Part shown: positions 1 to 60,777 of the stretch, one piece after another
Layout: each line of letters starts with the position of its first letter
How positions within the stretch are numbered: position 1 is the stretch's first letter
Assembly: GCA_026014705.1 (NCBI GenBank)
Contig: JAOZHU010000029.1
Span: 1 to 60,777 of the forward strand
Source of the DNA: Candidatus Bathyarchaeota archaeon
Lineage (GTDB): Archaea > Thermoproteota > Bathyarchaeia > Bathyarchaeales > Bathycorpusculaceae
Direction of reading: 5' to 3'
DNA: 60,777 bases
Translations under genes and position numbers: made by a program
The notes under the pieces: model-generated
What the model saw: only the letters and a program-made list of their open reading frames with translations
The model's database searches: none
Told to the model about the DNA's origin: nothing

Positions 1-9
1 TATGCCTGC

Positions 10-25
10 TTTATATAGGGGGTAT
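10..25 (+). promoter_or_regulatory. TATA-like box plus G-tract element, copy a
   Basis: TTTATATA at 10-17 is followed directly by GGGGG at 18-22 and then TAT. It lies about 120 bases upstream of the Hel308 start, in the coding direction. It belongs to a five-member set described under findings. A role as promoter or operator is inferred. Confidence 0.45.
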
Positions 26-143
26 TGTTTTTTCTGAGCATAACCGAAAATGCCATCTGAAATTGCGCAGAACAACGCGGATAACACTATAAAGCTGCCT
101 TTCACATATGTTGCTGTAACAAACTCAGTGATGGCGCATTCAA

Positions 144-2381
144 GTGAAAGTAACAGAGCTACCCTTGCCTGAACCGCTAAAGGCGTTAACGCTTCAGTCA
201 GGCATCGCAGAATTGTATCCACCTCAACAAGAAGCCATACTAGCTGGAGTGCTGGAAGGCAAAAACCTCGTATTAGCTAGCCCAACCGCCTCGGGAAAAA
301 CCTTGGTAAGCGAATTATGCGGCATCAAGCACGTTTTGGAAAAAAACGGCAAAGTAATCTACTTGGCACCCTTAAGGGCTCTAGCGAACGAGAAATTTGA
401 TGAATTCCAAAAGTACACTGTGCTCACCAAGCCCAACGGCAAACGCGTGAACATAGGCATCAGCACAGGCGACTTCGACAGTAGCGACCCATGGCTCGAA
501 AACTACGACATAATAGTAACCACAAACGAAAAAGCAGACTCGCTTTTGAGGCACAGAGCCAAATGGATGGACTCGATTTCGCTGGTGGTCGCCGACGAAG
601 TTCACCTGCTCAATGAAGCTGAACGCGGACCAACATTAGAAGTAGTTTTGGCACGACTCATGCAGATTAATCCAGAGACACAGATTCTCGCGTTAAGCGC
701 CACAATAGGCAACGTCGAAGAAATCGCAGGATGGCTCAAAGCCCAATACGTCGTGACAGAATGGCGCCCAGTCACACTGAAAGAAGGCGTACTCCTACAC
801 GATGAAATACAATACAAAGACGGCGACGCAAAAAAAATCGAGAAAAAAACCAAAAACGCAGTCATAAACCTAGCGTTAAATACGGTGAAAACTGGCGGGC
901 AAGCACTGGTTTTCGCGTCTACAAGAAAAAACTCTGCGACGCTGGCGAAAAACATCGCAGACTACATGGGCGAAGCATTGTCGAGACCAATCAAACGGAC
1001 TTTGGAGCATGAAGCAGAAAAAATCCTTTCCACAGGCGAAAGAACACGCATCAGCGAAGCACTTGCTGAACTCATCAAATGCGGTACGGCATTCCACCAC
1101 GCTGGCTTAGCGGGTGCACATCGCAGGTTAATTGAGGATTTATTCCGGCAGGGAAAAATCAAGGTGTTAGCCGCCACTCCAACATTAGCCTTTGGCGTTA
1201 ACTTGCCTGCGCGCATTGTTATAATTCAGGATTACAGGCGCTATGAAGCTGGTTACGGCTATTACCCCATCGCCGTTTTGGAGTATAAGCAGATGGCTGG
1301 AAGAGCAGGAAGACCAAAATATGACAAGGCAGGAGAAGCAGTGCTTATCGCCAAAACGGCTGATGAAGCAGACTACTTGATGGGCAGCTACATTCTCGCG
1401 AAACCAGAGAGAATCTGGTCACGCCTCGCTGTAGAAAAAATAATACGTACCCATGTTCTCGCCACAGTAGCCTCAGACTTTGCACACACGGAAAACGGCA
1501 TCTACGAGTTTTTCGCAAAAACCTTCTATGCGTACCAGTACGACGTGAAAGCAATCAGAAGCATAATAGCGAAAATCCTGAAGTACCTCTACGACCAAGA
1601 AATGCTTGAAGTTGACGGCGAAAATATTTACGCCACAAAACTCGGAAAACGCGTAAGCGAACTCTACATTGACCCTGCTTCGGCAGTGGTGATCCGTGAC
1701 GCACTTAAGCAGAAGCCTGCTTACTTGACGGATTTGAGCTTGTTACATTTGATTGCGCATACGCCGGATATGGGTCCAATAATGCGACCTTACTCGCAGG
1801 AATACGACGAAATGGCAATGCTCATGGAAGAGCATAAGGAAGAGTTCTTCACAGAAACGCCCAGCGAATGGGAAGACCGAATAGCCTATGAAGAGTTTTT
1901 GGGCGAAATTAAAACTGCCATGGTTCTGAAAAACTGGATTGAAGAAGTAAGCGAAGACGCGCTGATAGAACGTTTCAGGGTACAACCAGGCGATTTATAC
2001 AGGATAATTGAGAGCGCGAAATGGATGCTTTACGCCACGCATGAATTAGCCACGCTGCTTGGAGACAAAGAGATTCCGCGCTTGTCGTTTGAACTTGTGG
2101 AACGCGTAGCAAAAGGCATAAAGAAAGAGCTTCTGCCAATCGTCAAGTTGGAAGGCGTTGGACGCGTGCGCGGACGCATAATATTCAACGCAGGTTACAA
2201 AACAATAGAGGACATAAAACACGCGCCACTGGATAGCTTAACTAATCTGCCTTTGATAGGTCCCCGGTTAGCTAAGAAAATAAAAGAGCAAGTTGGCGGC
2301 TTCGTGAAAAAAGACGCGTGGGAAAAACTGGAAAAAGGTGAAGAATGGAAACAGAAAGCGCTGACAGAGTTTGACGCTTAG
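144..2381 (+). CDS. hel308: Hel308-family ATP-dependent DNA helicase
   Basis: This is a superfamily 2, 3'-5' DNA helicase of the archaeal Hel308/Hjm family, which acts on stalled replication forks and recombination intermediates. The 745-residue length is normal for the family. Visible motifs are Walker A SPTASGKT (about residues 46-53), the DEVH box (151-154), LALSATIGN (motif III) and QMAGRAGRP (motif VI). A winged-helix/ratchet region and a C-terminal helix-hairpin-helix-like segment (LIGPRLAKKIKEQVGG, about residue 700) follow. The start is GTG at 144 and gives the expected N-terminus with the Q-motif region YPPQQEA. The stop overlaps the stop of the convergent purB gene by four bases. 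Family assignment is secure; the role is from family knowledge. Confidence 0.95.
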   Translation: MKVTELPLPEPLKALTLQSGIAELYPPQQEAILAGVLEGKNLVLASPTASGKTLVSELCGIKHVLEKNGKVIYLAPLRALANEKFDEFQKYTVLTKPNGKRVNIGISTGDFDSSDPWLENYDIIVTTNEKADSLLRHRAKWMDSISLVVADEVHLLNEAERGPTLEVVLARLMQINPETQILALSATIGNVEEIAGWLKAQYVVTEWRPVTLKEGVLLHDEIQYKDGDAKKIEKKTKNAVINLALNTVKTGGQALVFASTRKNSATLAKNIADYMGEALSRPIKRTLEHEAEKILSTGERTRISEALAELIKCGTAFHHAGLAGAHRRLIEDLFRQGKIKVLAATPTLAFGVNLPARIVIIQDYRRYEAGYGYYPIAVLEYKQMAGRAGRPKYDKAGEAVLIAKTADEADYLMGSYILAKPERIWSRLAVEKIIRTHVLATVASDFAHTENGIYEFFAKTFYAYQYDVKAIRSIIAKILKYLYDQEMLEVDGENIYATKLGKRVSELYIDPASAVVIRDALKQKPAYLTDLSLLHLIAHTPDMGPIMRPYSQEYDEMAMLMEEHKEEFFTETPSEWEDRIAYEEFLGEIKTAMVLKNWIEEVSEDALIERFRVQPGDLYRIIESAKWMLYATHELATLLGDKEIPRLSFELVERVAKGIKKELLPIVKLEGVGRVRGRIIFNAGYKTIEDIKHAPLDSLTNLPLIGPRLAKKIKEQVGGFVKKDAWEKLEKGEEWKQKALTEFDA

Positions 2382-3712
2382 CGTTTTCCGAATGCTGCTG
2401 CTTGCACTTCAGCCGTGCCCAAATAGTTTTTCGGGTTTAACGCTACATCTATTTCTTGTTCACTTAGTTTACTGCGTACGAGCTTATCTTCAAGGAGAAC
2501 ATCGCGGAAATGTCGCTTTTCAACCTCGCTTTTCACCGTCAACTTTCTGAGCAGCTCGTGTGCTTCTTGCCTATTCATGCCTTTCCGTGTCAGCGCCATC
2601 ATGACTGCTTCGGACATGCTGCGTCCTTGAGTCCAATCCATGTTCCGCAACATGCGTTGTTCATCGACCCGCAAGTTAGCTACGATATTAATCATTAGAT
2701 TCAGCAGGTAATCCGTCAAGATGCACGCTTCTGGAAAAATGAAGCGTTCAGCAGAAGACTGCGTCAGATCTCGCTCGTGCCAAGTAACAATGTTCTCAAG
2801 CGCTGGAACAACGAGGCTTCTAACTATGCGGGCTAAACCGCAAACGCGCTCGCAAGTTTCAGGGTTACGCTTGTGTGGCATGGTGGAGCTGCCGACTTGC
2901 TTCTCTGTCTCAAAAGATTCAAAAACTTCGGCAATTTCGGGTCTCTGCAGCTCGCGGATTTCCGTGGCGAAGTTCTCCAGTGAAGAAGCGATTAGGGCTA
3001 GTAGGCAAATGAGTTCGGCGTAGCGGTCTCGCTGTACGATTTGCGTGGAAATGTCGGCGGCGCTGATTCCTAACTGTTGCATAACGAGTTCTTGAATGTG
3101 CTGGGCGTGTTCGCCTAGACCTGCTTGTGTGCCCACGGCGCCGCTCATTTTTCCCACTAAGACGCGTTTTCTGCAATCGTTTAGCCGCTGCTTATGTCGA
3201 GAGATTTCGCTTGTCCAAACTGCGAATTTGAAGCCTAGGGTAATGGGCAATGCGTGTTGCCCATGAGTGCGGCCAATCATCACTGTGCTCTTATGCAGTG
3301 AAGTTTTCTCCTGCAGGATGTTTTGGAAACAGGATAGTTTTTTCTCAATGATGTCTATTGCGTCTCTTAGCTGCAACGCGTTAGCTGTGTCAACGATGTC
3401 GTAGCTTGTGGCTCCAAGATGTACGTAGGCGCCGCTTGTGCCGCAGACTTCCGCTAAGGCGCGAACTAACGCGGCAACGTCATGCTTAATTTCTTTCTCA
3501 ATCGCTTTTATGCGGGTTAATTTGATGTGCTTTAGAGATGCTGCCGCTGCGATTTTTTCCGCGTCTTTACGCGGTATGTTGCCAACCTCAGCGTGAGCGT
3601 AAGCCAAAGCCGCTTCAACATCAAGCATTTTTTGGACGCGGTTTTCTTCCTCGAAGACTCGGCGCATCTCGGCTGTTCCGTATCTGCCTGTGTCTATGGG
3701 TAGTATTGGCAA
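2378..3712 (-). CDS. purB: Adenylosuccinate lyase
   Basis: Fumarase/aspartase superfamily enzyme that releases fumarate from SAICAR and from adenylosuccinate in purine and AMP synthesis. The superfamily signature SSTMPHKRNPE is present about residue 280, and the motif GRTHGQHALPIT lies about residue 148. At 444 residues it has normal length. The start is TTG (MPILPIDTGRYG), preceded by GAGGGA, which can serve as ribosome binding site. The N-terminus matches PurB proteins, where the substrate-binding RYG segment lies close to the start. It is transcribed toward Hel308, with a four-base overlap of the two stop codons. Confidence 0.95.
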   Translation of the reverse strand: MPILPIDTGRYGTAEMRRVFEEENRVQKMLDVEAALAYAHAEVGNIPRKDAEKIAAAASLKHIKLTRIKAIEKEIKHDVAALVRALAEVCGTSGAYVHLGATSYDIVDTANALQLRDAIDIIEKKLSCFQNILQEKTSLHKSTVMIGRTHGQHALPITLGFKFAVWTSEISRHKQRLNDCRKRVLVGKMSGAVGTQAGLGEHAQHIQELVMQQLGISAADISTQIVQRDRYAELICLLALIASSLENFATEIRELQRPEIAEVFESFETEKQVGSSTMPHKRNPETCERVCGLARIVRSLVVPALENIVTWHERDLTQSSAERFIFPEACILTDYLLNLMINIVANLRVDEQRMLRNMDWTQGRSMSEAVMMALTRKGMNRQEAHELLRKLTVKSEVEKRHFRDVLLEDKLVRSKLSEQEIDVALNPKNYLGTAEVQAAAFGKR

Positions 3713-3801
3713 TTCGTTGTTCCCTCAGCAAAAGGATACGCTGATTAAAGATAAATGCCTTATTAAACAATGACCGAACAGCAAGTGTTCGGAGGAGCGC
3801 A

Positions 3802-5268
3802 ATGAGTATGAGAACGCTAATATCCGTGTTGAACAAAACAGGCGAAAACGCTATTGACGTTGTTGTTAGTTCACTTAAGGCATTACTTGGAGAGCCTTCA
3901 GACAGTTACGGTATTGCAACACCTACTCCCTGCGGAGAAAAAGAGGCTGATGCCTCGCAGAGCCAATGCGCGAAATCGAAAACAGCTGTAGGCTACACTA
4001 TACCGAAGACTCCCGCGGAAGACGAGACGCAACCTGCAAAGTTAGATAACTCAATGCTCGTGTTTGCTGGAAGAATATATTCCCCAGCTCGAACGGTTTC
4101 GGCGACAGGATTCGTCGCCAACAAACTACGAAAAGACCCCTTCAAGGCAGCGGAGGCATTCTTAGACCAAGTCGAGGGTGACTTCGGATTCATCATAACA
4201 GAGCCAAACAGGCTGATCGCTGGAAGAGACCCAATGGGCGTACAACCGCTTTACTATGGAGACAACAGTAGCGTCGCGGCTATTGCCACCAACCGGGAAG
4301 CCCTGTGGGCAATGGACATAGAAAAGCCGCAGTCGTTTCCGCCGGGAAATTTGGCATTTATCACCTGCAGCGGCTGCAAATTCAAGCCTGTCAAGACGCT
4401 TGTCTACGTTGAGCCGAAACCGATAAACATGCAGGAAGCGGCGGCAACACTGCAGAAGCTGCTAGAGGGCTCTGTTCGCAAACGCGTTCAGGGGTTGAAA
4501 GAAGTGGCAGTGGCGTTTTCCGGTGGATTAGACAGCAGTGTGATTGCGTTTCTGGTCAAGAAACTCGGCATTGGCGTTCATCTCATTCACGTGAGCTTGA
4601 AGAATCAGATTGAAATTGAGACTGCGAAAGCAGCCGCTGAACAACTTGGGCTGCCACTCCATGTTCGTCTTTTCGGAGAGGATTATATTGAAAAGGTGGT
4701 CGCGAAAGTTGTGCAGATTATCGAAGAGCCAGACCCAGTTAAAGCAGCAATTGGCGTGCCATTTTACTGGACGGCAGAAACGACGGCAGAATTAGGCTTG
4801 AAGGTATTGTTGGCTGGGCAAGGTGCTGATGAGCTTTTCGGAGGATACCAACGCTACATCAATGATTATCTACGCCACGGAGAAGAAACCGTGAGAAAAA
4901 AGATGTTTGATGACGTAATTAGGCTTCCTGAGAGCAATATCGAAAGGGATGTTAAAATTTGTAATTGCCAGAATATAGAGCTGCGTTTGCCATTTGCCTC
5001 GTATAGAATTGCGGAGTTCGCAATACGCTTGCCAATAGAACTGAAACTCGAGAAGAAAACAGTTTCCCAGCGAAAGCTTATTCTGAGGAACGTAGCCAAA
5101 AAAATGGGTTTGCCCCCATCGATAACCGAGAAACCTAAGAAGGCAGTGCAATATTCTACAGGGGTGAACGGTGCGCTCAAAAAAATTGCAAAAAACCACA
5201 AACAAACAATAAGAGAATACATAGATACTCTGTTTCTCAGAGAAAACGACGCTGCAGGCGAGAAATAA
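3802..5268 (+). CDS. Asparagine synthetase-like protein without the N-terminal cysteine
   Basis: The C-terminal half is a PP-loop ATP pyrophosphatase of the asparagine synthetase B type, with FSGGLDSS at about residues 237-244 and GQGADELFGGYQRY at about 339-352. It should activate aspartate or a related carboxylate by adenylation. The N-terminal part resembles the Ntn glutaminase domain (AGRDPMGVQPLYYG), but the protein begins MSMRTL and has no cysteine at position 2, the nucleophile that releases ammonia from glutamine. It is therefore probably ammonia-dependent or fed by another amidotransferase. GGAGGAG at 3791-3797 lies just before the ATG. It is divergent from purB. The exact substrate cannot be read from the sequence. 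Confidence 0.8.
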   Translation: MSMRTLISVLNKTGENAIDVVVSSLKALLGEPSDSYGIATPTPCGEKEADASQSQCAKSKTAVGYTIPKTPAEDETQPAKLDNSMLVFAGRIYSPARTVSATGFVANKLRKDPFKAAEAFLDQVEGDFGFIITEPNRLIAGRDPMGVQPLYYGDNSSVAAIATNREALWAMDIEKPQSFPPGNLAFITCSGCKFKPVKTLVYVEPKPINMQEAAATLQKLLEGSVRKRVQGLKEVAVAFSGGLDSSVIAFLVKKLGIGVHLIHVSLKNQIEIETAKAAAEQLGLPLHVRLFGEDYIEKVVAKVVQIIEEPDPVKAAIGVPFYWTAETTAELGLKVLLAGQGADELFGGYQRYINDYLRHGEETVRKKMFDDVIRLPESNIERDVKICNCQNIELRLPFASYRIAEFAIRLPIELKLEKKTVSQRKLILRNVAKKMGLPPSITEKPKKAVQYSTGVNGALKKIAKNHKQTIREYIDTLFLRENDAAGEK

Positions 5269-5523
5269 ATTTAAAATTGCTCTAACTGAGTTCACGGTAA
5301 CAGCCTAACCAAAACCTGCAGTAAACCGTAGACTTAAGAAAACCGAATACCGCAGAAGACTCGTTCTATTCCACTGTGTAAAAAAAGAGAGAAATGGCAC
5401 AGCGACAAATAGCGCTAAAGCACGCAAGACTAAACGAGTCGAATAAAAGGAGGAATAAATTCTAAGATAACTATTGATGTGAAAAGCGCGCAAGCAACAA
5501 GAAGCGGGGGTCGCGGTTTCCGC

Positions 5524-5706
5524 TTACTCGATTACCTGAATGGCGCCTGTAGGGCACTGTGCTTCGCAAGCTCTACAGACTAGGCACTCGTCTACTTTTG
5601 TTGGAACGGACTTGCCGTCTTTAATTTCGTAGACGCCTACGGGGCAGGTGTTTGCGCATGTTTCGCATCCAGTACACTTATCGTTATCAACCACTATTTT
5701 TACCAT
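5524..5706 (-). CDS. 2[4Fe-4S] ferredoxin
   Basis: A 60-residue electron carrier with two complete CxxCxxCxxxCP clusters: Cys 11, 14, 17 and 21, and Cys 41, 44, 47 and 51. This is the classic clostridial-type fold that serves low-potential electron transfer to or from 2-oxoacid oxidoreductases and similar enzymes in anaerobic archaea. Neither adjacent gene is an evident redox partner, so the partner is unknown. It is followed leftward by about 250 bases with no recognisable gene. Confidence 0.95.
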   Translation of the reverse strand: MVKIVVDNDKCTGCETCANTCPVGVYEIKDGKSVPTKVDECLVCRACEAQCPTGAIQVIE

Positions 5707-5770
5707 ATTTCATACCTCTTGTGGGTTTTATTGAAAAAGTAAAGCAGAGGAATAAAAGTGTTTAGGTTTG

Positions 5771-7522
5771 TTAAGGCGCTTCTTCACGTAGTCGCAGGAG
5801 TATTCCGTTAATTGTCGCTTCAGCTTTTTCTTTTCGCCGTTGGCAATCAGCAAGTAACTTTTTGTAGTCCTCCAATGATAGTGCGCCTCTTTTGAATCTT
5901 CCTTCAATGTTTCTACTGCTTGTCGCAGTTTCGCTGAGTTCAGCCTCTGCAACTTCAAGTTGACGGGTCAACGCCGCGTAATTCCCGCCTGCGCGTCGGA
6001 AAAGTGCTTTCAACTCCGCGATGCTCTTGGAGAGTGAATCTATACGATTCTCCATGTTCCTTCTTTGCACTTTATAATGTCGCCTTGGAATTTTTCCCTT
6101 CTGTGCCCTTGCGTCGAGAAGCTTCAAATCAGAGGTCAAGCGATTCTTTTCATTGTAAGCTTCAGTGAAAGCTTTCACATTATCTCTTGTGATGCCAATC
6201 GACAATCTTGGCGGTATAACTGGCGAAGGCTCTGGAGTTTTAGGTCTCCATAGAAAGGCAACAACAATGCATCCAGTAACGGCTAAAACCCATATCCATA
6301 TTGTCGGTCGAAAAGACAGCCAAAGCGGATCATAATCATACGCTACTTGCCCAACGGTTTCTGAGGGAGAAGAATTGTCTATGTAAGTGACGCCTTTTCT
6401 GGTTATCGACAGTGTTTCTTGGAAGATTTCTCTACTTATACTTACTGAGTGGTCTACTGCGGGAAGCGTTGGGGCTATAAAATGTGCGCCTTCGGGAGGA
6501 ACAATGGTAACGAATGCTTCATTAACGTAACAGTTCAAAGGAGGAAAGAGGTCAAAATTAATGGCAAAGCAGGTGGCGTCTGTCGCCGAAATTTTAGGCA
6601 ATTTATACTCGGTTGTCACCGTTGTGGATTCGCCGCTGTTTAGACTCGAAGTAAAATTAACGTTTATGACCTTGGCGAGGGCGCTACTGCTTGAGACTCG
6701 AGTCGTTAAAGCTCTGCCGAATTCATCTCTGCTGATGATATCCGAAGCGGCGATAGGCAGACTTAATTCGAGAGAAGCAAGGATGCTTGGCGATTTGTTA
6801 ATAATACGGTAACTGTCCAAAGATGTTACATCTGCTGCTGCGTTTATTGTGATTCTGCGGTTCAGTGTGGTTATGTCGAGTATGTGAAGAGAACTTCTTG
6901 GAAGAAAAACGGCAGTTGCAGGTGCATAGGTAAACGCAGCTAAATTGTTCTTCGCAAAATTTGTCTTGTCCACGGCGCCATCATCTTTTTTGACCGTTAC
7001 CTCTGCAGCCCCACCGGGAACCAAAAGAGTGACATTAACGCGGTTAACCTCTTTAGCAAAACTGGGATAAACTGGAAAGTCAACAGTAAAACGTTGGATA
7101 GCTGGATCATAACCAACAAGGTCGTTCGAAAACACAAAGACCACGGTGAAAACCTGCGGAAACCCCTGCGGAAACCCCTGCGGAAAACCGATTTTCACAC
7201 CATAAAAACCGCTTCTGCCCTCGAAAGGCACACCAAGACTAACAGGCAAACTGCCACCATCCGAATAAGCCACAACCTTAAGAACATAGGCACCATACTC
7301 GTACGGAAAACCAACCAAAAAACCATCTGAAGCTTGCCCAGAAGCGCGCACGATGTCATGCACAACCACATGCCCTGAATACATGACCTCAACCTGATGA
7401 TCAACATGGTGAATACTGTAGTCAGCTCCTTCAGCCAAAACCATGCTGGTGAACCCAAAAAAAGACAAGAAGCAGAGTGACAAAAGAAGACCAGCAACAA
7501 AAACCACCGCAAACCTCTCCAC
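5771..7522 (-). CDS. Secreted, C-terminally anchored membrane protein with cytoplasmic coiled coil
   Basis: Predicted topology: an N-terminal signal peptide (about residues 1-30, hydrophobic core VVFVAGLLLSLCFLSFFGF), a large extracytoplasmic beta-rich region to about residue 420, one membrane span (IWIWVLAVTGCIVVAFLW) and a charged, helical cytoplasmic tail of about 130 residues ending at the C-terminus. A short tandem repeat GFPQ-GFPQ-GFPQ lies about residue 113. No enzyme motif is visible. The architecture (beta-rich lumenal/extracellular domains, single late span, helical tail) recalls ribophorin I of the oligosaccharyltransferase, but this rests on topology and is weak. It is transcribed away from the Trm112 gene. 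Confidence 0.75.
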   Translation of the reverse strand: MERFAVVFVAGLLLSLCFLSFFGFTSMVLAEGADYSIHHVDHQVEVMYSGHVVVHDIVRASGQASDGFLVGFPYEYGAYVLKVVAYSDGGSLPVSLGVPFEGRSGFYGVKIGFPQGFPQGFPQVFTVVFVFSNDLVGYDPAIQRFTVDFPVYPSFAKEVNRVNVTLLVPGGAAEVTVKKDDGAVDKTNFAKNNLAAFTYAPATAVFLPRSSLHILDITTLNRRITINAAADVTSLDSYRIINKSPSILASLELSLPIAASDIISRDEFGRALTTRVSSSSALAKVINVNFTSSLNSGESTTVTTEYKLPKISATDATCFAINFDLFPPLNCYVNEAFVTIVPPEGAHFIAPTLPAVDHSVSISREIFQETLSITRKGVTYIDNSSPSETVGQVAYDYDPLWLSFRPTIWIWVLAVTGCIVVAFLWRPKTPEPSPVIPPRLSIGITRDNVKAFTEAYNEKNRLTSDLKLLDARAQKGKIPRRHYKVQRRNMENRIDSLSKSIAELKALFRRAGGNYAALTRQLEVAEAELSETATSSRNIEGRFKRGALSLEDYKKLLADCQRRKEKAEATINGILLRLREEAP

Positions 7523-7655
7523 TTAAATTCCCCCGCTTCAATTTCTCTATTTTACTAGTCCCCACACTTATTTACTTTTAGAAAAACCATTAAACTTAGC
7601 ACGAAATAAACTGCCCCGACAAAATAACAGCCCAACCGCGCAGTACATTTGTCAA

Positions 7656-7676
7656 GGCACTGCGAAAGCAAGTGCC
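7656..7676. other. Inverted repeat (hairpin) in a divergent intergenic region
   Basis: GGCACT at 7656-7661 pairs with AGTGCC at 7671-7676 around a nine-base loop. A lower stem CGCAG/CTGCG can extend it with an asymmetric bulge. It lies between two divergent genes, just upstream of the TATA-like element at 7703, so it could be an operator or an RNA hairpin. Function is unknown. Confidence 0.35.
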
Positions 7677-7702
7677 CTGCGGCGAATAGTTCACATTTAT
7701 AG

Positions 7703-7722
7703 TATAAATAAGGGGGCTATAG
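7703..7722 (+). promoter_or_regulatory. TATA-like box plus G-tract element, copy b
   Basis: TATAAATAA at 7703-7711 is followed by GGGGG (7712-7716) and CTATAG (7717-7722). It lies about 100 bases upstream of the Trm112-like gene in the coding direction. It belongs to the five-member set described under findings. Confidence 0.5.
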
Positions 7723-7812
7723 ATTTCCCCGAGCGATAGCAGCGCAGAGATACTGGCATAGGCAAATTTTAATAGACTGAACAACCCTAACCATTTTCCG
7801 AGGAAACCCGCG

Positions 7813-8085
7813 ATGAGACCGAAACTCATGGAAATTCTCGCTTGCCCAATCGACAAGTACCACCCGCTGGAACTGCACGTTTTCGAAGAAAAAGACGAAA
7901 TAACAGAAGGCTTAATCATCTGCCCAAAGTGCCAACGCTGGTACCCCATCCGCGAAGAAATCCCAGAAATGCTGCCTGACGAACTGCGAAAAGAAAACGA
8001 GGACCTGCCTTTTCTGAAAAAATGGAAAAACCAAATACCAGAAAAAATAGTAAAAGAAGGCAAACCCTTCAATTTAACGCATTAG
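7813..8085 (+). CDS. Trm112-like zinc-binding methyltransferase activator
   Basis: A 90-residue member of the Trm112/UPF0434 family. In eukaryotes and archaea Trm112 binds and stabilises several SAM methyltransferases that modify tRNA, rRNA and release factor. Visible features are LACPIDKYHPLEL near the N-terminus (Cys 11), ICPKCQRWYPI (Cys 37 and 40) and the conserved IREEIPEMLPDE segment. Only three of the four usual zinc-ligand cysteines are seen, which is common in this family. It stands alone, divergent from the membrane protein gene to its left. The partner methyltransferase is not in the window. Confidence 0.85.
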   Translation: MRPKLMEILACPIDKYHPLELHVFEEKDEITEGLIICPKCQRWYPIREEIPEMLPDELRKENEDLPFLKKWKNQIPEKIVKEGKPFNLTH

Positions 8086-8101
8086 ATAACCGCGCAGAAC
8101 G

Positions 8102-9049
8102 CTACCTGAGTTTCACCGCTCTGTTTTTCACCGAAGACTGCAAAGCCGCCTCAGCAGCCTGCAAAGCTTTAACGCCATCAGATGCTTTTATCAACGGCTT
8201 TGCTCTTTCAGACACGCAATCAACGAAATGCTGCAGCTCAAGCTTCAAAGGCTCTTGCCACGGAAGCCTCGGCTGCAAAGTTTCTTTTGCACTTTCAATC
8301 CACAACTCCTGCGTAATATAATCCAACCGCATTATAGCTTCACTCCCAGTTACCGTCAAAGTCCTAGTTTTATAAGGCGTCAACCAATTAGACTCAATAA
8401 ACGCGGTTTTCCCATCTTCAAAAGTAAGCATAATCTGCGCGTAATCCTCAAACTTCTTATGCCGCATACTACCTGTCTTCGCGTAAACAGCAATCGGATC
8501 CTCATTCGACACATAACGCATAACATCTATATCATGAATTGCTGTATCCTTCACCACACCAACATCGCCTATCCGTTCAGGCCATTGAGAAACCCTCTTC
8601 GCGGTAACACACACAAGCTCCCCGATTCTCTTGTTTACAACAGCCTCTCGGATATGCTGCAACCCGGGAATAAACCGCATCAAGAAACCCACCGTCAAAT
8701 ACAAACCGTTTTTCTCAGCCGCTTCCACAAGTCTTTCTGCCTGATTAACATGAGTAGCCATGGGTTTTTCAACAAGAACATGCTTCCCAGCATTCAAAGC
8801 CTTAAACGCTTCTTTAGCGAGACTAGTTGACCAAGTGCATATGCTTACAGCCTCAATTTCCTCATTCCTCAACATCCGTGAGCTGCTAGTGTAGGCTTTT
8901 ACACCAAATTGAGCAGCTACATTTTTCGCGCGCTCCGCGTTTGCATCGCAAACGGCAATGAGTTCAGTGGACTGCAGTTCCTTGTAAACTCTTGCATGGT
9001 TTTTCCCCCAGAACCCTGTGCCCACAACCGCGACACCTAGCTCTTTCAT
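8102..9049 (-). CDS. Gfo/Idh/MocA-family oxidoreductase
   Basis: NAD(P)-dependent sugar oxidoreductase. It has an N-terminal Rossmann fold with VVGTGFWGKNHARVY (residues 8-22), the family EKP motif (VEKPMATH, about residue 95) and the C-terminal alpha/beta domain with TAIHDIDVMRYV. By family and context a likely substrate is a UDP-N-acetylhexosamine, as in WlbA-type 3-dehydrogenases, but this is inferred. It is the last gene of a leftward operon. Its ATG overlaps the stop of the upstream nucleotide-sugar dehydrogenase by four bases (ATGA), so the two are translationally coupled. Length is normal at 315 residues. Confidence 0.88.
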   Translation of the reverse strand: MKELGVAVVGTGFWGKNHARVYKELQSTELIAVCDANAERAKNVAAQFGVKAYTSSSRMLRNEEIEAVSICTWSTSLAKEAFKALNAGKHVLVEKPMATHVNQAERLVEAAEKNGLYLTVGFLMRFIPGLQHIREAVVNKRIGELVCVTAKRVSQWPERIGDVGVVKDTAIHDIDVMRYVSNEDPIAVYAKTGSMRHKKFEDYAQIMLTFEDGKTAFIESNWLTPYKTRTLTVTGSEAIMRLDYITQELWIESAKETLQPRLPWQEPLKLELQHFVDCVSERAKPLIKASDGVKALQAAEAALQSSVKNRAVKLR

Positions 9050-10395
9050 TTCTTACCAACTCCTCGCCCTAAACCACGATATGTAAAACCTTCCTTTTCA
9101 ACTTTTGGCAACTCAACCGTCCCTGTTAAGTCAACAATTGCCGCTGGCATCTTCATCACTGTACGCAGCTTCTTCAAATTAAAGTTCTTAAACATTTCAT
9201 TCGCAGTCGATATTACCAGACAGTCTGCACCTTCCAAAGCTTCGTTGAAACTTCTCTTAAACACACGAGCAATCTCTACCAGGTCATTCTTAGCGAAGAA
9301 CGGATCATAAATGCTCACTTTAGCACCCTTAATTTCTAACAGTTTAACAAACTCTTCAGCCACAACCCGCCTTCCACCATTACCCACAACAGCAACTTTA
9401 GAACGTCTCAACGCTTTTCCACAACTGCGCAATGTCTCTTGAACCAAATCAACCGCATGCTTGACCATGCTTTCGTTCACTTGCCGAGCAAGCGCCGTAA
9501 CCCTAAGCTTCGTATTCAAATTTTCCGCACTCTCAAGCAGCAAATACACTTCGTTCATTTCCTCTTCCGCCGCCACCGTTGGCGTACATACTTTGGTGCT
9601 TGAGGCTGAGACTTTGCACGTTTCAAAATAATTCACCCCAGCCCTCTCACACAGTATCGCTAGTTCATTAGCCAAAGCGGCGTTTGCATCCCGCCATGCA
9701 ACCGCGAACAACGCAGCTAACTCGGCCGTTTTCACATCTAGTACTAAGTGAACTTCTTTGTTAACGACCGTTCGCAAAACACTCGCAGCTGAATTTAGAC
9801 TGGTTTTGTCATCCGCAGCAACTGTTAACTCTTTATTGCTAATCGATTCTGCGGTCTGCGCATCTGTCATGTGAATAGGAATGTAGGCTAAGCCGAAATC
9901 TTCTCCTGCCTTAAAGCCTGAGGTATTTTGCAGAATCTCCTTTAGGGCACCTTCAGTGAAACCGAAGCTTGCGGTGCCGCTGTAAATCACCAACGTTTCT
10001 CGGCGAAGCGCTGTCCCGACTTGTTTGCAACTGTTTTCAACTTCAGAGTAATCTGGAGTTTTTTTGTCGTCTATTTTCGCGGTGATGGCGATTATGATTA
10101 TGTCGCTTTGGGCAACTGATTTTTTGATTTCGCTGGTTGTGTTCAATTGTCCAGTCCGTGTGTAACCCTTCAATTTAGTTTCTATGTCACGGTTGAAAAA
10201 CGGCGTTTTCCCTCTTGCCAACTGCTTGACCACGCTTTGATCTGCGTCTGCACATATGACTTTATAACCTGCTTCGGCAAAGGCAACCGCAGAAATAATG
10301 CCGCTTTCTCCACAGCCTATAATGCTTACAGTGTATTTTCCGCGTTTCTCCGCTGTATCTACATCTTCTGGTTTCAAATTTAGGATAGATGGCAC
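9046..10395 (-). CDS. Nucleotide-sugar dehydrogenase homologue with altered catalytic motifs
   Basis: The fold is that of UDP-glucose/UDP-ManNAc 6-dehydrogenases: an N-terminal Rossmann domain (SIIGCGESGIISAVAFAEAG), a central dimerisation helix region (AELAALFAVAWRDANAALANE) and a C-terminal UDP-binding Rossmann domain (KVAVVGNGGRR). The residues that define the reaction are changed. The usual Lys and Asn in the central helix are Ala, and the GGxCxPxD loop around the catalytic cysteine reads TKVCTPTVAAEE. It may act on a different substrate, perform a different step, or be a non-catalytic partner of the following Gfo/Idh protein. It sits in the nucleotide-sugar operon between the phosphomutase and the Gfo/Idh gene. 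Confidence 0.8.
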   Translation of the reverse strand: MPSILNLKPEDVDTAEKRGKYTVSIIGCGESGIISAVAFAEAGYKVICADADQSVVKQLARGKTPFFNRDIETKLKGYTRTGQLNTTSEIKKSVAQSDIIIIAITAKIDDKKTPDYSEVENSCKQVGTALRRETLVIYSGTASFGFTEGALKEILQNTSGFKAGEDFGLAYIPIHMTDAQTAESISNKELTVAADDKTSLNSAASVLRTVVNKEVHLVLDVKTAELAALFAVAWRDANAALANELAILCERAGVNYFETCKVSASSTKVCTPTVAAEEEMNEVYLLLESAENLNTKLRVTALARQVNESMVKHAVDLVQETLRSCGKALRRSKVAVVGNGGRRVVAEEFVKLLEIKGAKVSIYDPFFAKNDLVEIARVFKRSFNEALEGADCLVISTANEMFKNFNLKKLRTVMKMPAAIVDLTGTVELPKVEKEGFTYRGLGRGVGKK

Positions 10396-10438
10396 GGTAA
10401 ATATTCTCCGATTTGTTTCCTAGTGGCTCTTCGCACGT

Positions 10439-11809
10439 TTAGATCGTTTCGATGATTTTTTCGAGCTTCAACCCGTAGTCTCTTATGAGCTTTAATGCTT
10501 TGTCAGGGTTCTTTGCCTCTGCATACAATCTGTAAACAGGTTCTGTTCCGCTGGGTCTCACAAGAAGCGCGCTTTTGTCTTCAAACCAGATTTTTACGCC
10601 ATCGATCGTACTTATGTTCGCCCTTTTCATTTGTTCAGCCAATTTCTCCAGGACTCTTGCTTTTTTGTTTTCGGGGCATTCAACCTTTCCCTTTTCGATG
10701 TAGTATTGCGGCTGCTCCGCGATGAGTTCTGAAAGTTTTTTTCCTGTATCAGCCATTATTTCTAGGATTAGTGCGGTTGTCATGGCGCCATCGCGGACTG
10801 CTTGGTGTGGACCGTAAAAAACTCCGCCGTTTTCTTCTCCACCAAGTTCAGCGTCTGTTTCTTTCATTTTATGTGAAACGGTTACACTTCCGACTTTGGT
10901 CCACACGATTTCGCCTTTGTAAGCGTCTGCGGTGTCTTTAATGAGCGTTGAAGAGCTTACGGGTGTGACTATTTTCGAACGTGGGTTTTTCTCTAAGAAA
11001 CGCTTGGCTATGAGGGCGAAGGTTTTGTCGCCCCAGTAAATTTCTCCGTCTTCACCCACGAATATGGAACGGTCTGCGTCACCGTCAAAAGCTACGCCTA
11101 AATCTGCGCCTACTGCTTTTACGGTTTGGGATAGTTCCGCTAGGTTTTCTGGTCTCGGTTCAGGCAGTCTTCCTGGAAAGGTGCCGTCAATGTTGGCGTT
11201 TATGCTTGTGACTTTGCAGCCTAGGTCACGCAGCAAGTGCGGTGTGGTTAAGCCTGCTACGCTGTTGGCTGCGTCAACCACCACATGGAAACTTTTTTGG
11301 GCTATTTTGGCGGTGTTTACATGTTTTTTTATGGCTTCAACGTATTCGTCGTTCACGCTGGGTAGTTCGCGGGTTTTTCCAAGTTTGTTCCATTCGGCGA
11401 GTGTCGCGGTGTCTTGAAAGTAGATTTGTTCTATGATTGTTTCTTGTTGGTGTGAGATTTCTATGCCGTCGTTCCAGATGACTTTTATTCCGTTGTATTC
11501 TGGTGGGTTGTGGGATGCGGAAATTATTATGCCGCCGTGCATTTTGTGGTTTTTCACTGCGTACTGCAGTGCAGGCGTAGGTGCCATGGCTGCGTTGTAT
11601 ACGTTGCAGCCTGTGGCTGTTAATCCTGCGGTTACTGCTCGTGCGAATAGTGGTCCGCTTGTTCTGGCGTCGTAGCCTATTAGCAGGTTTGTTTCTTTTC
11701 CGAAGAATGTGCCGATTGCTGTGGCTATCTTTATTGCCATTTGTGGGGTGAGTTCTTTGTTGACGGTTCCTCGGATGCCGTTTGTTCCGAAGAGTTTGTT
11801 TGTGCTCAT
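10439..11809 (-). CDS. glmM: Phosphoglucosamine mutase / phosphomannomutase
   Basis: Alpha-D-phosphohexomutase of 456 residues. It begins LFGTNGIRGTVNKELTP, and the active-site phosphoserine loop is ISASHNPPEYNG (about residue 97). The metal loop is AFDGDADRS (about residue 239) and the C-terminal phosphate-binding loop is RPSGTEPVYRLYAE. The FGTNGIRG start and the neighbours favour glucosamine-6-phosphate as substrate, giving glucosamine-1-phosphate for UDP-GlcNAc, but archaeal members can be promiscuous. It lies 19 bases downstream of the nucleotidyltransferase gene, in the same operon. Confidence 0.92.
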   Translation of the reverse strand: MSTNKLFGTNGIRGTVNKELTPQMAIKIATAIGTFFGKETNLLIGYDARTSGPLFARAVTAGLTATGCNVYNAAMAPTPALQYAVKNHKMHGGIIISASHNPPEYNGIKVIWNDGIEISHQQETIIEQIYFQDTATLAEWNKLGKTRELPSVNDEYVEAIKKHVNTAKIAQKSFHVVVDAANSVAGLTTPHLLRDLGCKVTSINANIDGTFPGRLPEPRPENLAELSQTVKAVGADLGVAFDGDADRSIFVGEDGEIYWGDKTFALIAKRFLEKNPRSKIVTPVSSSTLIKDTADAYKGEIVWTKVGSVTVSHKMKETDAELGGEENGGVFYGPHQAVRDGAMTTALILEIMADTGKKLSELIAEQPQYYIEKGKVECPENKKARVLEKLAEQMKRANISTIDGVKIWFEDKSALLVRPSGTEPVYRLYAEAKNPDKALKLIRDYGLKLEKIIETI

Positions 11810-11828
11810 GTTTGTTCCTTCTGGGTGT

Positions 11829-12914
11829 TTAACAGGTGTTTTTGGTTTTTAATATGTTTTGAGGGGTGATTTCTTTGGCTGGGCAGATTGACGTGTTTTC
11901 TGGGAGTGTGGTATTGTCTTTTATGCGTGCGTGGTCGGCGATTATGCAGTTTTTGTTGATTGTGACGTTTTTGCCTATTTTGGCGTTTTCGCCGATTATT
12001 GCGTGGGTTATTGTTGTGTTGTCGTCTATTTGCGTGTGGGGGAAGATTATGGTGTTGTTTATGCGGGTGTTTTTGCCTATGGTTACGTTTCTGCCTATTA
12101 CAGCGTATGGTCCGATGGTTGATTGGTCGCCTATTTTTACTTTTTTGTCTATTGCTGCGGGGTTGTTTAGTTGGTATTTACGTGGGGTTTTTTGTTTGCT
12201 GCCGGCGATGTCGAGGAGGAGTTTGTTTGTTTGCAGGTATTCCTCTGGTTTGCCGATGTCAATCCATAAGTCGCTGGTGATGTGCCCGTAAAGTGTGCCT
12301 TCGGTGACGAGTTTGGGGAAGATTTCGCGTTCCATTGAAACTGCTTTTCCACGGGGGATGTACTGGAAGATTTTTGGGTTCAGCGCGTATATTCCTGCGT
12401 TTATGAGGTTTGTTGGGGCTGTTTCTTTGGGTGGTTTTTCTATGAATTGTGTTATGCGGGTGTCTTTGGTGATTTGTGCTACGCCGTATCTGCTTGGGTC
12501 GTCGACTTTTGTGAGGGCGATGGTGGCTGTGGCGTTTGTTTGTTTGTGTTTTTCGATTAGTTCTGTGTAGCTGAAGTTGGTTAGTATGTCGCCGTTTATG
12601 ACTAGGAAAGGCTCAGTGTTTCCGATTAGTTTTTCAGCTTTTTTTATTGGTCCTGCTGTTCCAAGGGGTTTTTTCGGTGGGTCGTATGAGTATTTTACGG
12701 TTAAGCCGTGTTTTGGTATGCGTTGTTGCCTTATGGATAGGGCGGTTTGTTGGTTCACTGCGAGTATGACTTCTGTGATGCCGTCTTTTGCGAGTTTCTC
12801 GTAGATGTGTTGGAGGAGTGGCTTGTTGACGATTGGGAAGAGGGTTTTGGGTCTGGTGCAGCTTAAGGGTCTCAGTCTGGTGGCGAATCCGCCTGCAAGA
12901 ATCACAGCCTTCAT
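11829..12914 (-). CDS. Sugar-1-phosphate nucleotidyltransferase with left-handed beta-helix domain
   Basis: The N-terminal domain is a nucleotidyltransferase with KAVILAGGFATRLRPLS and TRPKTLFPIVNKP (residues 2-31) and the metal-binding NGD motif (VINGDILTNF). The C-terminal part (from about residue 260) is a hexapeptide left-handed beta helix (IGPYAVIGRNVTIGKN and similar turns), used for trimerisation and, in GlmU-type enzymes, acetyl transfer. It probably makes UDP-GlcNAc, or GDP- or dTDP-hexose. It is the first gene of a leftward operon with the phosphomutase, the nucleotide-sugar dehydrogenase and the Gfo/Idh enzyme, which suggests synthesis of a modified nucleotide sugar for surface glycans. 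Confidence 0.88.
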   Translation of the reverse strand: MKAVILAGGFATRLRPLSCTRPKTLFPIVNKPLLQHIYEKLAKDGITEVILAVNQQTALSIRQQRIPKHGLTVKYSYDPPKKPLGTAGPIKKAEKLIGNTEPFLVINGDILTNFSYTELIEKHKQTNATATIALTKVDDPSRYGVAQITKDTRITQFIEKPPKETAPTNLINAGIYALNPKIFQYIPRGKAVSMEREIFPKLVTEGTLYGHITSDLWIDIGKPEEYLQTNKLLLDIAGSKQKTPRKYQLNNPAAIDKKVKIGDQSTIGPYAVIGRNVTIGKNTRINNTIIFPHTQIDDNTTITHAIIGENAKIGKNVTINKNCIIADHARIKDNTTLPENTSICPAKEITPQNILKTKNTC

Positions 12915-13054
12915 TTGAGCATTACCACTGGTAAATTCGGGTTTAGTATTATTCGCGTGTTTAGATATAAACTGTTTCGATGCGGGGTTATTTGGTTGTT
13001 GTGAGAGGTGAATTGGCTATTTTTTATTGTGGCTAGTTGCTTGCAATTTTTTGT

Positions 13055-13074
13055 CTATAGCCCCCTTTTATAAA
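13055..13074 (-). promoter_or_regulatory. TATA-like box plus G-tract element, copy c
   Basis: Read on the minus strand: TTTATAAAA, then GGGGG, then CTATAG. It lies about 140 bases upstream of the nucleotidyltransferase operon, in its coding direction. A second TATA-like sequence nearer that gene means this copy may not be the core promoter. It is identical to copy e over 21 bases (13056-13076). Confidence 0.5.
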
Positions 13075-13100
13075 CTATTTATTGGAAGTGGGGTGGTAGA

Positions 13101-14465
13101 CTATTTTCCTATTACTTTGACGTTTTCGACCAATATCCATGGGGCGATTAGTTGCCCCATTTTTCGTTCGTTTCCAGCTACAGCGGTTACGTTTTTTATT
13201 GCTTCGAAGATGTTCCCAGCCAGCATCACGCCGCGGCTGCAATGTGCTATTTCGCCTTTTCTGATTTTCCAAGCTGGAGTGGCGACTACGGAGAATTCGC
13301 CGCTGACGGGGTTGCTGCTATGTGCGCCTTGCAGGTAGTAAACTAGTAAGCCATCGTCCACTTCGCTCAGGAGCTCCTCTGTTGCTGTGGGGCTGGGCGA
13401 TAGGTGAAAATTTGTGGTTTCGATGGAAGGAGTTGACAAGTATCCGGCTCTGGCGGCGTTTCCTGTGCTTGCTTTGCCTTCTTTCTTTGCGGCGTAGTTG
13501 TCGTACAAGAAACTGCGGAGGATACCCTTTTCTATGAGAAGGTTTTTTTGGCGTGGGGTGCCTTCGCCGTCAAATGTTGCCGTGCGTAGTCCGCCGGCGA
13601 ATAGTCCGTCGTCTATAATTGTGATGTTTTCGGAGGCAACTTGGGCTCCGATTTTGCCTTTAAATGCTGATTGCCCGCGTTGCACATTGTCGGCTTTGAC
13701 GGCGTTGATTAAAGTGTAGTAGAGTAACTCCTGTAGCGCGAACTGGGTTAAAATTAGTTTAGTGTTTTTTGTTTCGATTGGTTCCGTTTTCAGAGCTGAG
13801 GCTGCAAGTCGCGCTGTTTCTTTGCCAACCCATTCTGCATCAAGGTTGAAGCTTCTTTCAGCGTTGAATTCGAAGCATATAGGTGTAACTCTGTTGCCTT
13901 CTTTTGCTACGGCAGCTAAACTGCACTCGCTCATCGTGCCTTTGTCAAAACCGCTGATACCGTTCGAGTTGACTATTGCGTTGGTTACGTAACCTGCAGC
14001 GGCTCCGCCTTCCACGGGAAGCACGCGTTTATCCGCGTTTGTTGCGGCATCTAGCATAACCGCGGCTAAATTCACCAATTCTTCAGGATGCAGTTCTGCG
14101 ATTCGGGCGTCAAAAGTTTTTTCCGCAGTTGCGTAGCCTCTCTTTTCAGGTAGCCCGTTCCAATCCGCATCAGGTTTACTTGCTCGCGCAGCGCTCAAAG
14201 CGTTGATGACGGCTTTTTCCACTGCGCTTTGGCTGTCTAAGATGTTGGTGTACGCAAACCCTACTGCCCTGTTAACTGCAACTCTTATGCCTAACCCGCG
14301 GTCAGTTATCCTATTGCTTTTGGTGATTTGCCCACGTTCTATACCCACGCTTGTAGCTTGCCCCTCGTAAACGTAAGCTTCAGCTTCAGCCGCTCCTTTG
14401 ATTAAAGCGGTTTCAACAGTTTTTTCGGCCAAGGTTAACATAACGTCTTTCTCAAGCATTGCCAC
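13101..14465 (-). CDS. tldE: TldE/PmbA-family metalloprotease partner
   Basis: PmbA/TldE-type protein of 454 residues. In bacteria TldD and TldE form a heterodimer that degrades unfolded peptides and finishes microcin and CcdA processing, with the zinc site carried by TldD. This copy has the family core ([18 protein letters not shown], and the [16 protein letters not shown] segment near the C-terminus) and no HExxxH motif, as expected for the non-catalytic partner. Its start overlaps the end of tldD by 14 bases, so the pair is translationally coupled. Confidence 0.9.
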
Positions 14466-15858
14466 CGACAGTCACCCCTCTGACCCGAATATGTGGTCCG
14501 CCGTCGCACACAAAGGCAGTTTGCCCTTTTCCGCATCGACCAGGCCACAGTTGGAAATCTTTTCCCGCCGCATCCACCTTGAACAGCGTTTCCAAAGTGT
14601 TGCCGCTTATTGATGCGTTGCGCACAGGTTCGCCGACTTCGCCTTTGACTATTTCATAGGCTTCTTGAATGCCTACTTGGAAAGTGCCGTCTATGTTGGC
14701 TTGTCCTCCGCGGAAGCTTTTAAAGTAATAGCCTTCGCGTATACCCTCCAGAAGCTCCTCAAATGAATGGTCCCTCGGCGCCATGTACGTGTTGCGCATG
14801 CGAATGATAGGTTCCACACGGAAATCTTCAGCTCGCGCGTTTCCAGTAGGCTCCACATTGAATTTTGCTGCAGTTTCACGATTATGCATCAAACCAGCCA
14901 CAATACCATCTTTAATCAGAAGCGTTTTCTGCGTTGGTACTCCTTCGTCATCATACTTGAACGAGCCGAAGGCGTCTTTAGCTGTTCCATCATCATAGAA
15001 TGTTACTTTGTCTGAAGCGATTTTTTTGCCGAGATTATTTGCCAGCACGCCGCCCGACAGCGCCAAATCAGCTTCTGCTAAATGCCCAAACGCTTCGTGC
15101 ACAAAAACGCCCACTACATTTGACCCTAAAACCACGGGGAACACGCCGCCTTTAGGCGGTTTAGCCCTTAACTGTTCAACTGCCCGTTTAGCTACTTTCT
15201 CGCCGATGCGCTCAAGCGTTTCGGCGTCAAACAATTCGTAACCTGCAGTGGAGCCGATTTCCTCCCTGCTGAACGTGAACACGCCTTTACTTACAGCGGA
15301 AGATGTTACTCTTGACCACACGTAGAGCTTGTCCTGTGTTATGCGTGTCCCCTCACTGGTCACTAAATAATTGGTGCCTGTTAAATCCAAGTAATCAACC
15401 GTGCAACTTTTAACTCGTTTGTCAACTCCCAAAATCACCTTGCTCAGAGACAACGCAGCGCCTATTTTGTCTTCTAAATTGATTTCTGATGGGTTCTCTT
15501 TAGGTTTTATTTGTACGCAGTCTTCGATAGTTTTAGTCTCTGCAAGCTTTATGGGTGCCTTAAGCCGTGAACTTGTTGCCTTCGCCATTCTGCACGCATC
15601 AGAAACAGCCCTTGTTAACGCTGCAGTGTCTATAGAACCGACTGAAGCGAAACCCCACGTGCCATCTACCAGCACACGAAGTGCTATTCCTTCTTCTATG
15701 CCTTGCTTGGCAGCTTCGACGCGGTTTTCTTTCACGGTGAGCATCGTTTTATTGAGCCTTTGCGCTCGAAGTTCAGCGTATTCGGCTCCAAAATTCTGAA
15801 CTGCTGCATCGCTTAACTTTTTCAAAACATCAATCAAGAGTAATCGTACCTTTTCCAT
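14452..15858 (-). CDS. tldD: TldD-family zinc metalloprotease
   Basis: Catalytic partner of the TldD/TldE protease. The zinc-binding helix [11 protein letters not shown] (HExxxH) is present about residue 250, and the downstream core [20 protein letters not shown] and C-terminal GGNA match the family. Length is normal at 468 residues. It is the first gene of a two-gene operon with tldE, with overlapping reading frames. The substrate in archaea is not established; peptide turnover is the family role. Confidence 0.92.
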
Positions 15859-15961
15859 TCCGAATTGGGTATATGAGTATTGGTGAAGGGATAAAACCGT
15901 TTTGTTTCCATCAAGAGCAAAAGCTGGTAAAGTTCGGAACTATAATTGAAAACAGGAAAAT

Positions 15962-16285
15962 TTATGCGCCTTGAATGGCGGTTCTTATTTTACTGGCAAA
16001 ATCCCAATCCTCGAAGCTCGCCATTTCCACCTTGCAGTCTGCCTCGCAGCCAGCGATGTTATCCAAGATTTTGCCTTCAATCACATAAGCCCCTGAACTC
16101 AGAAACTCTTCCATACACTTCGCGAATGTATCAATTCTCTCAGAGAAATCCACTTGGCTCCAGCAAAAGCGCCGCTCTAAATCCTGATACATCAAACGTG
16201 TGGCTTCTTTGCCGAACACTTGCTTCAAAACACGGTCTATGACTTCGAAAACTCGGTTCTCTTTTTCCCTAGACAGTGCTGCCAT
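15962..16285 (-). CDS. Conserved small archaeal protein of unknown function
   Basis: The start at 16285 (MAALSREKENRV) is chosen because GGAG lies about seven bases upstream of that ATG; an upstream in-frame start at 16369 would add 28 poorly folding residues. The product is about 107 residues, mostly helical and charged, with scattered cysteines and no recognised catalytic motif. It lies between the tldD gene and the EndoQ-like gene on the same strand. I do not recognise its family with certainty. Confidence 0.6.
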   Translation of the reverse strand: MAALSREKENRVFEVIDRVLKQVFGKEATRLMYQDLERRFCWSQVDFSERIDTFAKCMEEFLSSGAYVIEGKILDNIAGCEADCKVEMASFEDWDFASKIRTAIQGA

Positions 16286-16381
16286 AGTGTTCTCCGAACA
16301 GTCCCAGCAATTGCGACTTAATAAGTCTTGTTGATGAACTGTTAAACACAGAAACGCGTCAAACACCATAAAAGACCATGG

Positions 16382-17680
16382 TCACCAAAAATCAGCAAGA
16401 TTCTTCTGTTGAACACTTCCACGGCGAAGCTTCCCCCCAGAAGCAAGCGCCTCCAGAACAAGTTTGCCATACACACCGTCGTATCCAGGAACAACACTGA
16501 CTGAACCAGTCCTAACCTTTACAATAGCCTCAGCAATCTGCACATCAACAATCTCACTCACTGCTTCCTTGGACGCGCTAATGAGCACAGTGTATTCATC
16601 TCCGAATCTGCCGATAAGCGCGTTGTAGATTTTCCACACAGCCTGAGTGGAAGGCGAACCTGAATCCAAAACAGTGGCTATAATTTCTGAAAGCGGAAGC
16701 AACCTCGTGAATCCCGGCGCGTTAGAAGGCTTAAAACTGGCAGGGCGATCAGCAAGCTCTTCTACGCGTTGCTCCACGCCCTTGGTGAGTTTCCTGCGGC
16801 AAACTGGGCAGACATTGCCTAATTTCTGCGCTTCCTGCGGCGAGAGCGACACATTGCAGTTGCGGTGCCCCGTCCAATGATATTTGCCATAAGCAGGGTC
16901 AGTTTCCACAGTGAACAGGAACCGCGCAGGATCTTTACTGCAAATGGCGTCTACCACTGCGGAGTAGCTGACTTCTTCAAGCTCAAAGACGTTAGCTTCT
17001 CTCCCAATTCGCCACGGCCAAAAACTGTGGCTGTCACTGTTCGAAACCAACGCAAACCTGTCAAGCTTGCTCAACCGCCAGTTCATCGGCGGATCAGAGG
17101 ACAAACCCGTTTCCAAAGCATGGATATGTTTCGTCATGTCCCCGTAGCATTCTTCAATGCTGTCAAAACCACTGAAGGCGCCGAACACGCTGAACCAAGG
17201 CGTCCACGCATGCGCCGGAAAGACAATGTTATCTTTCGAAGTCTGCATGACTTCTTCTACCAAATGCGCCGCCGTCATATTCAGCATCGGTCTGCCATCA
17301 GCAGTTAAATCGCCATATTTCCCCAGTGCCTCGTTAATCTGAACAGCCACATCAAAGCTGGGCGTCAAGATAACATGATGAACCTTTTTCGCCTCATTTG
17401 CCGCATCAAAAATCGTGCACACTTCCGTCGTCAACATGAAATGCACCGGCAATTCAGGACTCCCGGCAACCTTGTAAACGCCCGAATCTTGCTCCGCCAT
17501 TACGCTTTCACGTATTTCCTCAAGCCACTTCGGATGCGTAAAGTCTCCTGTACCAACAAGGTTTAAGCCTTTAATCTTCGCATAACGCGCGATTTCCCTA
17601 AGGCTCATCTGTTGGCTAGTGGCTCGGCTGTAGCGCCCATGAATGTGCAAGTCAGCAAACACTCTGATTTTTAACGGCAT
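16382..17680 (-). CDS. Endonuclease Q-like PHP-domain DNA repair nuclease
   Basis: The N-terminal PHP phosphoesterase domain is clear: FADLHIHGRYSRATS near the start, GTGDFTHP, and SNSDSHSFWPWRIGRE (metal-binding His and Asp). A cysteine pair set (GHRNC and CPVCRRK) forms a zinc site, as in archaeal EndoQ, which nicks 5' of deaminated bases such as hypoxanthine and uracil. The extreme C-terminus, QKNLADFW, fits a PCNA-interacting PIP box (QxxLxxFW). The start is uncertain. MPLKIRVFADLHIH at 17680 matches the usual family N-terminus; a GTG at 17755 would add 25 residues. Confidence 0.85.
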   Translation of the reverse strand: MPLKIRVFADLHIHGRYSRATSQQMSLREIARYAKIKGLNLVGTGDFTHPKWLEEIRESVMAEQDSGVYKVAGSPELPVHFMLTTEVCTIFDAANEAKKVHHVILTPSFDVAVQINEALGKYGDLTADGRPMLNMTAAHLVEEVMQTSKDNIVFPAHAWTPWFSVFGAFSGFDSIEECYGDMTKHIHALETGLSSDPPMNWRLSKLDRFALVSNSDSHSFWPWRIGREANVFELEEVSYSAVVDAICSKDPARFLFTVETDPAYGKYHWTGHRNCNVSLSPQEAQKLGNVCPVCRRKLTKGVEQRVEELADRPASFKPSNAPGFTRLLPLSEIIATVLDSGSPSTQAVWKIYNALIGRFGDEYTVLISASKEAVSEIVDVQIAEAIVKVRTGSVSVVPGYDGVYGKLVLEALASGGKLRRGSVQQKNLADFW

Positions 17681-17801
17681 CCCCCAGTCTGTTCTCAACT
17701 GCCATATCAACGTACGTTGCTCGTAGTAGATTACGCTTCGCTTAAAAACTTTCACAAGCAGCCATTGTTAGCCTAATCTTTGAAAGGAAAAAAATTGTGG
17801 C

Positions 17802-18233
17802 TTACTGGGCGAAGGTGTAGCTTGTCTCGGTGATTACGCAGTTTTCCCAAGTGCCCTGCCACATCACCCTGTACGGTATCGAAACACCATTCTCCGTTGG
17901 AACTAAATAATCTACAGCGACAGCGTAAGCAGGATTCGCAATCACAGCGTAGCTGATCGTCACGTTCCAGCCTTGGCTATAGTAAGCAAATGTTTCTGCG
18001 CCCAGAATATCCTGAGGAGTTGCTCTTCCACCTGCCCAAGCCAAATCATTCATGAACTGCGCTGTTTCTGGATGATTAATCTTAATGTACGCCATAACTT
18101 CGTCACGCACCCTTTCTTGAATTGAAAACTGAGGAGCTTGCTGAGAACTGATTAACGCCCAGCTTACTCCGCCAACAACAGCCAAGACGACCACAAAGGT
18201 CAACGCCGCCGAAATTTTCTTATGCACCAACAT
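17802..18233 (-). CDS. Membrane-anchored or secreted hypothetical protein
   Basis: A 143-residue protein with one N-terminal hydrophobic segment (ALTFVVVLAVVGGVSWALI, about residues 10-28), which is either a signal peptide or a membrane anchor. The remaining 110 residues appear extracytoplasmic. They are rich in Tyr, Val and Thr, with beta-strand character at the end (WNVTISYAVIANPAYAVAVD). No family is recognised. It lies alone between the EndoQ-like gene and the DedA-type gene. Confidence 0.6.
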   Translation of the reverse strand: MLVHKKISAALTFVVVLAVVGGVSWALISSQQAPQFSIQERVRDEVMAYIKINHPETAQFMNDLAWAGGRATPQDILGAETFAYYSQGWNVTISYAVIANPAYAVAVDYLVPTENGVSIPYRVMWQGTWENCVITETSYTFAQ

Positions 18234-18399
18234 TTTTCACCCAGCTTCAAGTAGGTTGAACATTCTATATAGAACTATGCACTGGAACAAATTGTGCCAT
18301 TTTTTGGTACAGAACGGTTCACCTTCCGCTCAACCGCTGAAAACCCGCAGCCCACCACCAGTTTCACCCAACAAAAAAGAAACTAAACGGCAGAAGCCA

Positions 18400-19155
18400 T
18401 CAGACTCTTTCGGCTTTCAGTTTCCCTGTCCACTTTGCAAGAGTCTCCATAAGCTTTCGTATCCACTGTCGCGTCTCTTCACCAGTCAACTTGCCTTCCG
18501 AGGATTTGCAGATATTGTCTTCAGGCTCGTTTACGTATTTTGCGAAACGGTTTTCCCAGTCTACCTTGAACATGATAACAAACACAACCACTAACAAGAC
18601 CAACGCAAGAACTATGCCGATTAAAGCAGACATTCCTTCACCTTCCACGCCGAAAAGATCCCTAATTATCTGCAGCGATAACCGCCCGCTGTACGCAATT
18701 ATCAAGTTAGAAACAAACTTGCCCAGCAAGGCAGGAATAAACGCTTGAAGCAAACTGTAACGCATGATTCCCAGCGGAATAAACAACAAGTCATCAGGCA
18801 ACGGCGTCAGAGCAAAAACAAAAATCACCACGGGACCAAACTTTTTAAACAATTTCGTTAAGAAATCCATTTTCTTCTTGTACTTTTCACCGATGACTCT
18901 CCTGCCGCCGAAGCCTATCAAGTATCCCGAAAATTCGCCGACCGCTGCACCCGTGCCCGCTGCAACCGCAATCCACAACGGGTCAAAAGCCCAGTCGCCT
19001 CCAATTCTGAGACCACCCAAAGTGAAAATGACAACCGTGTAAGGAATCGGGATGAAAATTGACAACGCACCAAGCAGGCTGATTAGAAATATCCCCAAAT
19101 ACCCATACTGAAGCGCAAAACTCCGCATCCACTCAACAATGTCTTGAAGCTGCAA
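18400..19155 (-). CDS. DedA/VTT-domain membrane protein
   Basis: A 251-residue polytopic membrane protein of the SNARE-associated (VTT/DedA, YqaA-like) family, linked to phospholipid scrambling and membrane homeostasis. Recognisable parts are the first hydrophobic segment with the re-entrant region SIFIPIPYTVVIFTLGG, the glycine-rich GEFSGYLIGFGGRR motif (family G-x-x-x-G-Y region) and FALTPLPDDLLFIPLG (family F-x-P-x-P motif). The C-terminal 50 residues are charged and cytoplasmic. It is a single gene, 64 bases from the SAM hydroxide adenosyltransferase gene. Confidence 0.85.
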   Translation of the reverse strand: MQLQDIVEWMRSFALQYGYLGIFLISLLGALSIFIPIPYTVVIFTLGGLRIGGDWAFDPLWIAVAAGTGAAVGEFSGYLIGFGGRRVIGEKYKKKMDFLTKLFKKFGPVVIFVFALTPLPDDLLFIPLGIMRYSLLQAFIPALLGKFVSNLIIAYSGRLSLQIIRDLFGVEGEGMSALIGIVLALVLLVVVFVIMFKVDWENRFAKYVNEPEDNICKSSEGKLTGEETRQWIRKLMETLAKWTGKLKAERV

Positions 19156-19218
19156 ACCGCCCCACCGAACCCGTTCGTTGAATTATGATGCAAGGTAGAT
19201 TTAAAGAAACTTGCGATT

Positions 19219-20004
19219 TCAAGATAACCGAATCTTGTCTCCGGGCTTTACCCTAAATCTTTCAGCAGCATTACCTTGGTTTACGGCTATTTCAAAGTAA
19301 CCGTGACTCCCAAAAAGAGCCAAAGGCTCCTGAAGTTCAGCTTCGCCGTAAACACGACAGAATTTCAGCCGCAGCTTTCGGTCAGACAACTCAACATCAA
19401 CCACGTTTGCCCTGCCGATTCCCGCTAATTCATTCGCACGTACATTCGTAATTATGTTGCCAAAATTGTCCACATGCAAAACCTCGCCCGAAATCGCACC
19501 ATTGCTTAGCGTAACCTCTGCAAACTCAGGCTTTATAAAATCATGAATTTCAGACCCAAACTCCTCTGGCGCAATTCCATTGGCTAAATGCGCTGCAACA
19601 GGCGCAAAAACGTCTCGCCCGTGAAAAGTATCAGAGATACGCGGCAACACCAACCAGATATTGCCTATCTCGCGGACGCATTTTATGCCCTGCTGCTCCG
19701 CGGCCAAGACTAACAAGCCATTATCTGGACCGACAAAGAAACTGTGGCTTGTCTGTATCAGTATGGGGCGCCTTCTGGTGCCCACTCCTGGGTCAACGAC
19801 TGCCACATGAATCGCTCCTTTAGGAAAGTACGGGGCAGCAGAAGCCAACACGTAAGCGCCCATGCGTATGTTGAACTGGGCTACTTCGTGCGTCACGTCG
19901 ACTATTGCAGCGTCAGGGCTTATGCTCAAGATTGCGGCTTTCATCTCAGCCACGTAAGGATCCCTTAACCCGAAATCTGTGGTCAACGTGACTATTTTCG
20001 GCAT
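19219..20004 (-). CDS. S-adenosyl-L-methionine hydroxide adenosyltransferase (DUF62)
   Basis: A 261-residue SAM-dependent hydrolase (the duf-62 family related to chlorinase and fluorinase), which converts SAM and water to adenosine and methionine. The N-terminal signature ITLTTDFG-like VTLTTDFGLRDPYVAEMK, the VVDPGVGT motif, FVGPDNGLL and DTFHGRDVFAPVAAHL are all present, including the Asp-Arg-His set that activates hydroxide. The C-terminal barrel (HVDNFGNIITNV) is complete. It starts three bases after the stop of the MoaD/ThiS-like gene, so the two form an operon. Confidence 0.92.
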   Translation of the reverse strand: MPKIVTLTTDFGLRDPYVAEMKAAILSISPDAAIVDVTHEVAQFNIRMGAYVLASAAPYFPKGAIHVAVVDPGVGTRRRPILIQTSHSFFVGPDNGLLVLAAEQQGIKCVREIGNIWLVLPRISDTFHGRDVFAPVAAHLANGIAPEEFGSEIHDFIKPEFAEVTLSNGAISGEVLHVDNFGNIITNVRANELAGIGRANVVDVELSDRKLRLKFCRVYGEAELQEPLALFGSHGYFEIAVNQGNAAERFRVKPGDKIRLS

Positions 20005-20007
20005 CGG

Positions 20008-20292
20008 TCAGCCTCCATGCACCACTGGCACAAGCACAACTTCATCGCCCTCTTGCACCACCGTGTCTAAACCGTCTAAGACGCTGATTTCTCTGCCGTT
20101 AACAAGTATCAGCACGTTCGGTCTAGGGTCTTCGAGTTGCTGATCGATGAGGCTGCGCGCCACCGCAGGCACCTCTTTGGCAATTTGATTGATTAACTCT
20201 ATTACAGAAATGTTGCCTCTGCAGTTTAATGCCAGTTCGTTTGCGCCTGAATCATGACGCAGAGAACCGATGAACTTGACAGTTATTGCCAT
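20008..20292 (-). CDS. MoaD/ThiS-like ubiquitin-fold sulfur carrier or SAMP
   Basis: A small beta-grasp protein ending in the di-glycine tail VHGG, which is needed for adenylation and thiocarboxylate or conjugate formation. The start at 20292 (MAITVKFIGSL) gives the normal length of about 94 residues; a start at 20328 would add 12. It could serve molybdopterin synthesis, tRNA thiolation or protein conjugation (archaeal SAMP). The window contains no E1-like or MoaE gene that would decide between them. Confidence 0.85.
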   Translation of the reverse strand: MAITVKFIGSLRHDSGANELALNCRGNISVIELINQIAKEVPAVARSLIDQQLEDPRPNVLILVNGREISVLDGLDTVVQEGDEVVLVPVVHGG

Positions 20293-20411
20293 TTGTGCAT
20301 CAGCTTTCAGGGATATATAGAATAGCAACCCGTAGATATATCATTAACACTGATTCTCATAAAATGGCGGTTTGAAAATCGAACAACTGTGCAATTCAGT
20401 GCATGCGCGTT

Positions 20412-20786
20412 TTATGTTTCTGTGGCGTCTTCAGTCAAAGTCTCAACGATGTCGGTGGCTATCTGAACCAGCGTGTCAGCTTGCCGCATCATTGCTTCGT
20501 CGTTCACTTCCTCCAACTGCGACAACTGTTGCACTACTTCTTCGATTTCCACGAGAAAACGTAGAACCGCGTCATCTGTGGGTTTAGGTTTCCCTGCTTC
20601 GCCGCGTATTAGCAGCTCTATGAATGCGGGTTCACCCAAGCTGTAGTATATGGCGTTTCTGGCTTTTCTAATGGCTTCCAACAGCAGGCTGGGCGCCATG
20701 TAAGGCATTTTCCGCGCTGCCTCCAGCTCGGCTTTTGCCTCGCGCAAGTATCTTAATGCCCATCCCCTTCTGTAATCATCCATCAT
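20412..20786 (-). CDS. Helical conserved protein, possibly HEPN-like
   Basis: A 124-residue, almost entirely helical protein. The first half (RRGWALRYLREAKAELEAAR, then LLLEAIRKARNAIYYSLGEP) resembles the amphipathic helix pair of HEPN-domain proteins, but the RxxxxH RNase motif is not seen, so any nuclease role is doubtful. It lies 20 bases downstream of the S17e gene on the same strand and is probably co-transcribed with it. Function unknown. Confidence 0.6.
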   Translation of the reverse strand: MMDDYRRGWALRYLREAKAELEAARKMPYMAPSLLLEAIRKARNAIYYSLGEPAFIELLIRGEAGKPKPTDDAVLRFLVEIEEVVQQLSQLEEVNDEAMMRQADTLVQIATDIVETLTEDATET

Positions 20787-20806
20787 GAAATCTTTCCTCT
20801 TTACGA

Positions 20807-21040
20807 CTAAGCTTGCATTTCCGCTTCTTCAGTGCTTTCGTTTGAAGCTTCTGCTGCTTCCAACGACAACGTGTGCGTGATGTATCCTGCGATTTGGTTC
20901 CTCACTCTCGTTGTTGCTCCATGCGTGAGGGCGTCTACAGCGCGTTTGTTTTCTTCAAAATTGTTGGAAAATTTATTTGGAAAACGTGATAATAATTCGT
21001 TGGCTATTCGTTTGATTTGTTCGGTTTTGACTTTTCCCAA
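20807..21040 (-). CDS. rps17e: Small-subunit ribosomal protein eS17
   Basis: Archaeal/eukaryotic-type ribosomal protein S17e of 77 residues. The family pattern is clear: MGKVKTEQIKRIANELLSR, FSNNFEENKRAV and RVRNQIAGYITH. A short acidic C-terminal tail follows the conserved core. It is the first gene of a likely two-gene unit with the helical protein downstream. Confidence 0.93.
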   Translation of the reverse strand: MGKVKTEQIKRIANELLSRFPNKFSNNFEENKRAVDALTHGATTRVRNQIAGYITHTLSLEAAEASNESTEEAEMQA

Positions 21041-21175
21041 GTGCTTTGTTCCTCTTGAATGTTGTTGATTCTCTGTTTTTTAACGCTTTGATGGCGTAGT
21101 GTACCTCAATAGGCGAGTAGGCTTAATTTAAGTTTGCGGCTAATTTGGTAAGTTTAGCCTGTAACTGCTCACGTC

Positions 21176-21955
21176 TTACGCGAGTTTTATGTTGAAAAAG
21201 TGTTCAAAATTTTTTGCGATTTGTTCCGCCACATCATGAACAGTTATCTGCTTTACTTCGGCTACTGCTTCGATTACGGTTCGTATGAACGAGGGTTTGG
21301 TTAACTGACCATTGAACGGGGGTTTCCTGTAGATTACAGGGCCATCGGTTTCAGTCAAAAAGTTTGTAAGCGGCACTTTTTTGACGACTTCGCGGATGCC
21401 GTTGGAGTAGGCTGCTGGTGGGCCGTCAGTGATGAAGTAGTCGTGGTCTATTGCTTTGTATAATGCGTTCATGGGGTGGCTGAACCAATGGAGCAAGACG
21501 CGTTTAACGTTGTAGGATGGCAGCATTTCCACGATTTGGGTGGTTGTTCCTCGTGAGTGGATTATGACTGGAAGTGTCAGTTGTTCGGCTAGGTGTAGCA
21601 TTTTGTCGAAGACCATTAGCTGCTTTGCCCAAATGGTTTCGTATTTGTAGTCTAAGCCGATTTCGCCTATTGCGGCTACGCGTTTTTTCTCGTGTTGTTC
21701 AGAGATTAGTCTTAGTGTTTCCTCGAGCTCGTTTTCTTTAAGCACGTTTACGTTCCATGGGTGAATGCCTAACGCAGGGTAAACTACGTCGGGGTATTTT
21801 TCTGCCAGCCGCAGGCTGTCTATGCTTGTTTCCAAATCCATCGAGTTTGAGACTAACGCCGCAACATTTGCGTTTTTGGCGTCTGCGATGAGTTCTTCTG
21901 TGTGTTCGGCGTATTCTTTGTCTGAGAGGTGGATGTGCGCGTCAACCAGTTTCAT
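21176..21955 (-). CDS. TatD-family metal-dependent hydrolase
   Basis: Amidohydrolase-fold protein of 259 residues of the TatD DNase family. The metal ligands are visible: VDAHIHLSD at the start, the IGEIGLDYKY motif (about residue 97), PVIIHSRG (about 129), VLLHWFSHP (about 153) and FLTETDGPV (about 201). Members act as 3'-5' exonucleases in DNA repair or quality control. It stands alone and is divergent from the histone gene. Confidence 0.88.
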   Translation of the reverse strand: MKLVDAHIHLSDKEYAEHTEELIADAKNANVAALVSNSMDLETSIDSLRLAEKYPDVVYPALGIHPWNVNVLKENELEETLRLISEQHEKKRVAAIGEIGLDYKYETIWAKQLMVFDKMLHLAEQLTLPVIIHSRGTTTQIVEMLPSYNVKRVLLHWFSHPMNALYKAIDHDYFITDGPPAAYSNGIREVVKKVPLTNFLTETDGPVIYRKPPFNGQLTKPSFIRTVIEAVAEVKQITVHDVAEQIAKNFEHFFNIKLA

Positions 21956-22113
21956 TCTTTAGCCCTTAGTTGCTTTTTATGGTGGGTTGTGTGTTTTTAT
22001 AATTTTTCTTTTTAAAGTGAAATGTTTTGATGTTGAACGGCGATTTAAAGTGGACTAGAACAAAAAAGGTTAAATACAGCTTTAAAAAGAAAAAGAAGCT
22101 GCGGAGTGTCTTT

Positions 22114-22335
22114 ATGACAGATTTAGAAATAGCTGTAGCTCCCATGCACAGATTATGCAAGAAAGCTGGCGCTGACAGAGTGAGTGAATCTGCAGCGAAA
22201 GAGCTGGCTAAGGCGTTAGAGGAAATTGGCGTTAAAATCGCTAGAGAAGCCTTGGATTTCGCCATGCATGCTGGAAGGAAAACCATTAAGGCGGAAGACA
22301 TAGAAATCGCCGCAAAAAAAGTTATGGGCAAATAA
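22114..22335 (+). CDS. Archaeal histone
   Basis: A 73-residue histone-fold protein that wraps DNA. The ATG at 22114 (MTDLEIAVAPMHRLCKKAG) is chosen because it gives the normal histone length and has GGAG upstream; an in-frame ATG at 22027 would add a lysine-rich N-terminus that includes the promoter region. The core helix and KTIKAEDIEIAAKK motif near the C-terminus are typical. A TATA-like TTAAATAC lies about 45 bases upstream. Genes before and after it are unrelated. Confidence 0.92.
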   Translation: MTDLEIAVAPMHRLCKKAGADRVSESAAKELAKALEEIGVKIAREALDFAMHAGRKTIKAEDIEIAAKKVMGK

Positions 22336-22346
22336 CTTTCCCTCCT

Positions 22347-22362
22347 TTCTTTTTTGTTTTTT
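22347..22362 (+). terminator. T-rich terminator after the histone gene
   Basis: A run of T with a single G interruption begins 12 bases after the histone stop codon. Archaeal RNA polymerase terminates at such oligo-T tracts; no hairpin is present. Confidence 0.6.
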
Positions 22363-22510
22363 ACTGGGACTCACCGCTTAGGAACACTTTTGTTTTCCTC
22401 AAATTGGCAGAGTTTACTGTTAATCTTGCGTAGACATCTGTGATTGGGGTTTTTATCAGGTAAAGTCTTAAATAACGCGATAATTGTAAACCTTTAACTT
22501 AACAAACTAG

Positions 22511-22984
22511 TTGACAGTGACCAGTTTGGAACCTCTTACAAAACGTTCAGTTAAACTTCTAAAAATGCTCTATGAGAAGGGCAGGTCAACAAGCACTTAC
22601 ACTTTACGCGTTAAGCAAGACGAGTTGTCTGACCAGTTAAGCATAAGCAGACAGGCGTTGAACGTTCATTTGAGAAAATTAAAGAACGCTGGTTATATAC
22701 GCACTGGACGAGGCTTCCTTGATGTTACCGAAAAGGGCTTAAGTGCGCTCGGTGTATCTACAACGCCTGCTTTTATTCTGCTCAAAGTTTCACCTATCAA
22801 ACGCATCCAAGTTTACAACCAGATAAAGGAAATTGCTGTGACAAGGGCTTTCAGGATAGCGGGAGAAGTAGACGCGTTGATAATTGTTGAGAGAGAAAAT
22901 TTGGATGAGATCCTCAAGAAACTCTACGCCATAGAGGGCATCCAAGACACACGGTCATACGTCACCATAGAAGTCATCAAATAA
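22511..22984 (+). CDS. Winged-helix transcriptional regulator with Lrp/AsnC-like C-terminal domain
   Basis: The N-terminal part (EPLTKRSVKLLKMLYEKG, then QDELSDQLSISRQALNVHLRKL) is a winged helix-turn-helix. The last 75 residues (ILLKVSPIKRIQVYNQIKEI, and YAIEGIQDTRSYVTIEV) look like the RAM/AsnC effector-binding ferredoxin fold. The start is TTG at 22511; a GTG at 22517 is an alternative. It lies 62 bases upstream of L40e. A partial, decayed copy of this gene occurs at about 23.58 kb. Ligand and targets unknown. Confidence 0.8.
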   Translation: MTVTSLEPLTKRSVKLLKMLYEKGRSTSTYTLRVKQDELSDQLSISRQALNVHLRKLKNAGYIRTGRGFLDVTEKGLSALGVSTTPAFILLKVSPIKRIQVYNQIKEIAVTRAFRIAGEVDALIIVERENLDEILKKLYAIEGIQDTRSYVTIEVIK

Positions 22985-23046
22985 AACGAAAAAGTATATT
23001 TGTCAGAGAGCTATCTGAGTCATAACTAAAACTGAGGAAACACTCG

Positions 23047-23208
23047 ATGCCGATACTAGATCCTGTTAAGAAAACTATAGCGCAGCAGCATAGGCTGTAC
23101 ATGAAAATCTGCAGGGACTGCGGAGCCAGAAACGCTGGGACAGCCACGAAATGCAGGAAATGCAGAAGCAAGAACTTGCGATGGAAGAAACGCGAACTCG
23201 TAAAGTAA
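23047..23208 (+). CDS. rpl40e: Large-subunit ribosomal protein eL40
   Basis: A 53-residue ribosomal protein below the usual length cut-off. It begins MPILDPVKKTIAQQHRLY and has a four-cysteine zinc finger (CRDCG, then CRKC) followed by a basic tail WKKRELVK, the typical L40e pattern (the ribosomal part of the eukaryotic ubiquitin-L40 fusion). It follows the winged-helix regulator gene in the same direction. A broken second copy lies 0.4 kb downstream. Confidence 0.93.
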   Translation: MPILDPVKKTIAQQHRLYMKICRDCGARNAGTATKCRKCRSKNLRWKKRELVK

Positions 23209-23226
23209 TTTCTTTTGTTTGTTTTC
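23209..23226 (+). terminator. T-rich terminator after L40e
   Basis: TTTCTTTTG-type oligo-T tract immediately after the L40e stop codon, typical of archaeal transcription termination. Confidence 0.5.
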
Positions 23227-23360
23227 CTGTGTTGGTTCTTGTCTGTTAGCGATTGCCGGGAGTTGTTGCAGGTTGCTTTTCGGGGTTGTGGTGTTGATTG
23301 TGTAGGATGTAGTAAACTGATGCGTTTTCTGCATGGCATAGCGCTGGCTGCGAATTTTTT

Positions 23361-23381
23361 CTTATGCCCCCCCTATTTAAA
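23361..23381 (-). promoter_or_regulatory. TATA-like box plus G-tract element, copy d
   Basis: Read on the minus strand: TTTAAATA followed by seven G and CATAAG. Unlike the other copies, no convincing gene lies downstream of it on the minus strand. It may drive a short RNA antisense to L40e, or be a relic. Confidence 0.35.
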
Positions 23382-23575
23382 GTGCCTTGTTGAGTTTGGA
23401 ATGAGACATTTTTGCGTTGATGACGCCAATTTGCCGTGGGTATGTTGTTGGTTCAGGCGATAGTTTGGGTTGAGTCTCTATAGATGCAGGTACAATCTTC
23501 TTGGAAACCTGCGTGAAAAAGTGAAAACTTCATGTTAACAAAAGACAGTGAAAAAGAGGGGAGGGATAGACTGAA

Positions 23576-23795
23576 CAACCCTTTACAAAACGCTCAGTTC
23601 AACTCCTCAAAATTCCTTACGGTGAATGCAAATCCGCCAATATTGGATTCTTTGAAGAAGTCGATTGCACAGAAGGTTTAGTTGCTCATTAACCACTGAA
23701 TGGATTACGTTGCACGGTACGCTTAGCCTGCAACTAAGTGCCAAAAGTACCGCGGCAAGAACTTTCGTAAGAAGAAACGCATGCTCGCAAAATTG
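23576..23795 (+). pseudogene. Decayed partial duplicate of the regulator-L40e gene pair
   Basis: Translation at 23579 gives PFTKRSVQLLKIPYGE, matching PLTKRSVKLLKMLYEK of the intact regulator. From 23634 the DNA reads PPILDSLKKSIAQ, matching L40e PILDPVKKTIAQ, then two stop codons (one where the first zinc-finger cysteines should start), and later ATKCQKYRGKNF against ATKCRKCRSKNL. The regulator part is reduced to its first 20 or so codons. The L40e part has at least three in-frame stops and loses zinc-ligand cysteines. It therefore looks like a tandem duplication of 22.5-23.2 kb that lost about 0.5 kb and decayed. Confidence 0.85.
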
Positions 23796-23805
23796 ATATT
23801 CGAGA

Positions 23806-24420
23806 TTAAAGGGTATTCATTAGAGTTTCCATGTTGAAAATCGTGTTAGCGCAGCCGTTCTTTATCAAAGGAACCGCCTGTGCAGCCACAGCATTACCGC
23901 TTAAAATAGTTTCAGACAGCCTAATTTCCTCGCCGCACGCCACGCCCACAACGCCCTCGTACCTTGCAGTTTTCAAGATTTTGGGAACACATGAACCACC
24001 TGGCAAAACGTAAACGTCATACCCTTTTTTCTTTGCCAGACAATCTGCCTTATTAACCAAACAGTCCGGAGAACAATGCATACAGGAATAAGAGGGGATG
24101 TTTGGCTCAAAAACCGCTTTGCAGCGGTTATCCATGTATTTTCTGGCGCAATGCGGCAACAGCAAGGCTCGCTTTTTCGTCTGCAGAAACTTTTTTCTTT
24201 CAATAAGGTTTACAGCCTGCAAATCAACGAGGTCTTGGATGAGGACAATGGCGTCTGAAAAATTCAACCCTGTGGCTTCTTGTATCCTAAACTTCCTGAT
24301 GATTCGCTGCAACGTTTCAAGCAGTGACTTATGCATGCCCTTCTGATAGCTTACTCTAGCTAATTCGGCGAAGAAGAACCGCGGTACCTCCGACAAATCG
24401 AAAGTAAACCTATAGGGCAT
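23806..24420 (-). CDS. DUF116-family cysteine-rich protein
   Basis: A 204-residue protein whose second half carries the DUF116 pattern: LLLPHCAR, then a cysteine cluster (SCMHCSPDCLVNKADC) and the glycine-rich VLPGGSCVPKIL, and VGVACGEEIRL. The cysteines suggest an iron-sulfur or metal site. DUF116 proteins often neighbour radical-SAM or cofactor enzymes, but no such neighbour is seen here. The first 70 residues are helical. The function of the family is not established. Confidence 0.8.
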   Translation of the reverse strand: MPYRFTFDLSEVPRFFFAELARVSYQKGMHKSLLETLQRIIRKFRIQEATGLNFSDAIVLIQDLVDLQAVNLIERKKFLQTKKRALLLPHCARKYMDNRCKAVFEPNIPSYSCMHCSPDCLVNKADCLAKKKGYDVYVLPGGSCVPKILKTARYEGVVGVACGEEIRLSETILSGNAVAAQAVPLIKNGCANTIFNMETLMNTL

Positions 24421-24490
24421 AAACCAAAAAATAACTATTCACACTTAAAAGAATACCGTTGCTTCCCGTCTAGTAAGCGCCAAAGGAAAA

Positions 24491-24970
24491 TTAGGTTGCC
24501 TGCTCAACTGCACCTAAAAGCTCCTTCAACGCGAGCAGCTCTTCACGCAACTGTTTCACTTCACCCTCCAATGCATCAACCCGCAATTCCGCCCCCTTCT
24601 TTAATTCCTCAATTTCCATAATCAAACCCGCGCGCTCAGTCTCCAAAATCCTCATTCTCTCACGCAAAATCCTCAAAGTACGCGTTAACCCCGCTTGAAC
24701 CGCGCCGATTCTTTCAATAACACTCTTAGCGCATGTTGCCCCCGCTGGTTTTGTTGAGTCTTCGACCCGTGACCTAAATCTTGCCCTGCAAGCAGGACAC
24801 TCAAAAATCCCAAAATAGAAATCGGGTGAAGCCCTATGTGCCTTCCCTTTTCTGAATCGAACATGCCAGCTTTTAACGGCAACAGGGACTTCTGCTCCAC
24901 AGTTTGGGCAAACTGCCACCCGCCCAAAAGCCTCCTCCAACTCGCCATATATAATTGAGGAAATTTGCAC
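24491..24970 (-). CDS. Zinc-finger and coiled-coil protein of unknown function
   Basis: A 159-residue protein. The N-terminal half has two CxxC pairs (AVCPNCGAEV at about 20-29 and FECPACRARF at about 56-65) that should bind one zinc. The C-terminal half, from about residue 85 to 157, is a strong coiled coil rich in Leu, Glu and Arg. No enzyme motif is visible. It stands alone, leftward, upstream of the DUF116 gene. It may be a structural or regulatory adaptor. Confidence 0.7.
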   Translation of the reverse strand: MQISSIIYGELEEAFGRVAVCPNCGAEVPVAVKSWHVRFRKGKAHRASPDFYFGIFECPACRARFRSRVEDSTKPAGATCAKSVIERIGAVQAGLTRTLRILRERMRILETERAGLIMEIEELKKGAELRVDALEGEVKQLREELLALKELLGAVEQAT

Positions 24971-25068
24971 TTAAGACTTACTGTATTCTTCAAATCGTGA
25001 AAACACAAAATTTTAGCGTAATCGGCTGGTATAAACTCAACGCCAAAAATAGAAATAGAAAAAGAGTG

Positions 25069-26043
25069 TTAAATGCTTATTTGAAACATTAACCTTTCAA
25101 CAAGTTCCTTGTACCTGTTGCGGATGGTAACTTCAGTCACCTGCGCTATCTCGGCTATTTCCCGTTGCGTTTTCCGTTCACCAGTCAAAACCGACGCGAT
25201 ATAACTTGCAGCCGCAGCAATGCCTGTGGGACCACGACCTGAAGTAAGCTTAAGCTCCTTCGCAGCCGCCAAAATCTTATGCGCAATCTCCTCCACTTTC
25301 CCCTGCATCGTAAGCTGATTAGAAAACTTGGTTATGTACTGGCTGGGTCTAAGCGGCGGAATAGAATAATTCAACTCCTTAATCAGAAAACGGTAACTGC
25401 GACCCACTTCTTTCTTATTCACAGTAGACGACTGAGCGATCTCATCCAACGTCCTCGGCAACCCACATTGCCTACACGCCAAATAAATCGCCGCGGAAGT
25501 CACACCCTGAATCGAACGCCCACGAATCAGCCGCTCTTTAACGGCTTTGCGGTAAATCACCGAAGCAGTTTCCAGAATGTTCTTGGGAAGAGTCAAATTG
25601 TTAGAGATTTTCGTAATCTCAGACAAGGCAAAAGCCAAATTCCGCTCCGTCGCATCGGAAACTCTTATGCGCCGCTGCCATTTCCTAAGCCTGTACACCT
25701 GCGCCTTCTGCCCAGGCGAAAGGCTTTTGCCATAGATGTCACGGTCATGCCAATCAATAGTCGTCGACAAGCCCTTATCATGTATAGTGTACGTTAACGG
25801 GGCGCCAACTCGCGTACGCTTCGACCGCTGCTCATCATCAAAAGCACGCCATTCAGGTCCTCTGTCAGCTATCTTCGCTGCTACAACGAAGCCGCAGTCC
25901 ATGCAGACTATTTCGGCGCATTCGTAATCACGCATGATTCTGGTGCTGCCGCACTCAGGACAGGATTGAACTTTGAACGGTTCAACACGCTGCGTTGAGG
26001 CAGGAGAGGCTACGTCTCCACGCAGTTCGCTGTTTCCACTCAT
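25069..26043 (-). CDS. tfb: Transcription initiation factor TFB
   Basis: Archaeal homologue of TFIIB, which recruits RNA polymerase to the TBP-promoter complex. The N-terminal zinc ribbon ([20 protein letters not shown], about residues 29-48, then MDCG), the B-finger/linker ([12 protein letters not shown]) and two cyclin repeats (first about residue 125, second about 225) are all present. Length of 324 residues is normal. Its ATG overlaps the stop of the upstream gar1 gene by four bases, the usual archaeal gar1-tfb operon arrangement. Confidence 0.96.
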
Positions 26044-26297
26044 GCTCTTTTGCTACGCTCCCTTTTCGAGAGAAGCAGATACAGCTGCTTATTGACTAGT
26101 TTTTCCGGCGCTTTGATTGTTGGTTTCACCACTGCATACGGCGAAGCCACAGGACCAATTATGTCAAAAACTCTGCCAACAGCATTCAAGCCTTCGTCAA
26201 CAACAGCAGAACTCATTTTTGGCGGTTCAGCGATTTTTACAATAACGTTCCGGGATGGCGTTACATTGATGACCTTGCCCAATCTCTGCAAACGCAT
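26040..26297 (-). CDS. gar1: H/ACA ribonucleoprotein subunit Gar1
   Basis: A short beta-barrel protein that binds Cbf5 and promotes turnover in H/ACA-guided pseudouridylation. The family pattern is seen in [38 protein letters not shown] and the basic tail [11 protein letters not shown]. The start is taken at 26297 (MRLQRLG); an upstream start at 26315 would add six residues. It overlaps tfb by four bases and is co-transcribed with it. Confidence 0.9.
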
Positions 26298-26435
26298 ACC
26301 CCTCTCGAAAAACAAGAACGTGAACGTGATACATTATTTAAACCTTTCTACCAACGATGATATACACACAGTCGCACGTGTACTTTTCTAAGTTACTCTT
26401 ATAATTTGCGTGTTCGTAAAAAGGCGCTTTTGTGA

Positions 26436-26831
26436 CTATGCTTGCTGCTTGGGCGGTTCGGTTTTGCTTTCAGCAGCCTTTTTCGGCTTTTCAATGATTT
26501 TCGCGTTAACCTGAACAATTTCGTCTGTTATTACGTTCCCTCGCACTGTTTTCCGTTTCCTCTCGCCTTCTTTTTTGGGGTTAAACCCTACTCCGCCGCT
26601 TAATACGACGTTTCTGCGTACGCCGCCGTGGACGCTGGGGCGCATAGGGACACCGTCTTTATCTGAACCACCAACTATTTGCACTTTATGAGCAGGCAAC
26701 TCCAGTATCGCGCCGTCTATCACTTCACCAATTTTTCTCCCGATAAGCGGCGTGGCACGTGATTCTTCAAGCTCAACCACTTTGGAAGTTCCTGTTTCAG
26801 GATCAGACACGATTACCTTGAACTTCGCCAT
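26436..26831 (-). CDS. rps6e: Small-subunit ribosomal protein eS6
   Basis: Ribosomal protein S6e. The start at 26831 (MAKFKVIVSDPETG) matches the family; an upstream start at 26870 would add 13 residues. Recognisable segments are LIGRKIGEVIDGAILELP, VQIVGGSDKDGVPMRPSV and the basic KEGERKRKTVRGNVI motif. It has a Lys/Pro/Glu-rich tail. It lies 140 bases to the right of gar1-tfb on the same strand. Confidence 0.95.
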   Translation of the reverse strand: MAKFKVIVSDPETGTSKVVELEESRATPLIGRKIGEVIDGAILELPAHKVQIVGGSDKDGVPMRPSVHGGVRRNVVLSGGVGFNPKKEGERKRKTVRGNVITDEIVQVNAKIIEKPKKAAESKTEPPKQQA

Positions 26832-26937
26832 TTGACAGTTAACTCTCCAGCGCAGTAAGAAATTAAGCATCTCTCTATTAAGGATTTATCCATGAGAAAA
26901 TTAATTTATGTAAGAACTTTTTAACCTCCAAACCTTC

Positions 26938-27132
26938 TTAGACTCTCGGTGTAAATGCTTCTATGTTCCATTTACTGTCATTTCGCCATACTCTGCCAGC
27001 TGGCTTTGCACAGTTGCCTTGTCTCGCCATGAGGTGTGGCGGCTGTCTTTTTAAGTCGTCTTCTGTGAACTCGTGTGGACTTATTTCATAACGTTCTGAA
27101 TGCTTTTGTGGCCGAGTATTTTCTCTGAATGA
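26938..27132 (-). pseudogene. Possible remnant of a protein-coding gene
   Basis: The 412 bases between S6e and the first SGNH gene contain a minus-strand open frame of about 64 codons with protein-like composition (ISPHEFTEDDLKRQ, and PAGRVWRNDSKWNIEAF). It has no suitable start near its 5' end and is closed upstream by a TAG at 27133. It could be the C-terminal relic of a lost gene. No family is recognised, and chance cannot be excluded. Confidence 0.3.
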
Positions 27133-27243
27133 CTAGAGCAGAGTTTACTACGATAGATAACTCTTGAATTATTTTATGCGCATCAAAATACAGAGAATTA
27201 GACTACGAAAGACTTATAGGAATTATAGTCGATTGATAGGAGG

Positions 27244-27903
27244 ATGAAAACCTCATTGAAGCAGTTTGTCGCTGCACTATTCACAGTACTGTTGATGGCT
27301 GGCTTAACCGCTCTTTTCTTTGAGACTCAAAGTGTAGCTGCGAATACTGTCCGTGTCGCTTGCGTTGGAGACAGCATTACACGAGACACCGACTACCCCG
27401 AGATATTGGCCGCTATGCTTGGAGCCAACTATACCGTGAGAGATTTTGGGGTCGGTAGAACCACGGTTTCTCTTCAATTCGAGAAGCCATATATGAAACA
27501 ACAAGCATTCAAGGATGCACAGAGCTTTAACCCTGATGTCGTGGTTATTTTGCTTGGAACTAATGATGCCTACCTCAGTCAAGAACAACGCAGCAATCTT
27601 ATGAATGACTACAAAACGTTGATCGCTTCGTTCCAAGCTCTCTCGTCCACACCTGAAATCTATATAGTTGTTCCGCCCCCAGTTTTTAACAATACCATGG
27701 GGCTTCCTGCCGAAGTTATTGACAATGAGGTAAGACCGCTGGTCAGTCAAATTGCAGCCGACCTAGAACTACCGACGATTGATGTGCACACTCCCCTACT
27801 TGATAATCCCGAATACTTCCCAGATGGTGTCCATCCAAACACCGAAGGATCACAAGTCATAGCTTCTGAAATCTACGAGTACCTTGTTCACTTTTCGTGC
27901 TAA
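27244..27903 (+). CDS. Secreted SGNH-family hydrolase (first copy)
   Basis: A signal peptide (about residues 1-33, core FVAALFTVLLMAGLTALFF) precedes a GDSL/SGNH esterase domain. Block I is VGDSIT (nucleophile Ser), block II the Gly in FGVGRTT, block III GTNDA (oxyanion Asn) and block V DGVHPN (Asp and His). Such enzymes remove or transfer acetyl groups on glycans outside the cell. The ATG sits directly after GGAGG. A TATA-like CTTATAGG lies about 35 bases upstream. It is the first gene of a three-gene cassette with an acyltransferase and a second SGNH hydrolase. Confidence 0.88.
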   Translation: MKTSLKQFVAALFTVLLMAGLTALFFETQSVAANTVRVACVGDSITRDTDYPEILAAMLGANYTVRDFGVGRTTVSLQFEKPYMKQQAFKDAQSFNPDVVVILLGTNDAYLSQEQRSNLMNDYKTLIASFQALSSTPEIYIVVPPPVFNNTMGLPAEVIDNEVRPLVSQIAADLELPTIDVHTPLLDNPEYFPDGVHPNTEGSQVIASEIYEYLVHFSC

Positions 27904-28020
27904 ATAACGGCGGTCGTTTTTTTAGCGAATATATCACTGAACATTGAAAACTCGCCTTGTTCTTAAAATATATTAGGTTAGAAAACCAGATGTTAATTGG
28001 TGGGCAGGCTGGAGGTTAAC

Positions 28021-29103
28021 TTGGACGACCTTAACCGGTTGAGAAGTCGAGACCTGCATGTTGACTTGATCAGGACAACAGCGATGGTGGGGGTTATTCT
28101 GTTTCATGCTGCGGGTCAATGGTTAATAACCAGCCAAGAATTTAATCAGCTAAATCCACTGGAAATTACTTGTTGGGCTGTCGTTGATATTTACCAAGCA
28201 GTCGGAGTGATTTCGGTTCCAATATTTCTAATGTTAACTGGCGCGCTTTTGCTTCAACCTCAAAAAAAGGATGAGAGCCTCAGAGTATTTTTCAAGAAAC
28301 GATGGGCTCGTATAGGTTTGCCATTCTTCTTTTGGGCTGCTGTCTATTTTATCTGGGATTTTTTCGTTCAAAAAATACCGTTTTCTGCAGATGTCATATT
28401 TCAGGGATTACTCAATGGCGCTTACACACAGTTTTGGTACATTTACGTACTTGTAGGTCTCTACCTTTTGACCCCCCTTCTACGTGCCCTTTTGGCTAAC
28501 GCAGATAGAGCGCTCATGAAATACTTTGTAACATTGTGGGTTATGGGTGTAGCCATCCTCCCCTTTTTAGGTTTGCTAAGTCCTTTCAGATTGAACAGTA
28601 ACGTTTTTGCAGTTGGCGGTTACGTAGGCTTCTTTGTCTTGGGCACCTATCTTACGACGGTAAAGTTGCGGCGGTCAATTATTGGGTTCTTTTTACTTCT
28701 TGGGGTAGCTTTGACAGCATTTGGCACTTACGTGCTGGCTGCCACTGGGGGATGGGAGAATATGTACTTCTTTCAAGAGTACATTAGCCCAACTGTTATT
28801 TTAGCAGCAGTCATGATGTTTCTACTTTTACTTACAGTTAAGCCGCCAGCGCAGCAGGAAATTAACCCTTCCAAAGGCAGTACTCTAATTAAAGTTATCA
28901 GTGCAAACACTTTGCCTATATTCTTCTTACATGTAATAGTGCTTGAATCCATTCAGAATGGCTACTTTGGTTTTGCACTCAACCGAAATATCTTGAACCC
29001 GATAATAGAGATTCCACTAAAAACAGTAATCGTTCTCTTTGCTACTCTAGGAATAGTTCTTCTACTCAAAAAAGTACCCTATTTAAGTAAGTTGGTTGGT
29101 TGA
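28021..29103 (+). CDS. Acyltransferase-3-family integral membrane protein
   Basis: A polytopic membrane acyltransferase (AT3/OatA-like family) that moves acyl groups, usually acetyl, across the membrane to surface glycans. Hydrophobic helices run throughout. The conserved His lies in MVGVILFHAAGQW and the following segment has the family pattern FLMLTGALLL. The TTG at 28021 (MDDLNRLRSRDLHVDL) is preferred because GGAGGT lies four bases upstream; a TTG at 27997 would add eight residues. It lies between two SGNH genes and overlaps the second by four bases. Confidence 0.85.
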   Translation: MDDLNRLRSRDLHVDLIRTTAMVGVILFHAAGQWLITSQEFNQLNPLEITCWAVVDIYQAVGVISVPIFLMLTGALLLQPQKKDESLRVFFKKRWARIGLPFFFWAAVYFIWDFFVQKIPFSADVIFQGLLNGAYTQFWYIYVLVGLYLLTPLLRALLANADRALMKYFVTLWVMGVAILPFLGLLSPFRLNSNVFAVGGYVGFFVLGTYLTTVKLRRSIIGFFLLLGVALTAFGTYVLAATGGWENMYFFQEYISPTVILAAVMMFLLLLTVKPPAQQEINPSKGSTLIKVISANTLPIFFLHVIVLESIQNGYFGFALNRNILNPIIEIPLKTVIVLFATLGIVLLLKKVPYLSKLVG

Positions 29104-29873
29104 GTTCGAGAATGAATAAAAAGGACGCAGGACTAGTGGCAGCGGGTTTAGCCATCCTGTTCATAGCGTCGGCAACAGTATACTTTTCCATTTTCGCATC
29201 TCAGAACCAACATTCCTTCTTATCCAATACACTCCGCATAGCATGTGTCGGTGATAGCCTCACCCAATCCTCTGGATACCCCTACGAACTTTGGAAGCTC
29301 CTTGGTAGTAGTGCACAATATACGGTGGGCAACTACAGCGTAACCCCTAAAAACGATAATGGTGTCTTGCACAATGGAACACGTTTTGCCGTCGGTAACT
29401 TTGGTGCAGGTTCAACAACGGTTCTCCTTAATACGGAGACGCCGTATATGAACACAAGCATATTCCAAAGCGCTCTAGACTTCCAGCCCAACATAATACT
29501 CATAATGCTGGGAACCAACGACGCCCAACCAAATCTAGAACCATACAATGCAAGTTTTGTCGCTGACTACGTAAAACTTATTACCGCTTTCCAAGCTCTC
29601 CCAAGTAAACCCAAGATATGGGTTATGCTGCCCCCACCGGTTTTGAGCAATCAATCAGGACCCGGCAGAATTGACCCTGAATATTTTGCGAACACCATAA
29701 TTCCCAACATTGAGCAAGCAGCTAATATAACAAATGTGCCAATCATTGATTTGTACACAGTCTTTGCTGGGCACTTTGATTACTATAGCGATGGAGTACA
29801 TGTTAATAGTGCCGGTGCAAGGTTAATCGCCAGCGAAGTATACAAAACTTTGAGTTTAACTGATTTACGGTGA
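29100..29873 (+). CDS. Secreted or anchored SGNH-family hydrolase (second copy)
   Basis: A paralogue of the first SGNH gene, about 250 residues. An N-terminal hydrophobic anchor (LVAAGLAILFIASATVYFSIF, about residues 12-32) is followed by VGDSLT, FGAGSTT, GTNDA and DGVHVN, so all SGNH blocks are intact. It has an insertion between blocks I and II absent from the first copy. The start is TTG at 29100, overlapping the acyltransferase stop (TTGA); an ATG at 29112 is an alternative. Both SGNH domains face outward, as the acyltransferase active site probably does. Confidence 0.85.
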   Translation: MSSRMNKKDAGLVAAGLAILFIASATVYFSIFASQNQHSFLSNTLRIACVGDSLTQSSGYPYELWKLLGSSAQYTVGNYSVTPKNDNGVLHNGTRFAVGNFGAGSTTVLLNTETPYMNTSIFQSALDFQPNIILIMLGTNDAQPNLEPYNASFVADYVKLITAFQALPSKPKIWVMLPPPVLSNQSGPGRIDPEYFANTIIPNIEQAANITNVPIIDLYTVFAGHFDYYSDGVHVNSAGARLIASEVYKTLSLTDLR

Positions 29874-30230
29874 ATTCTATATTCTAATTTATAGTAGCCT
29901 TATTATTTTCTCAGGGTGTATTTGTGGCGTTCATGATTTTGCCCCCAATAAGCGTTGAATTTACTTGGTTTGCTCGCTCACACAGCGTAACCAATTCCAA
30001 AAAATAGGTCTACAAATAGCGATTTTTCAGTATAACTGTCGGCAGTAGCGACCTCTTTTGGCAGCGCCAAACTTTATAGTTATCAGTACACCTCAAAAAA
30101 AGCGAGATTATAAGTGAGACCCCTCTGGGCTACCTAATAAGGATTTATGGGCAAATGGCGCAGTCTAGAATGAAACTCGGCTTTTTGCAGGTAAACATTT
30201 TAATTCCCCGTCACCGTCGCTTTTGAAGTC
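29874..30230. other. Intergenic region, no gene recognised
   Basis: I see no gene in this 357-base stretch. A TATA-like ACTTTATAGTT lies near 30070 and another, ATTTTAATT, near 30197, either of which could serve the MFS gene at 30231. The region is A+T-rich with several stop codons in all frames. Confidence 0.5.
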
Positions 30231-31415
30231 ATGTGGCGACTGGGATTCTTCTTCCACGAAACTGCGTTCGGTTTGCTCTCAGTATTCGTCCCATTGTACG
30301 TGGTAACGCTCGGTGGAACCCTAGTAGACATAGGCATAATGGCGTCGATAGCCTTGTTTGCTGCGATACCTTCTTCGCTCTTTTGGGGCTATGTCTGCGA
30401 CAGAACCAGACGCTACAGGCGCTACATTCTCCTCTCGTTTATATCTGTAGCCGTTCTGCTTTACTTGTTTACCTTGACCGCGAGTGTACACATGTTCATT
30501 GCTCTTTACGCGGTCATGTCTGTTTTGCATGTGGCACATGAAGCGCCCAAGAACGTTCTCATAGCAGAGCATTACTCTCGCGAAGAGTGGGAAAAATCCT
30601 ACGCGTTTTATGAGGGCTTCACAGAAATAGGTTGGCTTCTCGGTTTGCTTCTCGGATTTCTCGTGTCCGCTTTAGGTTTCAATTCGAATTTCGTGTTGTT
30701 TTTATGCAGTGGCTTAAACTTGTTGGCTTTTGTCTTTTCAGTTTTCCTCGTGGCTGATCCGCTGTTGATTTTTGAGCGGAGGCTGGTAAGCATAGAGAAA
30801 AAGATAGATCACGCTTCCCAAAACGCATGGGTTGCCTCGAAGGTTCTGGCGGGTCTGCCGCTGCGCGAAAAACTCAAAGGCGAAAACTTCCGCGTCTTCG
30901 GTGCTGGCCTGTTGCTGTTTGCATTAGCTTCAAGCATGTTCTTCACGCCTCTTCCAATATTCTTCTCTCAACAGCTCGCCTTGCCTGCAAGCATGGTTTT
31001 CATGATTTACATGTTAAACTCAAGCGGCGCAGTTGCAGGCTACTTTGTTTCTGCGAGAACAAAGCGTGCCGAAGAGAAAACGCGTGTGCGGCAAATTGTA
31101 CTTTTCCGAAGCGTGCTCATCTTACTGCTGACTGTGCTTGTCCAACTTGCAGTATATCCAACAATAACCGCAGCTGCAATCTTGATTCTAATGGGCTTCG
31201 CCTACGCACTTTATTACGTTTTCACACTTTCTCTTTCAATGGAGCTTATACCAGCGGGAAAAACAGGCGTGTTCGACGTTCTCGTGAATATCGGAGGCGC
31301 ATGCGGCTCCTTTATAGGACCTTTGCTTGCACAAACACTCGGTTTTCTTTTCCAGTTTGTAGCTGCAAGTGTCCTCTTTTTTGCGGCTTACATTATCTTT
31401 AGGATTTTCTCTTAA
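30231..31415 (+). CDS. Major facilitator superfamily transporter
   Basis: A 394-residue polytopic membrane protein with MFS features. These are paired six-helix halves, the loop 2-3 motif (WGYVCDRTRRYRRYILLS, with the DRxxRR core) and a long charged central loop about residues 180-215. Substrate cannot be told from the sequence. The fungal/bacterial drug-export type is possible. It is a single gene; the cassette to its left is unrelated in strand spacing (0.36 kb gap). Confidence 0.85.
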   Translation: MWRLGFFFHETAFGLLSVFVPLYVVTLGGTLVDIGIMASIALFAAIPSSLFWGYVCDRTRRYRRYILLSFISVAVLLYLFTLTASVHMFIALYAVMSVLHVAHEAPKNVLIAEHYSREEWEKSYAFYEGFTEIGWLLGLLLGFLVSALGFNSNFVLFLCSGLNLLAFVFSVFLVADPLLIFERRLVSIEKKIDHASQNAWVASKVLAGLPLREKLKGENFRVFGAGLLLFALASSMFFTPLPIFFSQQLALPASMVFMIYMLNSSGAVAGYFVSARTKRAEEKTRVRQIVLFRSVLILLLTVLVQLAVYPTITAAAILILMGFAYALYYVFTLSLSMELIPAGKTGVFDVLVNIGGACGSFIGPLLAQTLGFLFQFVAASVLFFAAYIIFRIFS

Positions 31416-31589
31416 CGAAAGATCATTGATTCGCAACCACAGTTTTCTTATAATTAGCGTTTGGAAAAGAGAGTTGCTGGTGGACACGGTTAACGACTTA
31501 TTAAAAGCAGTGGCGCATGCGCCGTGTGAGTTTTTGAGTCAGTGAGCAACGTTTGCGAAAAAGAAAAAGAAGGGAAATACCTGTGCAGT

Positions 31590-33041
31590 TTATTCCACAT
31601 GGACTCTGAAGAGGTCGATATCTTCGCGCATCTTCGGTGTCAACTCAAGGAAGTCTCGCACTGCGCGCTCTATATCCTTCGATTGTGTCACGTATCTGCC
31701 TACGATTATTACGTCAGCACCTTTCTCTAACGCTTCTTTCGCGGTTTCTGGAACGATGCCGCCTGCAACTGCGATTAGGAACCGCTTGTCGGGAAACGTT
31801 TGCCTCAACAGTTGTATGCGTTCCAACCCTGAACTTCGTCCAGTTTCTTGATCTATCCCTCTGTGCAGTATGACCATGTCAGGGAACTCTTTCAACTGTT
31901 TGAGTTTGCCTACGGGGTCATCAACGTTCAACATGTCCACGACACCGTAGATTCCCAGTCTTTTTGCTTCGTGTACGAAAGCGTCTAATGTTTCAGGTGG
32001 TGCTAATCCTGCGGCAACCACGGCATCTGCTGTGTCTTCGTACGCTATGTCTACTTCGACTTTGCCTACATCCAGCGTCTTCAGGTCTGCAACCATGAAG
32101 GCGTCTTTGGCAGTTTGCCTCAATTCGTTGATAACTCTTGTTCCGTAGCGCTTAATCAGTGGTGTTCCAACTTCTATGATTATCCTGTCGCTTCCCGGGA
32201 TTTGTGCAATCACTTTCTTTGTTTTTTCCAGTTCTGGTGCGTCCAGTGAGATCTGCAGGTATGGTGGTCTCCATAACCTTGGTACTTTGAAGCCCATTAT
32301 GGGGTGTTTTGATCGGTCCTTGTCGTACAGGATTTTCTCAATAGATGGGTACTTCTTCAATGCTCTTTGCAGCGCCAGTTTTGTTGCTCCGTAGTTGTAT
32401 TGGTATATTTTGCGGAAATCGCTCGCTTGAGGGTGAATGAACACGCTACACACTATTACCCAGTCATCGGCTTTGTCTTTCGGGATTATCTCTTCTTCCA
32501 CGCAATCCGCAACGGCTTTTGCGACTGCTGCTTGGGCTGGACCAAAAATTTTCCCCGTGTCTTCCATGTTCTTAACAGTGACTTTGGGCACCAATAATGT
32601 GTGGGGTTTAGGTGGAAGATTTGGTCTTATAACCGCTAGTAAGGGTGTGTGCCCAGCGGAAAGATTTGTCATGCCCATGGCAAAGGCTTTTCCAACTGGT
32701 CCGTCTTTGTCGCCTATAAGTAGATCTATGTGGGCAACTTCGTTGCCTTCTCCTAGCAGTGCTTCGCCGATTAGATATGTTGGTCCTTCTTCTGCTGCCT
32801 CAACTGTATTAAATGTCGGCATTTGATTCAGGACTTCTTTGAAGTCGACATTAAACTCCTTCAACCACGTGTACAGCGTGTCTCTGTGAATGTTTAGTGT
32901 TTTGGCTAATGCAGATATTGTCGGTTTTGTCGGCTTAGGCTTCACGTGTGCTTTAGTTTCTGCTGCTTTTTTAGCGTTTTCTATCAAGATTTTTATGAAC
33001 TCTTCTCTTGTTTCAGGTTTTTTAGCGTCTCTGCCCGACAT
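31590..33041 (-). CDS. HTH domain fused to Fae-Hps (formaldehyde-activating enzyme / hexulose-6-phosphate synthase)
   Basis: The middle part (from about residue 85) is formaldehyde-activating enzyme: [20 protein letters not shown] with the catalytic His, and [20 protein letters not shown]. The C-terminal part (about residues 255-480) is 3-hexulose-6-phosphate synthase: [17 protein letters not shown] and [19 protein letters not shown]. Together they release formaldehyde from ribulose phosphates and join it to tetrahydromethanopterin, or the reverse. The first 80 residues are extra. [20 protein letters not shown] looks like a helix-turn-helix. A TATA box (TTATATAC) lies at about 33080, only a few bases above the ATG at 33071, so 33041 ([10 protein letters not shown]) is the more likely start. 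Confidence 0.88.
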
Positions 33042-33275
33042 TTTGTCGCCTCTGCGTTCTCTGTGTGACATCTGGTATATAAGAGTGTCGGGTGAACAAT
33101 TTTTTGTTTGTTCGGGTTGATTGTTTTTTTTGTTTGGAGTGTCGTTTAGATTCTGGCTCCGTGTGCTCGGGATGAGTTGACGAGCGGTTTATCAAGTTTT
33201 TTGTGTGTTTTCATAGGTAGCTCTATATATTTTAAGCACATTAGAAGTGAGCATTTAACCGTGGTGGGTGTCTGA

Positions 33276-33449
33276 ATGCCGTGGAATACTTGGTTGTGTT
33301 TAGCTTTGGCGGTCTTGGGCGTTGTGCTTTTCTTGTATGGGGCTAATTATTATGATGCTGTTGTAGGTTGGGCTGGTGTTTTCCTCTTTCTCGGAGCGGT
33401 TTTGGCTTTTCTGATTTGGTACATTTACTCTGAGTTGACGCGAAGGTAA
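33276..33449 (+). CDS. Small two-span membrane protein
   Basis: A 57-residue ORF with two hydrophobic helices (WLCLALAVLGVVLFLYGA and VVGWAGVFLFLGAVLAFLI) separated by a short polar turn, ending in a basic ELTRR tail. GGTGGGTG lies just before the ATG, and TATATATTTTAAG near 33222 could be its promoter. The stop is five bases from the convergent M32 carboxypeptidase stop. No homologue is recognised, but codon use and the signals support a real gene. Confidence 0.6.
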   Translation: MPWNTWLCLALAVLGVVLFLYGANYYDAVVGWAGVFLFLGAVLAFLIWYIYSELTRR

Positions 33450-33453
33450 CTTT

Positions 33454-34986
33454 TCAGAATCCATAGAGTGTGCTGTATTTTTCGTTGAGGTACGCTAGGA
33501 GGGGTTCAGCGTCCAATTTCTTTCCAGTTATTTTTTTGATAAGTTCAGTTGGGTCGTGCAAGTTTCCTTGGTTGTGGACGTTTTCAGTCATCCAATGCTG
33601 AATGCTTTTCAAGTTGCCTTGCGCAAGTTGGTTTCGCCAGTCCGTTATGTCATTTTTTATTCCCTCCAGCATTTGGCCGCTGTAGATATTGCCTAGTGCG
33701 TAGCTTGGGAAATAGCCGTAGTAGCCGCTTGCCCAATGTGTGTCTTGCATTACGCCTTCGGTGTCATTTTCAATGTTTACGCCTAAAAGTTCCTTGTATT
33801 TTTGGTTCCACACTTCTGGCAGTTGGTTGACTTCGATTTCGTTTGCGAAGAGTTTGCTTTCGATGTGGAAGCGTATTATTATGTGGATGCAGTAGGTGAC
33901 TTCGTCGGCTTCTATGCGGATTTTTGAAGGTTTAACTTCGTTTATGGCGTGAACGAACGGGTCTAGTTCGAGATTTGACAGGGCTGGCGCGGTTTTTTGG
34001 AGTTTGGGCAGCGTATTGCTCCAGAATTCTCGGGAGCGTCCGATGATGTTTTCTAGGAAGCGTGACTGGGATTCGTGGATGCCGTAGGAGCATGGTGAGC
34101 CTACTGGCTGGTATTTCCATTCTTGCGGTAGCCCTTGTTCATACAAAGCGTGACCTGCTTCGTGGAGTACTGAGAAGATTGAGCTGGCGAAGTTGTCGGC
34201 GTAATAATGTGTGGTTATGCGTACGTCGTCATAGTATCCTGAGGTGAACGGGTGTTCGGTTTCGTCGATTCTTCCAGCGGCATTCGGCGAAGCGATGTCG
34301 TAGCCGATTACTTCTACCAGGGTTTTCGCGATTTGGCGTTGTGTTTCCACAGGCACGTTGATGCGGAGTATGCCTGTGTCTGGTTGTTTAGGTGCGTTTC
34401 GAATTTTCTCTAAGAGTGCTGTAAGTCCTTTTTGCAGTTTGTCAAACACTGTAGTGAGGGTTGCTGTGGTCATTTTTGGTTCAAAAATGTCTATAAGCGC
34501 GTCGTAAGGTGTGGCTGTTTGTTTGACCTTCATGAGTATCTCTGCTGCTTTTCGGTTGAGGCCCACGAGTTTTTCAAGTTCAGGCTTCAGCAAGGCATAG
34601 TTTCTTGCGGCTTTGGCTTTTTTCCACGTGTTCACGGTTATAGCTTGTTGTTTGGCGGTTTCTGCCACAAGTTTTTCCGGTAGCGCTGTTTGCTCGTCAT
34701 AATTCTTTTTGATGAGCTGCACATTGCGCTTTTCTATGACGTTTAATTTCTCGTATTGTGGACTTTCAAGTATGGCTTTTAAGAGTTTTCCTATTTCTTT
34801 ATCTGTGCTCATTTTGTGCTGTATGCGGCTTAACAGTGCGAGTTGTTCGCTGCGCAGTTGAACTGCTCGGGGTGGCATCATTGTTTCCATATCCCAGTGG
34901 ACTATGCCTTCAGCGGATTGAAGCACCAAAAGGTCTTTTGTTTTGGCTAAAAGTTTCCTGTAAGCTGAATTCACGTTGGTAGACAT
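33454..34986 (-). CDS. M32-family carboxypeptidase (Taq type)
   Basis: A 510-residue metallo-carboxypeptidase that removes C-terminal residues. The zinc motif HEAGHALYEQG (HExxH) lies about residue 268, followed by the family motif GIHESQSRFLEN with the third ligand Glu, and TDWRNQLAQGNL near the C-terminus. Length is normal. It is transcribed leftward from a region containing the TATA-like box plus G-tract element, and is convergent with the small membrane protein gene. Confidence 0.93.
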   Translation of the reverse strand: MSTNVNSAYRKLLAKTKDLLVLQSAEGIVHWDMETMMPPRAVQLRSEQLALLSRIQHKMSTDKEIGKLLKAILESPQYEKLNVIEKRNVQLIKKNYDEQTALPEKLVAETAKQQAITVNTWKKAKAARNYALLKPELEKLVGLNRKAAEILMKVKQTATPYDALIDIFEPKMTTATLTTVFDKLQKGLTALLEKIRNAPKQPDTGILRINVPVETQRQIAKTLVEVIGYDIASPNAAGRIDETEHPFTSGYYDDVRITTHYYADNFASSIFSVLHEAGHALYEQGLPQEWKYQPVGSPCSYGIHESQSRFLENIIGRSREFWSNTLPKLQKTAPALSNLELDPFVHAINEVKPSKIRIEADEVTYCIHIIIRFHIESKLFANEIEVNQLPEVWNQKYKELLGVNIENDTEGVMQDTHWASGYYGYFPSYALGNIYSGQMLEGIKNDITDWRNQLAQGNLKSIQHWMTENVHNQGNLHDPTELIKKITGKKLDAEPLLAYLNEKYSTLYGF

Positions 34987-35070
34987 TATTTGTCGCCTTT
35001 GAGTATTTTGTGTGTTAGCTGTGTTTATTTATGGTTTTGCCGAAGAGTGCATCTGTGTGCTGTGTGAAAG

Positions 35071-35090
35071 TTATAGCCCCCTTTTATAAA
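35071..35090 (-). promoter_or_regulatory. TATA-like box plus G-tract element, copy e
   Basis: Read on the minus strand: TTTATAAAA, GGGGG, CTATAA. It lies about 85-100 bases upstream of the M32 carboxypeptidase. It is identical to copy c over 21 bases (35072-35092). Confidence 0.5.
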
Positions 35091-35112
35091 CTTTATATTT
35101 GGGTTAAGCAGG

Positions 35113-35730
35113 TTATTTCCTGTTTTCGGCTGGAAATTGTTGCCGTGCTTCATAGGTGAACTGCGAACTTGCACTCTTTGTCTCCAGATATAACGATTGC
35201 AAGAGGTCGACTTTTACTGGTTTTCCGAGAACGTTTTCCCAATATTTCTCCACAAACCCTCTAGCGCAGTTGCAGTAGGTCTTTGATACAGGCTTTTCGT
35301 TTGGGAGACCCCTCAGTAAGCCGCAGTAGCATCTCATAGGTCTCGTGAATGCTTGGGGCATGTAGAATTGGTAGAGGATATTTCCTTCTCGGACAATCTT
35401 GGTTCCTTTCATTGGCTTTTGTTGTTCTGCTTCTAGAAATTCGCCTATGCTCGCGTATTTCTTGTGTCTCGCCACCGCCCTTTCTATTCCTTTGCTGTTC
35501 TTCTTGGCGCAATTGTAACCGCAGTTCTGCATGATTTGCACTCTGGTTTTTTCGTCAACTAACGCATCCAATTTCTCCATTGCATTCTTAACCCATTCAG
35601 CAGTTTTTCTTTTGTCAGTTTTCTCTGTTATCTGCTCGCTGCCAGCCATTACTTTTGCTGCTATCGTTTGTCCGGCACGTTGCTCCACGAGATGCTCCAT
35701 TGCTATAAGTGCACCGTGTTTTGCAACCAT
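35113..35730 (-). CDS. Cysteine-containing conserved protein of unknown function
   Basis: A 205-residue protein with several conserved-looking cysteine groups: MQNCGYNCAKKN (about residues 67-78), RCYCGLLRG (about 133-141) and SKTYCNCARGFVEKYWENV (about 149-167). These suggest a metal or iron-sulfur site, or a redox role. It resembles the DUF6144 proteins of bacteria, as far as I can judge. The start may be the later Met at residue 11 (MEHLVEQRA). It is a single gene; function is unknown. Confidence 0.65.
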   Translation of the reverse strand: MVAKHGALIAMEHLVEQRAGQTIAAKVMAGSEQITEKTDKRKTAEWVKNAMEKLDALVDEKTRVQIMQNCGYNCAKKNSKGIERAVARHKKYASIGEFLEAEQQKPMKGTKIVREGNILYQFYMPQAFTRPMRCYCGLLRGLPNEKPVSKTYCNCARGFVEKYWENVLGKPVKVDLLQSLYLETKSASSQFTYEARQQFPAENRK

Positions 35731-35827
35731 TCAAACACCTCGGTTCGAGGTATAGCCGATTTTACGCATAAAGGTTTAATCTTTATGAATAAGTACCGAA
35801 AGTGTCAGTCACTTGTTTTCCGAGTTT

Positions 35828-36646
35828 TTAAGCTGAGAGGAATCCGCCGTCAACAGCGATAAGTGCACCTTGCACGTAGCTTGACAGGTCGCTTGCGAGA
35901 ACCAGCGCCATGCGGGCAATCTCATCTGGTTTACCCAGCCTGCCCATCGGCAGCCGCTGCCTGTATTCTAGGCCTGACTGGATAATGCCGACGTTGAATT
36001 TGAGCACTTCCTTCGCGAGTTTTTTAGTGCCAGGAGTAAAAACGCCACCAGGTACCAGAGCGTTTATTCTGAAGCCTCGCCTGCCGTATTCCGCGGCTAA
36101 TGCGCGGGTTAGTATGATGACGCCTACTTTGCTTAAGCCGTAGGGCACCAAGTCCTCTTTAAACGGCATCACTGCCTCAACGGAGCCCACGTTAATTATC
36201 ACGCCGCCCTGCTTGGCGCGGGCTTTTATCATGTTCTGGCACATCCATATGGTCGAGTTCAAGTTGATGTCCATGACTTTCTGTAAGAACGCTGCATCTA
36301 TCTCCAAAAAATCCTTCATTGGGTATATGCCCGCGTTGTTCACGAGAATATCTGGTTCTTTTTCCTTCAGTTTGTTCCAAAGTTGCTCTATTTCTGGTTT
36401 TTTGCCCAAATCCACCTTGTAGGTGCCTATTTTCACGTTCAATTCTGAAAGCTCATCGCGGGCAGCGTCTAGCTTCGCCTCATTTATATCCACAAGCTCC
36501 AAGTCTGCTCCTGCTTCCGCGAACCTGTACGCCATCGCTTTGCCGATTCCTGATGCTGCGCCAGTGATTAACGCTGTTTTTCCACGCAAAGAAACAAGCT
36601 CAATCAGAGGTTTCAGTTTTTTCTTTCCAGTTTTCAGCATAAGCAA
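35828..36646 (-). CDS. Short-chain dehydrogenase/reductase
   Basis: A Rossmann-fold NAD(P)-dependent oxidoreductase of 272 residues. The cofactor motif TGAASGIGKAMA (about residues 29-40), the NNAGIYP motif and the catalytic set Ser (NVGSVEA) and Tyr-Lys (YGLSK) are intact. The acidic residue after the second strand (LVDINEAKLD) suggests NAD rather than NADP. Substrate unknown. The first 20 residues (LKTGKKKLKPLIELVSL) precede the usual start of the fold. It is a single gene just left of tRNA-Glu. Confidence 0.92.
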   Translation of the reverse strand: MLMLKTGKKKLKPLIELVSLRGKTALITGAASGIGKAMAYRFAEAGADLELVDINEAKLDAARDELSELNVKIGTYKVDLGKKPEIEQLWNKLKEKEPDILVNNAGIYPMKDFLEIDAAFLQKVMDINLNSTIWMCQNMIKARAKQGGVIINVGSVEAVMPFKEDLVPYGLSKVGVIILTRALAAEYGRRGFRINALVPGGVFTPGTKKLAKEVLKFNVGIIQSGLEYRQRLPMGRLGKPDEIARMALVLASDLSSYVQGALIAVDGGFLSA

Positions 36647-36739
36647 AATCCCACTTTGACAATTATGTGCATTTATTATAGAATTCGCCAGTAGAAAAAG
36701 CTTGTTAATCAGCTGTTTCCCGAAAAATAACGTGAGTTG

Positions 36740-36817
36740 TGGTGCTCCGGCCGGGATTCGGACCCGGGTCTTCGGCTCGAAAGGCCGGAATACTTGACCG
36801 GACTATACTACCGGAGC
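36740..36817 (-). tRNA. tRNA-Glu (anticodon TTC), CCA encoded
   Basis: On the minus strand the acceptor arms GCTCCGG and CCGGAGC pair fully (36811-36817 with 36744-36750). The anticodon loop is CTTTCGA with TTC at positions 34-36. The discriminator A and CCA are encoded (36743-36740). Two deviations are seen. The bottom pair of the anticodon stem is C-A (27-43), and the T loop reads TCCGAAT, so position 55 is C instead of the almost universal T. The overall match to archaeal tRNA-Glu is otherwise close. No intron is present. Confidence 0.9.
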
Positions 36818-36866
36818 TTCGCTTCTTTGGAGCACAGTGCAAGATGCTTTTTCACTCGAATAAACC

Positions 36867-37397
36867 TTACCCTTTCTTACTGGGCAAAACCTGCTTGCGG
36901 GGCTTCTTTTTCTCTTTGAATAAAAACGCCGTTATCTGTTCCACAAGCTTGCTGGTTGACTCCGCTGTTTTTTCCAGTTGAGTAATCCTTTTTTCTAGGT
37001 CGCTGGAGAGGATTTTGCCTTCTATTCTGTTTGCAGAGCGGAACATGAGTAGCATCCTGAAAACTTCAGCAACGGCCTTCTCCTGTTCTCTGGCTGTTGC
37101 TTGTTTTGTTCCCGTGCAAATCGACAGTAAATCCACGTAATGCTCTTTGATTTTCAACTCTGCATTCACTGAGGGGTCCACTGGAAACGCTATGCTCAGC
37201 GGTGTTTTCTTGCTCAATTCGGCGGCTGTGGGGAAGCGGATGGTTATGTCGCCGCGTATCCATGCAGAAATGAACTCCTTCACAAATTTTGTTATGTCGT
37301 CTTGAGAAAACAGCGTCATTGCTGGCTCTGGGTTCTTCTGGATTCTTACTTTAATTATTTTCTTGTCTTCAGCAGCATCTTTTGCGTCTTTCTCCAT
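36867..37397 (-). CDS. Conserved helical protein of unknown function
   Basis: A protein of about 176 residues. The start at 37397 (MEKDAKDAAEDKK) is preferred because GGGAG lies upstream of that ATG; a start at 37430 would add 11. The first half contains mixed sheet/helix sequence (IIKVRIQKNPEPAMTLFS), the second half a coiled-coil-like helix (ITQLEKTAESTSKLVEQI) and a very basic tail. No family is recognised. It lies just upstream of the tRNA-Glu gene on the same strand. Confidence 0.6.
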   Translation of the reverse strand: MEKDAKDAAEDKKIIKVRIQKNPEPAMTLFSQDDITKFVKEFISAWIRGDITIRFPTAAELSKKTPLSIAFPVDPSVNAELKIKEHYVDLLSICTGTKQATAREQEKAVAEVFRMLLMFRSANRIEGKILSSDLEKRITQLEKTAESTSKLVEQITAFLFKEKKKPRKQVLPSKKG

Positions 37398-37474
37398 ACT
37401 GCGCTCCCTCGAAAAGCTGCACCATTTCACTCTATAGTTTTCCCTGTTTTAAACTTGACTCCGCTAAAAAATTT

Positions 37475-38755
37475 TCAGTAAGAAATCTTGGCGGTTGAGG
37501 GAATTTTGCCCAAAATTTTTGCTGTGGCTTTCTCAACTTTTTCGCGGTTCTCCGCATCTGTGTAAACGCGCAGTATGTTAATGAAGCCTTTCAAGGTTTC
37601 GAAAATCTTCGAAATCTCGCTTAACCGGTAAAGCGTTTTCGCGCCTGCCTGCGTCTTGCTGAACACGGGAATCTCCATAGATTCCATCAACGCCGAATGA
37701 TGATATGGCACTGAGGGCACCGTGGGCACATCAATCACCACTGCGTCCACCTCTACGCCCGCTTCGCGCGCTATTTCCGTTTGCACTTGCCGCCTGTAAG
37801 CTTCGCGTCCGAAAATGTTGGAAATCATCGTGTCTTTCTCGTAAAAGGTACGTTCATAAGCACATTTCAGCATCTTCCGCCGCTCCAAGTTCCAAATTAT
37901 CTGCCGCGACTTATCACAGTTCCTTAGCGCTGTCCAAACCGTGTAATCATCCATGGCCAAATAGTCTTCAGGCGTTTCGAATTCCGTTAACCCCAACTCC
38001 TCGTTTGCTTTCTCCATGGCAATTGCAAGCATAATCTGCGCGGCTCTGCCCACACGGTGAAAATAAATGCTCTTGAACGATTCGATGCGGGCTATGATGA
38101 ACGATTCAAGCGCTGAGAGTGCACCAAGCTCTACCGCAAAATTCTCATCCAACACATCCAGCGCGTGAATCAACCTGAACACATCGATAAACCCGTATTC
38201 TGCGCCTGTGTGAAACGTGTCTCGCACAATGAAATCCTGCTTATCCACATCCACCGCGCTGCTGATAACCTGATCCAAAAACGCTCTTCCTTGCTTGCGG
38301 AGTTTGCCCACCGCAAGCTTCGATATTTCCGCAGGCGCGTACCCCATAGCGGCGATTTTGTCGCTTAACTCGCTCTTTTCAATAATCCATGAAGTAATGT
38401 CTTCATGCGTCTTGTCTAAATCCTTAATCAGCAACTGCTCAAAAACATGCGAGAAAGGACCATGCCCAACGTCATGAAGCAACCCTGCAATTCTAACTAC
38501 ATCAGCTTCTTCCTCGTTAATGATGCAGGAAACATTCGGGTTCTCCGCAACTTTGCCCGCCAAAAACATTACTCCGACGCAGTGTTCAAAGCGCGTGTGG
38601 TTTGCGCCTGGATAAACGTATTCTGAACCTGCCAGTTGCCGCAGCCGCCTCAACCGCTGCATCGGATACGAATCGATAATTGCCTTTTCGTTCTCAGTTA
38701 TGTACACGTACCCGTGCACTGGGTCCTTAATTTCGCCCCAATGGGTTCTTGGCAC
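37475..38755 (-). CDS. HD-domain phosphohydrolase (dNTPase/SAMHD1-like)
   Basis: A 426-residue HD-superfamily metal hydrolase. It begins with the family pattern EIKDPVHGYVYITENEKAII, then RFEHCVGV (first His), LLHDVGHGPFSH (the HD motif, about residue 95) and further metal ligands at AVDVDKQDFIVRD (about 188). Members of this group hydrolyse dNTPs or related nucleotides. The neighbouring thymidylate kinase is divergent, so a joint role in nucleotide balance is possible but not proven. Confidence 0.9.
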   Translation of the reverse strand: MPRTHWGEIKDPVHGYVYITENEKAIIDSYPMQRLRRLRQLAGSEYVYPGANHTRFEHCVGVMFLAGKVAENPNVSCIINEEEADVVRIAGLLHDVGHGPFSHVFEQLLIKDLDKTHEDITSWIIEKSELSDKIAAMGYAPAEISKLAVGKLRKQGRAFLDQVISSAVDVDKQDFIVRDTFHTGAEYGFIDVFRLIHALDVLDENFAVELGALSALESFIIARIESFKSIYFHRVGRAAQIMLAIAMEKANEELGLTEFETPEDYLAMDDYTVWTALRNCDKSRQIIWNLERRKMLKCAYERTFYEKDTMISNIFGREAYRRQVQTEIAREAGVEVDAVVIDVPTVPSVPYHHSALMESMEIPVFSKTQAGAKTLYRLSEISKIFETLKGFINILRVYTDAENREKVEKATAKILGKIPSTAKISY

Positions 38756-38835
38756 TTCAAGCCGCTCCCTTTTTGTTAAGTTATATTTAGGTGTCTCCTT
38801 AATAATGTGTAACCTAAACTCGTCGGGTTGAGAGA

Positions 38836-39435
38836 GTGAACAAGAAAGGCTATTTCATCTGCATCGAGGGACTAGATGGATGCGGAAAAACTACTCAGGC
38901 AAAGCTGCTTGCGCTGAAATTGCGGAAACGCTATAATGCTGTTTACACGGCTGAACCGAGCTGCGGCAAAATTGGCACTTTCATCCGAAAACGCTATCTA
39001 TACGGCGAAAAACGCCTTTCAAGCATGATCGAAGCCTTGCTTTTCGCTGCAGACCGTTTGGAACATGTGGAGAACGAGGTGCTTCCTGCTCTGCGGCAAG
39101 GGAGACTGGTGATTTCCGACCGTTACGTTTACTCCTCTTTGGCTTATCAGGGTGCCGCGGGTCTCAGTTTGGACTGGATAGAAAAAATAAATGAACACGC
39201 TCTTCCCGCGGACTTCGCGGTCTTCATTGATGTTGATCCACGACTTGTCATGCAGCGACTGAAACGCACGAGATCGGTGATGGAAAACTTGGAGACTCAG
39301 CAGAAAGTTCGCGAGGTATACCTCAGATTCGTAGAGAAAGGCGCTCTTGTGCGTGTAGACGGCAACAGACCAAAGACCGAGGTTGCGGCTGCTCTGCTTG
39401 CGGCTGTGCTGAATTTCCTCAAAGTGCAATGCTAA
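38836..39435 (+). CDS. tmk: Thymidylate kinase
   Basis: dTMP kinase (dTDP synthesis) of 199 residues. The P-loop is GLDGCGKTTQAKLL (about residues 12-25), the DRYVYSS motif about residue 95 and the lid segment LKRTRSV follow. A GTG start at 38836 is used; a TATA-like TTATATTTA lies about 55 bases upstream. Its stop overlaps the stop of the convergent next gene by four bases. Confidence 0.92.
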   Translation: MNKKGYFICIEGLDGCGKTTQAKLLALKLRKRYNAVYTAEPSCGKIGTFIRKRYLYGEKRLSSMIEALLFAADRLEHVENEVLPALRQGRLVISDRYVYSSLAYQGAAGLSLDWIEKINEHALPADFAVFIDVDPRLVMQRLKRTRSVMENLETQQKVREVYLRFVEKGALVRVDGNRPKTEVAAALLAAVLNFLKVQC

Positions 39436-39959
39436 TCGGATTCGACTGGCTTCAAAAGTTTTTTCGTTGATGTTCTGTTGATTTGGTTAACTAAGAGAAT
39501 GGTTATGTCTTCTGGTGAAATGTATCGTGGGCCTCTCTCGTGGAAAACCCGTAGTTCCACAGCGTCTTTGCCGAAGACAAAGCGGATCATAAAATAATCA
39601 AACTTCAAAGGTGTTTTTCTTTTGTTTTCAACCTTATAATAGCGTACAGCGCAGAAAAAATCCATCACCCGAAACGGTTCCCTATCTAACGCTTCCAGCG
39701 TCTTTTCTGCTTCTTCGTCGTTGATGTAGCTGAAGCTTTCCGCGTCGGCTATGCCTAACTCAAAAATTATTGTGCATTGAGGCACGCTTGGATTAGCCAC
39801 TTCTTCGAAACTGAAAGTTCTGCGATTCACTTCGTTGAGCACTTGGATTAGCTTTTGCTGGAGTTTCTTGGTTGAAAGAGTTACTGTGAAGTTTTCGGTT
39901 CTGTGAACACCCACAGGAAAATTTTCGTAAAACCCACGCATTTTCGACCGCTTTCCCAT
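39432..39959 (-). CDS. Conserved protein of unknown function
   Basis: A 175-residue alpha/beta protein (VTLSTKKLQQKLIQVLNEVN, CTIIFELGIADAESFSYI, DYFMIRFVFGKDAVELRVFH) without recognisable motif. Phe- and Glu-rich strands suggest a compact soluble domain. It lies one base after the SSSCA1-like gene (39960), so the pair is probably an operon. The start could be the later Met (MRGFYENFP). Function unknown. Confidence 0.6.
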   Translation of the reverse strand: MGKRSKMRGFYENFPVGVHRTENFTVTLSTKKLQQKLIQVLNEVNRRTFSFEEVANPSVPQCTIIFELGIADAESFSYINDEEAEKTLEALDREPFRVMDFFCAVRYYKVENKRKTPLKFDYFMIRFVFGKDAVELRVFHERGPRYISPEDITILLVNQINRTSTKKLLKPVESD

Positions 39960-40319
39960 TCAATTCTTCTTCATCTTCTTAACCTTTTCAAGGTTACTCA
40001 AAAGTTCGGAAAGCGCAGCGCTCAACTTCTGCAACTCATCCACATCCTCAGTCTGCTCAATCTTGCTCTGCATCTCCTGCACTTTCGCCAAGAGCGTGGC
40101 TTCAAGCTTATCCATCGCTGCGCCCGCGGATTTCTCTGCTTCCTCGCCCTCTTTCACTATGACGACTTTCTTTTCGCATTTCGCGCACCACAAGGTTCCG
40201 TCTTTTAGCCTGAAAAGCGGCGAAACGCAAACTGGACACGCCAACTCAGTCAACGTGGTGCCCTGCCGCAGCAAGTCAGCCATGCGCTTAATGGATGCAT
40301 CCCCAGGTTTTTCCTGCAT
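39960..40319 (-). CDS. SSSCA1 (autoantigen p27)-like zinc-ribbon protein
   Basis: A protein of about 119 residues of the Sjogren syndrome/scleroderma autoantigen 1 family. It begins with MADLLRQGTTLTELACPVC, and the two zinc-ligand pairs are CPVC and CAKC, followed by a long helix (AMDKLEATLLAKVQEMQSKI). The start at 40319 (MQEKPGDAS) is preferred over 40346. In archaea and eukaryotes the family role is not clear. It is divergent from the UPF0147 gene, with only about 70 bases between. Confidence 0.85.
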   Translation of the reverse strand: MQEKPGDASIKRMADLLRQGTTLTELACPVCVSPLFRLKDGTLWCAKCEKKVVIVKEGEEAEKSAGAAMDKLEATLLAKVQEMQSKIEQTEDVDELQKLSAALSELLSNLEKVKKMKKN

Positions 40320-40391
40320 GGTAACCCCAAAGTAAATACGTATCAAAGCTTATATAACTTGGTTACTGCGCTATTGGTTAGGTGGTTGTTT

Positions 40392-40670
40392 ATGGTGCGG
40401 AAGAAAAAAGCTGAGGAATATGAGGAACGAATCAAGCAAGCGCTGACTGTGCTTGGAGAAGTTTCAGAAGACAGCACTACGCCACGGAATATCCGGCGCG
40501 CCGCGAAAGACGCCATGAACGCTTTGCAAACAGGCGAGTACACGCCCGCCGTAAGAGCCTCAAACGCCATATCGCTTTTGGATGAGATTTTGCAGGATCC
40601 GAATATGCCGCCGTACACGCGGGTTAAACTGTGGAACGTCATGAGCTTCATAGAAGCCATAAAAGATTAA
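40392..40670 (+). CDS. UPF0147-family protein
   Basis: A 92-residue helical archaeal protein (start MVRKKKAEEYEERIK at 40392; an upstream GTG at 40359 would add 11). The family pattern TPRNIRRAAKDAMNAL and the C-terminal MPPYTRVKLWNVMSFIEAIK are clear. The function is unknown. Its last codons lie inside a direct repeat that recurs 6.7 kb downstream, and the remains of an integrase lie immediately beyond its stop, so the 3' end appears to be an integration site. The gene itself is intact. Confidence 0.88.
   Translation: MVRKKKAEEYEERIKQALTVLGEVSEDSTTPRNIRRAAKDAMNALQTGEYTPAVRASNAISLLDEILQDPNMPPYTRVKLWNVMSFIEAIKD
40637..40669 (+). repeat. Candidate attL at the 3' end of the UPF0147 gene
   Basis: The last 11 codons of the UPF0147 gene. 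The 17 bases at 40653-40669 (GAAGCCATAAAAGATTA) are identical to 47393-47409, and the preceding 16 bases match apart from a substitution or two and two single-base insertions. Direct orientation. Confidence 0.7.
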
Positions 40671-40686
40671 CTGGGAGCATATAAGA

Positions 40687-40980
40687 CTACTTTCGCTTCC
40701 TGAACACTCTTGCTCCATCTATTTCTGCAATGTATTCAAAGCCAACTCCCAGCAGTTTGCAGGCTTCATCCAAGTTATGCGCAACTTTCACGTGGAATTC
40801 GTCGTCTGCGTTCTGGAACAGGGCTTTTTCCAGGTTGGTGTAGATCAGTGTGTTTCTGAGGTCTCTGTGGTCGAGAAGTTGCTAGACGTGCAGGATGCCT
40901 TTGGTCTTGTGATATTCCATTGAGCTTTACAGTGGCGGAAAGTGTGCAAACCTATTTCTTTCAGCCGTGGGTTTGAAGTT
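40687..40980 (-). pseudogene. C-terminal remnant of a tyrosine recombinase (integrase)
   Basis: Translating the minus strand across one base deletion gives KEIGLHTFRHCKA, then EYHKTKGILHV, a TAG, then QLLDHRDLRNTLIYTNLE, and HVKVAHNLDEACKLLGVGF, ending in ARVFRKRK and a stop at 40687. This matches the HxxR (HTFRH) and the Y (IYT) boxes of archaeal XerC/D-type integrases, in which HWKATMEYH and HVMQLLGH are usual. There is a one-base deletion near 40932, a TAG where the family has Met, and no N-terminal half. It is clearly broken. Confidence 0.85.
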
Positions 40981-41110
40981 TAAACGCTATGCTTTTTCGT
41001 GTTTTGTAGGAAACTCCTGTCAAATTGATGAATATCGGGATATTTCCCAGCGGATCTACTATTATGAAAAGAGCTATTACCGCTTGAGGAAGGCTCGGGA
41101 TGCTTTCCAT
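40961..41110 (-). pseudogene. Truncated MarC-family membrane protein, fused to integrase remnant
   Basis: A 49-codon frame beginning at the ATG at 41110 gives ALFIIVDPLGNIPIFINLTG, which matches the N-terminus of MarC/UPF0056 membrane proteins. It continues SYKTRKSIAFKLQ and then stops at 40961 in sequence that belongs to the integrase frame. The rest of MarC (about 150 residues, five or so spans) is missing. The junction lies about 40975-40985, consistent with a deletion that removed the 3' part of marC and the 5' part of the integrase gene. Confidence 0.7.
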
Positions 41111-41292
41111 TAACGAGGAGTTGAATGATGCAGAAAGCGATCATCGCTTTGCAGATTATGACCTTTTTGCCAATTATATATGCCTTTTGCTGGTGATTAG
41201 TTATTCTTGTTTTCATCAGCGAAGATGTGATTTGCATTTGATTGGTAGTCGCATACTTTCATCTAAATTTGTTCCGAAAAGTTTTTTAGGTA

Positions 41293-41312
41293 GTTGTGTT
41301 AAAGTATACAAC
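41293..41312. promoter_or_regulatory. Inverted repeat over the hsp20 promoter (candidate operator)
   Basis: GTTGT at 41293-41297 and ACAAC at 41308-41312 form an inverted repeat with a 10-base spacer that contains a TATA-like AAGTAT. It lies 30 bases upstream of the hsp20 start. The winged-helix regulator encoded directly after hsp20 is an obvious candidate to bind it, which is inferred. Confidence 0.45.
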
Positions 41313-41341
41313 ATAAGCATGTATAGTAGAGGTGGTTTACT

Positions 41342-41872
41342 ATGGCAGAAGAAAAAACGAAAAAGAAAGCAACTGTGTCTCCAGCATCATCTGGCACATC
41401 TTTAGCAAGGCGCACAGAGCCATTAGGTTTAGCCAGAGGAATCGACAGCATATTCGATGAGTTCCGCCGATCCTTCGATGATCTCATGCGACCATTCTGG
41501 CCGTGGACCACCGACATAGAGCAAGCCATGACACTACCGACAAGGTACGCTCCAGTCGACCTCGTAGACAACGGCGACTCCTACACCGTAACCGCCGAGC
41601 TTCCAGGATTTAGCAAAGACCAAGTAGACGTGCAAATTACCAAAGAAGGCGTTTCCATCAACGCTGAATGCAAAGAAGAAAAGGAAGAGAAACGCAAAAA
41701 CTACCTTCACCGAGAAAGAACCTACTCGTCAATGCGACGCTACATAGCATTCCCAGAAGAAGCAGCCCCAGACAAAGCTGAAGGTTCAATGAAAGACGGT
41801 GTGCTGGAGCTAAAGGTTCCAAAGAAAGAACCTAAACCAGAAGAAAAACCTCGTAAGGTCGAACTCAAGTAG
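41342..41872 (+). CDS. hsp20: Hsp20/alpha-crystallin small heat-shock protein
   Basis: A 176-residue small heat-shock protein that binds unfolding proteins. A 70-residue variable N-terminus is followed by the alpha-crystallin domain (PVDLVDNGDSYTVTAELPGF, about residues 66-85, and SMRRYIAFPEE) with the conserved GVLEL-type motif (GVLELKVPKK) near residue 160. GAGGTGG lies six bases before the ATG. A winged-helix regulator gene follows in the same direction 46 bases later, and a Clp ATPase is divergent 2 kb away. Confidence 0.93.
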   Translation: MAEEKTKKKATVSPASSGTSLARRTEPLGLARGIDSIFDEFRRSFDDLMRPFWPWTTDIEQAMTLPTRYAPVDLVDNGDSYTVTAELPGFSKDQVDVQITKEGVSINAECKEEKEEKRKNYLHRERTYSSMRRYIAFPEEAAPDKAEGSMKDGVLELKVPKKEPKPEEKPRKVELK

Positions 41873-41886
41873 ATGAATAACTCCCC

Positions 41887-41901
41887 TTCTTTTTCTTTTT
41901 T
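41887..41901 (+). terminator. T-rich terminator after hsp20
   Basis: TCTTTTTCTTTTTT tract about 15 bases after the hsp20 stop, between it and the regulator gene. Partial read-through could still couple the two genes. Confidence 0.45.
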
Positions 41902-41918
41902 GTACATGGTGAATAACG

Positions 41919-42593
41919 ATGAGTGAAAAATCAAAACTAGACGTAATGTTAACTATACTGGAGAACCCTATAAGACGAAAGATAATAAGACGCCTCAGTC
42001 AGCAGCCAAGCTATCCGCTGGAGATAGCTAAAGAAATAGGTGCAGGTCAGCAACTGGTTGTAGCCCATCTTGCAATGATGGAACGTGCTGGAGTTGTAAA
42101 ATCGAGGATGGAAACAAGTCCAGTCGGACCAAAACGAAGGATTTATTTTTTGACCCAATCTGCATATTTGACTGTAACTTTTGGACCACATCTCTACGAT
42201 GAGAAATACATCACATTTGAAACAATAACTGACAAATTATCCAAAGATGCAATCGCCTTCCTTGGTAGAATCGACGAAATAAAATACAAGAACCCCCATA
42301 ACTCCCTTGAGCCGTTAGCAGATTTAATTTCTGATATTAACAAAAAAATGGCAAGTATCGAAGACGAAAAAGCAGTACTCTTATACCTTAGAAATCTCGC
42401 AATGAAACAAGTCAGCGAAGCATTGGAAACAGAAAAAATAACTCAAGAGGAACGCAGAATCCTGCATTTCATCCTAGATGAACAAATCAAGGATGTAGAT
42501 GAAATATCACAAACATTGAACTTTAGAGAATCGCAAGTTAGAAAAATTCTCGAAAAAATAAAAAAAGAGCACCCAAACTTGGGTTTATGTTAG
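41919..42593 (+). CDS. ArsR-like winged-helix transcriptional regulator
   Basis: A 224-residue protein with an N-terminal winged helix (ENPIRRKIIRRLSQQPSYPL, then EIAKEIGAGQQLVVAHLAMM) of the ArsR/archaeal Phr type. The middle is a helical linker, and a second small helix-turn-helix-like segment (VDEISQTLNFRESQVRKILE) lies at the C-terminus. In Pyrococcus an unrelated-length ArsR-like protein (Phr) represses hsp20 and an AAA ATPase; the gene order here suggests a similar job, which is inferred. Confidence 0.8.
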   Translation: MSEKSKLDVMLTILENPIRRKIIRRLSQQPSYPLEIAKEIGAGQQLVVAHLAMMERAGVVKSRMETSPVGPKRRIYFLTQSAYLTVTFGPHLYDEKYITFETITDKLSKDAIAFLGRIDEIKYKNPHNSLEPLADLISDINKKMASIEDEKAVLLYLRNLAMKQVSEALETEKITQEERRILHFILDEQIKDVDEISQTLNFRESQVRKILEKIKKEHPNLGLC

Positions 42594-42771
42594 TATTAAA
42601 TTATTCATGTTTTTCAAATATACAGGATCATGTTTTTTACATTATACATTAAAGTCAATTTAGAAATAATTATAAAATTGATCATTTTTAAGGTGAAAGT
42701 ACAGTATATTCAGAAGATTTATTCTCTAATGTAATCTAAAATGCAAACATTTTTTGGCAAGCAATTTGTCA

Positions 42772-43479
42772 TCATGCCGTAAGAAGAACAGCTATTATTC
42801 CGCTCAAAAATACACCATCAAAGGTACCTGCGCCGCCTATGCTGACTACTGGTGCACCAAGTTTAGGAATTACCTTTAGATTTGCCAAATCAGCTCCTAC
42901 CAGTGTACCGATGACTCCTGCGACGTATGCAACTATTTGGGCTGACCTTGGAGAAATAACAAGCGCTATAAAAGCTGCTGCCAGTGGCGGAATGAAAGCA
43001 GGCGTAATTATGCCCACGCCTTTCACAGGCCTCGCAACAGCACGAGTAATGAGAGCAACCATAACTACCCCTACCATACTCTTAGCGATCACTTGCAGCG
43101 AGGACTGAGATAGAAGATATATAGAAACAGCAGTAGGTATTAATGCACCTCCTAAGTTGACTGCCACGATGGTTCTTACTTCATCATATTCTACTTGAGG
43201 AACGCGATAAAGCATCCCAAAAAAGTTTATGAACTTTTCTTTGATAATGGGAATTGTAGTTTTAATTTTTAACAATGGAATATTAATGAAGCTTCCCAAG
43301 AACGTGCCAATTAATATCATCGAGGTAGTTGATGCACTTAACCCAATTTTTGCAAAAGCTATTCCGATGACCCCGACGAAAAGAAGACCTATTATAAAAA
43401 GCAGGATAGACAGCAAAACCGCGAACAATAAGAAACTATGGTGAAAGTAGATAGTCTTCCTACTCATGCAATTCTGCAT
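42772..43479 (-). CDS. DUF1614-family membrane protein
   Basis: A 235-residue polytopic membrane protein. The C-terminal signature VSIGGAGTFDGVFLSGII and earlier VNLGGALIPTAVSIYLL are characteristic of DUF1614. About six hydrophobic helices are seen. The start could also be the Met at residue 5. It lies between the regulator and Clp genes, on the same strand as Clp, whose stop region is 65 bases to its right. The function of the family is not established; a small-molecule channel or protease are possibilities without support. Confidence 0.8.
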   Translation of the reverse strand: MQNCMSRKTIYFHHSFLLFAVLLSILLFIIGLLFVGVIGIAFAKIGLSASTTSMILIGTFLGSFINIPLLKIKTTIPIIKEKFINFFGMLYRVPQVEYDEVRTIVAVNLGGALIPTAVSIYLLSQSSLQVIAKSMVGVVMVALITRAVARPVKGVGIITPAFIPPLAAAFIALVISPRSAQIVAYVAGVIGTLVGADLANLKVIPKLGAPVVSIGGAGTFDGVFLSGIIAVLLTA

Positions 43480-43543
43480 CCTTGTTATATGCCACTTCTA
43501 TAGGACGCCCCAGTTGACCTTTCTTCAAACGAAAATCACATAT

Positions 43544-46234
43544 CTATTTATCTGCTTTAACATATTGCTTGGTGAAGATCATTTTCATATTCTTTTGGTC
43601 ATAATCTACTTGAACCAAGTCTCCAGCTGCTATTCGCCCTGAAAGAATCTCAGCTGCGAGTGGTGTTTCGATTTCACTTTGTATCTTTCGCTTCAATTCC
43701 CGGGCACCAAATTCTGGCAAATAACCGATATCTGCGAGCTTATCTATTACAGCATTTGTAAACTTTAACTCGATTCTTTGCCCCCGTGCAGTGCGTTTAA
43801 CTCGTTCCAGTTGAAGCACAATAATTAGCTTTATCTGGTCCTTAGTTAAAGCATGAAATACGATAATGTCGTCAATACGATTTAAGAACTCGGGTTTAAA
43901 GTACTGGCGAATTATATTCATCAGTTGATCTTTAAGTTCTGAATACTGCTTTGGTTTCGATGCAGTTAAATTGTTTTGAATGAGCTCTGAGCCTACGTTG
44001 CTGGTTGCTATTATGATCGTGTTAGTAAAGTCGACAACTCGACCTTTTCCATCTGTTAGCCGACCATCATCAAAAACTTGCAGTAAAATGTTATGAACAT
44101 CTGGATGGGCTTTTTCGATTTCATCAAGCAAGATGACCGAGTACGGTTTCCTGCGGACTGCTTCGGTAAGTTGACCTCCTTCCTCGTAGCCAACGTAACC
44201 TGGAGGGGCTCCTATTAACTTGCTAACCGCGTGGCGTTCCATGTACTCAGACATATCGATTCTGATCATGGAGTTTTCATCGCCAAACATTACCCATGCC
44301 AAAGATTTCGCTAATTCAGTTTTGCCAACACCAGTTGGACCGAGAAACATGAAAACAGCTATGGGGCGCTTAGCTTCTGTAAGACCTGCTCGGCTACGTA
44401 AAATAGCGTCAGAAACGGCTTGCACTGCTTCTTCTTGGCCCACAATTCGTTCATGCAAGCGCTCTTTTAGTTTTAACAACTTTTCCTTTTCTTCCTTAGT
44501 CAGCTCGGTCACAGGTATTCCTGTTATCTTAGATACAACTTCGGCAATGTGCTGCCGTTTGACTTCAGAGGTAGTGATTCCCTTTTCTTTAAGCCATTTC
44601 GTTCGCATTTCATCATGTTTTGTCTCCAATTTCTTAATCTGCGTTTCCAAAGATTTTGCTTTTTCATATTTTTTGTGCTGCGTTGCAAATTCGAGTTCTC
44701 GTTTCAGTGCATTAATTTGTTTTTCGAGCTCTTTTAGTTCTGGAGGGTGAGAAGTTAGCCCAATCCTTACGCGGGCGGCGGCTTGGTCAATTAGATCTAT
44801 TGCTTTATCTGGAAGGAAACGGTTGGAAATATATCGGTCGGACAACTCTGCGGCTGCAACTATGGCGTCGTCTGTAATCTTCACCTTATGATGGGCTTCA
44901 TAGCGGTCGCGTAAACCTCTCAATATTTCAATGGTCTGCGGTACAGTAGGTTCAGAAATAAACACGGGTTGGAATCGTCTTGCAAGTGCTGCATCCTTTT
45001 CGATGTGCTTTTGATATTCATTTAGTGTGGTGGCGCCAATAAGATGTAATTCTCCGCGTGCCAAGTGAGGCTTAATAATTTGTGAAACATCTAAACCGCC
45101 TTCTTCACCTGTGCCACCAGCTTTCATGATAACATGCAATTCATCAACGAAAATAATTATCTCCTCTTTATGGCTCAAGATCTCATCAATTACTTTCTTG
45201 ATCCGTTCTTCAAATTCACCTCGATACTTTGAGCCTGCAACCAGTGAATTTATATTTAATTCTACAACACGTTTACCCTGAAGTACTTCGGGGACCTCTC
45301 CTTGTATTATTCGTTGAGCAAGACCTTCAACAATTGCAGTTTTGCCAACGCCGGGTTCGCCTATTAACACTGGATTGCTTTTTGTCCTTCGAGATAAAAT
45401 CTCTATGGTTGTCTCAATCTCGTTGGCGCGACCAATAACAGGGTCAAGTTTGCACTCTTTTGCTAACTTTGATAGATCTCTGGAGTATTTGTCGAGATTA
45501 GGTGTCTCACTTTGGTTTTCAACGCGGCCTTCTTGAGCCCCTTTACCGACCACCTTAACGATTTTTTGTCGTAACGCTTGAGGGGTTAAACCATACTTGG
45601 TTAGAAGTTCATTGGCCATCCCTTCTTCCTCGATCAACCCGATAAGCAGGTGCTCAGGTCCTATGTAGCCGTGACCAAGTTCCTGGGATGCTTGAAAAGC
45701 AATTTCGAAGACATTCTTTATTCTTGGCGAAATACTTAATTCAACTTTTTCGCCTTCTTCAATTTCCGTTCCCCCTTTGGGAGCATTATATTCGATGTAA
45801 CCCTTTATTTCCTCAGGATCTATCTTGAACTGTTTGTAAATTTCTTTAATTACGTCACTATTTGATATAGCGTAAAGAAGATGTTCGGTGTCCACCTCTT
45901 TACGATTTAGTTTCAAAGCAAACTTTGCAGCATCTTGAATCAGCTCTTTAGTATGTTCCGACAGGTATTGGTCTATGTCAATGGCTTCACGGTGACGAGG
46001 TAGAGGGTACCCCAACCTAGAAGAGAATTCATCGAAGTCGTTAAAACCCGAAAATAGATCCCCAAAAATATCTCCGCCTCCAAACATACGATCGAATGGT
46101 GAGGCAGATTGTTGTCTGAGCCTAATGAGGTCTTGTTGGCAAACGTGCATTACTCTTTTTTCGCCATTTCTGATGATGCTGACCTGTGTTGTTGCAGGTC
46201 GTATTCGGCAGATATCACATATTCTTTCAGACAT
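43544..46234 (-). CDS. ClpB/ClpC-type AAA+ ATPase with N-terminal zinc finger
   Basis: An 896-residue two-ring unfoldase or disaggregase. Residues 1-30 hold a CxxC zinc-finger-like motif ([10 protein letters not shown], about 5-14) of the ClpE/McsA sort. A Clp N-domain repeat (about 85-230), the first AAA+ (GEPGVGKTA, about 295) and the second (GPTGVGKTE, about 630) follow, with both Walker B and sensor motifs. The middle coiled coil (about 490-545) is only about half as long as in ClpB, as in ClpC/ClpE, and the second AAA+ lacks a VGF/IGF ClpP-binding loop. It should act with Hsp20 on aggregates. Confidence 0.88.
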
Positions 46235-46381
46235 TACATGTCCCTCTTTTTTCTTCTGAAATAGTCGTGTAAACGAGTTTGTGTGCCTTTGTTAACATGA
46301 TGAAACTACTTCGCCAGCAGCTCCTTTGAAAACCTTATAGAGTATTCACAGATATATTGCTGCCGCATAACTTGTTATTGA

Positions 46382-46621
46382 CTACAACCAATGAAGATGC
46401 GATTTTAACAGTAAAAAGATCCTCCGAAACGTTCGGGCTTGCCTTAGAGAAACGCTCAAAAACGCAAGGTCACCACTATAATAATCCAATTTTCCCTTAC
46501 GCGGGTGCATAACTCTATAGGATGCCCCATCTGGCTTTTGGATTGTCCGAATAATTTTTTCTGAATACTGCCTCGTCATTTTCAGGTTGCCCCATCGCTG
46601 ACCTACAACCATAAGCAACAC
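46382..46621 (-). CDS. Small open reading frame of doubtful coding status
   Basis: A 79-codon frame with mixed protein-like sequence (RWGNLKMTRQYSEKIIRTI, DGASYRVMHPRKGKLDYY). No family is recognised, and codon use is unremarkable. It lies in 1.37 kb of apparently decaying sequence between the Clp gene and the acyltransferase. It may be a gene fragment. Confidence 0.25.
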   Translation of the reverse strand: MLLMVVGQRWGNLKMTRQYSEKIIRTIQKPDGASYRVMHPRKGKLDYYSGDLAFLSVSLRQARTFRRIFLLLKSHLHWL

Positions 46622-47009
46622 TCTCTTGGAAACAAGACAAGCAGTGAGTTTTCTGCGGAAATTGTTGCTCTTCTTTCACTCAAGTCCGAGTTGGGAAGCG
46701 AGTGCTAAGTGGTAGAAGAAGAAATTCCCCTGCAGCAAACTTCTCTTACTGCTTCTGAAATCGAAAGAACAACGACACATATTTTTCCCAACTGTTGTTG
46801 TTCTACCCATTAAGTGCTGTACCCTTTTTAAGGTTGGCAATCTAAACCTATTCGGAATATTCTTCGCCCATTGTACATTTTGTCAATTCTATCATTTCGC
46901 TTTTTATGAAATCAAATAATGTTTTGCGCCACTAAAATTGAGGGGGGCTCATAAAATTATCAGAGGCTCCTCCAGTCGTGCAGTTACTTTTCGTCTGCTG
47001 GCTAGATAT

Positions 47010-47249
47010 TTAGAAGTTAATAATTATTTTGTGTCTTGCGATGCTAATCTCTTTGAGCGCTTTTACTATTATAATTTGCAGATTGCTTTTTTCTTTAATG
47101 GAACGTGCAAGCTCATTCTGGAAAGCCTCTTTCGCAGGAATACCTCCGATTTCATTCTGTAAGGCAATCTGTGATCTGCTGATTATATAGCAGTCCTCGG
47201 CTTCCCTGATTGCCCTTTTCAAGGTTTTTTCTGCATCTTTTGCTCTCAT
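47010..47249 (-). CDS. Small helical protein or gene fragment
   Basis: A 79-codon frame (from MRAKDAEKTLKRAIREAED at 47249) predicting a charged helical protein with many Lys, Glu and Ile. Just upstream, a different frame (RGFAWDRIDSGNFL, EEQKHTLMNILDES) has the same kind of composition and would join it with one frameshift. It may be the 3' part of a broken gene inside the element. Function unknown. Confidence 0.4.
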   Translation of the reverse strand: MRAKDAEKTLKRAIREAEDCYIISRSQIALQNEIGGIPAKEAFQNELARSIKEKSNLQIIIVKALKEISIARHKIIINF

Positions 47250-47374
47250 CAAGAATATTCATTAAAGTGTGTTTTTGTTCTTCAGACAAAAAATTACCTG
47301 AATCTATCCTGTCCCAAGCAAAACCTCTAAGAGAATTGGTAGCAAATAAGAAAAAAGGGTTTTCCGGTACATTT

Positions 47375-47409
47375 CGTCACGTAGTTTCCATTGAAGCCAT
47401 AAAAGATTA
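47375..47409 (+). repeat. Candidate attR, second copy of the UPF0147 3' end
   Basis: About 35 bases similar to 40637-40669, with the last 17 bases identical. This is a copy of the 3' end of the UPF0147 gene without the gene, as expected when an element integrates into the gene and displaces its original end. The 5' half has drifted (two insertions). Confidence 0.7.
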
Positions 47410-47579
47410 GTGCTTGTCGTAAAGGGTTAAAACCTGGCGCGGCTTAATGAAACCGTTGCCTCTGCCCTATTTTGTTCATGTTGTGTTTAACATGCTTTTT
47501 GTTTTCTCTCTGCCGCAAGCATTATTAGTGTCTTGCGCAAGTGTGCTCGCCAAAAGGTGACCCGCTGAGTGAAGATGCG

Positions 47580-47605
47580 CGCCCCCAAGAGTAGGGGCGG
47601 TTTTT
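47580..47605 (+). promoter_or_regulatory. GC hairpin followed by T5, just upstream of an acyltransferase
   Basis: CGCCCC at 47580-47585 pairs with GGGGCG at 47594-47599 over an eight-base loop, and TTTTT follows. It looks like an intrinsic terminator, yet ends only four bases before the GTG start of the acyltransferase gene. It could attenuate that gene or terminate transcripts leaving the element. Confidence 0.4.
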
Positions 47606-47609
47606 AGTC

Positions 47610-48677
47610 GTGTCGCAGACGCGCTTGACCGCTGAATTCGATTGGCTGAAGATATTTGCACTGTTGTTGCTGATTTTTGTTCATAGCGATCTATATTTTG
47701 CCTTTCCAGAAATTATCCAGTCAGTTCAATGTTTTCTGCTGAGTTGCTTTTTCTTTGTCGGCGGCTTCTTAACTTTCACTTCGTTCCACAAACGCGAAGC
47801 CAGCGTTCGCGGGTTCTTCAAATCCAAAATGTTGACGCTGTACTTTCCTTTCATGGCTGCCTCCGTGTTCTATTTTGCTTTGGAAATAACTATTGGCGGT
47901 GTCGGCTTGGATCCGCTACGTTTATTATCCCAACTTTCGATGCTTAACATTTTTGACGAATTCAACTCCGTTTATAATTGGGGATCACTCTGGTTTATTC
48001 CCTACCTGTTAGCTTTCATGCTGATTTTGGTGCTACTTGAGAAATACATCTGCAACTCAAAATACCAAATCTTGGCTGGTTCCGTCTTTTGGTTCAGCAC
48101 TATTCTGACTTGGGTATACAATCCACCACTTCAGTTCGGTCAAGTGTTTAGTCAATACTTCCTGATTTTCGCAGTAGGTTTTTGGGTTAACAAACTCAAC
48201 GCATATGACCGAATAACACATTCCGCAACTGCCGGGGTCGCCGCTCCAGTTTTCACTTTGTCTTCACTAAATTTCTCCGGCTTATTCACTTTCAGCAACA
48301 CGGCAGAAGCGTTAAAGTCTCTGCTTTATTCGAATGGGCGAAGCGTTCTCCTTGGGTTGTCCGCGGTCTTGCTCGCTCTCTTTCTGCTGCGAAAACTGCA
48401 ATTTCCCCATAATCGTTTAGTCAAAACAATCGCCGCTACAAGCATTTTCATTTACCTTCTGGAACCCTTTACCAGCTATGTCCTACGTAGCTACGTCTTC
48501 TGGGACACCACAATTTACTTCACTGATGGTCTCCCATTCTATCTCTATTTGACAACCCGCATAATCGTCATACTTGTTCTTCTGCCGCTCGCAATAAGCG
48601 CAGTTAGAATTCTTGTGCCGAAAGCTGCTTCCCTGACAGTGAAGTCCAAACGGCTGTTGTTGCAGCATCTTAAATGA
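47610..48677 (+). CDS. Acyltransferase-3-like membrane protein (second)
   Basis: A 355-residue polytopic membrane protein of the acyltransferase-3 type. The first helix holds the conserved His (LIFVHSDLYF), and further helices include FLLSCFFFVGGFLTF and WFIPYLLAFMLILVLL. It is only distantly similar to the protein at 28.0 kb. The start is GTG at 47610, right after a hairpin and T5. No SGNH gene is adjacent. Substrate and acceptor unknown; an envelope-lipid or glycan acyl transfer is the family role. Confidence 0.8.
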   Translation: MSQTRLTAEFDWLKIFALLLLIFVHSDLYFAFPEIIQSVQCFLLSCFFFVGGFLTFTSFHKREASVRGFFKSKMLTLYFPFMAASVFYFALEITIGGVGLDPLRLLSQLSMLNIFDEFNSVYNWGSLWFIPYLLAFMLILVLLEKYICNSKYQILAGSVFWFSTILTWVYNPPLQFGQVFSQYFLIFAVGFWVNKLNAYDRITHSATAGVAAPVFTLSSLNFSGLFTFSNTAEALKSLLYSNGRSVLLGLSAVLLALFLLRKLQFPHNRLVKTIAATSIFIYLLEPFTSYVLRSYVFWDTTIYFTDGLPFYLYLTTRIIVILVLLPLAISAVRILVPKAASLTVKSKRLLLQHLK

Positions 48678-48776
48678 TAAGCGCACATATTGTGGCTTTG
48701 TGAAGTGCCAGTTATTTCTCTAAGAGCCTGATTCGTGTATCCTATATGCTTGCTTTTGTTCTGTCTGATGGGAGTT

Positions 48777-49277
48777 TCAATTCATGTGGCTGGGGCAGCG
48801 TTTATTTTTGTTTCCCATTTTAACTGCTTTTTCCGCGAGTCTCTTTGTTTCTTTATATGACCGTGCACAATGCTTACAGCAGAAGGCGGTTTCTTTTCCG
48901 TCTATGCTTTCTCGGTAGGCGCCTTCGTAGACCTTGCAGCCGCAGTGAGCGCACACGTCGAGGCTGGGTTCAATGGCAATTGCGACTAGCTCGGCAAAGC
49001 GTTTGAAAAGCCCGATGCAGAGTTCTCTGCCTTCCCCCGTTAGTTCAAACACTTTTTTCTCCTTTTCGCCTACAGGTTTTACCGTATGCTTCACTAAGCC
49101 TTTCTCTTCTAACTGTTGCAGAAATGGGTAGACTAAGCTTGGGCTTACTTCTTTTTTCACTCTTTTCTTGAAGCGGCTGAGTATTCGGTAGCCGTGTGCA
49201 GGTCCTTCGTAAAGAATTGTGAGTATGTAGAAGCGTGAGAAATCTGAAACCAGCTCGTGGAGGCTTTCCGCGGTCAT
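48777..49277 (-). CDS. PadR-type regulator with C-terminal TRASH-like metal-binding domain
   Basis: The first 100 residues are a PadR winged helix (FSRFYILTILYEGPAHGYRI, then PSLVYPFLQQLEEKGLVKH). The tail, from about residue 107, holds a cysteine array (CAHCGCKVYEG, then FCCKHCARSYKE) of the TRASH pattern used by archaeal copper or heavy-metal responses. A metal-sensing repressor is therefore likely. It is divergent from the cupin gene, by about 170 bases, which may be its target. The metal cannot be told. Confidence 0.82.
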   Translation of the reverse strand: MTAESLHELVSDFSRFYILTILYEGPAHGYRILSRFKKRVKKEVSPSLVYPFLQQLEEKGLVKHTVKPVGEKEKKVFELTGEGRELCIGLFKRFAELVAIAIEPSLDVCAHCGCKVYEGAYRESIDGKETAFCCKHCARSYKETKRLAEKAVKMGNKNKRCPSHMN

Positions 49278-49444
49278 GTCTTATCCAAGCAGAGGCTTAC
49301 CGCGGCATAGCGTTATAAATGTTTTTGAGATATATCTTCAAGCGACACTTGTCTCTGCTTCAGTACAGCGCATCGCTCAAAAACAGATAATTAATCATAA
49401 GCTTATTAGCAAACACGCGCAACAAATAGCAAACAAGTTGGAAA

Positions 49445-49798
49445 GTGAAACTACAAATGAAAATATTCAACTACAATACGGTTCAAGCAAAAGATGCAGG
49501 CGAAGGCACATCAAAAGTAGCTGTACGTTGGCTCATCACCAAAGAATTAGTCGCTGAGAACTTTGCGATGCGTCTCTTCGAAATTGAAGCCGGTGGCTAC
49601 AGCCCGCTGCACACGCATCCTTGGGAGCACGAAGTTTTCATACTCGAAGGTGAAGGACAAGTTTTTGACGGCGAAATAGCAACGGCAATCAAAGCAGGTG
49701 ACGTTGTCTTCGTGCCCTCGGGTGAGCAACACCAGTTCAAGAACAACAGCAAAGAAACTCTAAAGTTCCTCTGTCTCATACCCTGCGTCAAGAAGTGA
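49445..49798 (+). CDS. Cupin-domain protein
   Basis: A 117-residue single cupin barrel. The two cupin motifs are visible: YSPLHTHPWEHEVFILEGEG (His, His, Glu) and DVVFVPSGEQHQFKNNS (His). These ligands would bind a divalent metal. The protein could be a small-molecule-binding or sugar-modifying enzyme. It faces the PadR/TRASH regulator gene and may be under its control. The exact activity is unknown. Confidence 0.88.
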   Translation: MKLQMKIFNYNTVQAKDAGEGTSKVAVRWLITKELVAENFAMRLFEIEAGGYSPLHTHPWEHEVFILEGEGQVFDGEIATAIKAGDVVFVPSGEQHQFKNNSKETLKFLCLIPCVKK

Positions 49799-49885
49799 TT
49801 TATATCATTGTATCGTGGAATTTTTCACTAACAAATATATCCTAGTGGTTACATCTAACTCTGGGTTCCACGGGGGTAATGCCCT

Positions 49886-51268
49886 TTGAAGTACGATGTA
49901 ATAATCGTTGGCGCAGGTCCAGCCGGCATATTCTCAGCATTAGAACTAACAGAAAAGAATCACCTAAGCGTATTACTGCTTGATAGGGGCTTAGACATAG
50001 ACCAACGCAAATGCCCCTCAAGCCGCGGATTCGACTGCCAACACTGCGAGCCCTGCTCTGTTCTCTCAGGTTGGGGCGGCGCAGGCGCCTACAGTGACGG
50101 CAAACTAACATTATCCACTGAAGTAGGCGGGTGGCTGAACCAGTACGTTTCGCACAACGAACTTGAGGCGCTCATTAAATATGTTGACGGCGTTTACCTA
50201 GAATACGGCGCAGACGAGCATGTCTATGGCGGAGATGCTGAGAAAGTAGATGAAATCGAACGCAAGGCTTCGTTGGCAGGGTTGAAACTAGTCAGACAGA
50301 GAATCCGTCATATGGGCACAGAGAAATGTGCTGAAACCCTGCGGCGCATGCGCCGAGAACTCAACAGCAAAATCACGTTTCAAACCAAAACCGATGTGAA
50401 AAACCTAATCACAGAGAATCACATGGTTAAAGGCGTGGAAACCGCCAGTGGCGAAAAATACACAGGCAAATACGTTATAATCGCTCCCGGAAGAGGCGGC
50501 GCTGAATGGCTTCAAACAGAAGCCCAACTCCACGGCTTGAGAACTGTGAATAACCCTGTCGATGTAGGCGTAAGAGTGGAAGTTTTAGCCTCCGTGATGG
50601 AAGAACTTACCAAGGCGCTTTACGAGCCTAAACTTGTGTATTATTCAAAGGCGTTTGATGATCAAGTTCGCACCTTCTGTGTTTCACCCTACGGCGAGGT
50701 TACAACAGAATCTTACGATGGCGTCTTGACCGTTAACGGGCAAAGCTATGCGGAGAGAAAAACAAAAAACACAAACTTCGCCATTCTTGTAAGCACGTCG
50801 TTTACAGAGCCCTTTAGGGAACCAATAGCTTACGGGAAATATGTTGCCCGCCTTTCAAATCTGCTCAGCGGCGGAGTTATGGTGCAGCGCCTAGGCGACC
50901 TAGTGTCTGGACGACGCTCAACACCAGAACGCCTCGCACGAAGCGTGGTCACGCCAACATTGAAGAACGCTACGCCCGGCGACTTAAGCTTCGTTCTGCC
51001 CTACCGATACTTGGCGGACATACGTGAGATGCTTCAAGCCTTGGATACCATCGCGCCTGGGGTTCACTCGAGAGATACGCTACTCTACGGAATAGAAGTG
51101 AAGTTTTACTCCTCGCACCTAGAATTGAACAATGTCTTGGAAACTCGGATTCGTAACATGTTTACAATAGGTGACGGCGCCGGCGTCACTCGCGGCTTAA
51201 TTCAAGCGTCCGCCTCGGGCGTGATAGTGGCCAGAGAAATTATGAAAAGAGAAAAACTGAAGGCATAG
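49886..51268 (+). CDS. FAD-dependent dehydrogenase (COG2509 type)
   Basis: A 460-residue flavoprotein. The N-terminal FAD motif DVIIVGAGPAGIFSALEL (residues 4-21) is followed by a cysteine-rich loop (CPSSRGFDCQHCEPC) and GWGGAGAYSDGKL, typical of the group, and by a C-terminal GDGAGVTRGLIQAS FAD-contact motif. Members may be oxidoreductases working on geranylgeranyl or other unknown substrates; the real substrate is not known. The start is TTG at 49886. It precedes the zinc-ribbon gene by four bases and may share its transcript. Confidence 0.85.
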   Translation: MKYDVIIVGAGPAGIFSALELTEKNHLSVLLLDRGLDIDQRKCPSSRGFDCQHCEPCSVLSGWGGAGAYSDGKLTLSTEVGGWLNQYVSHNELEALIKYVDGVYLEYGADEHVYGGDAEKVDEIERKASLAGLKLVRQRIRHMGTEKCAETLRRMRRELNSKITFQTKTDVKNLITENHMVKGVETASGEKYTGKYVIIAPGRGGAEWLQTEAQLHGLRTVNNPVDVGVRVEVLASVMEELTKALYEPKLVYYSKAFDDQVRTFCVSPYGEVTTESYDGVLTVNGQSYAERKTKNTNFAILVSTSFTEPFREPIAYGKYVARLSNLLSGGVMVQRLGDLVSGRRSTPERLARSVVTPTLKNATPGDLSFVLPYRYLADIREMLQALDTIAPGVHSRDTLLYGIEVKFYSSHLELNNVLETRIRNMFTIGDGAGVTRGLIQASASGVIVAREIMKREKLKA

Positions 51269-51272
51269 CCCA

Positions 51273-52025
51273 ATGGTTATAGCGCATGCCATAAAATGCT
51301 CGCATTGCGGGGCACCTGTGGAGTTTACTTCTGGCGAGATAACTGCTACTTGCAAATATTGCGGCTTTACAACTGTCGTGGAGACTGGGCAAGTTTTCAC
51401 TTTTGAGCATTCGCTGTTGCTGAACAAGTTTGATGAAACGCAAATCGAAACGCCCATACGCGATTGGATGAACTCAGGTTTTTTGAAGCCGCCTGACCTT
51501 GCCAAGAAATCAAAGATCACGGAGAAGAATCTGGTTTATTTGCCTTTCTGGGTGGTTTCTCTGCTAGCTAAAACCGTTTATAAGGGCATATTTGAACGTA
51601 TAACACCGCCCGTGATGAAAGAGGGAACACTTGAGAAAGAGTACAACTGGCTTGTGCTGGCAAGAATTGCAACTGATTTTCCAACGAGAGAATACCGCGT
51701 TCCTTTAGAAGGAAAAATTCCTTACGACTTTAGGAAAATCGAGAGATTCGCAAAGATTTTGAACAACGAAATCAGCGAAGACGGAGCGGTTACTTTGGCG
51801 AAGCAGCAAATTGAAGCGCATCACCGCTTTCTCCTGCAGAAAGAAGTAGATAAACTCATAGAAGTCAATAATGCCTTTAGTGTGAAACAAGCGGTGTATT
51901 TGCACGCGCCCTTGTGGTTTATAAAATTTGATTACAGGAATAAATGTTACCAGTTGTTAATAGACGGTGCCACAGGCACAGTTGTAAAAGGCGAAATACC
52001 GCAAAAAGGCTTCGGAATATTTTAG
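51273..52025 (+). CDS. Zinc-ribbon protein of a membrane-stress-like operon
   Basis: A 250-residue protein that begins with a single zinc ribbon (KCSHCGAPVEF, then ATCKYCGFTTVV, about residues 8-37) followed by a beta-rich globular domain with aromatic strands (YLPFWVVSLLAKTVYKGIF, LWFIKFDYRNKCYQLLIDG). Family resemblance to Bacillus YdjG, a zinc-ribbon partner of YdjI, is from the ribbon and the gene order. It is the first of four genes in the same direction. Function is inferred from this context. Confidence 0.7.
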   Translation: MVIAHAIKCSHCGAPVEFTSGEITATCKYCGFTTVVETGQVFTFEHSLLLNKFDETQIETPIRDWMNSGFLKPPDLAKKSKITEKNLVYLPFWVVSLLAKTVYKGIFERITPPVMKEGTLEKEYNWLVLARIATDFPTREYRVPLEGKIPYDFRKIERFAKILNNEISEDGAVTLAKQQIEAHHRFLLQKEVDKLIEVNNAFSVKQAVYLHAPLWFIKFDYRNKCYQLLIDGATGTVVKGEIPQKGFGIF

Positions 52026-52088
52026 GTAAAATCTTAAAAGAGAGACTCAACTCCATACTAAAATCAGCGTGCGCGCTTGAGGGATGCA

Positions 52089-52460
52089 ATGGCAAACAGC
52101 GAGAATATTTCTTCTACTGCCATGCCGTATGGCGTAGGCGCGCTCATAGTTCTTGTTGTATCCATTGGTGCCGCCGCAGTAGTTTACGGTTTGTCGCTTC
52201 TTGCCTTCAATTTATTCAGTTTTCCCACTTGGCTTTTTGGTCCCCTCGGCGTCTACACGTTAGCGTACTCGTTCATAGCGAGAAAGGGTTCAACTTACTA
52301 TTTGGTTTGGGGCAGCGTGCTGTTTGCTGTTGCCATGATATCCGCGCTTTATGCTGCGGTTAGCCCATTCGTTATATTGGGCATTCTGGCAATCGTCATA
52401 GCCATCATAGGTATTATTGCATACCAGAGGAGTAAAAAATGGGTGGAAAAGACTATTTAG
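52089..52460 (+). CDS. Small polytopic membrane protein
   Basis: A protein of about 123 residues with four hydrophobic segments (GVGALIVLVVSIGAAAVVYG, then FPTWLFGPLGVYTLAYSFI, VWGSVLFAVAMISALYAA and FVILGILAIVIAIIGIIAY) and a basic tail. The start at 52089 (MANSENIS) is favoured by GAGGGA upstream; a TTG at 52077 would add four residues. It overlaps the next gene by 22 bases. It takes the place of YdjH in the comparison with the Bacillus locus. Confidence 0.75.
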   Translation: MANSENISSTAMPYGVGALIVLVVSIGAAAVVYGLSLLAFNLFSFPTWLFGPLGVYTLAYSFIARKGSTYYLVWGSVLFAVAMISALYAAVSPFVILGILAIVIAIIGIIAYQRSKKWVEKTI

Positions 52461-52981
52461 GAAAAGTCAAGGGCGAAAGAAGCCTTCTTGAAAAAATCAT
52501 GGGCTACGTTCCGGGATACAGAGGCTACAAGGAAAAAGAACTGAGAAGAGAAAGCGACCGGCTAGTTAGAATGGAAGCTGTGAACAAGCTTAAAGCCGCC
52601 AAAACCGCTTTCCGAAGAACCTTCGCTAATCCCTCCGCTGTTCAGAAGCTTTCAAGTGACGATGTCTACAGGTTTGATACGTTCAACGCTAGGCTCGAGA
52701 GAGTTACTCAGCGCATAGACAGGGCAGTCGCGGGGTATGCTGGCATGTTCGACGCTGTCAAAGTTAAAGAAGACAAGCTTGACTCCGTTATTCAGCACGA
52801 TGTGAACGTGATAGAAAAGGCAGAGGCAGTAAAAACGGCTGTTGAAAAGGCTAACAGCATCGTTCCCGCAACAGACGAGTGGCGAACAGCGATGGATGCA
52901 CTGATATCCATGGTCGAGGAGCTTGATAGGCTGGTTGACGAACGGACAAGCCTTTTAAGGGGACTTGGAGGTGAAGCGTAA
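52439..52981 (+). CDS. Helical coiled-coil protein of the SPFH-associated operon
   Basis: A 180-residue, largely helical protein. A short N-terminal segment (LEKIMGYVPGYRGYKEKELR) is followed by long charged helices. The composition (Arg, Glu, Lys, Ala) and position next to an SPFH gene suggest a membrane-associated coiled coil comparable to the PspA partner of the bacterial locus, but no PspA signature is seen. It is translated in overlap with the genes on both sides. Confidence 0.65.
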   Translation: MGGKDYLGKVKGERSLLEKIMGYVPGYRGYKEKELRRESDRLVRMEAVNKLKAAKTAFRRTFANPSAVQKLSSDDVYRFDTFNARLERVTQRIDRAVAGYAGMFDAVKVKEDKLDSVIQHDVNVIEKAEAVKTAVEKANSIVPATDEWRTAMDALISMVEELDRLVDERTSLLRGLGGEA

Positions 52982-52982
52982 A

Positions 52983-54023
52983 ATGCCGAAAGTCATTGAG
53001 TGGGTCGGAGCCAGAGAAAGCGATATAGTTTGGAAATACCCTAATCAGGAAATAGCGTGGGGCGACAACCTAGTCGTTCACGAATACGAAGCGGCGGTTT
53101 TCTTCAGAGACGGCAAAGCTTACGATGTGTTCAGAGCAGGTCGTCACGCGTTGACAACGGCGAATTTGCCATTGCTGACGAAAATTTTCTCGAAGATTGC
53201 AGGATTCGATAAAAATCCGTTCACAGCAACCGTCGTGTTTGTTTCACTTAAGCAGTTCCAAGGAAAATTTGGCGCTCAAGGGCAAACAAAAGAGCTTGCA
53301 CCTTTGAAGTTCTTCGGGGGATTCTGGTTCAGAGTTGAGGAGCCAAACCTCTTCGTCAATGAAGTGGTAGGCGGACAAGGCGCGTTCACAACTGATGGGC
53401 TGCAAAATTTTCTCAGAGGCTACTTAAACGAGAGGCTCATTGACACTTTAAGCCAATATTCGCTCTCGGAAGTTTACGGTAAGCTTGACGAGACGAGTTT
53501 GCTTTCGAAGAACGTGCTGTTTGATGCTTTTTCGCGGATTGGACTTGAACTTATAGACATGAAATTTGAAGGAATCGACACAACTCCCGAGTGGCGTGAC
53601 AGGCTGTTCTACATTAAAACTGGAGTCAGCGGCGCAGAAGTTCTCAGGATGGAAACTGTGCAAAAATCTACTGAAAGCTTGTCTAAAAGTTCAGGAGCGG
53701 CAGTAGGCGCAGGAGCGGTAGTGCTTCCACAAATGTTCCAGCAGCCAGCAGCTCAAGCAGCACAGGTAATGGTGCTATGCCCTAAGTGTGGTTTCCAGAA
53801 TCCACAGACAACTAAGTTCTGCGGAAACTGCGGCACAGCACTGCAAGCGCCCCAACCGCAGGGAGGTATAACTTGCCCGAAGTGTAATACAGCAAACACT
53901 GCAAGCGCAAAGTTTTGTTCAAACTGTGGCAATCCGCTGCAGGTGACGGCTAAGTGCCCCGCCTGCGGCGCTGAAGTTCAGGCAGGAGCCAAGTTCTGTC
54001 CGAACTGCGGCGCCAAACTGTAA
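52983..54023 (+). CDS. SPFH-domain protein with C-terminal zinc ribbons (YdjI/virion core-like)
   Basis: A protein of about 346 residues. The first 230 residues form an SPFH-like domain (IEWVGARESDIVWKYPNQEI, GGFWFRVEEPNLFVNEVVGG, FDAFSRIGLELIDMKFEGI). An Ala-Gln linker follows, and then three double zinc ribbons (CPKCGFQNPQTTKFCGNCG, CPKCNTANTASAKFCSNCG, CPACGAEVQAGAKFCPNCG). The start at 52983 (MPKVIEWVGARES) is preferred over 52965 because GGAGGTG lies about 10 bases before it. The SPFH plus zinc-ribbon design matches Bacillus YdjI. Confidence 0.85.
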   Translation: MPKVIEWVGARESDIVWKYPNQEIAWGDNLVVHEYEAAVFFRDGKAYDVFRAGRHALTTANLPLLTKIFSKIAGFDKNPFTATVVFVSLKQFQGKFGAQGQTKELAPLKFFGGFWFRVEEPNLFVNEVVGGQGAFTTDGLQNFLRGYLNERLIDTLSQYSLSEVYGKLDETSLLSKNVLFDAFSRIGLELIDMKFEGIDTTPEWRDRLFYIKTGVSGAEVLRMETVQKSTESLSKSSGAAVGAGAVVLPQMFQQPAAQAAQVMVLCPKCGFQNPQTTKFCGNCGTALQAPQPQGGITCPKCNTANTASAKFCSNCGNPLQVTAKCPACGAEVQAGAKFCPNCGAKL

Positions 54024-54106
54024 TTTCCTTTCCTTTTTTATTTTGGAATTTTCTGTAACGTTTTTATTTATATTCGAGTTTATGCTGTGGCAGAGCTAGA
54101 TCTGCG

Positions 54107-55717
54107 ATGAGCGAGAAGTCAATCGGTCGCGGCACATGGTACGATATGATGGCTCAAAAAGTAATCACACGCGAGCGGAAGCTTGGGCGCAGTCTTGACA
54201 AGGTGAGAACCGAGATGGGGCTTGGCGCATCTGGTTTTCCGCACATTGGAAGCCTCGGCGACGCTGCCCGCTCCTACGCGGTTACTTTAGCCCTGAAGGA
54301 CATGGGCTTCAACTCTGAATTGGTTGCCTTCTGCGATGACAAAGACGGGTTGCGGAAGGTTCCTGCGGGGCTGCCGAAAACGTTGGAGAAGTATTTGGGG
54401 TTTCCCGTGTCCAGCATTCCTGACCCTTTTGGCTGTCACGAAAGCTACGGCAAACATATGAGTTCGCTGTTGCTGGAGGCTTTAGACGAATGCGGCATCC
54501 AGTATCACTATTTGTCTGCCAAAGAAGTTTACGAGAAAGGCATGTTGCTGAACGAGGTTAGAACGATACTTGCGAACGCTCAGAAAGTGGGCGAAATCGT
54601 CAAAGAAGAAGTAGGTCAAGAACGCTATACTGAGGTGCTGCCGTTCTTTCCAGTTTGCGAAAAATGCGGGCGCATCTACACCACCAAAGCTTTAGAGTAT
54701 TTTCCAAAAACGGATAAAGTGCTCTACTCCTGTGAAGGCTTAGAAATCCGAGGCAAACTCATCGCTGGTTGTGGACACAAAGGCGAAGCCGACATCGCCC
54801 GAGGCGAGGGCAAACTAAGCTGGAAGAGCGAGTTTGCGGCACGTTGGAAAGCTTTGGACATACGGTTTGAAGCCTACGGCAAAGATATCGCCGATTCAGT
54901 GCGGATAAACGACCGCATATGCCGCGAAATCCTCTGTTTCGAGCCGCCGTCCCATGCAAGGTATGAAATGTTCTTAGACAAGGGCGGAAAGAAAATCAGC
55001 AAGTCCTCAGGCAACGTTTTCACCCCACAGGTCTGGTTCCGTTATGGCTCACCTCAAGCACTGCTCTTGCTTATGCTGAAACGGTTCGTAGGTACGCGCA
55101 CGCTGGATGTTTCAGATATCCCAGTGTACATGAACGAGTTGGATCACCTTGAAGATGTATATTTTGGCAAGAAAGCGGCAAAAGACGAAAAGGAACTTAC
55201 GAAGGCTCGCGGATTATACGAGTATTGCTGGGTGCTGAAGCCGCCTGTTAAGCCAAGCGTTCATGTGCCGTATAATTTGTTGACTTTTCTAGCGAAGATG
55301 GCGCCGAAAGAATGCCCAAGCGCGTTCATAACTGAAAAACTTCAAAGCTACGGTTATCTGCAGAAGAACCAGCAGCTTGATGCTGATTTGACTATGCGTA
55401 TAGAGTACGCTTTCAATTGGATTCGCGATTTTGAAGAAATCCGCGAGAGCACAGTGACCCTTTCAAAGGAAGAAAAGAACGCTATTGCAGGACTGATTAG
55501 CGTCTTGGAAGCTGAGAATGAGCCTGAAAAGATACAGAACGCCATTTTCAACCTCGCCAAAACCAGCGGCTTATCACCGAGCAGCTTTTTCAAAACACTT
55601 TACCTGATCTTGCTGGGTGCACCGCAAGGTCCGCGGCTGGGACCGTACATACTTGTCATGGGAAAACCGAACGTCACCTCTGCCTTAAAACGCGCATTAA
55701 GCAAAAACAGCGCATAG
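54107..55717 (+). CDS. lysK: Lysyl-tRNA synthetase, class I
   Basis: Archaeal-type class I LysRS of 536 residues, which charges tRNA-Lys. The HIGH-type motif is HIGSLGD (about residue 46), and the KMSKS-type motif is KKISKSSGN (about residue 295). A zinc-like cysteine set (CEKCGRIYT and CEGLEIRGKLIAGCGHKGE) lies between. The C-terminal helical region binds the anticodon. It is a single gene. The presence of the class I rather than class II form is typical of many archaea. Confidence 0.95.
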   Translation: MSEKSIGRGTWYDMMAQKVITRERKLGRSLDKVRTEMGLGASGFPHIGSLGDAARSYAVTLALKDMGFNSELVAFCDDKDGLRKVPAGLPKTLEKYLGFPVSSIPDPFGCHESYGKHMSSLLLEALDECGIQYHYLSAKEVYEKGMLLNEVRTILANAQKVGEIVKEEVGQERYTEVLPFFPVCEKCGRIYTTKALEYFPKTDKVLYSCEGLEIRGKLIAGCGHKGEADIARGEGKLSWKSEFAARWKALDIRFEAYGKDIADSVRINDRICREILCFEPPSHARYEMFLDKGGKKISKSSGNVFTPQVWFRYGSPQALLLLMLKRFVGTRTLDVSDIPVYMNELDHLEDVYFGKKAAKDEKELTKARGLYEYCWVLKPPVKPSVHVPYNLLTFLAKMAPKECPSAFITEKLQSYGYLQKNQQLDADLTMRIEYAFNWIRDFEEIRESTVTLSKEEKNAIAGLISVLEAENEPEKIQNAIFNLAKTSGLSPSSFFKTLYLILLGAPQGPRLGPYILVMGKPNVTSALKRALSKNSA

Positions 55718-55828
55718 CACCGTTTGCCTCGATGCTAAGTTGCTTTATAGTGATTTTGGAAAAAGTTTATTAGTGCAGTCTCTCAAAGTTGATGTTCGCG
55801 AAAAAACTTATAGGAGAAAAAAATCGAG

Positions 55829-58450
55829 ATGCAATTTCCCCGAAACCAAAAAATAGCAACTGCAATGACTTTGATTCTCATACTGACCGTTACTGCCTCA
55901 ATAGCTTTGCCTGCAGTCAGAGCGCACGATCCACCATGGGACATTCCTTCATGGTGCTACATCATGATTTCGCCAGATAGCGTAGGCATCAACCAGCAAG
56001 TGCTCATCGTCTTTTGGACAAACGTTTATCCAACTACCGCACAGGGCGCCTACGGCGATAGGTGGACCTTTTATGTAGACATCACGAAGCCTGACGGCAC
56101 CAAAGAAACGCTGGGACCAATAACTTCTGACCCCATTGGAGGAGGCTACGCTTCCTATACCCCAACTCAAGTTGGCACTTATTCGATTGTAGCTAGATTC
56201 CCGGGTCACAAGTACACTGGTCAACCTGCGCCGCCGACAGGCATCGTTAACGCCGCTTACGTCAACGACACAATCAGAGCCAGCACAAGCGACCCAGTGA
56301 CGCTAGTCGTAACCGAAACTCCAAGGGCTTCTTATGCTGAGACCCCGCTTCCCGATGGCTACTGGACTCGTCCAATTAGCACTCTGAACAGGGACTGGTG
56401 GCAAGTCACAGGCAACTGGTTGGCTGGTGCTGCCCAGCAATGGCCCTTAGGCGGTGCAGGCGGCACAACAACAAATTACGCCTATGGTCCAGGCCCTGAA
56501 AGTGCACATGTTCTGTGGACGCGGTCGATTTGGGAAGGCGGCATAGAAGATTACCGCTTTGGCGCCTACGGCTATCAGACGTATCACTATGAGGGCCTTT
56601 ACTTCAGTCCGCCGATAATTCTCAACGGAAAATTCTACTACACTAAGCCATACAATCCTGAATTCGGCTGGTACTGCGTTGACTTGTACACAGGTGACAC
56701 GCTGTATTTTCGAAACACTACAGGTCCAATATCGGGCTATAATGCTGCTCACACAGGCTTTGACCCGCATGGCGAATTGGCAGTAGGGCGACTGGCGTTT
56801 GGTCAGGTGCTGAAGATGGATTTGCCTAACCAGCACGGCGGCTTCCCGTACTTGTGGGTCACATCGACAGGCGTTACTAACAAGTGGGACATGTATGATG
56901 GTTTCAGCGGTGACTACATCTGCAGCATAGCCAACGTGTCCGCTACTGGCACAAACGTTTACGGCAAAGATGGAAGTATACTCTACTACAGCTTACAAAA
57001 CTATGGCACCACAGCAAATCCCAAGTACTACCTGCGCGTTTGGAACACAACACATGCCATCTGGTGGAAAGACTACTCAAAAATCGCTGCTAACACCTAT
57101 TGGATGTGGCGACCCTACCTTAACTATACGTTCGACGGCAACAATGGCTGGTCACTGAACGTGTCAACACCCTTGACCCACAGCACAACGATTCGCGCTA
57201 TTCGCCAAGATGAGTACATAATTGGCGGAGCTACAGGAAGCAATAACGAGCAAGGCATTACCCAAGGGCACTTCTGGTGCTTAAGCCTGAAACCAGGACA
57301 GGTGGGAACTTTGATGTGGAACATAACTTTCACGCCGCCATCCAGCGCTGGCAACACCACTGTTAGCTTAACAGGCGTCTACCCCGAATATGGCGTTTTC
57401 CTGTTTGAAGACAGAAACCGCCTGCTAAGATGGGGCTACAGCCTAGACACAGGACAACTGCTTTGGACAGGCACTAAAGAGCCAGACGGCAACTACTATG
57501 GCATGTCTGAATACATCTACGATGGCAAGATTCTCGCATGCGGCTACGGCGGAGTACTGCAAGCCTACGACATAAAGACCGGCAAAATCTTGTGGAACTA
57601 CACGGCTAAGACTGAAGGTTTCGAGTCGCCTTATGGCACTTACCCAATGAACGTCGGTGTTATTGCTGACGGCAAGGCGTACATTGGCACTGGCGAGCAC
57701 TCGCCGACCCAGCCCTTGTACCGCGGCAATGTCCTGCAATGCATCAACGTGTCAAACGGTGCCTTGTTGTGGAACTTCCCAGTCTACGGTGTATCGCAGC
57801 CTTCCGGCAACGCTGGAAGCAACTTCGCCATTGCAGACGGCAAACTCTTGGCATTAAATGCGTATGACAACCAAATCTACTGCTTCGGCAAAGGACCCAG
57901 CGCTACCACTGTGACAGCTTCGCCCAAGGTTTCAGTGCACGGCAACAGCGTCATGATAGAAGGCACAGTCACGGATCAAACGCCTTCTGGCAGGCACAAC
58001 ACTAATGGCGGAGTCGACTTCGTCCTGAAGGGCACTCCCGCGATAAGCGACGAAGACATGAGCGCCTGGATGCAGTACCTGTTCCAGCAACGACCTTGCC
58101 CAGGAAACGCTAAAGGCGTTGATGTGACGTTAGACGCGCTTGATCCTAACGGCAACTTTGTGCACATCGGCACGGCTTGCAGCGACATAACTGGCACCTT
58201 CGCTTTGGCGTTCACACCTGAAGTTCCAGGACCCTACCAGATAATCGCCACGTTCGCAGGCTCTAAATCCTATGGTAGCTCCTTCGCCCAGACTTACATA
58301 CAAGTTGACGAGGCGCCGCCAGCATCGCCGCCACCAGAGTACCCGCAACCAATCGACCCCACGATGACCATAGTGTACGCCACAATAGCCATAATCATCG
58401 CCGTAGTAGTATCCGTTGCAGTGGCAACGATGATGCTGAAGAAACGGTAA
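55829..58450 (+). CDS. Secreted, membrane-anchored PQQ-type beta-propeller protein
   Basis: An 873-residue envelope protein. A signal peptide (about residues 1-33) leads into an N-terminal Ig-like domain, then a beta-propeller with repeated W-rich blades (LLRWGYSLDTGQLLWTG, LQAYDIKTGKILWNYTAK), another Ig-like domain (about residue 695 to 830) and one C-terminal span (TMTIVYATIAIIIAVVVSVA) with a short basic tail. The PQQ-like blades may bind sugars, proteins or metals rather than a quinone. The tandem gene downstream is a paralogue. AGGAGA lies before the start. Confidence 0.82.
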   Translation: MQFPRNQKIATAMTLILILTVTASIALPAVRAHDPPWDIPSWCYIMISPDSVGINQQVLIVFWTNVYPTTAQGAYGDRWTFYVDITKPDGTKETLGPITSDPIGGGYASYTPTQVGTYSIVARFPGHKYTGQPAPPTGIVNAAYVNDTIRASTSDPVTLVVTETPRASYAETPLPDGYWTRPISTLNRDWWQVTGNWLAGAAQQWPLGGAGGTTTNYAYGPGPESAHVLWTRSIWEGGIEDYRFGAYGYQTYHYEGLYFSPPIILNGKFYYTKPYNPEFGWYCVDLYTGDTLYFRNTTGPISGYNAAHTGFDPHGELAVGRLAFGQVLKMDLPNQHGGFPYLWVTSTGVTNKWDMYDGFSGDYICSIANVSATGTNVYGKDGSILYYSLQNYGTTANPKYYLRVWNTTHAIWWKDYSKIAANTYWMWRPYLNYTFDGNNGWSLNVSTPLTHSTTIRAIRQDEYIIGGATGSNNEQGITQGHFWCLSLKPGQVGTLMWNITFTPPSSAGNTTVSLTGVYPEYGVFLFEDRNRLLRWGYSLDTGQLLWTGTKEPDGNYYGMSEYIYDGKILACGYGGVLQAYDIKTGKILWNYTAKTEGFESPYGTYPMNVGVIADGKAYIGTGEHSPTQPLYRGNVLQCINVSNGALLWNFPVYGVSQPSGNAGSNFAIADGKLLALNAYDNQIYCFGKGPSATTVTASPKVSVHGNSVMIEGTVTDQTPSGRHNTNGGVDFVLKGTPAISDEDMSAWMQYLFQQRPCPGNAKGVDVTLDALDPNGNFVHIGTACSDITGTFALAFTPEVPGPYQIIATFAGSKSYGSSFAQTYIQVDEAPPASPPPEYPQPIDPTMTIVYATIAIIIAVVVSVAVATMMLKKR

Positions 58451-58750
58451 AAGTTGCAGCAAAACCAAAACCTTTCCTCTTTTTTTCATGAATGCCTCTT
58501 AGGAGAGGTAATGATTTATCGATAGTCTCTCAGGACTGATTTAACAAGGGTATGCTCACTTTCCCATGTACCCTGCTTTTTCCTCTGTTTTGCAGAAATC
58601 CGCAATGCTGCGGGCTCGGTCCATTAAGGAATTTTACCGAATTTGGCATCATAATTCAAAAGTCTTATATCCAAATAATTTCATTATTACACTTTAATCT
58701 TGCGCTAAACAACTGCGCAGGAAAAGATAAATAGGAGAAAAGGAAAACTA
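58451..58750. other. Intergenic region between the two propeller genes
   Basis: The 300 bases hold an oligo-T terminator at 58480-58486 (TTTTTTT), TATA-like sequence near 58663 (TCTTATATCC), and the leader of the next gene with AGGAGAAAAGG just before its ATG. No other gene is seen. Confidence 0.55.
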
Positions 58751-60777
58751 ATGAGAACTTCCAAAACCAAAACAACCACTTTGATTGCTGTATTTCTAAC
58801 ACTCTCTATCGCTGCTTCACTCGTAACTTGGCTGCCAACTGCAAATGCTGCTGTTAACAGGTATAATTCGTACGTGTACATCGCCCTAACCCGCGAAACT
58901 ATCGGTGTTAATCAACCGTTGGTAATTGTCATGTGGACTGCAGATGTTCCCCCCGACATTGGCGAACAGACAGGCCAAGTAGCCGGCGGAAGACAAGCAT
59001 GGTACAACATAGTGATTAACGTCACGAAACCTGATGGAACCACTCAAAGCTTCACCATTGACAAAACCGACCCTGTGGGAGGAGGCTATATTACCTTCAC
59101 ACCTGACTCGGTTGGAACTCACTATGCCCAATGCTTTTTCCCTGCAACATGGAAAAACACAACTACAACTCAAAACTTCTATACCGCCGCAGCTAGCGCA
59201 AAAGTGTACTTCACTGTGACCGAGGAACAAGTGCAAGCCTGGGCTGAAAGTCCACTTCCCGATGGCTACTGGACGCGCCCAATCAACAATGCAAACAGAG
59301 ACTGGTATGTGCTCGCAGGCAACTGGCTTGGCGGCGCCCATGAACAACCAGCAGGCGCTGCAGGCGGTGTATCTACTCGTTTAATCGGCGGTAAAGGTGC
59401 TGAAAGCGCTCACGTTCTGTGGGCTAAACCGTATTATCTTGGAGGTCTAATGGAAGAACGCTTTGGCGAAACTGGCTATCAGACAGGGCACTATCAAGGC
59501 ATGAGTTGGTCGGCTATAATCATCAACGGAAAAATCTACTACTCTCCACGCTCCGACGCACATGGAACACAAGGCATACTTTGCGTTGACTTGTATACAG
59601 GCGAAACGTTATCTTTCATTAACGCAACCATGCCGTCTTTTGGCCAGATATACAACTATGACTCGGGCAACCAGCACGGAGGCTATGCGTATCTGTGGAG
59701 AACTTCAGGTGTTACCTTGCCCGAAGTAGTTCAGGTACCTCGGGTGAAACCTAACGCCGATGTCAGACAATTGCCAGTCAGGATAGCCGCTGTACAGACC
59801 ATAAACAGAACAGCCACTCCGATATCCACTGGAACCGTTTGGGAAATGATTGACGCATACACATTCAAGACTGTATGCTATATAGCAAACGTGACTTCTG
59901 GAGGCACCGCTGTTTACGGCAAAGACGGAAGCATACTGCGCTACAACGTTGTCAACCTCGGTACAACTGCAAACCCCAACTATTATCTACAAGTGTGGAA
60001 CTCTTCGCACGGAACGATGGTTTCGAGCCAACTGGGAACAGGAGCTTGGCAGTGGAGACCGTCAGGCGGCACTTTCGGCGGGACAGATGCATACCTCGGA
60101 GGTCTTGCTTACAACTACGTACATGATGGAAACGTCTTCTTCTCTCTGAACGTGTCAATACCGAGCATACTGGGTCCGAGAAATTCAATCCTAAATCAAA
60201 CGGGAAGCATCCAAGCAGTGCGTGAAGGCGAATACGTAATCATTGGTACCGCAGGCCAAAACAACGAGCTTGGCATTGCCCCAGGCTGGATGATGGCAGT
60301 TAGCCTGAAACGAGGGCAAGAAGGCGCAAAACTTTGGGACCTGACGTTTACGCCACCATCCTCAGCAAACAACGCAACAATGAGTTTGGTAGGTGTTTAT
60401 CCCGACGATGACGTCATCGTCTATTCCAGTACAAAGCTGCTGAAAAGATATGGCATCAGTCTCTCCACAGGGCAAAAACTGTGGGAGAGCGAACCTGAAC
60501 CGGACATGAACTATTACAGCACACAGATAAACTACTACAATGGATTACTCCTTACTACTGGCTATGGCGGAAGAGTAATCGCCTATGACATAAAGACAGG
60601 AAAAATCCAGTGGACCTACAACGCTACAAACGTCGGTTTCGAATCTCCCTACGGCAACTACCCCATCAACATATTCGGCTTAGCTGACGGAAAAATCTAC
60701 ACGCTCACAGGCGAACACTCAATCACTCAGCCCATGTGGCGTGGACCAAACATCCGCTGCATCAACGCATCCAACGG
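58751..60777 (+). CDS. Second PQQ-type beta-propeller protein (3' end beyond window)
   Basis: A paralogue of the preceding gene, open from ATG 58751 to the window end, 675 codons so far. It has a signal peptide (core LIAVFLTLSIAASLVTWLP), an N-terminal domain like that of the neighbour, the shared motif PLPDGYWTRPI and propeller blades such as VIAYDIKTGKIQWTYNA. Both leaders contain AGGAGAAAA near the start, so the pair probably arose by tandem duplication. The rest of the gene, including any C-terminal span, lies outside the window. Confidence 0.82.
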   Translation, partial: MRTSKTKTTTLIAVFLTLSIAASLVTWLPTANAAVNRYNSYVYIALTRETIGVNQPLVIVMWTADVPPDIGEQTGQVAGGRQAWYNIVINVTKPDGTTQSFTIDKTDPVGGGYITFTPDSVGTHYAQCFFPATWKNTTTTQNFYTAAASAKVYFTVTEEQVQAWAESPLPDGYWTRPINNANRDWYVLAGNWLGGAHEQPAGAAGGVSTRLIGGKGAESAHVLWAKPYYLGGLMEERFGETGYQTGHYQGMSWSAIIINGKIYYSPRSDAHGTQGILCVDLYTGETLSFINATMPSFGQIYNYDSGNQHGGYAYLWRTSGVTLPEVVQVPRVKPNADVRQLPVRIAAVQTINRTATPISTGTVWEMIDAYTFKTVCYIANVTSGGTAVYGKDGSILRYNVVNLGTTANPNYYLQVWNSSHGTMVSSQLGTGAWQWRPSGGTFGGTDAYLGGLAYNYVHDGNVFFSLNVSIPSILGPRNSILNQTGSIQAVREGEYVIIGTAGQNNELGIAPGWMMAVSLKRGQEGAKLWDLTFTPPSSANNATMSLVGVYPDDDVIVYSSTKLLKRYGISLSTGQKLWESEPEPDMNYYSTQINYYNGLLLTTGYGGRVIAYDIKTGKIQWTYNATNVGFESPYGNYPINIFGLADGKIYTLTGEHSITQPMWRGPNIRCINASN

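Follow-up and report, generated by a model that had tools for sequence, protein, structure and literature searches.

SPFH proteins have mostly been studied as self-contained scaffolds or in association with PspA. In canonical members of the superfamily, a long helical segment that follows the SPFH domain closes the cage. The closest described system is that of Bacillus subtilis, where YdjI, an SPFH protein without a transmembrane segment, binds PspA, and both proteins require the membrane proteins YdjG and YdjH (PMC8581546). YdjG combines a pair of zinc ribbons with a YpeB/NTF2-like domain and a transmembrane segment, YdjH carries a TPM domain, and Toastrack proteins are known partners in phage-shock (PSP) systems (PMC11237479). 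Adaptin-type ESCRT loci of archaea also encode SPFH-coiled-coil-ZnR proteins (PMC10936438).

Gene content of the locus

We analyzed a 60,777-nucleotide stretch (hereafter the window) of the genome of a Candidatus Bathyarchaeota archaeon. A sequence-only reading had singled out four adjacent and overlapping genes as having the same set of protein types as the Bacillus ydjF-I locus. These genes (ZR, TM, CC and SPFH) and their immediate neighbors are:

49886-51268, + strand: FAD-dependent oxidoreductase (FADox), matching Pfam FAD families; a resident gene outside the CC-SPFH module
51273-52025, + strand: ZR, 250 aa, with a single N-terminal CxxC...CxxC zinc ribbon and no transmembrane segment
52089-52460, + strand: TM, 123 aa, with three hydrophobic segments by hydropathy
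52439-52981, + strand: CC, 180 aa, mainly helical, the core of the module
52983-54023, + strand: SPFH, 346 aa, Band_7_1 followed by three C-terminal four-Cys ribbons
54107-55717, + strand: class I lysyl-tRNA synthetase (LysRS), PF01921 at 355 bits; the resident downstream flank

The gene order, the common strand and all four open reading frames were confirmed, but the genes overlap only once, between TM and CC (22 bp). SPFH starts 1 nt after CC, counted from the ATG at position 52983, and a TTG at 52077 is a possible alternative start for TM. The four protein types were borne out by Pfam (ribbons and Band_7_1), by hydropathy and by the predicted structure of CC, except that the SPFH tail carries three single ribbons and not three double ones. 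Upstream of ZR, the genes for a PadR-type regulator whose C-terminal domain is TRASH-like, for a cupin and for FADox (48777-51268) are syntenic in relatives, and downstream LysRS is syntenic in relatives both with and without CC-SPFH.

The SPFH protein scores 95 bits against PF13421 (Band_7_1, gathering cut-off 24) and 60.7 bits against PF01145. The Band_7_1/SPFH domain spans approximately residues 16-203, Zn_Ribbon_1 is matched in three stretches downstream of it, and there is no transmembrane segment (hydropathy maximum 0.98). No other Band_7_1 gene was found in the window genome; the family was also detected in B. subtilis. The presence of Band_7_1 and C-terminal zinc ribbons and the lack of a transmembrane segment of its own place the predicted protein in the YdjI class. 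It shares the SPFH domain with the cages of HflK/C, prohibitin and flotillin, but these have a long C-terminal coiled coil, whereas the window protein has none and is adjoined by a separate helical gene. Even without its own coiled coil, SPFH might oligomerize alone.

No Pfam family was found above its cut-off in the CC protein of the window. CC does match the NCBIfam model NF047596 over nearly its full length (42.6 bits, E 5.6e-11), as do all 33 members of the CC alignment (best 6.8e-19). This model describes the LIMLP_15305 family of Leptospira, whose function is unknown and whose one literature mention, in a table of non-coding RNAs, is uninformative. Given that 42.6 bits falls far below the equivalog cut-off of 210 bits, CC is a distant relative of NF047596 that lies outside the family proper. 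NF047596-type genes are present in 67 of 151 genomes across Thermoproteota, and a plasmid search using a bacterial CC as query returned no match.

The predicted structure of CC comprises four long helices (residues 30-61, 73-94, 111-139 and 146-177; pLDDT 79). None of the 50 PDB matches listed for the model is significant (best E 0.12), and the sequence has only weak matches in the PDB, the best of them (E 0.0013) across a short stretch. As the model has no confident match in the PDB, the role of CC rests on gene context. Ten residues are invariant in the CC alignment (G29, Y30, E34, R37, E38, D40, R44, A96, G99 and Y100), and the invariant motifs include GYxxKE...RRExD and YGYAG, a degree of motif conservation that exceeds the needs of a generic coiled coil.

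CC and SPFH form a near-obligate gene pair

We surveyed 151 genomes of the order and detected CC in 109 (113 genes) and SPFH in 112 (118 matches). At a distance limit of 1 kb, 110 of the 113 CC genes have an SPFH neighbor and, reciprocally, 110 of the 118 SPFH matches have a CC neighbor. Eight SPFH matches are thus exceptions. One is in the near-complete genome G053, where a diverged CC was missed by the single-sequence search and recovered with a profile. In another, a ZR-like gene is inserted, and the others are mostly gene fragments, partial matches of low score or copies at contig ends. CC and SPFH are a near-obligate gene pair, far above chance adjacency.

The pairing extends well beyond this order. 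With each archaeal and bacterial species represented by a single genome, a scan identified 275 CC relatives, and SPFH lies downstream of CC in 78 of the best 80 of these 275 loci, with one intervening gene in three. Archaea among the best 80 are Bathyarchaeia, Nezhaarchaeota, Caldarchaeales, Geothermarchaeota, Brockarchaeota, Thermofilum and an Iainarchaeum, and bacteria are Chloroflexota, Acidobacteriota, Planctomycetota, Sumerlaeota and Bacillota. The system is not limited to Bathyarchaeia, the group named in the sequence-only reading; the module is widespread in archaea and in several bacterial phyla. The distance matrices of CC and SPFH are correlated across 124 pairs (Mantel r 0.85, permutation maximum 0.10), an agreement that is also expected, at least partly, from shared species history alone. 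None of 176 CC reading frames, drawn from loci that overlap, is fused to SPFH. Overall, the CC-SPFH pair is real, deeply conserved and uncharacterized, and it is more widespread than first assumed.

One genome (G044) encodes four CC-SPFH copies of different types (L033, L034, L035 and L068), which suggests subfunctions.

The small membrane protein is more narrowly distributed. It was detected in 13 of the 151 genomes, and all 14 TM genes abut CC, again well above chance; in Caldarchaeales and other Thermoproteota, homologs occur directly after SPFH. TM is thus an optional third partner, frequent in Thermoproteota, that can sit on either side of the CC-SPFH pair. Its retention with CC-SPFH in two gene orders supports a functional link, and TM is a candidate membrane anchor.

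Neighboring genes at other CC-SPFH loci

Arrestin_N-fold proteins of approximately 195 aa with C-terminal zinc ribbons are encoded beside CC-SPFH in many archaea (L061, L063, L062/L079, L078, L080/L208, L081, L089, L037, L039, L045 and L051), and fusions of the arrestin fold with ZR occur at L034, L206 and L212. Of 49 full-length Arrestin_N-ZnR genes in the order, 18 are no farther than 3 kb from CC. The window genome also has an arrestin-fold zinc-ribbon gene, away from the locus on another contig (C20:35112-35696).

At bacterial loci the extra partners are DUF2207 proteins, small transmembrane or zinc-ribbon proteins, or a Toastrack protein. In Chloroflexota (L107 and L112), CC-SPFH is preceded by a membrane protein with DUF2207 and by a protein of 173 aa with two transmembrane segments and two CxxC motifs. 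A Chloracidobacterium genome encodes a protein with a zinc ribbon and a Toastrack domain (DUF4097) between CC and SPFH (L152:5581-6891). In one Thermoproteota family (L203:6622-9516, L204 and L213), the genes after CC-SPFH encode a protein of 328 aa, one of ZR type and one with four transmembrane segments. The first of these contains two CxxC motifs and matches the MIT domain very weakly (17.6 bits, below cut-off).

The zinc-ribbon gene and the history of the locus

The association of ZR with CC is much looser. Across the order, ZR lies within 1 kb of CC in 52 of 88 cases and within 10 kb in 59 of 88. The neighborhood survey thus upheld the expectation that the genes are kept together for CC and SPFH (110 of 113) but not for ZR. 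In relatives, FADox lies directly upstream of ZR whether or not CC-SPFH is present, and six loci of the same family (L215, L221, L222, L223, L224 and L227) have the cupin-FADox-ZR-LysRS block without CC or SPFH (no cupin was detected at L224). On account of these blocks we reject ZR as an obligate subunit. Two close relatives (G111 and G130), whose CC is 70% identical, have the TM-CC-SPFH trio at one locus and ZR at another, where it still neighbors cupin-FADox-LysRS. ZR is thus a loosely linked neighbor that, in this family, is part of a resident cupin-FADox-ZR-LysRS block. The fold of ZR was modeled with low confidence (pLDDT 72, pTM 0.57), and its C-terminal part has no confident match.

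In both the CC and the SPFH trees, the window copies fall in a clade of Nezhaarchaeota/Wolframiiraptoraceae type, apart from the version of the remaining Bathyarchaeia. Yet it is this second version of CC-SPFH that sister genera of the family have at the corresponding site, between FADox-ZR and LysRS, and some other genera of the family have no CC-SPFH there. Within the family, the identity of ZR is approximately 61-75%, whereas in the same comparisons that of CC drops to approximately 30-40%. The simplest reading is that the TM-CC-SPFH trio would have replaced a CC-SPFH pair, or filled an empty site, as a unit; the alternative is differential loss of ancient copies. Under either scenario, the history of ZR differs from that of TM-CC-SPFH.

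Comparison with the Bacillus locus and alternative readings

The likeness to pspA-ydjGHI lies in the SPFH protein, which is of the YdjI class, lacks an anchor, carries C-terminal zinc ribbons and is tied to helical and small membrane proteins (PMC8581546, PMC11237479). The window locus has no PspA gene and CC has no PspA signature; ZR has one ribbon and no transmembrane segment, unlike YdjG with its two ribbons, NTF2-like domain and transmembrane segment; YdjH has a TPM domain, whereas TM, with its 123 aa and three transmembrane segments, has no Pfam TPM match; and the pairing conserved here, across archaea and bacteria, is that of CC with SPFH. Of the proposed correspondence with ydjF-I, the SPFH component stands, but ZR is not YdjG-like in its architecture, TM lacks TPM and PspA is missing.

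The sequence-only reading had regarded the four genes as one system; ZR would then be an essential subunit. Among Bathyarchaeia that carry the tier-2 version, most do have ZR ahead of CC, and ZR-type paralogs abut CC in many other archaeal lineages, but we consider this view improbable given the separate loci of the trio and ZR in G111 and G130, the position of the window ZR only 4 nt from FADox and 63 bp from TM, and its identity of approximately 61-75% to family members whose CC is only approximately 30-40% identical. Similarly improbable is that CC belongs to PspA/ESCRT-III as a strongly diverged member, a membrane remodeler recruited by SPFH and TM, which would make the locus a direct functional counterpart of pspA-ydjGHI. 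The SPFH protein is of the same kind as in Bacillus, and CC is basic (pI 9.0), helical, possibly amphipathic at its N-terminus (residues 10-20) and in the same genetic position. Moreover, PspA exceeded its cut-off in none of the 151 genomes of the order, while 9 of 14 controls, B. subtilis included, were positive, and one Acidobacteriota locus has the Toastrack protein between CC and SPFH. Against this, the profile check of the 180-residue CC that had been suggested found neither PspA (PF04012) nor Snf7 (PF03357), and both are absent among the Pfam matches listed for the 33 CC members, which are only scattered, weak and to unrelated helical families. Profile-profile comparison (hhalign) of CC with the PspA/Snf7 superfamily gave probabilities of 0.2-0.3%, but it does not discriminate, as the yardstick of two known relatives, PspA and Snf7, likewise reached only 0.2% with these shallow alignments. 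The four helices of CC are approximately 22-32 residues long, and no PspA/ESCRT-III-like structure is among the 50 PDB matches listed. True Snf7-type ESCRT-III proteins are encoded elsewhere in genomes of the order (21 of 21 genomes), and beyond the order PspA is separately encoded, at other loci, in 8 of 24 CC-bearing genomes. This last observation rules out CC as a substitute confined to PspA-less genomes; that CC takes the place of PspA without its signature is correct as to the missing PspA/Snf7 match, but CC is not simply a PspA substitute.

A different possibility is that an SPFH-CC scaffold acts in the sorting or quality control of membrane proteins, its clients, with zinc-ribbon and arrestin-fold proteins as adaptors, in an archaeal trafficking-like process and not a stress system. 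This reading, which we regard as unlikely but slightly less so than the previous two, draws on the arrestin genes near CC in 18 of 49 cases, the ZR fusions at several loci, the arrestin-fold gene elsewhere in the window genome (C20) and the SPFH-coiled-coil-ZnR proteins of adaptin-type ESCRT loci (PMC10936438). The Meth_adaptin ESCRT loci, which belong to membrane sorting in archaea, share with the window locus an SPFH protein that has a zinc ribbon (PMC10936438), but no Vps4, ESCRT-III or adaptin gene was identified at the window locus. Nor does this locus have an arrestin gene, 31 of the 49 arrestin-like genes lie away from CC, and no link to cargo or to a ubiquitin-like protein was seen.

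A proposed SPFH scaffold completed in trans

The reading we prefer, to which we assign a probability of roughly one half, is that a single peripheral-membrane scaffold contains both CC and SPFH as subunits, with TM as its membrane anchor in this lineage. Its observed basis is the gene pairing, the shared evolution, the domain content and the absence of PspA, from which we infer the complex, its recruitment to the membrane and its function. SPFH is of the short YdjI class, an SPFH domain with a zinc-ribbon tail, no transmembrane segment and no long coiled coil, and CC would supply the missing helical segment in trans, either capping the SPFH assembly or acting as its spacer. This is the most economical model for CC because SPFH lacks such a segment and a helical gene almost always adjoins it. 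Membrane recruitment would fall to TM, and the zinc ribbons may dock clients or adaptors, such as the ZR-type or arrestin-type zinc-ribbon proteins found in many relatives. The complex could then maintain or repair the membrane, or organize membrane proteins, without PspA. The scaffold model is supported by the lack of a transmembrane segment in SPFH, given that the equally anchorless YdjI of B. subtilis needs YdjG/H and binds PspA (PMC8581546). The earlier suggestion of a membrane repair or stress complex thus survives in part: a sub-membrane role for SPFH and its helical partner is our best guess, but the locus is not a one-to-one counterpart of ydjF-I.

More tentatively, and with the odds somewhat against it, CC-SPFH may be an undescribed ancient two-protein membrane machine of archaea and bacteria, in which CC would be a new-fold helical completion acting in trans and the archaeal elaboration with TM and arrestin adaptors would serve PspA-independent repair or sorting.

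Here, a YdjI-class SPFH protein is nearly always accompanied by a second, uncharacterized helical gene, in PspA-less archaea as well as in several bacterial phyla. The recurrent arrestin-fold neighbor raises a possible link to archaeal membrane-protein sorting. If the proposed complex is true, it would provide a testable role for the orphan LIMLP_15305-like family and would suggest how archaea without PspA may guard or organize their membrane.
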